Shown here in pieces: positions 1 through 37,532 of a stretch of DNA of 37,532 bases. A program made the position numbers and the translations under genes. Position 1 is the first letter of the stretch. Each line of letters opens with the position of its first letter. The notes beneath the pieces are model-generated. The model saw nothing but the letters and a program-made list of their open reading frames with translations. It did not search any database and had not been told where the DNA came from. Source of the DNA: an uncultured Pelagibacteraceae bacterium (lineage in GTDB: Bacteria > Pseudomonadota > Alphaproteobacteria > Pelagibacterales > Pelagibacteraceae); the NCBI GenBank assembly GCA_902570785.1, contig CACFZK010000010.1:1-37532 (forward strand), written 5' to 3'.

Positions 1-3
1 TTT

Positions 4-390
4 ATGAAAAAAATTTTTATATCACTAATTCTAATTAGCTCAGTAATAATATCATCTTTTGCGGCTGGTCATATAACCAAAGCACAAAAAGAAAATGCAA
101 TCGAATGTCTTGGTCACTATACTGCTACTGCTGTATTGCCAGCAGATACAGTTGAGGTCAAGGATATTGAGATAGCTTTAGCTGCATCTAAAGTAATCAG
201 GGAATACCTTAACAAAGAAGGTATTAAAAATGACGAAATCAATAAAGGAATGAATGTTTATGTAGATAAAGTTTACGGTAAACCTTTTAACAAAAAAAAG
301 AATAGTGAATGTAATAAATCTACTTACGATCTAATTCCCGGTTCAAAAGAAAAGATAGAAAAACTATCTAGAACTATTTACCAAGGTTAA
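4..390 (+). CDS. Small secreted protein of unknown function
   Basis: A 128-residue protein that I do not recognise. Residues 1-21 form a clear Sec signal peptide: two lysines, a hydrophobic run of Ile/Leu/Ser/Val, then a small-residue cleavage region ending near Ala-Ala-Gly. The mature part is helical in composition and Lys-rich, with two cysteines (about residues 35 and 103) that could form a periplasmic disulfide. The ATG sits three bases from the window edge, so the upstream context is not visible. It is followed after 9 bases by an NTF2-like gene on the same strand, suggesting co-transcription. Secretion is well supported; function is not. Confidence 0.7.
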   Translation: MKKIFISLILISSVIISSFAAGHITKAQKENAIECLGHYTATAVLPADTVEVKDIEIALAASKVIREYLNKEGIKNDEINKGMNVYVDKVYGKPFNKKKNSECNKSTYDLIPGSKEKIEKLSRTIYQG

Positions 391-399
391 ATAAACACA

Positions 400-720
400 A
401 TGTCTATAATAGAAAAATTGGTTAAAATAATAAATGAAGGCGACACAAATGGTGCTAAAGAAGTTATGCACGATGATTTTAAATTCTTGATGCACTCATC
501 TGGAAAGACCTTATCTAAAGATGATGTGGTTAAATGGGTTGGAATGAAAGATGTAAAGATAGATAAACATAGAATTCTATTTGAGAATAACGAAGTTGGA
601 TTTATGCACGCTTTTACAAGTTATAATGATGGTAATAAAGAAGCAGTTATGTCTTATTACAAGTTTAAAGATGGAAAAATTGCTCACCAAGAAACTGGTG
701 CTACAAAGCTTCCAAAATAG
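400..720 (+). CDS. NTF2-like / SnoaL-like domain protein
   Basis: A 106-residue protein with the pattern of the NTF2-like (SnoaL) cone fold: an N-terminal helix (about residues 3-25), a strand pair around 'DDFKFLMHSSGKTLSKDD', and alternating strands to a C-terminal 'YYKFKDGKIAHQETG' segment, which is typical of the last strands of SnoaL-like proteins. Length matches the family. Members are small ligand-binding or isomerase-like proteins, often of unknown substrate; nothing here shows which. It follows the secreted protein by 9 bases and converges on the end of the SUF operon (stop codons about 10 bases apart). Confidence 0.65.
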   Translation: MSIIEKLVKIINEGDTNGAKEVMHDDFKFLMHSSGKTLSKDDVVKWVGMKDVKIDKHRILFENNEVGFMHAFTSYNDGNKEAVMSYYKFKDGKIAHQETGATKLPK

Positions 721-729
721 ATATCAAAT

Positions 730-912
730 TTACTTTTTTAAAATCCTATTGTCAGCTATTTTGCCCTTATTGACACCTTCTTTTATTGTATATTCAAAGG
801 TACCATTAGCGCCTTTATGAACAGCTTTGATTTTATTTTTAAAAAGAGTTTTTTCTTTTTCTTTTTGAACTCTTTGTCTTGCAAAGCTTTCAAGATGTTT
901 AGTGTCTCTCAT
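730..912 (-). CDS. 60-residue basic protein at the end of the SUF operon
   Basis: Hypothetical protein of 60 residues. I place the start at the ATG at 912, giving a protein beginning Met-Arg-Asp-Thr-Lys; a longer reading from 981 would run into sufA and is unlikely. The first half is a charged, probably helical segment (Lys/Glu/Arg-rich), the second half has a beta-like 'GTFEYTIKEGVNKGK' segment. No cysteine, so it is not a cluster carrier by itself. The ATG lies 8 bases after the sufA stop, so it is most likely the last gene of the SUF operon. Function unknown. Confidence 0.6.
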   Translation of the reverse strand: MRDTKHLESFARQRVQKEKEKTLFKNKIKAVHKGANGTFEYTIKEGVNKGKIADNRILKK

Positions 913-919
913 TGAGTCG

Positions 920-1255
920 TTATACCTTAAATGATTCTCCGCAACCACAACGTTCAGTTTCGTTAGGATTTTTGAATACAAATTGTGAGGAAAACTTATC
1001 TTTCTTATAGTCCATTTCGGTTCCTAAGAGGTACATTACGGCGTTGGCATCAATGAAAACTTTAACCCCTTTATCTTCAATAACTTCTTCGTTTTTCTTT
1101 GCCTCTTTCGCATACTCCATCATATAAGACATTCCTGCACATCCGCCAGATTTAACACCCACTCTAACTCCAATAGCAGTGTTGTCAGCTTTTGACATTA
1201 TTTCTTTAATTCTATTTGCGGCGTTGTCGCTTAATTTAATTACCTGTTCACTCAT
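920..1255 (-). CDS. sufA: A-type iron-sulfur carrier SufA (HesB/IscA family)
   Basis: A 111-residue A-type carrier that receives Fe-S clusters from the SufBCD scaffold and hands them to apoproteins. The three family cysteines are visible: one in 'GGCAGMSY' (about residue 39) and two in the C-terminal 'CGCGESF' motif. Length is typical. Its ATG overlaps the sufT stop by 4 bases (ATGA), and it lies in the SUF operon, which favours SufA over ErpA or IscA; the family alone cannot separate these three. Confidence 0.9.
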   Translation of the reverse strand: MSEQVIKLSDNAANRIKEIMSKADNTAIGVRVGVKSGGCAGMSYMMEYAKEAKKNEEVIEDKGVKVFIDANAVMYLLGTEMDYKKDKFSSQFVFKNPNETERCGCGESFKV

Positions 1256-1554
1256 AAATTTAATTCTAATTTGGCAGCTTCCGACATTTTAGATTTGTCC
1301 CATGGTGGTTCCCAAACTAAATTTAATTTAACATCAGAAACTCCCTTAACGTTCATTATATATTCCTTTACCTGTTTTGGCAAACTATCAGCTACAGGGC
1401 AATTAGGTGTTGTTAAAGTCATATCTACATTGACATTATTTTTTTTATCAATTTCTATCTTGTATATAAGGCCCAGCTCATAAATATTTACGGGTATTTC
1501 TGGATCGTAGACTTTTTTTATTTCATTAATAATTTTTTGTTTTAAATCGTTCAT
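1252..1554 (-). CDS. sufT: SufT, MIP18/DUF59 family Fe-S assembly factor
   Basis: A 100-residue MIP18 (DUF59) domain protein. It shows the family hallmarks 'DPEIPVNIYELGLIY' near residue 17 and the 'TLTTPNCPVAD' motif, whose cysteine is the conserved functional residue, then 'LVWEPPWD' near the C-terminus. Stand-alone DUF59 proteins in SUF operons are named SufT and help deliver clusters to target enzymes. The start is 3 bases after the sufU stop and the end overlaps sufA by 4 bases, so it is translated within the operon. Confidence 0.88.
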   Translation of the reverse strand: MNDLKQKIINEIKKVYDPEIPVNIYELGLIYKIEIDKKNNVNVDMTLTTPNCPVADSLPKQVKEYIMNVKGVSDVKLNLVWEPPWDKSKMSEAAKLELNL

Positions 1555-1557
1555 TTA

Positions 1558-2022
1558 TTAATTTTCTGTATTTACTATTTTTTTATTTCCTTCAACCGCT
1601 TCTACAAATGTATGCCAAGCTAGAGTAGCACATTTGACTCTCATTGGAAATCTCTTAACACCAGATAGTGACATCATAGTCATATTTTCAATGTCACTCA
1701 GACTATTCATGTTAAGTTTTGAACCCTCTTTAATCATATTTAAAAAATCTTCTTGAATTTTTTTAGCTATATTAAATTGTTTTCCTTTAATTATCTCCGT
1801 CATAATAGAAGCAGATGCCATTGATATTGCACAGCCTTCTCCTTCGAAAGAAATATCTTCTAATTTCTTTTCATTGTTCAACTTTAAAAAAATATGAACT
1901 TTATCACCACATAGTGGATTATGACCTTTGGCATCTTTATTGAAATCCTTGCATATATTTTTATTTCTTGGATTTTTTCCATGATCTAAAATTATCTCTT
2001 GATATAATTCCTTAATATCCAT
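1558..2022 (-). CDS. sufU: SufU, zinc-dependent sulfurtransferase / IscU-like protein
   Basis: A 154-residue IscU-fold protein. Three conserved cysteines are present: in 'NPLCGD', in 'GEGCAISMASAS' and in 'RVKCATLAW'. A segment of extra residues between the second and third cysteine ('SLSGVKRFPMRVKC' end) resembles the Bacillus-type SufU insertion rather than classical IscU. In Gram-positive bacteria SufU accepts sulfur from SufS. It follows sufS directly (adjacent codons). Having SufU and SufE in the same operon is unusual and leaves open which one serves SufS here. Confidence 0.88.
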   Translation of the reverse strand: MDIKELYQEIILDHGKNPRNKNICKDFNKDAKGHNPLCGDKVHIFLKLNNEKKLEDISFEGEGCAISMASASIMTEIIKGKQFNIAKKIQEDFLNMIKEGSKLNMNSLSDIENMTMMSLSGVKRFPMRVKCATLAWHTFVEAVEGNKKIVNTEN

Positions 2023-3240
2023 TTAATTATTAAATATCTTGTTACATTTTTTTATTGCGTTACTTAAAATATCTATATCTTCTTTTGAATTATAAATACC
2101 TAAAGATGCTCTAGCAGATGCTGCGAGTCCCATTTTATCATGAAGGATTTGACAACAATGATGACCAGCTCTTATTGCAACACCATCTTCATCTAAAATA
2201 GTTGCTATGTCATGTGGATGAATACCTTTTATGGTGAACGATATTATTGATCCCCTATTTTTTGGTTCACCAACAACTTTTACAGAATTATTTTTTTTAA
2301 TTTTTTCCAAACCATACTCTAAAATTTCTTTTTCATGTTTCATAATATTTTTTATTCCAACATCCTCTATAAATTTTATAGACTCAGAAAATCCAACTAT
2401 CTCTGCAGTTTGTAATGTTCCTGCCTCGTATTTAGTTGGACTTCCTGGAAATGTAATATTATCTTTTTTTACTTCCTCTATCATGCCGCCACCACCTTGG
2501 TATGGAGGTAAAATATCTAACCATTTCTTTTTAGCATAAAGAATTCCAACACCCGTGGGTCCATACATTTTGTGGCATGATATTGCATAAAAATCACAAC
2601 CTAATTCTTGCATGTCTACTTTAATATGCGGTGCGCCTTGGCAACCATCTACTAAAACAGGAATTTTTTTCTGGCTTGCAAGATCAACAATCTTTTTAAT
2701 TGGCATTATAGCTCCAGTTACATTTGATATATGAGTTACGGCGATAATTTTTGTTTTATTAGTAATTAATTTTTTAATCTCATCAATATCAACTTCTCCT
2801 CTGTCATTGCATTTAGCAAACTTTATAATTGCCCCCTTTTTTTCTCTGATAAAGTGCCATGGAACATAATTTGCATGATGTTCTAATTCTGTTATTAAAA
2901 TCTCATCTCCGCTTTCAATAAATTTTTCACCATAAGTTGATGCAACTAAATTGATAGCCTCTGTTGCATTTTTGGTAAAAATAATTTCCTCTCTTGATTT
3001 TGCATTTACATATCTTTGCACAAGATCTCTCGTTTCTTCGAAACGATTTGTAGCTGTTACTGCTAACGAATGTACGCTTCTACCTACATTTGAAAATTCT
3101 TTAGAATAAAATTTTGAAATTCTATCAATCACAGTTTTTGGTTTTTGTGATGAATTAGCACTATCGAGATAAACTAACTCTTTACCGTTTACTTTATTTT
3201 TAAAAATCGGGAATTTTAATTTAATCTCTTTAGTATCCAT
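2023..3240 (-). CDS. sufS: Cysteine desulfurase SufS
   Basis: A 405-residue group II (SufS-type) PLP-dependent cysteine desulfurase, releasing sulfur from L-cysteine as a persulfide for Fe-S cluster assembly. The PLP lysine is in 'SCHKMYGPTG' (about Lys224), the cofactor Asp in 'VLVDGCQ' (about 198), the catalytic cysteine in 'RAGHHCCQ' (about Cys362, with an extra adjacent cysteine), and the N-terminal 'YLDSANSSQKP' matches the family. It overlaps sufD by 11 bases upstream and abuts sufU downstream. Length and motifs match SufS rather than IscS. Confidence 0.95.
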   Translation of the reverse strand: MDTKEIKLKFPIFKNKVNGKELVYLDSANSSQKPKTVIDRISKFYSKEFSNVGRSVHSLAVTATNRFEETRDLVQRYVNAKSREEIIFTKNATEAINLVASTYGEKFIESGDEILITELEHHANYVPWHFIREKKGAIIKFAKCNDRGEVDIDEIKKLITNKTKIIAVTHISNVTGAIMPIKKIVDLASQKKIPVLVDGCQGAPHIKVDMQELGCDFYAISCHKMYGPTGVGILYAKKKWLDILPPYQGGGGMIEEVKKDNITFPGSPTKYEAGTLQTAEIVGFSESIKFIEDVGIKNIMKHEKEILEYGLEKIKKNNSVKVVGEPKNRGSIISFTIKGIHPHDIATILDEDGVAIRAGHHCCQILHDKMGLAASARASLGIYNSKEDIDILSNAIKKCNKIFNN

Positions 3241-4483
3241 GTATTTGAAGTTCTATTTTGTTTTCAACAAATTTTCTTATAGTGGAACTTTTTATTTCAC
3301 TGATTATTTCGTTAAGAAATCCATTAATTAATAGCTGAATCGCTTCTTTCTTAGTCAATCCTCTTGTCATTAAGTAGTGAATTGAATTTTCGTCTATACT
3401 TCCTGATGTTGAACCGTGGGAACATTTCACGTCATCGGCATAAATTTCAAGTTCGGGTTTAGAATTAAATTCAGAATTATCATCTAAAAGTAATGCTTTA
3501 CTTAATTGATATGCGTTTGTTTTTTGAGCAATATCTTTAACATAAATTTTTCCTTGATAAATTCCTCTGCCTTCCGAATCTAAAACATTTTTGATTTTTT
3601 GATAACTCTTACAATTAGGAACTAGATGATTAATTTTGGTTTTAATTTCTTGGTGTTCATCGTTATCTAAAAAAAGGGCAGCTTTAATATCGCATTCAGA
3701 ATTTTCACCCTCTAAATCAATATTAATATCTTGCTTATAAAATTTTAAACCAGAAGAAAAAATAAAGCTTGAAAAATTAGAGTCAGATCTTAGTTTATTA
3801 TTTGAAAACTTGTGAAAGTAGCCATCACTTTTACTGGCTTGAATGCAAATATTTTTGTATTTGGAGTTCTCAAAAAGTATTGCGCTCTCATATGAATTAT
3901 TTATAAACTTGTTTTTTGAACGATTTATAGTGTAATTAATAGTATGTAGTTCTGAATTTTTTCCGACTACTATTTTATTTTTATTATTAAGTATTTGGCT
4001 CGAAAGATCTTTCGTAAAAAGATTATAAATGACTAATACTTTTTCAAATTTATATCCCTCTTTAATTTCTAAATAATATCCATTATTAGATAATGCATGG
4101 TTTAAACAAATAAATGGATTTTTGCTAATTTTTTCAGAAAATTTTTCCTCATGATAGTTGGATATTTTTATTTTACTTTTATCCTCAAATTTAAATTCAC
4201 TATTAACTAGTTTGCCATTAACTAAAAACATATAGTTATGATCAAAATCCTTTATTAATTTAATATCTGTCTCTTTAGAGTTTGAATTATCTAAATTTAA
4301 CTTTTTAAAGTTTTTTGAAAATATTGCTTGAGTGTCTGAAAACTTCCAATCTTCCTCTTTTTTACTTGGAAAACCTGTACTATTAAAGGCATTTAAATTT
4401 TCAATCCTAAAATTTTTATCTTCTTTATTTATAAAATTTATTTTATCAATTTCATTAGAATCGATTTTAAAGTTTTCAATCAT
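3230..4483 (-). CDS. sufD: SUF scaffold subunit SufD
   Basis: A 417-residue SufB/SufD-family protein, one half of the SufBCD scaffold complex. The C-terminal beta-helix and helical region contains the family signature 'DDVKCSHGSTSGSIDEN' followed by 'YLMTRGLTKKEA', as in SufD. The N-terminal part is very divergent and Asn/Lys-rich, as expected for AT-rich genomes. It starts directly after sufC and overlaps sufS by 11 bases. With SufB and SufC it should form the SufB1C2D1 assembly in the cytoplasm. Confidence 0.92.
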   Translation of the reverse strand: MIENFKIDSNEIDKINFINKEDKNFRIENLNAFNSTGFPSKKEEDWKFSDTQAIFSKNFKKLNLDNSNSKETDIKLIKDFDHNYMFLVNGKLVNSEFKFEDKSKIKISNYHEEKFSEKISKNPFICLNHALSNNGYYLEIKEGYKFEKVLVIYNLFTKDLSSQILNNKNKIVVGKNSELHTINYTINRSKNKFINNSYESAILFENSKYKNICIQASKSDGYFHKFSNNKLRSDSNFSSFIFSSGLKFYKQDINIDLEGENSECDIKAALFLDNDEHQEIKTKINHLVPNCKSYQKIKNVLDSEGRGIYQGKIYVKDIAQKTNAYQLSKALLLDDNSEFNSKPELEIYADDVKCSHGSTSGSIDENSIHYLMTRGLTKKEAIQLLINGFLNEIISEIKSSTIRKFVENKIELQIHGY

Positions 4484-5218
4484 TTAATTTATTTTTTTAT
4501 AACCTTTTTTTTCTAGCTCTAGTGCAAGTTCTTTGTTTCCTGATTTAATTATTTTACCATCTGATAAAACATGAACATGATCTGGTTTGATATAATCAAG
4601 AAGTCTTTGATAATGAGTTATAACTAAAAAAGTTTTTTCTTTGTTTCTTGATGAATTTACACCATCAGCAATAGTTTTCAGTGCGTCAATATCCAATCCA
4701 GAATCTGTCTCATCTAGAACAATTAAATTTGGATCTAAAATTTTCATTTGGAGAATTTCATTTTTTTTCTTTTCTCCTCCTGAAAAACCTACATTAAGTT
4801 GCCTAGAAAGTATCTTTTCATCAATACCTAATTCCTTGGATTTTTCCTTTACTAGTTTTAAAAAATTAATGGTATCAATTTCTTTTTGGCCTCTAGCTTT
4901 TCTTATCGTATTTAAAGACGTTTTAAGGAAATTATTGGTATTTACTCCTGGAATTTCCAAAGGGTATTGAAATGCTAAAAAGATTCCTTTCTGAGCCCTT
5001 TCCTCTACGGGTATATCTTTAAGATCCTTTCCTTGATACTTTAATTCACCAGTTACTTCATAACCACTTTTTCCAGATAAAATATTTGCCAAAGTACTTT
5101 TTCCTGATCCATTTGGACCCATAATCGCATGAACTTCGCCTGGGTTAATTTTTAAATTTAAACCTTTAAGAATACTTCTGTTGTTAATCGATGCTTTAAG
5201 GTTTTTAATTTCCAACAT
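4484..5218 (-). CDS. sufC: SUF scaffold ATPase SufC
   Basis: A 244-residue ABC-type ATPase that powers the SufBCD scaffold; it is soluble, not a transporter. Walker A is 'GPNGSGKST' (about residues 34-42), the signature is 'FSGGEKKK' (the SufC form of the ABC signature), Walker B is 'LIVLDETDSGLD', and the switch histidine is in 'VITHYQRL'. Its start overlaps the end of sufE by 14 bases and it runs straight into sufD. Confidence 0.96.
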   Translation of the reverse strand: MLEIKNLKASINNRSILKGLNLKINPGEVHAIMGPNGSGKSTLANILSGKSGYEVTGELKYQGKDLKDIPVEERAQKGIFLAFQYPLEIPGVNTNNFLKTSLNTIRKARGQKEIDTINFLKLVKEKSKELGIDEKILSRQLNVGFSGGEKKKNEILQMKILDPNLIVLDETDSGLDIDALKTIADGVNSSRNKEKTFLVITHYQRLLDYIKPDHVHVLSDGKIIKSGNKELALELEKKGYKKIN

Positions 5219-5618
5219 TTTTTAATTTACCTATCATAATTTCTATCATTTCATAAAAACCGGTTTTTCTACTCATGGTAAGTAACTCGTCCATTTTGAT
5301 TTTTTTAAAATCATTTGAAGTAATTTTTTTTGCTTCCTCTATTGGTAAAGAATTAAAAATATCAATTAAAATGTAGGCATAACCTGCTGAAACCATAGCC
5401 TTACTCCAAGATTTAAAGCGTCCATTCTCATAATCTACGAATAACTCAAACTGGCAGCTTTTTACCTTATTTTTATCTATTCTTCTTTCTTTGCTTAGAG
5501 GGTCCTCATTCAATTTTTCACCCAATGATATAAGCCATCTATAAACTTCTAGACTTTCTATAGCCTTTAAAGATTCGATATTGTTTTTGTACTCATTGAG
5601 TTTGATGTCTAGTTTCAT
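5205..5618 (-). CDS. sufE: Sulfur acceptor protein SufE
   Basis: A 137-residue SufE-family protein that takes persulfide sulfur from SufS and passes it to SufB. The acceptor cysteine is in 'KVKSCQFELF' (about Cys55), equivalent to Cys51 of E. coli SufE; the C-terminal helices containing 'MSRKTGFYEM' also match ('SRxNG' region of the family). It lies 1 base after the VOC gene stop and overlaps sufC by 14 bases. Together with SufU this gives the operon two candidate sulfur acceptors. Confidence 0.9.
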   Translation of the reverse strand: MKLDIKLNEYKNNIESLKAIESLEVYRWLISLGEKLNEDPLSKERRIDKNKVKSCQFELFVDYENGRFKSWSKAMVSAGYAYILIDIFNSLPIEEAKKITSNDFKKIKMDELLTMSRKTGFYEMIEIMIGKLKNVGN

Positions 5619-5619
5619 T

Positions 5620-6051
5620 TTATTTCTTAAATAATGTATTTGGATTTTTCATGGTTTTTATTTCCATACAATTTCCATTTGTATCCTCTAGGAACATAGT
5701 CTCTTGTTCTATATCTTCACCTTTAAACCTAATATATGGCGGGTCTATAAACTTAATTTTTTTTTTAATTAACCTCTCTTTTAATTTTTTAAAAGTTTCA
5801 GCGTCTAAGTGAACTCCAAAATGTGGAACGGTAACATTTCCCATATCTACATTATGTCTTTCATTTATATTTTTTTTACTAGGATCTGTTGCATGTAATG
5901 TTAATTCGTTTCCCCAAAAATTAATATCTGCCCACGCATCTGGATATTTAAATTCTGCATTTCCTCTGCTGCAACCCAAAGTATCACAATAAAATTTTAG
6001 TGCTTTATCCAAATCTCCCGCCGGTATAGCTAAATGAAATCTATTTTCCAT
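5620..6051 (-). CDS. VOC (glyoxalase/dioxygenase fold) protein embedded in the SUF operon
   Basis: A 143-residue single-chain vicinal-oxygen-chelate protein. The two beta-alpha-beta-beta-beta halves are visible: 'FHLAIPAGDLDKALKFYCD' at the start, and 'PHFGVHLDAETFKKL' with 'FLEDTNGNCMEIK' at the end. Candidate metal ligands are His6, His about 94 and Glu in 'NCMEIK'. Which reaction it catalyses cannot be read from the sequence. It shares one base with the sufB stop and ends 1 base before sufE, so it is translated as part of the SUF operon, suggesting a role tied to iron-sulfur metabolism or oxidative stress. That link is inference. Confidence 0.85.
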   Translation of the reverse strand: MENRFHLAIPAGDLDKALKFYCDTLGCSRGNAEFKYPDAWADINFWGNELTLHATDPSKKNINERHNVDMGNVTVPHFGVHLDAETFKKLKERLIKKKIKFIDPPYIRFKGEDIEQETMFLEDTNGNCMEIKTMKNPNTLFKK

Positions 6052-7487
6052 TAACCCACACTTCCCTCTAAACTGATACCAACTAATTTTTGAGCCTCTA
6101 CAGCAAATTCCATTGGTAATTGTTGCAAAACTTCTTTACAGAAACCATTTACTATTAAACTTACTGCCTCTTCCTGGTTAAGTCCCCTTTGATTACAATA
6201 ATATAATTGTTCCTCATTTATTTTTGATGTTGTTGCTTCGTGCTCAACTGTTGAGGATGAATTTTTATTCTTAATATAAGGGACGGTATGTGCTCCACAT
6301 TTATTTCCCATAAGAAGCGAGTCACATTGCGTATAATTTCTTGAATTTTTTGCTTTTCTCGATATATCGACTAAACCTCTGTAAGTGTTATCAGCTTTCC
6401 CAGCTGATATTCCTTTTGAAATAATTTTACTTTTTGTGTTTTTTCCTAGATGTATCATCTTTGTCCCGGTATCTGCTTTTTGATGATTGTTAGTTATAGC
6501 TATTGAATAAAATTCTCCAACAGAATTGTCTCCTTGAAGTATACAACTTGGATATTTCCATGTTATAGCCGAACCAGTTTCAACTTGAGTCCATGAAATT
6601 TTTGAATTTTTTCCACGACAAGCTCCTCTTTTAGTAACAAAATTATATATTCCTCCAACTCCATCTTTGTCACCAGGATACCAATTTTGAACTGTAGAAT
6701 ATTTTATTTCTGCATCATCTAATGCAACCAACTCTACATTTGCAGCGTGTAATTGATTTTCATCACGCATTGGTGCTGTGCAGCCCTCAAGATAGCTCAC
6801 GTAACTACCCTTATCAGCAATTATTAATGTTCTTTCAAACTGGCCTGTTTCTGAAGCATTGATTCTAAAATAAGTCGAAAGCTCCATAGGACATCTAACG
6901 TTTGGTGGTATATAAACAAAAGAACCATCTGTGAAAACTGCTGAATTAAGTGTTGCAAAATAATGATCTGTAATAGGTATTACTGAACCTATATATTTTT
7001 TTACCAAGTCTGGATGTTTTTGTATTGCTTCAGATATTGAACAAAAAATTATCCCTTTTTTGGTAAGTTCTTCTTTATATGTTGTTGCTACAGATACTGA
7101 GTCGAATACCGCATCTACAGCAACCCCACTTAATTTCTTTTGCTCGTTTAAAGGAATTCCAAGTTTTTTGTATGTTTCGAGTAATTTAGGATCAACTTCA
7201 TCTAAACTTTTTGGTTTGCTCGAAACACTTTTGGGCGCGGAGTAATAATATAAGTCTTGATAATTTATTTTAGGATATTTTGGTTTTTGCCAATTTGGCT
7301 CTTTTAAATTTTTTAATCTGCTAAATGCCTTAAGTCTCCAATCAAGCATCCATTTAGGTTCTTTTTTCATTTGAGATATAAATTTTATAGAATTTTCATT
7401 TAGACCTTTGGGAGCCCTTATATTTTCAATATCAGTTGTGAAACCGTATTTATATTCTTGATTAGTATTTATATTTTGATTTTTCAT
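6051..7487 (-). CDS. sufB: SUF scaffold subunit SufB
   Basis: A 478-residue SufB, the scaffold subunit on which the Fe-S cluster is built. Family landmarks: '[13 protein letters not shown]' near the N-terminus, '[13 protein letters not shown]' in the middle, 'YLEGCTAP', '[15 protein letters not shown]', '[14 protein letters not shown]' and '[19 protein letters not shown]'. The conserved glutamate and cysteine of the C-terminal core needed for sulfur relay are kept. Length is typical (about 480-495). It starts directly after the iscR stop and is the first structural gene of the operon. Confidence 0.96.
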
Positions 7488-7913
7488 CTAATTGGTATTT
7501 AAATTTTTTTTTTCTACAAGATCACTTAAGTTTATATTTTCGAAGAAGTTATTAATGTGTTTTTCTAAATCATCCCAAAGGTTGTGAGTTATGCATTTTA
7601 CATTTTTTCCATTACAACCTTTTTTTGATTCTTTTTTACACTTAAGAGTTTTTATCTCTTCGTCTACAGCAGAAATAATATACGATATTTTAATTTCTTT
7701 AGGATTTTTTTCTAAAATATAACCACCATATGAGCCTCTGCTGCTTCTTACTAGTTTTTTATCTTTTAGCTTTGAAAATAATTGTTCTAAATACGACAGA
7801 GAAATATTTTGCCTTAAAGCTATATCATGCAAGGAAACTGGCTTTGTTTTCTGGTTCGACGCTATATCGGCCATTGCCATAACTGCGTAACGACCTTTTG
7901 AAGTAAGTTTCAT
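7488..7913 (-). CDS. iscR: Rrf2-family Fe-S regulator IscR
   Basis: A 141-residue Rrf2-family winged-helix regulator. The N-terminal 'MKLTSKGRYAVMAMADIA' and the 'SLSYLEQLFSKLK' helix are hallmarks of IscR. The cluster ligands are present as Cys92, Cys100, Cys107 and His110, with somewhat wider spacing (C-x7-C-x6-C-x2-H) than in E. coli IscR. It should bind a [2Fe-2S] cluster and repress its own operon when clusters are plentiful. It is the first gene of the SUF operon and has a good IscR-type operator upstream (7943-7967). Confidence 0.9.
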   Translation of the reverse strand: MKLTSKGRYAVMAMADIASNQKTKPVSLHDIALRQNISLSYLEQLFSKLKDKKLVRSSRGSYGGYILEKNPKEIKISYIISAVDEEIKTLKCKKESKKGCNGKNVKCITHNLWDDLEKHINNFFENINLSDLVEKKNLNTN

Positions 7914-7942
7914 TTTAGTATTGTTTTATTGCACTTTTTTAG

Positions 7943-7967
7943 TTATTCCCACTAAAATAGTCAACTT
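7943..7967 (-). promoter_or_regulatory. Probable IscR operator overlapping a -35 box, head of the SUF operon
   Basis: On the minus strand, 30-55 bases before the iscR start, the sequence GACTATTTTAGTGGGAAT fits the E. coli type 1 IscR site pattern GACT-R-WWW-Y-AGT-C-RR-S-T with one clear mismatch in the central AGTC (AGTG here). It overlaps TTGACT (7964 to 7959), a good -35 hexamer, so bound IscR would block RNA polymerase. No strong -10 is evident. Autoregulation is inferred from the family. Confidence 0.6.
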
Positions 7968-8043
7968 CATAAAAAAATAATTTGTCGCTGAAAAACATGT
8001 TATAAATCTATTTTTTTTTTGAAAATAATTATCATTATTAAAT

Positions 8044-8700
8044 ATGAAACAGAAAAGTATTGAAGTTTTTTTACCAGGGCCATCTGGCCGGCTTGAGGCA
8101 AAATATTATAAAAATCAAAAAAAAGGATCTCCAATTGCTATTGTTTTACATCCTCATCCGCAGTACGGAGGAACAATGAACAATAGAGTGGTTCAAGAAA
8201 CATTTAATGTTTTTATGAAAAATGGTTTTTCAGTTCTAAAGTTAAACTTTAGGGGCGTTGGTAAAAGCGAAGGCACATTTGATAATGGTCAGGGTGAACT
8301 TTCAGATGCCGCATCTGCTTTAGATTGGATAGAAAGGGAAAATCAGGATTACAGTCAATGTTGGGTATCAGGTTTTTCATTTGGTTCCTTAATATGTATG
8401 CAGCTAATAATGAGAAGGCCCGAAGTTACAAAATTTATTTCAATAGCACCACAACCTAATGTCTACGATTTCACTTTTTTAGCTCCTTGTCCGACTTCTG
8501 GTCAAGTGATTTACGGTGAAAAAGATGAGTTAGTATCTAAAGATAGTATTATTGAATTAAACAATAGATTAAAAAATCAAAAAGGAATTGAAGTTGACTT
8601 TTCCGAAATTAAAAATGCTAATCATTTTTTTTCAAGTAAAGAGGAAGATTTAAAAAAAGTAATGAGCTCATATGTTAAAAAAAATACAGAACTTATTTAA
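8044..8700 (+). CDS. Alpha/beta hydrolase (COG2945-type)
   Basis: A 218-residue cytoplasmic serine hydrolase. The nucleophile elbow is 'SGFSFGSL' (Ser about 116), the acid is in 'GEKDELVS' and the histidine in 'NANHFFSS', making a full catalytic triad. The N-terminal 'HPHPQYGGTMNNRVV' segment is typical of the COG2945 group common in alphaproteobacteria. Substrate unknown; no signal peptide. It is read divergently from the SUF operon and its end overlaps anmK (opposite strand) by 8 bases. There is no obvious Shine-Dalgarno sequence. Confidence 0.88.
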   Translation: MKQKSIEVFLPGPSGRLEAKYYKNQKKGSPIAIVLHPHPQYGGTMNNRVVQETFNVFMKNGFSVLKLNFRGVGKSEGTFDNGQGELSDAASALDWIERENQDYSQCWVSGFSFGSLICMQLIMRRPEVTKFISIAPQPNVYDFTFLAPCPTSGQVIYGEKDELVSKDSIIELNNRLKNQKGIEVDFSEIKNANHFFSSKEEDLKKVMSSYVKKNTELI

Positions 8701-9814
8701 ATTTAATAATAGTACCTCCTGTTAATGGTTTAGAACAACCGGTCGTATTTGGAAAAGATATTGGTTCGTTAATAAAAGATCTAATTGCAAGATAAGCAAA
8801 TGCCTGGGACTCCACAAAGTCTCCGTCAATACCATAGTCATCAATCTGTTGTAGTATAATATTTTTAGGAGTTCTGTTTCTGATTAGATTTAATAAAATT
8901 TTGTTTTTTCTTCCACCGCCACATACTAAAACTTTAAAAAATTTTTCTCTTACATTTGATAACAACGAAAATAAAGATGCTCCAATAATTCTACCTGTAA
9001 AATCTGTTAAAGTCGCAGCACCATCTATTAATGATAATCCTCTTGCGAAAGAAACATCGAAATCATTAACATCTAATGATAAGGTTTTTTTATTGGTCCT
9101 ATTTGAATAAAGCTCTTGAGCTTGTTCAAGTATAATTTCATTTATTTTTCCTATCGATGCTAATTTGCCATCTTCATCAAATTTTTTATTTGAATTTTTT
9201 CTAACCCAAGCGTCTATTAAACAGTTTCCAGGTCCTATATCTCTGCTGGTAAAATCGAAAGAATTATAATTTCCTACGATTGTTACATTTGATATTCCTC
9301 CAATATTAAGAATACAAGAAGGAACATCTATTTTATTTTGTTTTAAAATTAATTGATGAAAAATTGGTGTCAACGGTGCTCCTTCTCCACCGTTTTTTAT
9401 ATCGTTTTGTCTAAAATCGTAAACGATACTTTTTTTTGTTAATTGTGATAATAAATTACCATCACCAAGCTGTCGTGAAATCCGTTCTTCTGAACTATGT
9501 AAAATAGTTTGTCCATGAAAACCAATAATATTAATATCTTCTTGTTTTAATATCTCGTTTGTAAGTTTGACGTGAAACATTGTAATTTTTCTTTCAAGAT
9601 TTTTAAGATCTTCAGAATAATTTTTCAAATCTTTAGGAGAATTTATTTTTTCTTTTAATAAATGAATTTTTTGGTAAATTTCTTTGTCATACTCGTAATA
9701 TTTGTTTAAAATTACTTCATATTTTGATATCCCGTCAGATTTAATTATTGAAGCATCCACACCATCTCCGGACGTACCGCTCATTAAACCCAAAGATGTA
9801 TATTCTTTATTCAT
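8693..9814 (-). CDS. anmK: Anhydro-N-acetylmuramic acid kinase AnmK
   Basis: A 373-residue kinase that phosphorylates 1,6-anhydro-MurNAc during peptidoglycan recycling, opening the anhydro ring. Family signatures: N-terminal 'GLMSGTSGDGVDASI' (phosphate-binding), 'IGFHGQTILH', 'LNIGGISNVT', 'DIGPGNCLID', and 'VCGGGRKNKILL' in the C-terminal half. Length is normal. It stands alone on the minus strand between a convergent hydrolase gene and divergent tyrS. Confidence 0.95.
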   Translation of the reverse strand: MNKEYTSLGLMSGTSGDGVDASIIKSDGISKYEVILNKYYEYDKEIYQKIHLLKEKINSPKDLKNYSEDLKNLERKITMFHVKLTNEILKQEDINIIGFHGQTILHSSEERISRQLGDGNLLSQLTKKSIVYDFRQNDIKNGGEGAPLTPIFHQLILKQNKIDVPSCILNIGGISNVTIVGNYNSFDFTSRDIGPGNCLIDAWVRKNSNKKFDEDGKLASIGKINEIILEQAQELYSNRTNKKTLSLDVNDFDVSFARGLSLIDGAATLTDFTGRIIGASLFSLLSNVREKFFKVLVCGGGRKNKILLNLIRNRTPKNIILQQIDDYGIDGDFVESQAFAYLAIRSFINEPISFPNTTGCSKPLTGGTIIKFK

Positions 9815-9841
9815 ATTTATATTTATTTATAGTCATTTTTG

Positions 9842-9847
9842 TATAAT
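9842..9847 (+). promoter_or_regulatory. Likely -10 box (TATAAT) of tyrS
   Basis: A perfect TATAAT lies 24 bases before the tyrS ATG, in the gap between the divergent anmK and tyrS. No convincing -35 hexamer is seen at the right spacing. A transcript starting 6-8 bases downstream would have a leader of about 17 bases. Confidence 0.4.
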
Positions 9848-9871
9848 AGTAGACTCTAAGCATAAAGTTGT

Positions 9872-11116
9872 ATGAAAAACACCTTTTTATCAGAGATGAA
9901 TTCAAGGGGTTTTCTTAATCAGTGTACTGATTTAGAAGGCTTAAAAAAAATTTTAAATCACAAACCCATTAAAGCTTATATTGGATTTGATACTACAGCT
10001 CCAAGTCTTCATGTTGGAAGTTTAATGCAAATCATGATTTTAAGACTTCTGCAAAAATATGGACATCAACCGATTGTTTTATTAGGAGGTGGAACAACAT
10101 TAATTGGAGATCCATCAGGAAAAGATTCAACTAGAAAAATTTTAAAAGAAAAAGAAATTAAAAATAATATTAAAAGTATTAAAAAAATTTTTGAAAAGCT
10201 TCTTAAAACGAAAAATAAGAAGACTAAACCAATTTTTGTTAATAACTATGATTGGCTAGGTAAACTTAAATATATTGATTTTTTGAGGGATGTTGGAAAA
10301 CATTTTACAATTAATAAAATGCTTACTTTTGATAGTGTAAAACTTAGATTAGATAGAGAGCAATCTTTAAGTTACACAGAGTTCAATTATATGATTTTAC
10401 AAGCGTACGATTTCTATCAACTTCTCAAAAAATATGATTGTGTTTTACAATTAGGCGGTTCTGATCAGTGGGGGAATATAGTGAATGGTGTAGAACTTAT
10501 TAGGAGGATATTGCAAAAAAATGCTTTTGGTTTGACCACCCCGCTAATAACTTTGTCCTCGGGTGTAAAAATGGGTAAAACTGAAAAAGGTGCTGTATGG
10601 TTAGATAAAAAAATGTTCACGCCCTACGACTATTGGCAATTTTGGAGGAATACATCAGACGAAGATGTAAAAAAATTTTTAAAATATTTTACAGATGATG
10701 ATATTGATAGTTTAACAAAGCAAATTGAAAATGAAAAAGACATTAATAAATTGAAGATTTTATTAGCAAATAAAGCAACGACTATTCTACACGGATCAAA
10801 AGCAGCAAGTGATAGCGCTGAAACTGCCAAAGAGACTTTTGTAAGGGGGGGGGGGCTAGGCAAAAATATACCTGAAAGAAAAATTGAAAAAAAAATTATT
10901 ATACAAGGTATTAATATTATAGAACTTATTTTCCAAAATAATTTAGCTCAATCTAAAAGTGAAGCAAGAAGAATTTTGAAAAATAATGGGGTTAAATTGA
11001 ATGATATAACAGTTAATGATGAAAAAAAAATTGTTAACATAGAAGACGTTCAAGAAAAAAACTTTATTAAATTATCAATTGGAAAGAAAAACCATATTAA
11101 GGTTAAAGTTATTTAG
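9872..11116 (+). CDS. tyrS: Tyrosyl-tRNA synthetase
   Basis: A 414-residue class I synthetase charging tRNA-Tyr. The HIGH-type motif is 'PSLHVGSL' (about 46-53), the Tyr/ATP site includes 'YIGFDTTAPS', 'NYMILQAYD' and 'GGSDQWGN', the KMSKS-type motif is 'KMGKT' (about 232), and the C-terminal S4-like RNA-binding domain (about 348-390) contains 'SKSEARRILKNNGVKLND'. The linker between catalytic and S4 domains holds a run of 11 G (10845-10855) read as Arg-Gly-Gly-Gly, in frame. Slippage there would remove the S4 domain. It ends 2 bases from the convergent AsmA-like gene. Confidence 0.96.
   Translation: MKNTFLSEMNSRGFLNQCTDLEGLKKILNHKPIKAYIGFDTTAPSLHVGSLMQIMILRLLQKYGHQPIVLLGGGTTLIGDPSGKDSTRKILKEKEIKNNIKSIKKIFEKLLKTKNKKTKPIFVNNYDWLGKLKYIDFLRDVGKHFTINKMLTFDSVKLRLDREQSLSYTEFNYMILQAYDFYQLLKKYDCVLQLGGSDQWGNIVNGVELIRRILQKNAFGLTTPLITLSSGVKMGKTEKGAVWLDKKMFTPYDYWQFWRNTSDEDVKKFLKYFTDDDIDSLTKQIENEKDINKLKILLANKATTILHGSKAASDSAETAKETFVRGGGLGKNIPERKIEKKIIIQGINIIELIFQNNLAQSKSEARRILKNNGVKLNDITVNDEKKIVNIEDVQEKNFIKLSIGKKNHIKVKVI
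10845..10855 (+). repeat. Homopolymer run of 11 G inside tyrS
   Basis: Eleven consecutive G bases in a genome that is otherwise mostly A and T. It encodes part of Arg325 and Gly326-328 of TyrS and is in frame as given. It is by far the longest G or C run in the window. Confidence 0.95.
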
Positions 11117-11117
11117 T

Positions 11118-12941
11118 TTATTTTCTCTTTGAATTTTCTAGAGCTCTTGTAATAAATCGAGGTGTTAGCGTTTTGATTGGATTTACTGTAATTTTAAGAT
11201 CATTTGGCAATCCTTTAACTTTAAAACTAATACCAAACACACCTTCGCCGACCTTTTTTCCGATTAGAATATCACCGACAACTGGTATTTTCGAGATTAA
11301 ATTATTTAAAGTTTTTGCAGGAACAAGTGTGCCTCTTAAACTTACTAGGCCACTCTTTTTTTCTACATAACCATCAATTAATATAGAAATGGATGGACCA
11401 ATCATAAAAATCTCATCAATTTTCATTAAAGATGAGTCTGAATTATATTGTGCTGATAAAATATCAAAACTGATACCATCTCCCTTTAAAGTATCTTTTA
11501 GACCTTTTAAATCAGCTAGTGATAATATTTTTGCCAAAGCAGGTGCCTCGTTTAATTTAAAATTATTAATTGTTAAATTACTTGTTGAAATTTCATTGCC
11601 AAAAGTAGATATAAAATTTAAATCACCCCCCTCAAGACCTTGAAAAAATTTGAAGTCACTCAACAAAGGAGCGGCTATATCTGAATAAACTTCTAATATT
11701 TTATCATTAGTATTTGCCTTTTTTTGTAAAGAAATATCTAAATGTTCATTTTCCCCAAAATCACTTTTCGCTGAAATTTTTTCGAAAGAACCTTTATTGA
11801 TTTTTCCCACCAAGCGAAATTTATTTACTGGAAAACTCGTACCTTTTGAAATTTTTTTCAAATCTATTTCTATATCTTTAGATATTTTATTTAGAAATAC
11901 ATTTTTTTCATTTGCCTGTCTTAATTCTTTTAGAAGGTTTTTTGCGTCAAATATACTGCCTTTAATCAAAATATTTTTTTTATTTTGGATAGTGAATTCA
12001 TTGTTTAATTTGTTATCTATATTTGTTTTTACTGAAATTTCATTAAAATTAATCAAATTAAAATTATGATCTAGAATAAAATCTTTAAAAACAAATTTAT
12101 TATTTTTATCAGATATAGAAGCATCGCTAAGTAAAATTTCTTTTTTTTTATTTATTTTTATTTTGGCCTTTAGCTTTTGAGTGTCGTCTTGAGATAAATC
12201 ATAATTCATTGCAGATATATTAAGTAAATCTTGTAAATTTTTAACTTCAAAATTAATATTAATATCTTGAATATTCTCTTTTTGTACAACATCAATTCTG
12301 CCATTCAAGAAATCATTCTTTTTATTTTTTTTATTTACTAAATTGAAGTTCATATCTGTAAACAATAAAGATCCTTGAGTATAAGAAAAAGTGGAGATTA
12401 AATTATTAATTTCGTATTCGTTTGGAGCCTTTATAATAACAGAATTAAGGTCTCCATTAATTTTATAATTACCTATAACATTAAAATTTTCATCAAATTT
12501 TAAATTCAAACTATTAATTTTAAATTTCCCGCTTTTTACAAGTTTTAAATTTTGGTTGTTAATATTAATTTTTTTAAATAAGGGTTTAATTTTGATTAAA
12601 TCTAAATATTTTGTAGATAATGTAATATCCTTGATAACAATCTTTTTTTTTATTAAAAATTCTAAGTTCACATTAGTTTTTAATAAAGATAATGGTATAT
12701 CTGTTTTTAAATAATTTAAGTTTGGATTTATAAATTTGATAAATAAATTAAGATTTATGGGATCTAATTTAATTGATATTTTTTCAAAATTTAAAAATAT
12801 ATTTAAATTTGATTTATTTATTTCAGATTTTATAATTTTGTTAAATTTATCAGTCTCATGACCAAAAAAAGTAAGGTAAGATATTAATATTGAAACAGTA
12901 AATAATACAAATAATACAGTAGAAAATATTGTCTTTCTCAT
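11118..12941 (-). CDS. AsmA-like / DUF3971-type large envelope protein
   Basis: A 607-residue protein with an N-terminal membrane anchor (about residues 5-27, Phe/Leu/Ile-rich) and a long beta-strand-rich body of short Asn/Lys-rich strands. The C-terminal part, about 430-600, contains 'GGDLNFISTFGN', 'LSLADLKGLKDTLKGDGI', and 'VSLRGTLVPAKTLNNLISKIPVVGDIL', which is characteristic of AsmA-like C-terminal domains (YhdP/DUF3971 group). These proteins span the periplasm and are linked to phospholipid transfer to the outer membrane. It shares one base with the prfB stop and is the last gene of the mrcA-prfB operon. Confidence 0.85.
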   Translation of the reverse strand: MRKTIFSTVLFVLFTVSILISYLTFFGHETDKFNKIIKSEINKSNLNIFLNFEKISIKLDPINLNLFIKFINPNLNYLKTDIPLSLLKTNVNLEFLIKKKIVIKDITLSTKYLDLIKIKPLFKKININNQNLKLVKSGKFKINSLNLKFDENFNVIGNYKINGDLNSVIIKAPNEYEINNLISTFSYTQGSLLFTDMNFNLVNKKNKKNDFLNGRIDVVQKENIQDININFEVKNLQDLLNISAMNYDLSQDDTQKLKAKIKINKKKEILLSDASISDKNNKFVFKDFILDHNFNLINFNEISVKTNIDNKLNNEFTIQNKKNILIKGSIFDAKNLLKELRQANEKNVFLNKISKDIEIDLKKISKGTSFPVNKFRLVGKINKGSFEKISAKSDFGENEHLDISLQKKANTNDKILEVYSDIAAPLLSDFKFFQGLEGGDLNFISTFGNEISTSNLTINNFKLNEAPALAKILSLADLKGLKDTLKGDGISFDILSAQYNSDSSLMKIDEIFMIGPSISILIDGYVEKKSGLVSLRGTLVPAKTLNNLISKIPVVGDILIGKKVGEGVFGISFKVKGLPNDLKITVNPIKTLTPRFITRALENSKRK

Positions 12942-14036
12942 TAATTATTTGCCCTGAATATTGATCCCTCTATGAATTTATCTATGTTTCCGTTTAATAC
13001 TGACTCTGGATTTGTGTCCTCAATGTTGTAACGTAAATCTTTAACTAGTCTATATGGTTGTAAAACATACGATCTTATTTGATATCCCCATCCAATATCT
13101 GTTTTAGAGTCTAATTCCTTTTTATTTTTATCTTCTCTTTTTTGAATTTCATTTTCATAAAGCCTTGCTTTTAACATTTTAAAACATGTTTCTTTATTTT
13201 TGTGTTGTGATCTTTCGTTTTGACACTGAACAACAATTTTTGTGGGTAAATGGGTTATCCTTACAGCGCTGTCAGTAGTATTTACGTGTTGGCCTCCTGC
13301 ACCGCTAGATCTATAAGTGTCTATTCTTAAATCTTTTTCATCTATTTTTATATCAATATCGTCGTTTACACAGGGATAAACCCAAACACTTGCAAAACTA
13401 GTATGACGACGTGCGCCAGAATCAAATGGTGAAATTCTTACAAGTCTGTGAACACCAGACTCTTTTTTCATTAATCCATAAAGATTAATACCCGTAATCT
13501 TTAGTACACAAGACTTAATTCCAGCTTCATCGCCTTTATGTTCACTAATCATATTGTACTTGAAACCTTTTTTATCAAACCACTTAAGATACATCCTTCT
13601 AAGCATTTCTGCCCAATCCTGGCTTTCCGTTCCACCTGCTCCAGCATGAATTTCTAGATAAATATCTAAATTGTCATCTTCTCCTGAAAGAAAACATTTA
13701 ATTTCGAATTCTCTTATATCAACCAAGAGTTTAAGAGTTTTTTCTCGACAATCTTCTAAAATCAACGAGTCACTCTCCTCTAATCCTAATTTGTACAATT
13801 CTTTTAAATTTTGGATATCTTTTGTGGCAACATTATAAAAGCTGAAAATATTTTCTAGAAAATTTTTTTCCTTAATTACTTTTTTAGATTTAATATTGTT
13901 CTGCCAGAAATTCTTTTTTAGAATTTCTTCATTTAAACTTGCTATTCTCTCTTTGACATTATTTCCATCAAAGATACCCCCTTATATTTGAGAGAGATTT
14001 TTCAGAAAGTTTTATATTTTTTTCAAAATCAGTCAT
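12941..14036 (-). CDS. prfB: Peptide chain release factor 2, with programmed +1 frameshift
   Basis: RF2 releases proteins at UGA and UAA. The gene is in two frames. From the ATG at 14036, 22 codons are read to a UGA (13970-13968) preceded by AGGGGGTATCTT, the classical RF2 slippery site with its internal Shine-Dalgarno-like AGGGGG. Skipping one base (T at 13970) resumes at Asp (GAT, 13969) and runs to 12941, for 364 residues, matching E. coli RF2 (365). The body carries the anticodon-like 'SPF' (in 'RISPFDSG') and the catalytic 'GGQ' (in 'GAGGQHVN'). A reading that starts at TTG 13798 is only the second-frame fragment. The ATG shares one base with the mrcA stop (TAATG). Confidence 0.95.
13968..13983 (-). 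promoter_or_regulatory. Programmed +1 ribosomal frameshift site of prfB
   Basis: Minus strand sequence AAGGGGGTATCTTTGA: an AGGGGG Shine-Dalgarno-like element, three bases, then CTT-TGA. The ribosome stalls at the UGA when RF2 is scarce and slips +1 from CUU to UUU. This is the same arrangement as in E. coli prfB and makes RF2 synthesis self-regulating. Confidence 0.95.
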
Positions 14037-16382
14037 TAATAGAATCGAGTAAATACATCAAATTTATCACGTTTTTTTCTTAAATTTAAATTTTTTAATG
14101 TTATATCTGAAAAATTTTCTTCTTTAAATGCCTCTATTATAGACTTAGAATTATCAAATCCTGTCATCTTTCCAGTATCATAATTGATGGGAAAAAAATT
14201 AATTGTTTCAGGTACTTTAAAATTTTTAATATCCTCTCTAAAAATTGCTGTTTCAATAAATTTTTGAAATATTGGTAATGCCACTTTAGCTCCAGTTTCA
14301 TATTTTCCAAGTGACTTAGGATTATCATAGCCAACATATACACCTATCGTTAAATTTGAAGTTGATCCTATAAACCATGCATCAAAATTATCATTAGTTG
14401 TCCCTGTTTTACCCGCAATGGGCAGATTAAGTTTTTTTAATTTTTTTCCAGTACCTCTCGTGATTACACCTTCGAGCATTGAAGTAATTTGATAAGCAGT
14501 CTCTTGGCTAAGAACTTGTTCCCCGTCATTTAATATTTCTGGCATAATATTTTCTTGTAAATTAACTTTGTCGCAATTTTTGCAGTTTCTTTCTTCGGAG
14601 TTAAATATAGTATTGCCTCTTCTATCTTGAATCCGATTAATTAAAATTGGTTTAACTTTTTTTCCACCATTTATAAAAATACAATAAGCATTTGTTAAAT
14701 TTAAAAGGGTCGTTTCATTAGATCCAAGTGATACAGATAAAAGCTCAGGAACATTGTTATAAATACCAAGGTCTTTTGAAATTTTTGAAATTTTATCAAA
14801 ACCAACTGTTTGGGCAATCCTTACAGTCATTAAATTTCTAGATTTTTCAATACCCTTTCTTAATGTAGATGGTCCATAAAATTTCTTTCCGTAATTTTCT
14901 GGTTTCCAATTTTTTAAGCCTTCACCTTGTTTGCTAACAAAAGGAGCATCTAAAACTACTGAATTTGGTAAGTAACCATTTTCTAGCGCCGCAGAATAAA
15001 CTACTGGTTTAAATGCAGAACCCGGTTGTCTTTTTGCTTGTGTTGCTCTATTAAATTCACTTGATACAAAGCTGTAACCTCCAACTAATGCCTTAACTTT
15101 TCCATTATAAGGATTCATCACAACTATACTTCCATTAACTAGCGGCAGCTGTTTTAATACCCAGTTATTGTCAATTTTTTTTACGAAAATAATGTCTCCT
15201 AAATTAAAAAGCTCCTTAAAATTCTTTTTCTTAGTCCACTTTAAATTTTTGAAAAAAATTTTATGGTTTTTGTCACTACTAATTAATTTAATTTCTGAAA
15301 TAAATTGCTCGATGTTAATAACCTCTGCTATTTCCCAGTTTAAAGTTTTATCGATTTCTAATGAATTTAATTTTTCTTTCCAATCATTATTTTTTTTTGT
15401 ATTTGTAATTGGTCCTCTCCAACCTCTGCGTTTATCATAGGATTCTATTCCATATCTTAGGGCACCTAATGCAGCAATTTGATATTTTCCATTTAAAGGT
15501 GATGTAATCGACAAACCTTCAGAATATAGTTTTTTAAAACCATAGTCAGTTTTAACAATTCTCCTTATTTCCTCAGTATATGACCTTGCCTCTTTAATTA
15601 ATGAAATTTTTCTCTTTTTTAAAATTACATCTTTTTTTTCAAACTCTTTAAATTGCTTATTTGAGATATATCCATTTTCCATTAAATTCTTTAGAACTAA
15701 ATTCCTTCTAGTTTTGGCAAGTAACTTTGATTTGTAAGGGTTATATTTACTTGGAGCTTTTGGTAAAGCTGCCAATAGTGCAGCTTCATTATAATTTAAT
15801 TCTTTAACAGATTTATTAAAATATTCTAAAGAAGCAGAAGCTACTCCATAAGTTCCTTGTCCCAAATAAATTTCATTTAAATATAATTCAAGAATCCTTT
15901 TTTTTTGTATATGTTTTCTCAATTCTAAAAGCTAAAATAGCCTCTTTAATTTTTCTCTTTAAAGATACTTCATTTGTGAGTAAGAAGTTTTTAGCAACCT
16001 GTTGTGTTATCGTGGATGCTCCTTCAAGTCTTTTGTTAGTTAGCACATTGCTTATATTTCTTATGATTGCTCTTGTAACACCCCTTGCATCTATACCTGG
16101 ATGATCAAAGAAGTTTTTGTCTTCGGCAGATAAAAATGAAAAAATTACTTTATTGGGTATAGACTCGTAAGGTATGAAAAGTCTTTTTTCAATTGCATAC
16201 TCTGCAATTAGTTGGCCATTATCATCATAAACTCTACTTAAAACTGATGGCTCATACTTTGCTAATTTTTTAAAATCTGGTAAGTCATGTGAGAAATACC
16301 AAAAAGCTGAAAAAAGTAAAAACACAATTGACAGAAATATTAAAGTTAATGTTTTAAATAAAGCGTTGTAAATTTTTTTCAT
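14036..16382 (-). pseudogene. mrcA: Penicillin-binding protein 1A, split by a one-base frameshift
   Basis: Bifunctional class A PBP (peptidoglycan glycosyltransferase plus transpeptidase) in two frames. First frame, from ATG 16382 (164 residues before a premature stop at 15888): membrane anchor (about 8-30), GT51 'SAEDKNFFDHPGID' with catalytic Glu, 'GASTITQQVAKNFLL'. Second frame (to 14036) continues 'RILELYLNEIYLGQGTYG', then transpeptidase motifs 'GSAFK' (SxxK), 'SRN' (SxN) and 'KTGTT'. The break is a 9-A run (T on +, 15898-15906); with 8 A the reading is 'RIEKTYTKKRILELYL' and the protein is 781 residues, normal for PBP1A. No other damage is seen, so this is a recent mutation, a sequence error, or a slippage-rescued gene. 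Divergent from rne; first gene of an operon with prfB. Confidence 0.88.
15898..15906 (-). repeat. A9 homopolymer at the mrcA frame break
   Basis: Nine A on the minus strand exactly at the switch between the two mrcA frames. Eight A would join the frames within a conserved glycosyltransferase motif. Confidence 0.9.
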
Positions 16383-16459
16383 TTTTTTTTCTTTAATTTT
16401 AATAAATCTCTATATTTTGGCTATCATAAGGCAGTATAATCCTTGTTAAAATTGCATTT

Positions 16460-16485
16460 TATAATACTTAAAAACAATGTATAAT
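16460..16485 (+). promoter_or_regulatory. Two candidate -10 boxes for rne
   Basis: TATAAT occurs at 16460-16465 and again at 16480-16485, about 95 and 75 bases before the rne ATG, in the 174-base divergent gap between mrcA and rne. No good -35 is seen for either. If used, the rne mRNA would have a leader of some 65-85 bases, consistent with the leader-mediated autoregulation known for rne elsewhere; that last point is inference. Confidence 0.3.
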
Positions 16486-16556
16486 ATTAAGTAACAATTT
16501 TTTATTAATTAATAAATAACTTAACAAAAAATATCTATGAACAGGTTTTATAACAC

Positions 16557-18365
16557 ATGCAAAAGAATTTATACATTGATGCTTCGCATCCAGAAGAGAC
16601 TAGAGTTGTACTTAAATCAGAGTCAAATATTGAAGAATACGAGTCTGAAAATAAAAAAAGTTTAAACTTAAAGAGCAATATTTATCTTGGTAAAGTAGGT
16701 AGGGTTGAGCCATCACTCCAAGCCGCATTTGTTGATTTTGGAAGAGAAAGACACGGGTTCCTTGCATTTAACGATATTCAATCAGACTATTATGAGATAC
16801 CCACTGAGGATAAAGAAGAACTAAAAAGAGCAGAAGAAAAAATTAGAGAAGATCTAAAAGAAAGTAATGAGAATAAAGATGGGGAAACAGAAGGAAGCCC
16901 TGATGCAAATTCTAATAATGAAAACAATAATGAACCAAAACCAACAGATGTAGACCAGCCAGATAAAACACGAGAAAAACTTAAAAATAGATACGGAATT
17001 AGAAAATATAGAATTCAAGAAGTGATTCGACCTGGTCAAGTCTTATTAGTACAAGTCATGAAAGAAGAAAGAGGACAGAAAGGTGCTGCGCTTACAACTT
17101 TTTTATCTTTAGCTGGAAAATATATTGTCTTAATGCCTAATACAGCAAAAGGTGGGGGGATATCTAGAAAAATTTTTAATTATGAGGATAGAAATAGAAT
17201 AAGAGAAATTTTAAAAAATATAGATATTCCATCGAAGATGGGTCTTATAGTCAGAACTGCTGGAGCAAGAAAAACTAAAAACGAGATAGATAATGATCTT
17301 CAAAACACGATCGGGCTTTGGGAAAATATTAAAGATAAAGCAATTAATTCAACAGCCCCATTATTAATACACGAAGAGGGAGATGTAATTAAGAGAGCAT
17401 TAAGAGATATTTACGATAATGAAACTAAATATATTCACGTAGAAGGTAATGAAGGATATCAAAAAGCAAAATCTTTTATGAAAGAATTTATGCCTAGAAA
17501 CTCAAAGTTTGTTAAAAAATATAGGGGCAAAATACCATTGTTCCATAGTGCTGGGATCGAAAAGGATTTAAATAAAATTTTTGAACCTCTGGTAAAATTA
17601 AAATCTGGTGGATATTTAGTTATAAATCCTACTGAGGCCTTAGTGGCCATAGATGTAAATTCTGGACAGTCGACTAAACAAATTAATATTGAAAAGACAG
17701 CATTAAATACAAATCTTGAAGCAGCTGAGGAAATTTCTAGACAAATTAAAATTAGAGATTTGTCAGGTTTAATTGTAATTGATTTTATTGACATGATGAA
17801 CTTTCATAACAAGAGGCTTGTTGAAAGAAAAATGAAAGATAAACTCAAATTAGACAGAGCCAGAATACAGGTTGGAAAAATTAGTAATTTTGGCCTTTTG
17901 GAGATGACTCGTCAAAGATTAAAGGAAAGCGCCATAAAATGGGAAACAAATTTATCTATGGAGTCTTTCGCGCAAAAAATTATTAAAAAAATTGAATTAT
18001 TGGCTTTTTCAAGTAAAACCAAAACAATAACTGCTTTTGTGCCAGATAAAGTAAATAATTATTTAAATTCTTTTTTTGGTAATGAAATTTCATTTTTCGA
18101 AAAAACATATAAATTTAAAATAAATATTTTAACAGATAATACATTAATTATTCCAGAATATAAAATACACTTATTTAATAAAAATAAAAAAATTATAAAT
18201 AAAATTGAAAGTGTGAAGAATATAGAGAAAAAATCGAATAATAATATTATCAAAATATCAAAACCTAAAAAATTTGTAACTAACGACATTAAAAATAATA
18301 AAAAAAATAACAAGAGTTTGGGAAAGACTCTTTGGGTTAGAAGGAAGAAAGTTAAATCAAATTAG
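16557..18365 (+). CDS. rne: Ribonuclease E/G family endoribonuclease, no zinc-link cysteines
   Basis: A 602-residue RNase E/G that initiates mRNA decay and processes rRNA/tRNA. The N-terminal '[11 protein letters not shown]' and '[18 protein letters not shown]' begin the S1/RNase H-like region; an acidic Asn/Glu/Asp/Pro-rich insertion at about 85-145 interrupts the S1 domain, as in alphaproteobacterial RNase E. Catalytic Asp366 ('AIDVNSG') and Asp409 ('VIDFIDM') are present. The zinc-link CPxC after 'LLEMTRQRL' is absent and the protein has no cysteine at all. The C-terminal tail is short, Lys/Asn-rich and ends in a basic '[11 protein letters not shown]', with little room for a degradosome scaffold. 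It overlaps the convergent thiG by 9 bases. Confidence 0.93.
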
Positions 18366-19130
18366 ACCTTTGGATGGGCTGCTTGCTGAACCATATTTTT
18401 GGGGTTTAATTCTTCCAGATAAAAAAGATTTTCTCCCAGCTATAACAGCATACTTCATTGATTCCGCCATCAGAATTGGATTTTTTGCTTTTGCAATTGC
18501 CGTATTAATTAATACACCATCACATCCTAGTTCCATTGCAATTGAAGCATCTGATGCTGTTCCAATTCCTGCATCAACTATAACTGGTACTTTTGAACTG
18601 TTTATTATTATTGATAGATTCAATTTATTTCTTATACCTCTACCAGATCCAATTGGCGAGGCCAGTGGCATGATTGCTGATGCACCAAGGTCTTCAAGTT
18701 TTTTTGAAATTATTGGATCATCAGAACAATAAACCATGACTTTAAAACCTTCTTTTACAAGTATTTTGGTTGATCTTAAAGTTTCAATCATATTTGGATA
18801 AAGAGTTTTTTTATCACCCAAAACTTCTAATTTAACAAGTTTCCACCCTCCCATTTCTCTTGCAAGTCTTAAAGTTCTTAATGCATCTTCTGAGGTATAA
18901 CATCCTGCCGTATTTGGAAGATAAATAATTTTCTTTGGATTTAAATAATCCATTAATACCGGTTTTTTTTTATCTAAAATATTTACTCTTCTTACAGCAA
19001 CTGTCACCATACTTGCACCGGATGCTCTCACCGCTTCTGCTGTTTGTTTAAAATTCTTATATTTACCTGTTCCAACAATTAAACGTGAGTTTAATTTAAT
19101 ATTATCTATTTTTAAAAAATCTTTTTTCAT
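18357..19130 (-). CDS. thiG: Thiazole synthase ThiG
   Basis: A 257-residue TIM-barrel enzyme that forms the thiazole phosphate of thiamine from deoxyxylulose phosphate, dehydroglycine and ThiS-thiocarboxylate. Landmarks: '[13 protein letters not shown]' near the N-terminus, '[14 protein letters not shown]', the Schiff-base lysine region '[11 protein letters not shown]' (about Lys98), and '[16 protein letters not shown]'. The ATG is directly after the thiS stop (TAG-ATG). No thiF, thiC or TPP riboswitch is visible nearby. Confidence 0.95.
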
Positions 19131-19335
19131 CTATCCACCACCAATAAATTGCACAATTTCAACATTATCTTTGTCTTTAATTTTTTTGGTAGAATAAAAT
19201 TTTTTTTGGCAAAATAACTCCATTAAGCTCTATGGCTATCTTATTTTCCTTAAGTTTAAATTTTTTGATTAAGTCTTTAATGCAAGAATTCCTGTTTATT
19301 TTAATTGATTTACCATTTAATTGAATTTTTGCCAT
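19131..19335 (-). pseudogene. thiS: Sulfur carrier ThiS, split by a one-base frameshift
   Basis: A small ubiquitin-like sulfur carrier whose C-terminal Gly-Gly is thiocarboxylated and donates sulfur to ThiG. From ATG 19335 the reading begins 'MAKIQLNGKSIKI' and reaches 'IAIELNGVILPKK', then goes out of frame and stops. The next frame continues 'FYSTKKIKDKDNVEIVQF' and ends 'IGGG' before TAG at 19131, the typical ThiS tail. The break is an 8-A run (T on + at 19200-19207); 7 A gives a 67-residue protein whose length after the conserved Pro matches E. coli ThiS. It is placed directly before thiG. Sequence error, recent mutation or slippage rescue all fit. Confidence 0.85.
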
Positions 19336-19368
19336 AATTGAGATATTTTTAATTTTTATTATATCAAA

Positions 19369-19809
19369 ATGAGTGAAAAAATCCTTGTTATAAATGGTCC
19401 AAATTTGAACCTTCTAGGAACTAGAGAAAAAGAGAAATATGGAAGTGTTTCTTTGAAAGATATACAAAAAAAATGTGAGAATTATTCAAATAAAATTGGA
19501 TTGAAAATAGAATTTAAGCAATCAAACGTTGAAGGGGAAATAGTAAATTTTATTCAAGATGCTAGAAAAAAATATCAAGGTATAATTATTAATGCTGGAG
19601 GTTATACACATACATCTGTGGCTATTTTGGACGCTTTGTTAGCTGTAAAAAAACCTACAATCGAGTTACATATAACAAATATTTACAAAAGAGAGGATTT
19701 CAGGCATAAATCATTGATTAGTAAAGCTGCGGACGGGATAATATGTGGTTTAGGTGTTGAGGGTTATATGATGGCTCTTAATGGTATAAAAAATCTATTA
19801 AAAAAATGA
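19369..19809 (+). CDS. aroQ: Type II 3-dehydroquinate dehydratase
   Basis: A 146-residue type II dehydroquinase, third step of the shikimate pathway. The N-terminal 'INGPNLNLLGTREKEKYG' holds the catalytic loop with Tyr and Arg; 'FKQSNVEGEIV', 'INAGGYTHTSVAILDAL' and 'ELHITNIYKREDFRHKS' (catalytic His) complete the site. Normal length. It overlaps accB by 4 bases (ATGA), and aroQ-accB-accC is a common alphaproteobacterial order. Confidence 0.95.
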   Translation: MSEKILVINGPNLNLLGTREKEKYGSVSLKDIQKKCENYSNKIGLKIEFKQSNVEGEIVNFIQDARKKYQGIIINAGGYTHTSVAILDALLAVKKPTIELHITNIYKREDFRHKSLISKAADGIICGLGVEGYMMALNGIKNLLKK

Positions 19810-20216
19810 AAATTGATAAAAAATTAATTGAGGAACTAAAAAATTATCTTGATGAGTTTGGATTAACAGAAATTGAATATCAGGACGGTAATAAAAAAAT
19901 TAAAGTAGGAAAAAACTTAGTTTCAAGTGCCAATATAACAGCTCATAAACCTGGGCTTACAAAAGCAAAAGAAGAAGAAAGTGGCACAAAAATAAGTTCT
20001 CCAATAATAGGCACTGCCTATCTGGCCCCTGAACCGGGTGGAAAAAAATTTGTTGAAGTTGGACAGAAAATTAAAAAAGGACAAACCGTGATGATTGTTG
20101 AGGCTATGAAAACAATGAATCATGTTCCTTCAACAGCTGAAGGTGAAGTTAAAAAAATTCTAGTTCAAGATGGTCAAGCAGTTGAGTTTGGACAAACTTT
20201 GGTTCTTTTAAAATAA
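19806..20216 (+). CDS. accB: Biotin carboxyl carrier protein of acetyl-CoA carboxylase
   Basis: A 136-residue BCCP. The C-terminal biotinyl domain (about 60-136) carries the biotinylated lysine in 'EAMKTMN'; the preceding linker is short and Lys/Glu/Thr/Ser-rich. It carries carboxybiotin between AccC and the AccAD carboxyltransferase at the start of fatty acid synthesis. It overlaps aroQ by 4 bases and is followed after 3 bases by accC. Confidence 0.95.
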   Translation: MKIDKKLIEELKNYLDEFGLTEIEYQDGNKKIKVGKNLVSSANITAHKPGLTKAKEEESGTKISSPIIGTAYLAPEPGGKKFVEVGQKIKKGQTVMIVEAMKTMNHVPSTAEGEVKKILVQDGQAVEFGQTLVLLK

Positions 20217-20219
20217 TTA

Positions 20220-21557
20220 ATGTTTAAGAAAGTCTTAATCGCGAATAGAGGTGAAATCGCCGTAAGAGTTATTAGAGCATGTAAAGAATGGGGAATAGGA
20301 ACTGTTGCTGTTCACTCCGATGTTGACTCTGACTCGATGCATGTCCGTTTAGCAGATGAAAGTGTTTGTATAGGCTCTCATGAACCAAGAAACAGCTATC
20401 TAAATATCCCTGCGATAATGTCGGCTGTTGATGTTACAGGAGCCCAAGCTATCCATCCGGGTTATGGTTTTTTATCTGAGAATTATAAATTTGCTGAAAT
20501 AGTTCAAAAACATGGAATAAAATTTATTGGTCCAGGCTCTGAAATTATTAAAAAGATGGGTGATAAAATCGAAGCAAAAAAAATCGCTAAAGAGAATGGT
20601 TTGCCAGTCATCGAAGGTTCTGATGGTGGCGTAAAAAATTCAAAAGATGCAAAAATAATTTGCAAAAATATAGGTTATCCAGTCTTAATAAAAGCTTCAG
20701 GAGGAGGTGGAGGAAAAGGAATGAAAATAGTAGAAGATGAGAATAAATTAGATGAACTATTCTCATTAGCTAGATTAGAAGCAAAGAAATATTTTGGAAA
20801 TGATGAAGTCTATATTGAAAAATATTTTAAAAACCCAAGACACATCGAAGTTCAAGTTTTGTCCGGAAAGAATAGAACAGTACATTTAAATGAAAGAGAT
20901 TGTTCGGTTCAAAGAAAACATCAGAAATTAATCGAAGAAACACCTAGTCCGGTTTTAGATGAAAAAACTAGATCAGATTTATTAAACAAAACAGTGAAAA
21001 TGGTCCAGGCAATAGGATATGAGGGTGCCGGTACTGTTGAATATATTTATGAAAATGGGAAATTTTATTTTCTTGAAATGAATACAAGGGTTCAAGTCGA
21101 GCATCCTGTTACTGAAGTTCAAACAGGTATAGATATTGTAAAAGAACAAATATGGATTGCACATTCAGGTGATACAGCTCTTAAACAAAATGATATTAGC
21201 GCTAGGGGCCATACAATAGAATGTAGAATCAATGCCGAGGATCCTTCTAAAGATTTTCAGCCTAGCCCTGGTATAATATCTGTGTGTCATCAACCATCGG
21301 GCTTTAGAACTAGAGTTGATGGTTCTATCTTTCAAGGTTGTAAAATTACACCCTATTACGACAGTTTGATTTGTAAATTAATTTGCAAAGGAAGAAATAG
21401 AACAGAAGCTATACAAAGAACTATGAGATCTCTCAATGAATTTGTAATTGATGGTATAATAACCACAATAGACCTACATAAAAAAATCCTTTCACATGAA
21501 AAATTCATTAGTTCAGATTTTGATACAAATTGGTTGAGTAAAGAGAAATTTTACTAA
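20220..21557 (+). CDS. accC: Biotin carboxylase of acetyl-CoA carboxylase
   Basis: A 445-residue ATP-grasp enzyme that carboxylates biotin on AccB. Landmarks: N-terminal 'KVLIANRGEIAVRVIRAC', 'AIHPGYGFLSEN', the glycine-rich ATP loop 'ASGGGGGKGMKIV', 'ERDCSVQRKHQKLIEE' and 'MNTRVQVEHPVTE' with the catalytic Glu and Arg. Length matches bacterial AccC. It is the last gene of the aroQ-accB-accC run. Confidence 0.97.
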   Translation: MFKKVLIANRGEIAVRVIRACKEWGIGTVAVHSDVDSDSMHVRLADESVCIGSHEPRNSYLNIPAIMSAVDVTGAQAIHPGYGFLSENYKFAEIVQKHGIKFIGPGSEIIKKMGDKIEAKKIAKENGLPVIEGSDGGVKNSKDAKIICKNIGYPVLIKASGGGGGKGMKIVEDENKLDELFSLARLEAKKYFGNDEVYIEKYFKNPRHIEVQVLSGKNRTVHLNERDCSVQRKHQKLIEETPSPVLDEKTRSDLLNKTVKMVQAIGYEGAGTVEYIYENGKFYFLEMNTRVQVEHPVTEVQTGIDIVKEQIWIAHSGDTALKQNDISARGHTIECRINAEDPSKDFQPSPGIISVCHQPSGFRTRVDGSIFQGCKITPYYDSLICKLICKGRNRTEAIQRTMRSLNEFVIDGIITTIDLHKKILSHEKFISSDFDTNWLSKEKFY

Positions 21558-21576
21558 TATAATTTAAATTGAAATA

Positions 21577-21604
21577 TTACTTTTTAAATGATAGTAAAAA
21601 GTAA
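21577..21604 (+). other. Perfect 9-bp AT-rich hairpin before the 27-residue protein
   Basis: TTACTTTTT at 21577-21585 and AAAAAGTAA at 21596-21604 pair perfectly around a 10-base loop. There is no U-run after it, so it is not a standard terminator. It ends 3 bases before the ATG of the small basic protein, where it could occlude or expose the start. Confidence 0.5.
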
Positions 21605-21607
21605 ATT

Positions 21608-21691
21608 ATGGGATATCCTAAAAAACACAGAGGAAGACGAAAAATCGGCTCAAAAAAAAGAAGAGCAAGAAAAAGAAATAAACGAAAGTAG
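21608..21691 (+). CDS. 27-residue very basic protein, possibly ribosome-associated
   Basis: A tiny reading frame of 27 residues starting Met-Gly-Tyr-Pro-Lys-Lys and ending Lys-Arg-Lys; about 17 residues are Lys or Arg and there is no acidic residue. Size and composition recall very small ribosomal proteins such as bTHX or the bacterial COX24/AURKAIP1-like proteins, but I see no convincing alignment to either. It starts 50 bases after accC and stops 11 bases before the next gene. In an AT-rich genome an unbroken run of CGA/AGA/GGA codons is unlikely by chance, which supports it being real. Confidence 0.5.
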   Translation: MGYPKKHRGRRKIGSKKRRARKRNKRK

Positions 21692-21702
21692 TCTAAAATT
21701 TA

Positions 21703-22404
21703 ATGGAATATAGAACTCAAATTAAAAAGTTGAGTTTATGGATATTTATAATTCCATTTATTGCAATTAACCTTTGCTTATTTATTTCGGTAAACTATGA
21801 AATTTTTGACAATACTTTTTTAAGTGTTGATCAAATTGGCAGATCTGGTCCAACATTTCCATACTTTGATGGAGGCGTGTCTATAAGCAGAACAGCAAGA
21901 ACTTATCCAACATTTCTAATTTTTAAACCTTCCATGTTTATAGCATCTGTGCTGCTAATTATATATTGGATAAAAACAAATAATTTGATTAATGCATATC
22001 AAAATAATGAAGCAGTAAATAATAAATTTAAAACATTCGGCATTCTTTCAGCAATTTTTTTAATAATACATTCAATATTACTTGGAGTTAAATTTGACTA
22101 TGATTTATATAAATTTTTTAGAAGATTTGTGTTATTAAGTTTTATTATTTTCGAAATAGTTGCACAGTCACTTTTAGTAATTAAATTTTATAAATTAAAG
22201 TCTATAATCATAAAAGACATCAATAATTATGTTTTAACTTTAAAAATAATTTTAGTTTCAATTCTAGTTGTTGTAGCAATATTCAGCTTGCCAATAGTTG
22301 TAACTAGCGGAAATGTTCACTTCAAACATGCATTAGAATGGAATTATTTTGTAGGTGTAATTCTATTTTATTTATTAACTTATCTGTTTTGGAAAAAAAA
22401 CTAA
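21703..22404 (+). CDS. Six-helix membrane protein, possibly Frag1/DRAM/Sfk1 family
   Basis: A 233-residue integral membrane protein. Hydrophobic helices fall at about 10-31, 72-90, 108-126, 134-160, 178-202 and 212-229. The loop after the first helix contains 'RSGPTFPYFDGG', and 'HFKHALEWNYF' precedes the last helix; this layout with a late His-x-x-x-Glu-Trp recalls the Frag1/DRAM/Sfk1 family, which is mostly uncharacterised in bacteria. The match is from memory of the pattern and only moderate. Its 3' end overlaps the U-tract of the convergent structured RNA terminator. Confidence 0.6.
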   Translation: MEYRTQIKKLSLWIFIIPFIAINLCLFISVNYEIFDNTFLSVDQIGRSGPTFPYFDGGVSISRTARTYPTFLIFKPSMFIASVLLIIYWIKTNNLINAYQNNEAVNNKFKTFGILSAIFLIIHSILLGVKFDYDLYKFFRRFVLLSFIIFEIVAQSLLVIKFYKLKSIIIKDINNYVLTLKIILVSILVVVAIFSLPIVVTSGNVHFKHALEWNYFVGVILFYLLTYLFWKKN

Positions 22405-22443
22405 ACTCAAGGTCTACACACCTTTCGGTGCGCAGACTTAAGT
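22393..22443 (-). terminator. Rho-independent terminator of the structured RNA
   Basis: Long stem with a GAAA tetraloop (minus strand GCGCACC-GAAA-GGTGTGT at the tip, extended by ACTTAAG/CTTGAGT at the base), then a short spacer and eight U (A run 22393-22400 on +). It also lies just past the convergent membrane protein gene. Confidence 0.8.
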
Positions 22444-22590
22444 TTTGGTTCGTCGTTTTAGGCGCTACCGCCGAACCTCCCGCTCTGCAATTTTAGCGCT
22501 ACTCTGCAGAACTTTCTGCCCGTTAAGCTTAAACCTCTCGGCCTTTCCTTAACTGGCCAGTTGAGAGTTGCCTCTCAATTCATTTCTATT
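22393..22590 (-). ncRNA. Structured small RNA of unknown family, about 195 nt
   Basis: A gap with strikingly higher GC than its surroundings that folds on the minus strand. Helices in RNA order: TTGAGAG-GCAA-CTCTCAA (22578-22561); an 11-pair helix between 22560-22548 and 22527-22516, enclosing a GAGA-loop hairpin (22546-22531); TCTGCA/TGCAGA (22510-22505 with 22489-22484); GGTTCG/CGAACC (22477-22472 with 22452-22447) enclosing GGCG-GTAG-CGCC; and a GAAA-loop terminator (22443-22405) followed by U8. The terminal stem pairs through G-U wobbles only if read on the minus strand, fixing the direction. A TATGAT -10 lies at 22598-22593. It lacks a tmRNA tag, the SRP RNA core and RNase P signatures. 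Confidence 0.65.
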
Positions 22591-22592
22591 AA

Positions 22593-22598
22593 ATCATA
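22593..22598 (-). promoter_or_regulatory. Candidate -10 box of the structured RNA
   Basis: TATGAT on the minus strand, about 7 bases before the likely RNA start near 22586. The -35 region at 17 bases distance is poor, so this is tentative; the RNA could also be processed from an mnmA read-through transcript. Confidence 0.35.
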
Positions 22599-22634
22599 TC
22601 CAAAAAAAATTGACATCACTTTTTGGTTGTTTTT

Positions 22635-23780
22635 TTATTGGGTTGTGAGTTGTGTGGATAATTTTTTATTAAGTGTTTTATCTATCCAGCCGCCCCCTAA
22701 TAATCTTTCTCCAAGATTATTTTTCGAATAGAAAACGCAAGCCTGCCCTGGTGAAATACCTTTCTCGTCTTCTGAAATATTTACTAATGCTTGATCTTTT
22801 TTAATTTCAACTTTTGATTTTAATAATTTTCCAGTAGATCTTACTTTAATATAAATTTCTTTTTCGAAGTTTTCTTTATTAGATAAAAGATTTAAATCTC
22901 TTAAATAAAGCTTGTTTATATTTAAATTATCTTGTGTTCCGACAATTATTGCATTTTTTTTTGCATTTATATCAACTACATATAAAGGTTCTTTACTTGA
23001 TATTTTTATCCCTTTTCTTTGGCCGATTGTAAAATTTATTATTCCTTCATGAAATCCCAGTTTTTTGCCCTCTAAATCTAATATTTCACCCTTTTGATAT
23101 GATTGAGGATTATATTTTTGAATTACTGACGCGTAATCACCATTAGGAACAAAACATATATCCTGGCTATCTGGTTTCTCTGCTACATTTAGATTTAATT
23201 TAGACGCAATTTTTCTAGTCTCTGTTTTATTTATTTTGCCAAGAGGAAATCTAAGGAAATCAAGTTGTTTTTGGGTTGTGCTGAATAAAAAATAACTTTG
23301 ATCACGCTCTTTGTCTTCTGCCCTGTACATTTGTCCCACACCGTTAAGTTCGTGCCTTAAAACATAATGACCAGTTACTAACGCATCTGCTTTTAAATCT
23401 TTTGCATATTTAAACAAATCTCTAAATTTTACAGTTTGATTACATTGAACACACGGTATTGGAGTTTCTCCAGCAGTGTAACTATTTATAAAGGAGTCTA
23501 TAACCTCTTTTTTGAATTTTTTTTGGTAATAAAGAATTTTGTGCTCTATATTTAAATTCTCTGAAACTCTTTTTGCATCAATAATATCTCTTCCAGCACA
23601 ACATTGTTTGCCTTTTGAAGAGCTTTTTATATCATCATATAATTTTAAAGTTATTCCAGTCACGTCATAACCCTCTTCTTTCATTAGACCAGCAACAACG
23701 GATGAGTCTACACCACCCGACATAGCGACTACAATTTTGGTATCTTTTGGCGACTTTTTTATACCTAGAGAGTTAATCAT
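22635..23780 (-). CDS. mnmA: tRNA-specific 2-thiouridylase MnmA
   Basis: A 381-residue enzyme that thiolates U34 of Lys, Glu and Gln tRNAs. The PP-loop '[12 protein letters not shown]' (about 19-30) activates the base with ATP; the catalytic cysteines are Cys113 (in '[10 protein letters not shown]') and Cys209 (in 'SQDICFV'); 'RDQSYFLF' and '[11 protein letters not shown]' are further family signatures. Sulfur would come ultimately from a cysteine desulfurase such as SufS. It is followed on the same strand by the structured RNA. Confidence 0.95.
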
Positions 23781-23818
23781 AAACTGTTATATATTATAAA
23801 AAATTATAATTTTCCATT

Positions 23819-23998
23819 ATGCAATATGATCTAGAACCTGGTAATTTTGTCATTAATCCGTCCCAAAAAAGCTGGGGAATCGGTCAAGTTCAATCAATAA
23901 TAAGAAATAAGGCAACTATAAATTTTCAAAATGTTGGGAAACAAGTTATTAATTTAGATAATATTAACCTAGAAAAAATCAATAATGAAAACAGATGA
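23819..23998 (+). CDS. DUF3553 domain protein, 59 residues
   Basis: A small protein that is almost entirely one DUF3553 domain: 'LEPGNFVINPSQKSWGIGQ' followed by 'VQSIIRNKATINFQNVGK' matches the family pattern of Gly-x-Phe-Val, Trp-Gly-x-Gly-Gln-Val-Gln and Val-Asn-Phe. The domain also occurs at the C-terminus of some UvrD helicases and as small stand-alone proteins; role unknown. It is read divergently from mnmA and its last 14 bases overlap the start of the CysQ-like gene. Confidence 0.8.
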   Translation: MQYDLEPGNFVINPSQKSWGIGQVQSIIRNKATINFQNVGKQVINLDNINLEKINNENR

Positions 23999-24764
23999 AC
24001 TTAAACAAATTGCTGAAGGCTTAATTGAAACCACTGAAGAAGCTGGAAAAAAATCAATTGAATTGTACAAAAAAGGTTTAAAAATAATTACTAAACCCGA
24101 TAACTCTCCTGTTTCAAATGGAGATTTAGAAGTGAATAAAATTATTACAGAAAAAATAAAAAAATTAACACCTAATATTCCAATAATTTCTGAGGAAACA
24201 GTTGATTTAACAAAGAAAAATACTTTTAAAACATTTTGGTTAATTGATCCAATTGATGGAACAAGAGAATATATATCTGGTCAAGATGAATATACTACTA
24301 ATGCTGCATTGATATTGGACTGTGAACCTATAATTGGTCTAGTTGGAGCGCCAAAAAAGAATAGATTATTTTATTCTTATGGAAGAAATAATTCTTATAT
24401 GATCGAGTCTGGTAAATTATCGAAACTTAATTGTGAAAAAAAAACAACCAAAGGAAAAGTTTTTGCTGTTAGTGGAGCTTCAAAACCTGCTCCAAACATA
24501 TTAGAAGTTATGAAAAAATATAAAGTTAATTCGTTTACCCCTATGCATAGTTCATATAAATTTTGTGTGATTGCAACAGGCGAGTATGATTTTTATGCTG
24601 CAAGAGAAAGAGCGCGCGAATGGGATTATGCAGCTGGTCATGCAGTTGCTACAGGCGCTGGAGCTATAATTACTACTTTGGAAAATGAACCTTTTAAATA
24701 TGGAAAAGATGATTACAAAAATTTGAGTTTGATGATTAAAAGAAGTAAAAACTTAGATGTTTAA
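23985..24764 (+). CDS. cysQ: CysQ-like 3'(2'),5'-bisphosphate nucleotidase (inositol monophosphatase family)
   Basis: A 259-residue Mg-dependent phosphatase of the inositol monophosphatase superfamily. The metal-binding motifs are 'PIISEE' (Glu), 'WLIDPIDGTREYI' (about 84-96) and 'EWDYAAGHAVATGAGA' near the C-terminus. The arrangement and length match CysQ, which removes 3'-phosphoadenosine 5'-phosphate, better than SuhB. It starts inside the DUF3553 gene in another frame and overlaps a small membrane gene by 8 bases. Confidence 0.88.
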   Translation: MKTDELKQIAEGLIETTEEAGKKSIELYKKGLKIITKPDNSPVSNGDLEVNKIITEKIKKLTPNIPIISEETVDLTKKNTFKTFWLIDPIDGTREYISGQDEYTTNAALILDCEPIIGLVGAPKKNRLFYSYGRNNSYMIESGKLSKLNCEKKTTKGKVFAVSGASKPAPNILEVMKKYKVNSFTPMHSSYKFCVIATGEYDFYAARERAREWDYAAGHAVATGAGAIITTLENEPFKYGKDDYKNLSLMIKRSKNLDV

Positions 24765-24894
24765 AACAATATCTATCATAATTCTTTCTGTTACTATTTT
24801 TGGAGTTTTGCTTTTTGTTTTAGTAAAAAATGCAATGAAAAGAAGAATTGAATATTATCTCAAACTAAATGAGAAGAAAAATAAATCTAAATAA
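24757..24894 (+). CDS. 45-residue single-span membrane protein
   Basis: A short frame starting at ATG 24757, inside the last codons of the cysQ-like gene. Residues 5-23 form one hydrophobic helix (Ile/Leu/Val/Phe), followed by a basic, Lys/Arg-rich tail that should lie in the cytoplasm. The stop overlaps the end of convergent recX by 8 bases. The overlap and the clean helix plus positive tail support a real gene; function unknown. Confidence 0.5.
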   Translation: MFKTISIIILSVTIFGVLLFVLVKNAMKRRIEYYLKLNEKKNKSK

Positions 24895-25447
24895 GTTTAT
24901 ATAATTGATTAAATTCCTTTTGAGTCATAGATAGTATTTTTTTTGAAATATCATAACTAAAACCAGATCTTGCCAAAATACCCATGTCTTTCTTATAATA
25001 AATCTCACGGTTTGCCTCTGGTCTTAAGGGTCCAATTCGTTTTTTTTTACAAATCTTCATTGCTGAATTAAAATCAGGATCAGATTTGTCTTCTTTTAAT
25101 TTTTCAATGCTTAATTTTATATTTTCTGTGCCAATACCCTTAGTTCTTAAAGCCATCCCAATTTTATTTATTGAGTAACCCCGTCTAAGAAATACGCGTG
25201 CTTTAGAATCAGAATATAATCTATCATCAATTAAACGGTTTTTTTCTAAATTCGAAACTATTTTATCAATTATAGCTGATATATCTTTTTTAGACTTTGA
25301 TCCTTGAAATTTTTTTAGATATTTTTTTAAAAGATATGTTTTTACCTGTTGTTTTGAAGGACTATACTTTTCAATATAAGAGTATGCTAGATCTCTTAAA
25401 TTAGTTGTTAAGTCTTCAAAATCTTTTTTATTGGATATTGGATCCAT
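24887..25447 (-). CDS. recX: Regulatory protein RecX
   Basis: A 186-residue RecX-family protein, which modulates RecA filaments. The three-helix repeats are visible, including 'LRDLAYSYIEKYSPSKQQV', 'IVSNLEKNRLIDDRLYS', and 'RGYSINKIGMALRTKGI'. I take the ATG at 25447, because the upstream alternative is a TTG at 25465 lying on the TATAAT box (25462-25457). That box sits only 10 bases from the ATG, suggesting a leaderless or nearly leaderless message. Divergent from the ABA4-like gene. Confidence 0.8.
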   Translation of the reverse strand: MDPISNKKDFEDLTTNLRDLAYSYIEKYSPSKQQVKTYLLKKYLKKFQGSKSKKDISAIIDKIVSNLEKNRLIDDRLYSDSKARVFLRRGYSINKIGMALRTKGIGTENIKLSIEKLKEDKSDPDFNSAMKICKKKRIGPLRPEANREIYYKKDMGILARSGFSYDISKKILSMTQKEFNQLYKLI

Positions 25448-25456
25448 AGCTTTTAT

Positions 25457-25462
25457 ATTATA
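25457..25462 (-). promoter_or_regulatory. Candidate -10 box of recX
   Basis: A perfect TATAAT on the minus strand ending 10 bases before the recX ATG at 25447. A normal start 6-8 bases downstream would fall at or within a few bases of the ATG. Confidence 0.35.
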
Positions 25463-25471
25463 CAAAGTTTT

Positions 25472-25942
25472 ATGATTGACAGTTTTTTAAATTTTCTCAC
25501 TTACGAGAATATATACTATATAGCAAACATAGGTGTAATTCCTTGTTGGTTTTTTTTAATTATTTTGCCAAATCACATAATTACAAATTTTTTAGTTAAA
25601 TCAGTAGTCATACCATTATTATTATCCACAGCTTATATATTTATTTCTTATCAAATTTTTATTAGTGAAAATATTTTTGAAGTTTTTAATTTATATTTAG
25701 GCTTGGATGATCTTTATGCTCTTTTTTCGAACGAAGCTTTTCTTTTGATTTTTTGGCTTCATTTTTTATCTATTAATCTTTTTGTTGGAAACTGGATTGT
25801 TAGTGATGCAAAAACATATCAAATTTCAAAATTTTTAGTAATTATTTCTTTAGTCATGACATACTTTACTGGACCAACGGGTCTTTTGATTTATTGGTTG
25901 TTTAGAATTTTTTATTCAAGAAAAATAAATTTTTATGACTAA
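25472..25942 (+). CDS. ABA4-like family membrane protein
   Basis: A 156-residue protein with four hydrophobic helices (about 14-34, 42-62, 88-108 and 120-143). The pattern 'FLLIFWLHFLSINLFVGNWIVSDA' region and 'YFTGPTGLLIYWLFRIF' is that of the ABA4-like (DUF4281) family, named after the plant protein needed for neoxanthin formation. In bacteria a carotenoid role is only suspected. It overlaps the DsbA-fold isomerase gene by 8 bases. Confidence 0.75.
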   Translation: MIDSFLNFLTYENIYYIANIGVIPCWFFLIILPNHIITNFLVKSVVIPLLLSTAYIFISYQIFISENIFEVFNLYLGLDDLYALFSNEAFLLIFWLHFLSINLFVGNWIVSDAKTYQISKFLVIISLVMTYFTGPTGLLIYWLFRIFYSRKINFYD

Positions 25943-26522
25943 ATTTATTGATTTCTATTTTGATTTTAGTAGTCCGTATGCCTACATTGGTTACAAAGAA
26001 ATTAAAAAACTTGAAAAAAAAAATTCTTTTAAAATTAAGTTTATGCCTATATTTTTAGGTGGATTACATAATGCAGCAGGTATAACCCCTGCAGCTTTTA
26101 TAAAACTTAAATCAAAATATATGATTGAAGATACTAAATTGGTAAGTAAAAAAAAAAATATTTCTTTTCATTTTAATTCTTACTTCCCAATAAAGACCGT
26201 AAATTTTATGAGAGGAGTTTTGATTGCTGAGAAGGATAATTCAGAAAAAAACTTTATTGAAAAGATATTTAATGCCATTTGGATGGATGGGCTAAATATG
26301 AATGATCCAATTGTAATAAATAAAGTTTTAAAAAATATTGATTTAAATCCTGAAATTTTTTTAAAAAAAGTATCTGATCAAAAAGTAAAAGATAAATTGA
26401 GAAAATTAACTGATGATGCGCTAAAAAAGAAAATTTTTGGTGTTCCTGCTTTTGTTGTAAACAAAAAAATGTTTTGGGGCCAAGATAGACTTTCTTATGC
26501 GATTGATGAAATCAAAAAATAG
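25935..26522 (+). CDS. DsbA-fold protein, 2-hydroxychromene-2-carboxylate isomerase family
   Basis: A 195-residue thioredoxin/DsbA-fold protein of the kappa-GST/HCCA isomerase family. The N-terminal 'IDFYFDFSSPYAYIG' carries the catalytic serine in place of the redox cysteines, and 'FGVPAFVVNKKMFWGQDRL' is the cis-Pro and C-terminal signature. Enzymes of this family use glutathione; the true substrate here is unknown, as most marine members are not naphthalene degraders. An 11-A run (26148-26158) inside the gene is in frame. It overlaps the ABA4-like gene by 8 bases. Confidence 0.85.
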   Translation: MTKFIDFYFDFSSPYAYIGYKEIKKLEKKNSFKIKFMPIFLGGLHNAAGITPAAFIKLKSKYMIEDTKLVSKKKNISFHFNSYFPIKTVNFMRGVLIAEKDNSEKNFIEKIFNAIWMDGLNMNDPIVINKVLKNIDLNPEIFLKKVSDQKVKDKLRKLTDDALKKKIFGVPAFVVNKKMFWGQDRLSYAIDEIKK

Positions 26523-26523
26523 A

Positions 26524-26922
26524 TTATTTTTTTTCTTTAATAACAATTTCAAGGCCTTGATTGGCTAAAGATCCAAAACCACCCTCGGCATGAGCAATAT
26601 TGTTGTACCCCATGTCCTTAAGTGTTTTTGCTGCAAGGGCAGATCTCATACCAGCTGCACAAAACAAAATTAATTTTTTATCTTTTGAAAATTTATCTTT
26701 ATTATAGTACTGACTATTTGGATCTAACCAAAATTCCAACATGCCTCTTGGTATATGTAATGCTCCCTTTATAGTTCCGTCTCTCCACAATTCTCTGATA
26801 TCTCTTATATCTATCAAGGTACATTGGTTTTTTTCGTTTAATTCTTTTATTTCGATGGGAGTTAGCGTTTTAATTTCTTTTAAAGCTTTTTCAACTAATT
26901 CTTTTGAAGATTTAATATTCAT
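26524..26922 (-). CDS. Rhodanese-like domain protein
   Basis: A 132-residue single rhodanese domain. 'TLIDIRDIRELWRDGTIKGALHIPRG' gives the CH2A-type motif and 'LFCAAGMRSALAAKTLKDMGY' the active-site loop with the persulfide cysteine. 'HAEGGFGSL' is typical of the C-terminal end. It probably carries or transfers sulfane sulfur in the cytoplasm; partner unknown. It is convergent with the isomerase (2 bases apart) and divergent from the glycosyltransferase-like gene. Confidence 0.9.
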   Translation of the reverse strand: MNIKSSKELVEKALKEIKTLTPIEIKELNEKNQCTLIDIRDIRELWRDGTIKGALHIPRGMLEFWLDPNSQYYNKDKFSKDKKLILFCAAGMRSALAAKTLKDMGYNNIAHAEGGFGSLANQGLEIVIKEKK

Positions 26923-26957
26923 TTTTATATATATAAACTATTATAATAATATTTTAA

Positions 26958-27986
26958 ATGAGAGAAATAAAACCTAACAAAAAAAATATTTTTTCTAAAT
27001 TTTTTATTAAAATATGTAGATTTTTTGGATTTGAAATCATCGACCAAAGTAACTTTACAGCACCAGTTTCTAATAAGAGTTTAAACGAGTCTTTAAGCCT
27101 TCCGGGTAAGCGTTCTATCACTTTGCCCTTGGGTGAGGTTAAAATTACTAGGAAAGTAAAATCTTTTGATGTGATTTTAAGAACTTGCATGACAATAAAC
27201 ATGCTTACTCAATCCAAGAAGAGAATTTTTGAAAAAGAGAAAGAGGAGTACACAAAAAGAACTTTGGTGTCGATAATAAAAAGTATAAATCATTCGAAAA
27301 TTAAATTTAAAGAAACTAAATTCAAAATTTATGTAATTGATCATAATTCACAAAATGATCAAATGAATATGTTAAAAAATATTTTAAATAATTCACAAAT
27401 AGACTTTGAAATTATGAATTTAGATTTTAACAGATACTCAAAAGAAATTAAAAAAATTAATGAGGAAAACAAAGAGGTAACTTCAAATCAAAAATCTAAT
27501 ATGTCGAATATTCATCAATCAATTATTTTGTCAAAAGAAAAATGTGAAGATTTAACTTATTTTGTTGAAGATGATTATATTCATAAATTAAATGCCGTGT
27601 CAGAAATTTTATTTGCCTATGAAAAATTTTCATCGCTAATTAATAATGAATTGATTATATGTCCAACTGACTATCCTTATTTATATACTGGAGCAAACGA
27701 TACTAAAGTTTTTATGGGTGAAAATAGACATTGGCGTAAAATAGATCAAACTTTGTGTTCATTTGTAATGAGTAAAAAAATTATTAATAATTATTTCGAA
27801 GAGTTAATTAGCATGTGTAAATTTGAACACTATCCTTTTGAGAAGCCATTACATAACATTTATAAAAAAGAATTATGCATATCACCTATCCCGTCTCTCT
27901 CTGTTCATTTTACAAATATAAATTCAATTTATGGTTTATCGCCAAATGTAGACTGGAAAAAACTCTGGGAAGAAAATGAAAGTTAA
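26958..27986 (+). CDS. Glycosyltransferase-like protein, function unknown
   Basis: A 342-residue soluble protein. It alternates strands and helices like a GT-A fold: 'KSFDVILRTC' (about 68-77), 'KFKIYVIDHNS' (121-131) as in 'VDDGS'-type loops, and 'LTYFVEDDYIHK' (199-210) where Glu204-Asp205-Asp206 could be the metal-binding DxD. Late segments include 'LIICPTDYPYLY' and 'HFEHYPFEKPLH'-like His-rich stretches. I cannot assign a family or sugar. It overlaps the peroxiredoxin gene by 11 bases. Confidence 0.6.
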   Translation: MREIKPNKKNIFSKFFIKICRFFGFEIIDQSNFTAPVSNKSLNESLSLPGKRSITLPLGEVKITRKVKSFDVILRTCMTINMLTQSKKRIFEKEKEEYTKRTLVSIIKSINHSKIKFKETKFKIYVIDHNSQNDQMNMLKNILNNSQIDFEIMNLDFNRYSKEIKKINEENKEVTSNQKSNMSNIHQSIILSKEKCEDLTYFVEDDYIHKLNAVSEILFAYEKFSSLINNELIICPTDYPYLYTGANDTKVFMGENRHWRKIDQTLCSFVMSKKIINNYFEELISMCKFEHYPFEKPLHNIYKKELCISPIPSLSVHFTNINSIYGLSPNVDWKKLWEENES

Positions 27987-28434
27987 AGAAAATAAAAAAT
28001 CACCCACCTTTAGTCTAGATTCGACAACTTTAAAAACTTTTGATAGCAGAAAAATTAAGGGGGGATTAGTAGTTTATTTTTACCCTAGAGATAATACACC
28101 TGGTTGTACTTTAGAGACAAAGGATTTCACAAAATTATATAAAAAATTTAAAAATTTGAGTTTTGAGGTTGTTGGAATTTCGAAAGATAATATTAAAAGT
28201 CATTTAAGTTTTAAAAAGAAATATAAAGTACCATTTGAATTATTGTCTGATGAAAAAGTAAATGTTCAAAAAAAATTTGGAGTTTGGGGTAAAAAATCTT
28301 TTATGGGTAAAAAATTCATGGGAACTATAAGATCCACAATAATTATTAAAAACGGCAAAATTCTCAAAATTTGGTCAAATGTAAGGGTAAAAGACCATGC
28401 TCAAGAAGTTTTAGATTATATAAGGTCTTTATAA
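27976..28434 (+). CDS. bcp: Peroxiredoxin, Bcp/PrxQ type
   Basis: A 152-residue thiol peroxidase. The peroxidatic cysteine is in 'DNTPGCTLETKDF' (about Cys45); the second cysteine found five residues later in E. coli Bcp is replaced, so this looks like a 1-Cys form or one using another resolving partner. 'FEVVGISKDNIKSH', 'LLSDEKVNVQKKFGVWG' and 'STIIIKNGKI' are family features. It overlaps the upstream gene by 11 bases and is followed directly by a strong terminator. Confidence 0.9.
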   Translation: MKVKENKKSPTFSLDSTTLKTFDSRKIKGGLVVYFYPRDNTPGCTLETKDFTKLYKKFKNLSFEVVGISKDNIKSHLSFKKKYKVPFELLSDEKVNVQKKFGVWGKKSFMGKKFMGTIRSTIIIKNGKILKIWSNVRVKDHAQEVLDYIRSL

Positions 28435-28436
28435 AT

Positions 28437-28467
28437 TAAAAGGCCCAGACTTAAAGTCTGGGCCTTT
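28437..28467. terminator. Bidirectional rho-independent terminator between bcp and amtB
   Basis: AAAAGGCCCAGAC and GTCTGGGCCTTTT pair perfectly around a TTAAA loop. The stem is flanked by an A run on one side and a T run on the other, so it can end both the + strand bcp transcript and the minus strand amtB transcript. Its GC-rich stem stands out strongly here. Confidence 0.92.
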
Positions 28468-28510
28468 TCTTGTCTCCATCTAAACGAAAGGGAGGAAGAA
28501 GGAGAATTAT

Positions 28511-29803
28511 TTAGTCTCTTATTCCGTAAGCGATTACACCAACTTCGGACTTATCAGTACCAAGCCTTTCAGCTTCTTTACTGATTCTAATTCCAATAGT
28601 TGCTTTCATGATTGACCATACAATGTATGATGCTACGAAAACAAAAATTACCACTGAAATAGTTCCAAGGAATTGTGAACCAAAACCTACATCTGTATTT
28701 GTAAATGGAACTGCTAATGTACCCCATACTCCAGCTACTAAGTGTGCAGGAATAGCTCCAACAACATCATCTATTTTCATTTTGTATAATAGTTTTGTTG
28801 AGTAGTACATTAAGACACCAGCTATTGCTCCAATCACGATTGCAGCAAGTGGGCTTGGTGTTAAAGGTTCAGCTGTTATACCAACTAAACCAGCGATCGC
28901 GCCATTAAGCATCATTACTACATCTGTTTTACCAGCAGAAAGTCTTGATACTACAGCAGCGGCCATAACTCCACCACCAGCAGCTAAGTTCGTGTTAATG
29001 TAAATAGTTGCAACAGAGCTAACATCTTCGAGTGTTCCAGCAGCTAATTGTGAGCCACCGTTAAATCCAAACCAACCTAACCAAAGTATAAATACTCCGA
29101 GTGTTGCTAATGGAATTGAAGAAGCCGCAAAAGGTGCCATAGCTTTTACACCACCTCCTGAAGTAAATCTTCCAGATCTAGCACCAAGTACTATTGCTCC
29201 AGCAAGAGCAGCAGCTCCTCCAGCAGCATGTACTAATGTTGAACCTGCAAAATCAGAAAAACCAGCAGCTGATAACCAACCACCGCCCCACTGCCATCCC
29301 ATTTCAATTGGATAAATAAATCCAGTTAAAATAGCTGCAAATAAGAAGAATGGCCAAATTTTAATTCTTTCAGCCAATGTTCCTGATACGATTGACATTG
29401 TTGTTGCGCAGAATACCATTTGGAAAAACCAATCTGAACCATCAGAATAACCTGTTTCTAACGATGATGCGTCACTCCAAGAAGAGAATGAACCTATCCA
29501 TCCACCTTCTGGTATACCGTAAGCTAAATTGTATCCAACTAACCAGAACATAATTCCGGCAATTGAATATAAACCTATATTTTTAGCACAGATCGCTGAT
29601 ACACTTTTAGATGTAACCAACCCTGATTCAAGCATGGCAAAACCTGCTGCCATCCACATAACCAGAAAACCTGACATTAAAAATAGTATTGTATTAAAAA
29701 TGTATTGAACTTCTGCAGATACAGTAGTTTCGGCGTAGCCTAAACCAGCGAAAGCAAAATAAATTGCCGTACCCGCAAAGAAATAACCTATATATTTTTT
29801 CAT
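28511..29803 (-). CDS. amtB: Ammonium transporter AmtB
   Basis: A 430-residue ammonium channel with a cleavable-looking N-terminal segment (about 1-24) and eleven membrane helices. The twin pore histidines are in 'STLVHAAGGAAALAGA' and 'AIPAHLVAGVWG'; 'FWLVGYNLAYG' and 'GGWLSAAGFSDFAGS' are also family features. It has a strong Shine-Dalgarno (GGAGG, 6 bases before the ATG), unusual here and consistent with high expression. No glnK is next to it. It is a single-gene unit bounded by terminators. Confidence 0.97.
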   Translation of the reverse strand: MKKYIGYFFAGTAIYFAFAGLGYAETTVSAEVQYIFNTILFLMSGFLVMWMAAGFAMLESGLVTSKSVSAICAKNIGLYSIAGIMFWLVGYNLAYGIPEGGWIGSFSSWSDASSLETGYSDGSDWFFQMVFCATTMSIVSGTLAERIKIWPFFLFAAILTGFIYPIEMGWQWGGGWLSAAGFSDFAGSTLVHAAGGAAALAGAIVLGARSGRFTSGGGVKAMAPFAASSIPLATLGVFILWLGWFGFNGGSQLAAGTLEDVSSVATIYINTNLAAGGGVMAAAVVSRLSAGKTDVVMMLNGAIAGLVGITAEPLTPSPLAAIVIGAIAGVLMYYSTKLLYKMKIDDVVGAIPAHLVAGVWGTLAVPFTNTDVGFGSQFLGTISVVIFVFVASYIVWSIMKATIGIRISKEAERLGTDKSEVGVIAYGIRD

Positions 29804-29902
29804 TATACCTCCAAGTCATTTACCCTAAATTAGTAGAGATTTTTAAGAAGTGCTTTATCGGTAAGTTAGTTATGAGTTTTTTTGGGGTGTGACAGTTAGT
29901 GC

Positions 29903-29941
29903 TTAAAACAACCCTTAAAAAGCTCATTTTTAAGGGTTGTT
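29903..29941 (-). terminator. Rho-independent terminator after hupB
   Basis: AACAACCCTTAAAAA and its exact complement pair over 15 bases around a 5-base loop (29907-29941), followed on the minus strand by TTTTAAG. It lies 8 bases after the HU stop codon. Confidence 0.85.
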
Positions 29942-29948
29942 AAACTGA

Positions 29949-30224
29949 TTATCTATTAAACATATCCTTTAAACCTTTAGCAGGTAGGAATTTAACCTTT
30001 TGTGAAGCAGCAATCTGAATCTGCTCTCCAGTTCTTGGATTTCGACCAATTCTGGCTTTTCTTTTAGCTACCTTATAAGTGCCAAAACCAGCGATTTTCA
30101 CGGCTTCGTCATTTTTAAGGCAATCTAGAATAATACCAGTAATAGTATCGAACATTCTCTCTGCATCAGCTTTACTTTGGCTCATTGCTGTTGCTATTTT
30201 ATTTACTAGTTGTTTTTTGTTCAT
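29949..30224 (-). CDS. hupB: DNA-binding protein HU
   Basis: A 91-residue HU/IHF-family nucleoid protein. 'MNKKQLVNKIATAMSQSK' is the N-terminal helix, 'VKIAGFGTYKVAKRKARIGRNPRTGE' the beta arm with the conserved Arg-Asn-Pro that intercalates DNA, and 'VKFLPAKGLKD' the C-terminal end. Residues favour HU over IHF. It is flanked by terminators on both sides (29903-29941 and 30329-30357), so it is a single-gene unit. Confidence 0.95.
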   Translation of the reverse strand: MNKKQLVNKIATAMSQSKADAERMFDTITGIILDCLKNDEAVKIAGFGTYKVAKRKARIGRNPRTGEQIQIAASQKVKFLPAKGLKDMFNR

Positions 30225-30328
30225 TTTAGCCCCTTTTTGTTGCTATTTTGAATTTGTACAAAAACTCAATAAAATCAACGAAAATATAGTAGCTATTGTG
30301 TATATTAACACAATATAGAGTATAAGTT

Positions 30329-30357
30329 AAAAAACCTTGTTTTTATTAGGTTTTTTT
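30329..30357 (-). terminator. Rho-independent terminator after rseP
   Basis: AAAAAACCT (30329-30337) pairs with AGGTTTTTT (30348-30356) around a 10-base loop, giving a hairpin ending in a U run on the minus strand, 17 bases after the rseP stop. The stretch 30225-30328 between it and hupB should hold the hupB promoter; I see AT-rich sequence there but no box I would commit to. Confidence 0.7.
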
Positions 30358-30373
30358 ACAATTTGAGTAATAA

Positions 30374-31480
30374 TTAAAATAGTCCTAAATCTTTTAAATC
30401 GCTAAAAGTAGTAAATAACATTAAAGAAAGAAGTAAAAAAAGACCGATTCGAAAAAAACCCTCTTGTGTTGCTTGGCTTAAAGGTCTTCCTAAAATTTTT
30501 TCAAAAAAATAAAACATCAAGTGCCCCCCGTCTAGAAGAGGAATAGGAAACAAATTAATCAAACCAAGACTTATTGAGATGTATGCTATTGTGCTAAAAA
30601 AAGCTAATATTCCGAACTCCATTACTTGACCGGAGATTTTGGCAATTTTAATTGGTCCCCCTAATTGAGAAGTGTCGGCTTTGCCTTGAAACATAGAACC
30701 AACAAATTGAATTGTAGTTTTAGATACAAACCAAATCTCTTTTACCGCATAGTATATTGCTTTAGTTGGACCGAGTTTTTCTCTGCTAAATTCATTGTTG
30801 GCCGGAGCTATTTTAATACCTATAATTTTTTTTTTAACTGAATTTCCTAAAGGATCTTTAGCTTCAATTATTTCTGGAATAGCGATAAGAGAAATTTTCT
30901 TATTATTGCGAAGAACTTCTATATTTAATTTTTCTGAGTTATTCGTATTAATATATGTTGAGACTTCTAAAATACTTTCAACTTTATTGTTATTAATTCC
31001 AATAATTATATCATTTTTTTTAAGTCCAGCTTTTTCTGCTGGGCTATTAATTGTTATTTCTTCAATTTTAGGTTGAGTAAAATCCTTTCCAACAAATATA
31101 TTAATTAATGTAAAAATGAGTATAGCTAACAAAAAATTTGCTAGCGGACCTCCAGCTACTATTAATGATCTCTGATACAATGGTTTGGTTACAAATAATT
31201 TTTTTTGATCTTCTTTGTTGTATTTTTTAAGTAATTCCTCTTGTTCAGTTTGGCTGAAAACATTTCTATCACCAAAAAATTTAACATAACCTCCAAGCGG
31301 AATTAAACAAAATTTCCATCTTGTTCCTTTTTTATCATTAAAACCAAAAATTTCTTTGCCAAAGCCTATTGAAAAATCTGTTACTGCTACACCATACCTT
31401 CTTGCAAAATAATAGTGTCCATATTCATGAACAAAAACTACTACTGTTATTAAAATTATGAATGGGATTATATAACTCAT
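30374..31480 (-). CDS. rseP: RseP-type site-2 zinc metalloprotease
   Basis: A 368-residue inner-membrane protease (M50B). The zinc site is 'FVHEYGHYYFARRYGV' (HExxH at residues 18-22) in the first helix, and the third ligand is in 'PIPLLDGGHLMFY' near the C-terminus. A single PDZ domain lies around 125-215 ('SPAEKAGLKKNDIIIGINN'). It cuts anti-sigma factors or signal peptide remnants in the membrane. I take the ATG at 31480, which overlaps the rhomboid stop by 4 bases (ATGA); the alternative start at 31489 is a TTG. Confidence 0.93.
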   Translation of the reverse strand: MSYIIPFIILITVVVFVHEYGHYYFARRYGVAVTDFSIGFGKEIFGFNDKKGTRWKFCLIPLGGYVKFFGDRNVFSQTEQEELLKKYNKEDQKKLFVTKPLYQRSLIVAGGPLANFLLAILIFTLINIFVGKDFTQPKIEEITINSPAEKAGLKKNDIIIGINNNKVESILEVSTYINTNNSEKLNIEVLRNNKKISLIAIPEIIEAKDPLGNSVKKKIIGIKIAPANNEFSREKLGPTKAIYYAVKEIWFVSKTTIQFVGSMFQGKADTSQLGGPIKIAKISGQVMEFGILAFFSTIAYISISLGLINLFPIPLLDGGHLMFYFFEKILGRPLSQATQEGFFRIGLFLLLSLMLFTTFSDLKDLGLF

Positions 31481-32205
31481 TGTTCCCAAGGACCTTTTGG
31501 TTTTTTATTTATTTTTTTTGTTATAACTTTTTTGTTATTTTTTTTATTTAAAAATAATATCAAAATCACACCTGTAACAAAACCACCAATATGTGCGGCA
31601 TATGCCACTCCTCCACCACTAGATGAAGCTGTTAAGAATGAATTTATAAATTGTAAAATGAACCAAAAACCTAAAACATAAAGTGCTCTTATCTTTATCA
31701 GTTGACTAAAAAATCCTAGAGGTAATAAAACCAATACTTTTGCATTTGGATAGTTAATTAAATAAGCACCTAAAACTCCACCAATTGCACCACTGGCTCC
31801 TATCATTGGAATTTGAGAATTAACATCTATAAGTACTTGAGCCATTGCAGCACCAACACCAGAAACAAAGTAAAAAATTACAAAATTTAAAGTTCCTAAA
31901 TCATCTTCGATATTGTCTGCAAAAATCCAAAGATATAACATATTTCCTATCAAGTGCATCCATCCACCATGCATAAACATTGACGTAAATATTGTTCCTA
32001 TTGGCGAAATTCTATAAAGATCATTTGGAAGTTGGTCTAATCCCATTAAAACGGAAGGTATGAGACCGTATGAGTATGTAAAGTCACGAAGTTCGGTTTC
32101 ACTCAAACCTGTTTGTGCTAAAAATATTAGAATACAAAACCCAATAATTCCATAACTTACTATTGGCTTTCCTTGTGTAGGATTATCGTCTTTTAAAGGT
32201 ATCAT
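31477..32205 (-). CDS. Rhomboid family intramembrane serine protease
   Basis: A 242-residue membrane protein with about six helices. The catalytic serine is in 'PMIGASGAIGGVLGAY' (GxSG) and the histidine in 'AYAAHIGGFVTG'; 'MFMHGGWMHLIGNMLYLWIFADNIED' region residues give the conserved His-Gly-Gly-Trp-x-His and Asn. It should cleave membrane-spanning substrates. It is translationally coupled to rseP, pairing two intramembrane proteases in one operon. Confidence 0.93.
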   Translation of the reverse strand: MIPLKDDNPTQGKPIVSYGIIGFCILIFLAQTGLSETELRDFTYSYGLIPSVLMGLDQLPNDLYRISPIGTIFTSMFMHGGWMHLIGNMLYLWIFADNIEDDLGTLNFVIFYFVSGVGAAMAQVLIDVNSQIPMIGASGAIGGVLGAYLINYPNAKVLVLLPLGFFSQLIKIRALYVLGFWFILQFINSFLTASSSGGGVAYAAHIGGFVTGVILILFLNKKNNKKVITKKINKKPKGPWEQ

Positions 32206-32295
32206 TTAATTAAAGCTCAAGTTTTTACTATATTCTTATAGTTTTAAATATTTAAATAGTTTGATTTTATCAACTTATAATTGTATCATAATTTA

Positions 32296-32607
32296 ATGAG
32301 CGAAAAAACTTCAGTACTTCTCTCTGATGTGACAATAAAGGGAGACATAGTAGAAAAAGAAAAATTGGTAATCGATGCTAAGATCGATGGAGATGTAACA
32401 GCTGACAAATTACAAACACACTCTGGATCAAAAATAAACGGAAATATCAGCTCTTCAGAGGTAAGCCTTGGTGGATCAACAAATGGAAACATAAATTCTG
32501 ATGTTATTAAGATCAAATCAACAGCAGAAGTCGAAGGTGTTTTAAATCAGAAAAATCTTTCGATTGAAGAAGGTGCTAAACTTAAAATTAAAGCTGAAAC
32601 TTACTAA
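32296..32607 (+). CDS. Bactofilin family cytoskeletal protein
   Basis: A 103-residue polymer-forming protein. The central region (about 10-98) is the bactofilin beta-helix: repeated short strands such as 'TSVLLSDVTIKGDIVEKEK' and 'VIDAKIDGDVTADKLQ', with Gly/Asn turns. Termini are short. I place the start at ATG 32296; an upstream TTG at 32281 is less likely. Bactofilins form membrane-linked filaments involved in cell shape or envelope synthesis. Divergent from the rhomboid gene and 0 bases from the end of the convergent LysR gene. Confidence 0.88.
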   Translation: MSEKTSVLLSDVTIKGDIVEKEKLVIDAKIDGDVTADKLQTHSGSKINGNISSSEVSLGGSTNGNINSDVIKIKSTAEVEGVLNQKNLSIEEGAKLKIKAETY

Positions 32608-33498
32608 TTAAAATTTCCATTCACTAACTTTACTAAATAAAAAATTTCTAAAAGCTTTTACCTTGGCAACATTTTTAAGTGATTGTGGATATACAAAATG
32701 AGTTTCGGTTAAAGGTCCTTCGGTATCAGGTAAAATTTTTGTAATATTTGAAACGTTAGCCGTCATGTAATCTGGCAGAGCAGCGAGACCGACTCCACTT
32801 TGAACAGCTAAAAGCAGTCCGTAAACACTATTTACTTTCATTACTGGTTTTCTTTTTTTTTTGTCTTTAGAACCTAATTTTAATGCCCAATCAGGATTGA
32901 ATACAGGAGATGGTGCCCCTCTTCCATATGTAATAAATTTGTGCTTATCCAGGTCTTTTATATTTTTTGGATGACCGTATTTTTCTAAATATTTTGTTGA
33001 ACCGTAAATATGATAATTTAGATCTATCAATTTTTTTTGAATATAATTTAATTGTTTTGGCCTTCTCATAAAAATACCCACGTCAGCTTGACGGGTACTT
33101 AAATCTAACTCTTTATCATCAAATATTAATTCAATTTCAATTTCAGGATGAAGAGCCATAAATTCTTTTATTCTTGGTGTTAGCCAAGTTGTTCCAAAAC
33201 TTACAACTGTTGTAATAGTAAGTTTACCGTTAAGCTTATCTTTTTCGTCACTCAAAGTAGCTTCTACATCTTTTAATTTCGATATAACCTCATGTGCAGT
33301 TTTGTATAAATATTCTCCATTATCTGTCAAAACGAGACCTCTAGCGTGTCTCTCAAAAAGGTGGATTTTGAGTTCATTTTCTAAAGTTTGAATTTGTCTG
33401 CTTATTGCAGATTGACTTAAATTTAATACTGTTGAGGCTTTTGTAAAACTCCCAGACTCAGCTACTGCATGAAATATTTTTAATTTATCCCAATCCAT
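32608..33498 (-). CDS. LysR-type transcriptional regulator
   Basis: A 296-residue LTTR. The N-terminal winged helix-turn-helix is 'SGSFTKASTVLNLSQSAISRQIQTLE' region (about 15-40), followed by the linker helix and an effector domain (about 90-290). It lies 3 bases downstream of acuI in the same direction, an arrangement where the regulator is co-transcribed with the enzyme gene. This differs from the divergent layout usual for LysR genes. The ligand is unknown; a product of acrylate or DMSP metabolism is possible given acuI, but that is inference. Confidence 0.92.
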   Translation of the reverse strand: MDWDKLKIFHAVAESGSFTKASTVLNLSQSAISRQIQTLENELKIHLFERHARGLVLTDNGEYLYKTAHEVISKLKDVEATLSDEKDKLNGKLTITTVVSFGTTWLTPRIKEFMALHPEIEIELIFDDKELDLSTRQADVGIFMRRPKQLNYIQKKLIDLNYHIYGSTKYLEKYGHPKNIKDLDKHKFITYGRGAPSPVFNPDWALKLGSKDKKKRKPVMKVNSVYGLLLAVQSGVGLAALPDYMTANVSNITKILPDTEGPLTETHFVYPQSLKNVAKVKAFRNFLFSKVSEWKF

Positions 33499-33501
33499 AT
33501 T

Positions 33502-34503
33502 TTATTTGTTGGGATTTACCAAAATTCTACCAGTCAATTCGCCTTTAAGCATTTTTGGAAATTCACCAAGTAACTCTTTTAAAGATGCTTCTTTAATTGA
33601 ACTCTCAATCAATTCGAAATCGATTAGTTTACTTACCTCGTTCCACACAAAATCTTTTCTTCTTGCCGATGTACCTGAGGAGTCGATTCCCCATAATTTT
33701 ACCCCTCTTATTACAAAAGGCATTGTATTAGTGGCAATTTTTACACCTCCTGCATTACCTGGTAAAGCAACAATGCCGCCTGGTTTTGTCTGTGCCAAAA
33801 TTTTAGTAAGTCCTTCTCCACCAACATTATCAACGACACAGTCCCACATACCTTTTTCCAAAAGTTTACTTTCACCCATAAATTCTTTTCTATCTAAAAT
33901 GTTTTTAGCACCTAATTTCTTTAAATAATCATGTTTGTCTTTTTTTCCTGTAACAGCATGAACATCGTAACCCATTTTTGATAAAGCCATGACAGCGAAA
34001 CTACCAACCCCACCTGTTGCTCCAGTAACCAAAACATCCTTTATTTTGGACCCCATCAAAAGTTCTTCTTTAGCTTTTACCGCAAAAGAACATAACAAAG
34101 CTGTAAGACCAGCTGTACCCATCATCATAGCTTTTTTATTTGTTAAATCTTTTGGTAATTTTACTAGAAAATCTGAGTTTACTTTTGCGTATTGTGAAAA
34201 TCCTCCATAATAAATTTCTCCTACTCTAAATCCGGTTAATATTACCTTATCATCCTTTTTAAATTTTTCATCTTCCGACTCTTCCACAGTCCCTGAAAAA
34301 TCTATACCTGGAACAAAGGGATATTTTTTAACAATTCTTCCACCATTATTTAATATCAATGCATCTTTAAAGTTTAAACTAGAAAAATCTATTCTAACTA
34401 AAACATTTCCATCTTTTAAATGATCAGTATTGAGATCTTTTACTTCACGAGTAAATTTTTCATCTTTATTATCAATTACAATGGCTTTGAAATTTTTTGG
34501 CAT
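33502..34503 (-). CDS. acuI: Acrylyl-CoA reductase AcuI / YhdH-type medium-chain reductase
   Basis: A 333-residue zinc-free medium-chain dehydrogenase/reductase. Signatures: 'SSLNFKDALILNNGG', 'PGIDFSGTVEES', 'TGFRVGEIYYGGFSQYAKV', the NADPH site 'VLVTGATGGVGSFAV' and 'GIDSSGTSARRKD', all as in the AcuI/YhdH group. AcuI reduces toxic acryloyl-CoA to propionyl-CoA using NADPH and is widespread in DMSP-using marine bacteria, SAR11 included. The gene is followed by a LysR regulator. General quinone oxidoreductase activity is the alternative. Confidence 0.85.
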   Translation of the reverse strand: MPKNFKAIVIDNKDEKFTREVKDLNTDHLKDGNVLVRIDFSSLNFKDALILNNGGRIVKKYPFVPGIDFSGTVEESEDEKFKKDDKVILTGFRVGEIYYGGFSQYAKVNSDFLVKLPKDLTNKKAMMMGTAGLTALLCSFAVKAKEELLMGSKIKDVLVTGATGGVGSFAVMALSKMGYDVHAVTGKKDKHDYLKKLGAKNILDRKEFMGESKLLEKGMWDCVVDNVGGEGLTKILAQTKPGGIVALPGNAGGVKIATNTMPFVIRGVKLWGIDSSGTSARRKDFVWNEVSKLIDFELIESSIKEASLKELLGEFPKMLKGELTGRILVNPNK

Positions 34504-34508
34504 GTTTT

Positions 34509-34541
34509 ATCTTACATGTGACAAATTAATATGACAAATTA
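34509..34541 (-). promoter_or_regulatory. Candidate acuI promoter with a 13-base direct repeat
   Basis: The + strand has TGACAAATTA twice (34519-34528 and 34532-34541), period 13. On the minus strand each copy gives TTGTCA, and the distal one (34537-34532) sits 17 bases before TAAGAT (34514-34509), forming a fair -35/-10 pair. Transcription would then start at about the acuI ATG (34503), i.e. a leaderless message. The repeat could also be an operator for the neighbouring LysR protein. Confidence 0.4.
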
Positions 34542-34565
34542 TTTTTTGAGAATATAAGATTGATT

Positions 34566-34769
34566 ATGAAGCAAAAATTTCCTTATTATATAAGATTAAG
34601 TATAATTCTCATTATTTTAATTTCTCCTATATTAGTTTTCCAAATTAGCTGGAGTTATTTAGGTAAAGAAGATGGATTATTATTTGCCTTTTGTTATGGA
34701 ATTGTAGCAGTAACTTATGCTTGTTATAAATTCTATTTAGATAATTGGAGAGATGAAGATGATGACTAA
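34566..34769 (+). CDS. 67-residue membrane protein with two helices
   Basis: A small integral membrane protein with two hydrophobic helices (about 9-29 and 38-58) and an acidic C-terminus ending Trp-Arg-Asp-Glu-Asp-Asp-Asp. I place the start at ATG 34566; a TTG at 34560 is the alternative. No family recognised. It is divergent from acuI and overlaps the convergent folE end by 4 bases. Confidence 0.65.
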   Translation: MKQKFPYYIRLSIILIILISPILVFQISWSYLGKEDGLLFAFCYGIVAVTYACYKFYLDNWRDEDDD

Positions 34770-35383
34770 TTTTTATCTGAAATGTGTTTCAAAAATCTAT
34801 TCTGAAAACTAAGATCATCTTTGAATTTACCTAAAAAATAATTTGTGATTGTAGTTGCTTTTTCTTTTTTAATACCTCTCATAGTCATACATTGATGAGT
34901 TGAATCTATTGTAACTGCAACTCCATGGGCATCCAAACCATCCATTAGAGATTTTGCAATCTGCATAGTTAATCTTTCTTGTGTTTGTAATCTTTTAGAA
35001 TAAACTTCAACAACCCTTGCTAGCTTGCTTAAACCTACTACTCTTTTTTTTGGTATGTAAGCTACATGAGCCACTCCAATAATTGGTGCCATATGGTGCT
35101 CACAATGACTTTGAACAGAAATATTTTTTTGTAGTACCATGTCATCGTAACCATTAACGTCACCAAAAGTTTTTAACAATTCCGAAGTAATTTCTTGATT
35201 ATATCCCTTGAAATATTCTTTATAAGCTTTTGTTACTCTTTTTGGAGTTTCTAACAACCCCTCTCTGTTAGGATTTTCACCAATCCATCGTAAAATAGTT
35301 CTAAAAGCTTCCTCTGCTTCTTTGTCTGAAACTTCTAATTTATCTTTTAAAACCGCATTATCTGTATTTTTAACTATTTTCAT
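34766..35383 (-). CDS. folE: GTP cyclohydrolase I
   Basis: A 205-residue FolE that turns GTP into dihydroneopterin triphosphate, the first step to folate. The zinc and catalytic motif is 'SHCEHHMAPIIG', with the second zinc cysteine in 'HQCMTMRGI'; 'ENPNREGLLETPKRV' and 'LSKLARVVEVYSKRLQTQERL' are further signatures. Start taken at ATG 35383 (Met-Lys-Ile-Val), as the upstream in-frame start at 35392 is less typical. Divergent from hisI across a 76-base gap. Confidence 0.95.
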   Translation of the reverse strand: MKIVKNTDNAVLKDKLEVSDKEAEEAFRTILRWIGENPNREGLLETPKRVTKAYKEYFKGYNQEITSELLKTFGDVNGYDDMVLQKNISVQSHCEHHMAPIIGVAHVAYIPKKRVVGLSKLARVVEVYSKRLQTQERLTMQIAKSLMDGLDAHGVAVTIDSTHQCMTMRGIKKEKATTITNYFLGKFKDDLSFQNRFLKHISDKN

Positions 35384-35459
35384 AAATAACAAAATTAATA
35401 TATAATAAAAATTATTAATGCAAACTGCAAACTTTTTATAGTTTTATATAGCTAATCAA

Positions 35460-35927
35460 ATGTTTAAAAAAAGAGAAAATGTCGCGGATATTGAAGAGGG
35501 TAATTTACTTTCACCTAAATTTAACAATGATGGTCTTATACCTGTCATAACAACTGATTTTAAAACCAAGGAAGTTTTAATGCAAGGTTTCATGAATTCT
35601 GAAGCTCTAAAAAAAACTATTGAAACTAAAGAAGCTCATTATTGGAGTAGATCAAGAAAAGAAGTTTGGCACAAAGGTGAAACAAGTGGTTTTGTTCAAA
35701 AGGTTGTTGAGATGAGAATAGATGATGATCAAGATTCTATATGGATGAGTGTAGATATAGGCGATGGCGCAAGTTGCCACGTTGGATATAAATCCTGTTT
35801 TTATAGATCGATTACTCTTGGAAAAATCGAAAACACCGAAGAGGTTAAAATAGATTTTAAGGAAAAAAAGAAAAAATTTGATCCTGAAGTGGTTTACAAA
35901 AACAAACCAAATCCAACAAAAATCTAG
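35460..35927 (+). CDS. hisI: Phosphoribosyl-AMP cyclohydrolase HisI
   Basis: A 155-residue HisI for the third step of histidine synthesis. 'VLMQGFMNSEALKKTIET' , 'HYWSRSRKEVWHKGETSG', the Mg site 'MRIDDDQDS' and the zinc cysteines in 'GDGASCHVGYKSCFYRSI' are all present. It is a stand-alone HisI without the HisE domain, as is usual in alphaproteobacteria. No other his genes are nearby. It ends 2 bases from the convergent Yip1-like gene. Confidence 0.95.
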   Translation: MFKKRENVADIEEGNLLSPKFNNDGLIPVITTDFKTKEVLMQGFMNSEALKKTIETKEAHYWSRSRKEVWHKGETSGFVQKVVEMRIDDDQDSIWMSVDIGDGASCHVGYKSCFYRSITLGKIENTEEVKIDFKEKKKKFDPEVVYKNKPNPTKI

Positions 35928-35929
35928 TT

Positions 35930-36448
35930 TTATCTATTAAAAACAATTAGTATTAAAAACAATAAAATAGCTTGGATAAACCAACACAACACTACAACAC
36001 CAAGCGCTTTCCACAAACTTTTATAATCAAGGGCTTGTCTAACAGCAACTACCATGCAAGCTAACATCCAAAATGAGGAGCCAATAAATGTTACTGTCAT
36101 TAATTCAGGGGTGAAACCAAATATTCTAATTATTCCAGGAGCACTGGAAAAACCAATTGTTCTAAGTAGTTCTCCATGATCGCTTTTTGTTTGTTTGTCT
36201 GGAAACAATTTTGTTCCAACAATAAAAATCAAAAATGCCCAGAAGTACCAACTAGCTAAAGATATTAATGGACCTAAAAAGAAACTAGTTGCTCCTAAAT
36301 GTATAGCCCCGACACCTGCTGCTAAGCTTGACAATACAACTACACACGCTGCCTGAAAGGTTGCAGATTTATCGTGCTCAACTTCTTCGTAAAGTTCAGG
36401 ATCAATTTTTATTGCTCTAAAAATTCTTTTTAAAAAATTCGATTTCAT
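35930..36448 (-). CDS. Yip1-like domain membrane protein
   Basis: A 172-residue protein: a short polar N-terminus with 'IKIDPELYEEVEHDKSAT', then about five helices (about 31-50, 55-77, 92-108, 118-137 and 146-168). This layout, starting with a 'dPe-y-eve-d--a-' motif before the first helix, is that of bacterial YIP1-family proteins. Function unknown. It lies 23 bases downstream of the corrected tspO end on the same strand and is probably co-transcribed with it. Confidence 0.75.
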   Translation of the reverse strand: MKSNFLKRIFRAIKIDPELYEEVEHDKSATFQAACVVVLSSLAAGVGAIHLGATSFFLGPLISLASWYFWAFLIFIVGTKLFPDKQTKSDHGELLRTIGFSSAPGIIRIFGFTPELMTVTFIGSSFWMLACMVVAVRQALDYKSLWKALGVVVLCWFIQAILLFLILIVFNR

Positions 36449-36471
36449 AGTTCAATGATTCATTATTTTAT

Positions 36472-36937
36472 TTAGTTCAAGTAAAAAATACTCACGTTTA
36501 GTAAAAATGCAAAAGAAGACCATAACAAATATGGTGTCATTAGTAAAAAGCTAAGTTTAGTAGTTTTGTAATAAATTATCATTAGCCAAACGATAAAAAA
36601 TAAAATTATTAACAAATTAAACACAGATAATAAAATTTGATGAAAGCCAAAAAAAAATTACACTCCACAGTGAGTTAAAAGCTATATGAACGAAATAAAT
36701 GTTCAATGTTTTCTTGTTCCGATAAGAAATCCAGTTAAACCAAATTGCTACAGACATTAATATGTAAAGTGTCGTCCATACGGGGCCAAAAACCCATGAT
36801 GGAGGGCTAAATGATGGTCGAATTATTTGTGAATACCAAGGTTCCTTAAAAATTGATGTTACAACTCCACCTATTGCAGAAGCCATAAATGTAATTAAAA
36901 CTATTAAAAATAAAGATAAGTATTTATTATTAAACAT
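36472..36937 (-). pseudogene. tspO: TspO/MBR family protein, split by a one-base frameshift
   Basis: A five-helix tryptophan-rich sensory/translocator protein. First frame from ATG 36937: 'SAIGGVVTSIFKEPWYSQI', 'RPSFSPPSWVFGPVWTTLYI', up to 'FNSLWSVIFF', then a premature stop at 36617. The next frame continues 'GFHQILLSVFNLLIILFF', 'LLMTPYLLWSSFAFLLN' and 'VSIFYLN' to a stop at 36472, exactly the expected last two helices. The break is a 9-T run (A on + at 36649-36657); 8 T restores a protein of about 154 residues, the normal length. TspO binds porphyrins and is tied to stress or light responses. Divergent from a short-chain dehydrogenase. Confidence 0.87.
36649..36657 (-). repeat. T9 homopolymer at the tspO frame break
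   Basis: Nine T on the minus strand where the two tspO frames meet; eight would join them at a conserved 'FFGFHQ'-like position. Confidence 0.9.
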
Positions 36938-36958
36938 TAATATGAGATATAATTTATC

Positions 36959-37532
36959 ATGAGCAATGACCAAAAGAAAGTTTGGATAACAGGTGCAAGT
37001 AGCGGTATTGGGAAGGCTGTTGCTGAAAAATTTGCAAAAGAAAATTGGAAAGTTGCAATTTCTGCTAGAAGAGAAAATCTATTAAATGAAATGGCAAAAA
37101 ATGAGAATATTTTTGCTTATCCAATGGATGTGACTGACTCAAATAGAACTCAAGAAACATTTAATAAAATATTAAAAGACTTTAAAGATATAGATCTTTG
37201 TATTTTTAGTTCTGGCACTTACGAAAGGAAGTCAGAAAAGGGTCTAAGCGTAGAGAATGTAAAAACAGTAATGGAGGTTAATTTTTTAGGTGTTGTTGGC
37301 TGTGTTAAAGCAGTTCAAGAGTATTTTCAAAATAAGAAAAACGGACATATTTCAATTGTCTCATCACCAGTAGGGTATAGAGGTTTACCTAAATCGTCTG
37401 GATATACTGCATCAAAAGCATCTTTAAATAATTTTACCCAAGGAATTTATTTTGATTTTCAAAAATTTAATGTGAGAGTATCCCTAATATCACCAGGATT
37501 TATCAAAACAGCTTTAACAGATAAGAATGAAT
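36959..37532 (+). CDS. Short-chain dehydrogenase/reductase, cut by the window end
   Basis: The first 191 residues of an SDR. The Rossmann motif is 'TGASSGIGKAVAEKF' (TGxxxGIG, about 10-17), the structural Asn lies in 'MEVNFLGVVG', the catalytic serine in 'SIVSSPVGYRG' and the Tyr-x-x-x-Lys pair in 'SGYTASKASL'. Starts at ATG 36959 with Met-Ser-Asn-Asp; no stop before the window edge. Divergent from tspO with 21 bases between starts. Substrate unknown. Confidence 0.9.
   Translation, partial: MSNDQKKVWITGASSGIGKAVAEKFAKENWKVAISARRENLLNEMAKNENIFAYPMDVTDSNRTQETFNKILKDFKDIDLCIFSSGTYERKSEKGLSVENVKTVMEVNFLGVVGCVKAVQEYFQNKKNGHISIVSSPVGYRGLPKSSGYTASKASLNNFTQGIYFDFQKFNVRVSLISPGFIKTALTDKNE

Follow-up and report, generated by a model that had tools for sequence, protein, structure and literature searches.

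The 37,532 nucleotides analysed here (the window) are contig C10 of a 25-contig assembly of 965,521 bp from an uncultured Pelagibacteraceae bacterium. Between accC and the gene for a membrane protein they contain an open reading frame of only 27 codons, which raises the question whether so short a frame is a gene and, if so, what its product does. The original prediction had described a Lys/Arg-rich protein of 27 residues without acidic residues, lying between these two neighbours, and both the composition and the position were borne out:

20220..21557, + strand: accC (biotin carboxylase), the upstream neighbour, assigned by profile match and locus comparison.
21608..21691, + strand: gene of a basic micro-protein of 27 residues, MGYPKKHRGRRKIGSKKRRARKRNKRK, plus TAG stop codon, 50 nt after accC; assigned by ORF, conservation and pN/pS.
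21703..22404, + strand: membrane protein of 233 residues, the downstream neighbour, starting 11 nt after the stop of the micro-gene; Frag1 (Frag1/DRAM/Sfk1, PF10277) match with E 0.0066, below the cut-off.

The N-terminal core of the micro-protein, MGYPKKHRGRRK-x-GS, is almost invariant; the K/R-rich stretch behind it is predicted to be helical. Sixteen of its 27 residues (59%) are Lys or Arg and none is Asp or Glu; the pI was computed as 12.0, a value that may be the ceiling of the program. Of the 198 ATG-started ORFs with at least 20 residues in the window, no other combines a K/R content of at least 50% with the absence of acidic residues. No ORF with these properties occurred in 30 mononucleotide shuffles of the window.

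Selection on the micro-gene is strongly purifying. The synonymous/nonsynonymous analysis by which the original prediction could have been refuted clearly failed to do so, coding constraint being present at pN/pS = 0.063 within the genus (Nei-Gojobori proportions, 26 distinct sequences). Across all 148 distinct sequences of the bacterial set pN/pS is 0.130, with pS near saturation. All 28 other loci of the genus differ from the window by 3 to 15 nucleotides but merely by 0 to 3 amino acids, and random substitution resulted in as few amino-acid changes in at most 0.9% of the trials for each of these loci (P ≤ 0.009). A recount of the bacterial loci without demanding the core pattern gave 189 candidates, 188 of which match with E < 1e-8; L094 was left out of the locus set as a chance match, and some of the 188 fetched loci cover the same place twice. 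The 148 distinct micro-gene sequences from these loci encode only 19 proteins. Positions 1, 3–12, 14, 15, 18, 19 and 25 hold one residue throughout (148 of 148 sequences), in a set in which divergent members are under-represented because the loci were mostly fetched for best matches. Synonymous positions are variable in a first frame set limited to starts of the form M[GA]YPKKH[RK]GRRK, where part of the invariance is built in by this demand; L255, which starts with MSYPKKHRGRRKQGS..., lies outside the pattern.

The short length of the frame, and A-rich DNA in which AAA and AGA codons are common, would be compatible with a chance ORF in an AT-rich spacer or with DNA conserved for some other reason. 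Synonymous positions vary, however, while 13 of the first 15 codons specify a single residue throughout the 148 sequences (codon 2 does so in 146), and an overlapping frame of 41 residues is, in most of the other 28 loci of the genus, broken or without a start. These observations already refute the chance-ORF explanation, to which we assign practically no probability. The overlapping frame itself (21588–21713) was rejected as a gene, since it is not kept beyond the closest relatives. The frame at 21608–21691 is a real, free-standing and usually single-copy gene; its constraint and its distribution confirm that gene finders had missed a gene here.

A search of SAR11 genomes, which had been proposed as a check, found the frame in 29 of 31 genomes of the genus (the window's own counted) and in 255 of 298 genomes of the family. 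Within the genus the identity is 89–100% across all 27 residues, and no listed match has an internal stop. At a completeness of at least 90%, 128 of 140 family genomes carry the frame, whereas the remaining 12 gave no match for the micro-protein; one family match, in G140, is weak (E 7e-4). A sample of the order contained the frame in 241 of 298 genomes, those listed being all of the same family and largely the same as in the family count. A scan of named genomes gave at least 386 relatives, and the best 80 of these carry the titles Pelagibacteraceae, Pelagibacterales or Candidatus Pelagibacter with one exception, Alpha proteobacterium SCGC AAA288-N07.

For the Alphaproteobacteria, a single-sequence search yielded clear matches (E < 1e-4) in 4 of 143 genomes and a profile search in 13 of 385 genomes (E < 1e-11), the next best profile match having an E of 0.0014 and looking like noise. 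As noise we also treated 11 of the 15 single-sequence matches in the class (E 0.04–1) and 17 of the 30 profile matches (E 0.001–0.1). The clear matches belong to the window's own family (f1) and to the families f23, f30 and f142; none was found in the other alphaproteobacterial families sampled (385 genomes, profile search). In the order of genome G457, which includes f30 and f142, the micro-gene is present in 54 of 60 genomes and in all 20 near-complete ones. The small order of genome G450 (f23) has it in 6 of 6 genomes. In a phylum sample of 299 genomes the sole match was the window's own genome, but this sample tells little about other classes, because the 20 other genomes listed are all from the same class. 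The micro-gene belongs to the Pelagibacterales and two other alphaproteobacterial orders.

The order of G457 fits the HIMB59-type order. In the passages of PMC3815206 that concern its placement, HIMB59 is argued not to be a member of SAR11, so a gene shared by both either goes back to a common ancestor or was transferred. Whatever its function, the micro-gene is a near-universal SAR11 gene without a match in any protein library used, and a rare gene character that links SAR11 with the HIMB59-type order.

The neighbours of the micro-gene differ between lineages. In all 29 genus loci accC lies upstream, and in none of the compared loci of other genera (L031–L073). The membrane protein gene adjoins the micro-gene in the Pelagibacteraceae loci compared, with the exception of L071, and is not found beside it in the loci read from other orders. 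Judged by the look of the proteins, we take the neighbour in the other SAR11 genera read to be a divergent PLP-enzyme-like gene; the neighbours are presumably rpe-like and LysR-like genes in f142, an rpoH-like gene in f23 and a transporter-like gene in f30. Since the micro-gene is kept while its neighbours differ between lineages, it probably acts alone. None of the loci read shows a gene for a ribosomal protein next to it.

An IMES-2 RNA (RF02035) is located at 22445–22585 on the − strand, between the downstream membrane gene and an mnmA-like gene (22635–23780, − strand). It scores 160.7 bits against a gathering score of 54.7 and was found in 7 of 12 relatives' loci searched.

The region upstream of the ATG contains three elements that bear on expression:

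21534..21563, + strand: promoter-like site TTGAGT-18-TATAAT at the end of accC (10 of 12 bases), a rival to the following one; its use would put the hairpin into the mRNA.
21569..21597, + strand: predicted sigma-70-type promoter with TTGAAA (21569–21574), a 17-nt spacer ending in TG-A (21589–21591) and TAGTAA (21592–21597).
21577–21586 and 21595–21604, + strand: AT-rich inverted repeat TTACTTTTTA/TAAAAAGTAA, overlapping the spacer and the −10 of the predicted promoter.

An alignment of the genus upstream of the ATG has conserved TTGA and TGATA blocks, and the genus form of the predicted promoter is TTGA(T/A)A, a 17-nt spacer ending in TG-A and TATTAA or a similar hexamer. This element resembles a promoter whose extended −10 abuts the ATG, although the window's own copy has only 8 of the 12 consensus bases. 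The extended −10 layout (17-nt spacer, TG) is located 6–11 nt before the ATG in 25 of 29 genus loci, compared with 32 of 5800 mononucleotide shuffles and none of the 45 window ORFs of at least 100 residues. With the TG demand dropped, it is seen in 1021 of the shuffles and 7 of these ORFs. The predicted transcription start would lie 2–4 nt before the ATG, and a −10 in this position would produce a near-leaderless mRNA without a Shine-Dalgarno sequence in this genus. SD-like 4-mers are absent upstream of the micro-gene in all 29 genus loci. They are present in 91 of 95 other distinct Pelagibacteraceae upstream regions (L031–L055 and L154–L233, which may include a few of the window's genus from named contigs), typically as AAAGGAGG, and in 5 of the 45 window ORFs of at least 100 residues, a count that includes spurious ORFs. 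One conserved gene seems to have changed its mode of initiation between sister genera. Sites like the rival promoter were found once, against 2.3 expected from shuffles. Three of 29 genus loci have a site with at least 9 of 12 bases at a comparable distance, 44–46 nt before the ATG, so that the abutting promoter is the one favoured by conservation.

The hairpin described in the original prediction exists as a perfect inverted repeat ending 3 bases before the ATG, but its arms are 10 bp long and not 9. It was considered as an RNA element (attenuator or thermometer) that regulates the ORF in cis, a role for which such a perfect repeat at this distance speaks, together with the promoter-like site at 21534–21563. 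The comparison with the relatives, however, points the other way. Among the 29 genus loci, the same arms recur in only 4 of the 28 others, all close sisters, and there they are shortened to 8 bp; L022 and L027 have a repeat with other arms, of 11 or 8 bp, that ends 0–8 nt before the ATG, and the remaining 22 loci one of 0–7 bp. The upstream promoter-like site is likewise rarely kept, and most other Pelagibacteraceae loci have a Shine-Dalgarno sequence at this place. A repeat as long was obtained in 3% of mononucleotide shuffles, and 32 of 200 dinucleotide shuffles folded at least as well (z = −1.12). In an alignment of 21 loci 62.6% of the cells of the helix pair; the shuffled controls pair in 60.1% (36 of 500 reach the observed value), and sliding the partners by one column gives 59.3%. 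Both sides change in 5 of the 10 hairpin pairs, which 123 of 500 shuffles also reach. Being neither stable beyond chance nor conserved, and giving no pairing signal above the controls, a regulatory hairpin was rejected as very improbable. The hairpin is probably incidental.

In size and charge the micro-protein resembles several small ribosomal proteins. bS22 (mycobacteria, Cutibacterium, Bacteroidetes and Borrelia) and mS38 are described, in the relevant passages of PMC10618245 and PMC10085706, as a single basic (bent) helix and a lineage-specific extra of the ribosome. According to the passages of PMC10618245 on Borrelia, bS22 there has 61% K/R, was unannotated and was not detected by mass spectrometry. 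This case illustrates how a protein of this kind can be overlooked. The micro-protein also has about 30 residues, is roughly 60% K/R, can go unannotated and would form a single basic helix. An AlphaFold model of a phage relative of 31 residues is one helix (residues 8–30) with a mean pLDDT of 80.5 and a pTM of 0.36; for a K/R-rich peptide a modeled helix is weak evidence. eL41 (eS32, PF05162) is a basic, helical ribosomal peptide of 25 residues with similar size and charge, and bTHX of Thermus also has 27 residues, starts with MG and is very basic. The micro-protein is basic, helical by prediction and about 30 residues long, features that are not specific to bS22/COX24_C.

The original prediction had suggested a comparison with bTHX and bS22-like families, and profiles, shuffle test and hhalign agree that there is no detectable relationship. 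No entry of Pfam, NCBIfam, PHROG or PDB matches the micro-protein or its relatives. Ten members searched against Pfam hit no family, whereas controls of the same size were found with E ~4e-12 or better: bS22 of M. smegmatis with 46.2 bits (E 4e-12), eL41 with 46.3 bits and Thermus Thx with 64.6 bits. The micro-protein thus differs from bS22/COX24_C (PF08213) in having no Pfam or NCBIfam match. The Ribosomal_L41 profile did not match the micro-protein, and an hhalign alignment with bS22 spans 7 columns at 0.9% probability. The GYPKKHRG head is absent from the two bS22 sequences compared, and eL41 has no P/G/S head. In a shuffle test, four forms of the family were compared with two bS22s, eL41 and Thx (16 comparisons, composition-matched shuffles). 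No kinship was observed; the lowest P was 0.063 for the f142 form and eL41, weakly better than the shuffles. For the SAR11 form, P was 0.85 and 0.61 with the two bS22s, 0.50 with eL41 and 0.96 with Thx, the last score lying below the shuffled mean. The test has low power and excludes close kinship only, because it did not link bS22 and eL41 (P 0.12), which are called analogues in the passages of PMC10618245 that discuss them. Membership in Thx, COX24/bS22 or eL41 was rejected by sequence.

Profiles of two of these families also revealed no clear member among the alphaproteobacteria searched. The COX24 profile (PF08213) gave nothing above the cut-off in 143 alphaproteobacteria, the window's own genome included; its matches in 11 of the 143 genomes were all below the cut-off and treated as noise. 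The same holds for Thx (PF17070), whose matches in 78 of the 143 genomes (E 0.008–1) were all below the cut-off and counted as noise; no Thx match was obtained for the window's own genome, and none for G000, G038, G450 and G457.

Two scans identified 30 distinct viral contigs that encode M[G/A]YPKKH[R/K]GRRK[I/R]GS; since both looked for the core, its uniformity in phages is in part built in, and copies that diverge further would have escaped. After the 15-residue core the phage versions have their own tails, giving total lengths of 31–40 residues. By gene context the contigs fall into a first type (20), a second type (9) and one other. The gene in all 20 contigs of the first type shares one base with the stop of an upstream gene of 154 residues and precedes an ORF of 63 residues. 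A GroES-like motif occurs in 17 of these contigs, and matches to GroES, portal and major head proteins were obtained for L129, the member tested. The GroES-like gene of this GroES/capsid type (L129 and similar) lies ~250 nt downstream of the micro-protein gene. In the 9 contigs of the second type it is followed by an HNH-like gene; two members were tested, L132 with an endonuclease match and L141 with exonuclease and HNH matches. The remaining contig, L128, has a DNA polymerase. When the first 24 residues are compared, L132 and L137 (24 of 24) and L128 (23 of 24) come closest, among the bacterial forms, to that of f142. The other 9 of 12 phage representatives are nearest to the SAR11 or f30 forms (20–22 of 24).

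DNA searches reached HTVC023P-like and T7-like phages, and a third search had no match. The core was absent from small basic ORFs in the stretches of 5 named phages, which contain three other basic small ORFs. Three named phages have similar GroES DNA; in one of them, Pelagibacter phage HTVC023P, no peptide of this kind is encoded in the 6-kb stretch read, and the region before GroES was read as well. A tblastn search of phages and plasmids gave nothing and is probably uninformative, as low-complexity filtering was on. Other phages carry small host-like proteins as well, namely bS21 (pelagiphage HTVC008M) and bL12, from which the micro-protein differs in belonging to no known ribosomal family. 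In the parts of PMC6375957 that deal with these genes, bS21 of HTVC008M is reported to enter E. coli ribosomes, and phage-borne ribosomal protein genes are under purifying selection too.

Composition, conservation and phage copies fit RNA or ribosome binding. We consider the micro-protein to be, with somewhat better than even probability, a lineage-restricted small ribosomal (rRNA-binding) protein that is analogous to bS22 and eL41 and also carried by phages. This reading is favoured because size, charge, near-invariance and near-universality match bS22 and eL41, because no bS22 or Thx was found above the cut-off in the sets searched, and because a core common to hosts and to phages with different gene contexts points to a host ligand that both share, phage-borne ribosomal proteins being established in this host group. 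In the mechanism that we propose, the micro-protein of the window's genus would be made from its own promoter, with the −10 abutting the ATG, on a nearly leaderless mRNA. It would bind structured rRNA, its core fitting into a pocket of the rRNA and its basic helix following one of the grooves. The model for such binding is the h27/h44/h45 pocket of the small subunit, which is filled in this way by bS22 and eL41. Phages of at least two kinds encode the core with tails of their own, and their versions would presumably enter the host ribosome during infection like pelagiphage bS21. Several points count against a ribosomal protein: no sequence match to ribosomal proteins was found, the loci read have no ribosomal-gene neighbourhood, and 12 of 140 near-complete genomes lack a match. 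In addition, P4, G9, G14 and S15 would disturb a straight, eL41-like helix, and the position of the gene near head and packaging genes in the first phage type suits DNA binding too.

An RNA-binding assembly, hibernation or antitermination factor, which would bind the ribosome or RNA polymerase transiently instead of being a stoichiometric ribosomal protein, would account equally for conservation, distribution and phage copies. Such factors are also small and basic, and the second phage type has the gene beside nuclease genes. Twenty-seven residues, however, leave little room for a regulated factor, and a near-invariant core would better suit a fixed structural contact; we regard this explanation as unlikely. 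Still less likely, in our judgement, is a DNA-condensing, protamine- or nucleoid-like peptide used in phage packaging and kept by streamlined hosts. The K/R-rich sequence without acidic residues would agree with this role, as would the first phage type (20 of 30 contigs), whose tested member L129 has the portal, GroES and major head genes around the micro-gene. Non-specific DNA binding, on the other hand, does not need a near-invariant GYPKKHRGRRK-x-GS shared by three orders and several phage types (in the phages partly by construction), and the 9 contigs of the second type have the gene beside DNA-metabolism genes, as judged from L132 and L141.

If the ribosomal reading holds, one component may be missing from the ribosome models and proteomic databases of SAR11, which are among the ocean's most abundant bacteria, and the versions carried by phages would constitute a directly testable, phage-exchanged ribosomal micro-protein. 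The wider interpretation is more tentative, and we put it slightly below an even chance: an undescribed ribosomal protein of SAR11, common to the HIMB59-type order and one further order and not to the other alphaproteobacteria sampled, exchanged with phages that retune host ribosomes by a version of their own, and serving as a rare character for the disputed relationship of SAR11 and HIMB59 (shared descent or phage-borne transfer). The papers searched by full text contain none of MGYPKKH, GYPKKHRG and PKKHRGRRK and showed no mention of such a protein. According to the pertinent passages of PMC2704228, Meyer et al. (2009) removed, and list, Pelagibacter intergenic regions with conserved coding sequence, and the frame may be noted in that list.

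As a lead only, not counted as evidence because the sample is small and confounded by phylogeny, we compared the 16S rRNA of 8 full-length carriers with that of 5 non-carriers (L285–L297). In this small, confounded sample the columns that separate the carriers are 19, 442, 492, 776, 843, 844, 916 and 1432 (E. coli numbering, L310), together with two further columns in the flanks. The E. coli 16S rRNA did not serve as a filter; it matches the carriers at positions 19, 492 and 916.
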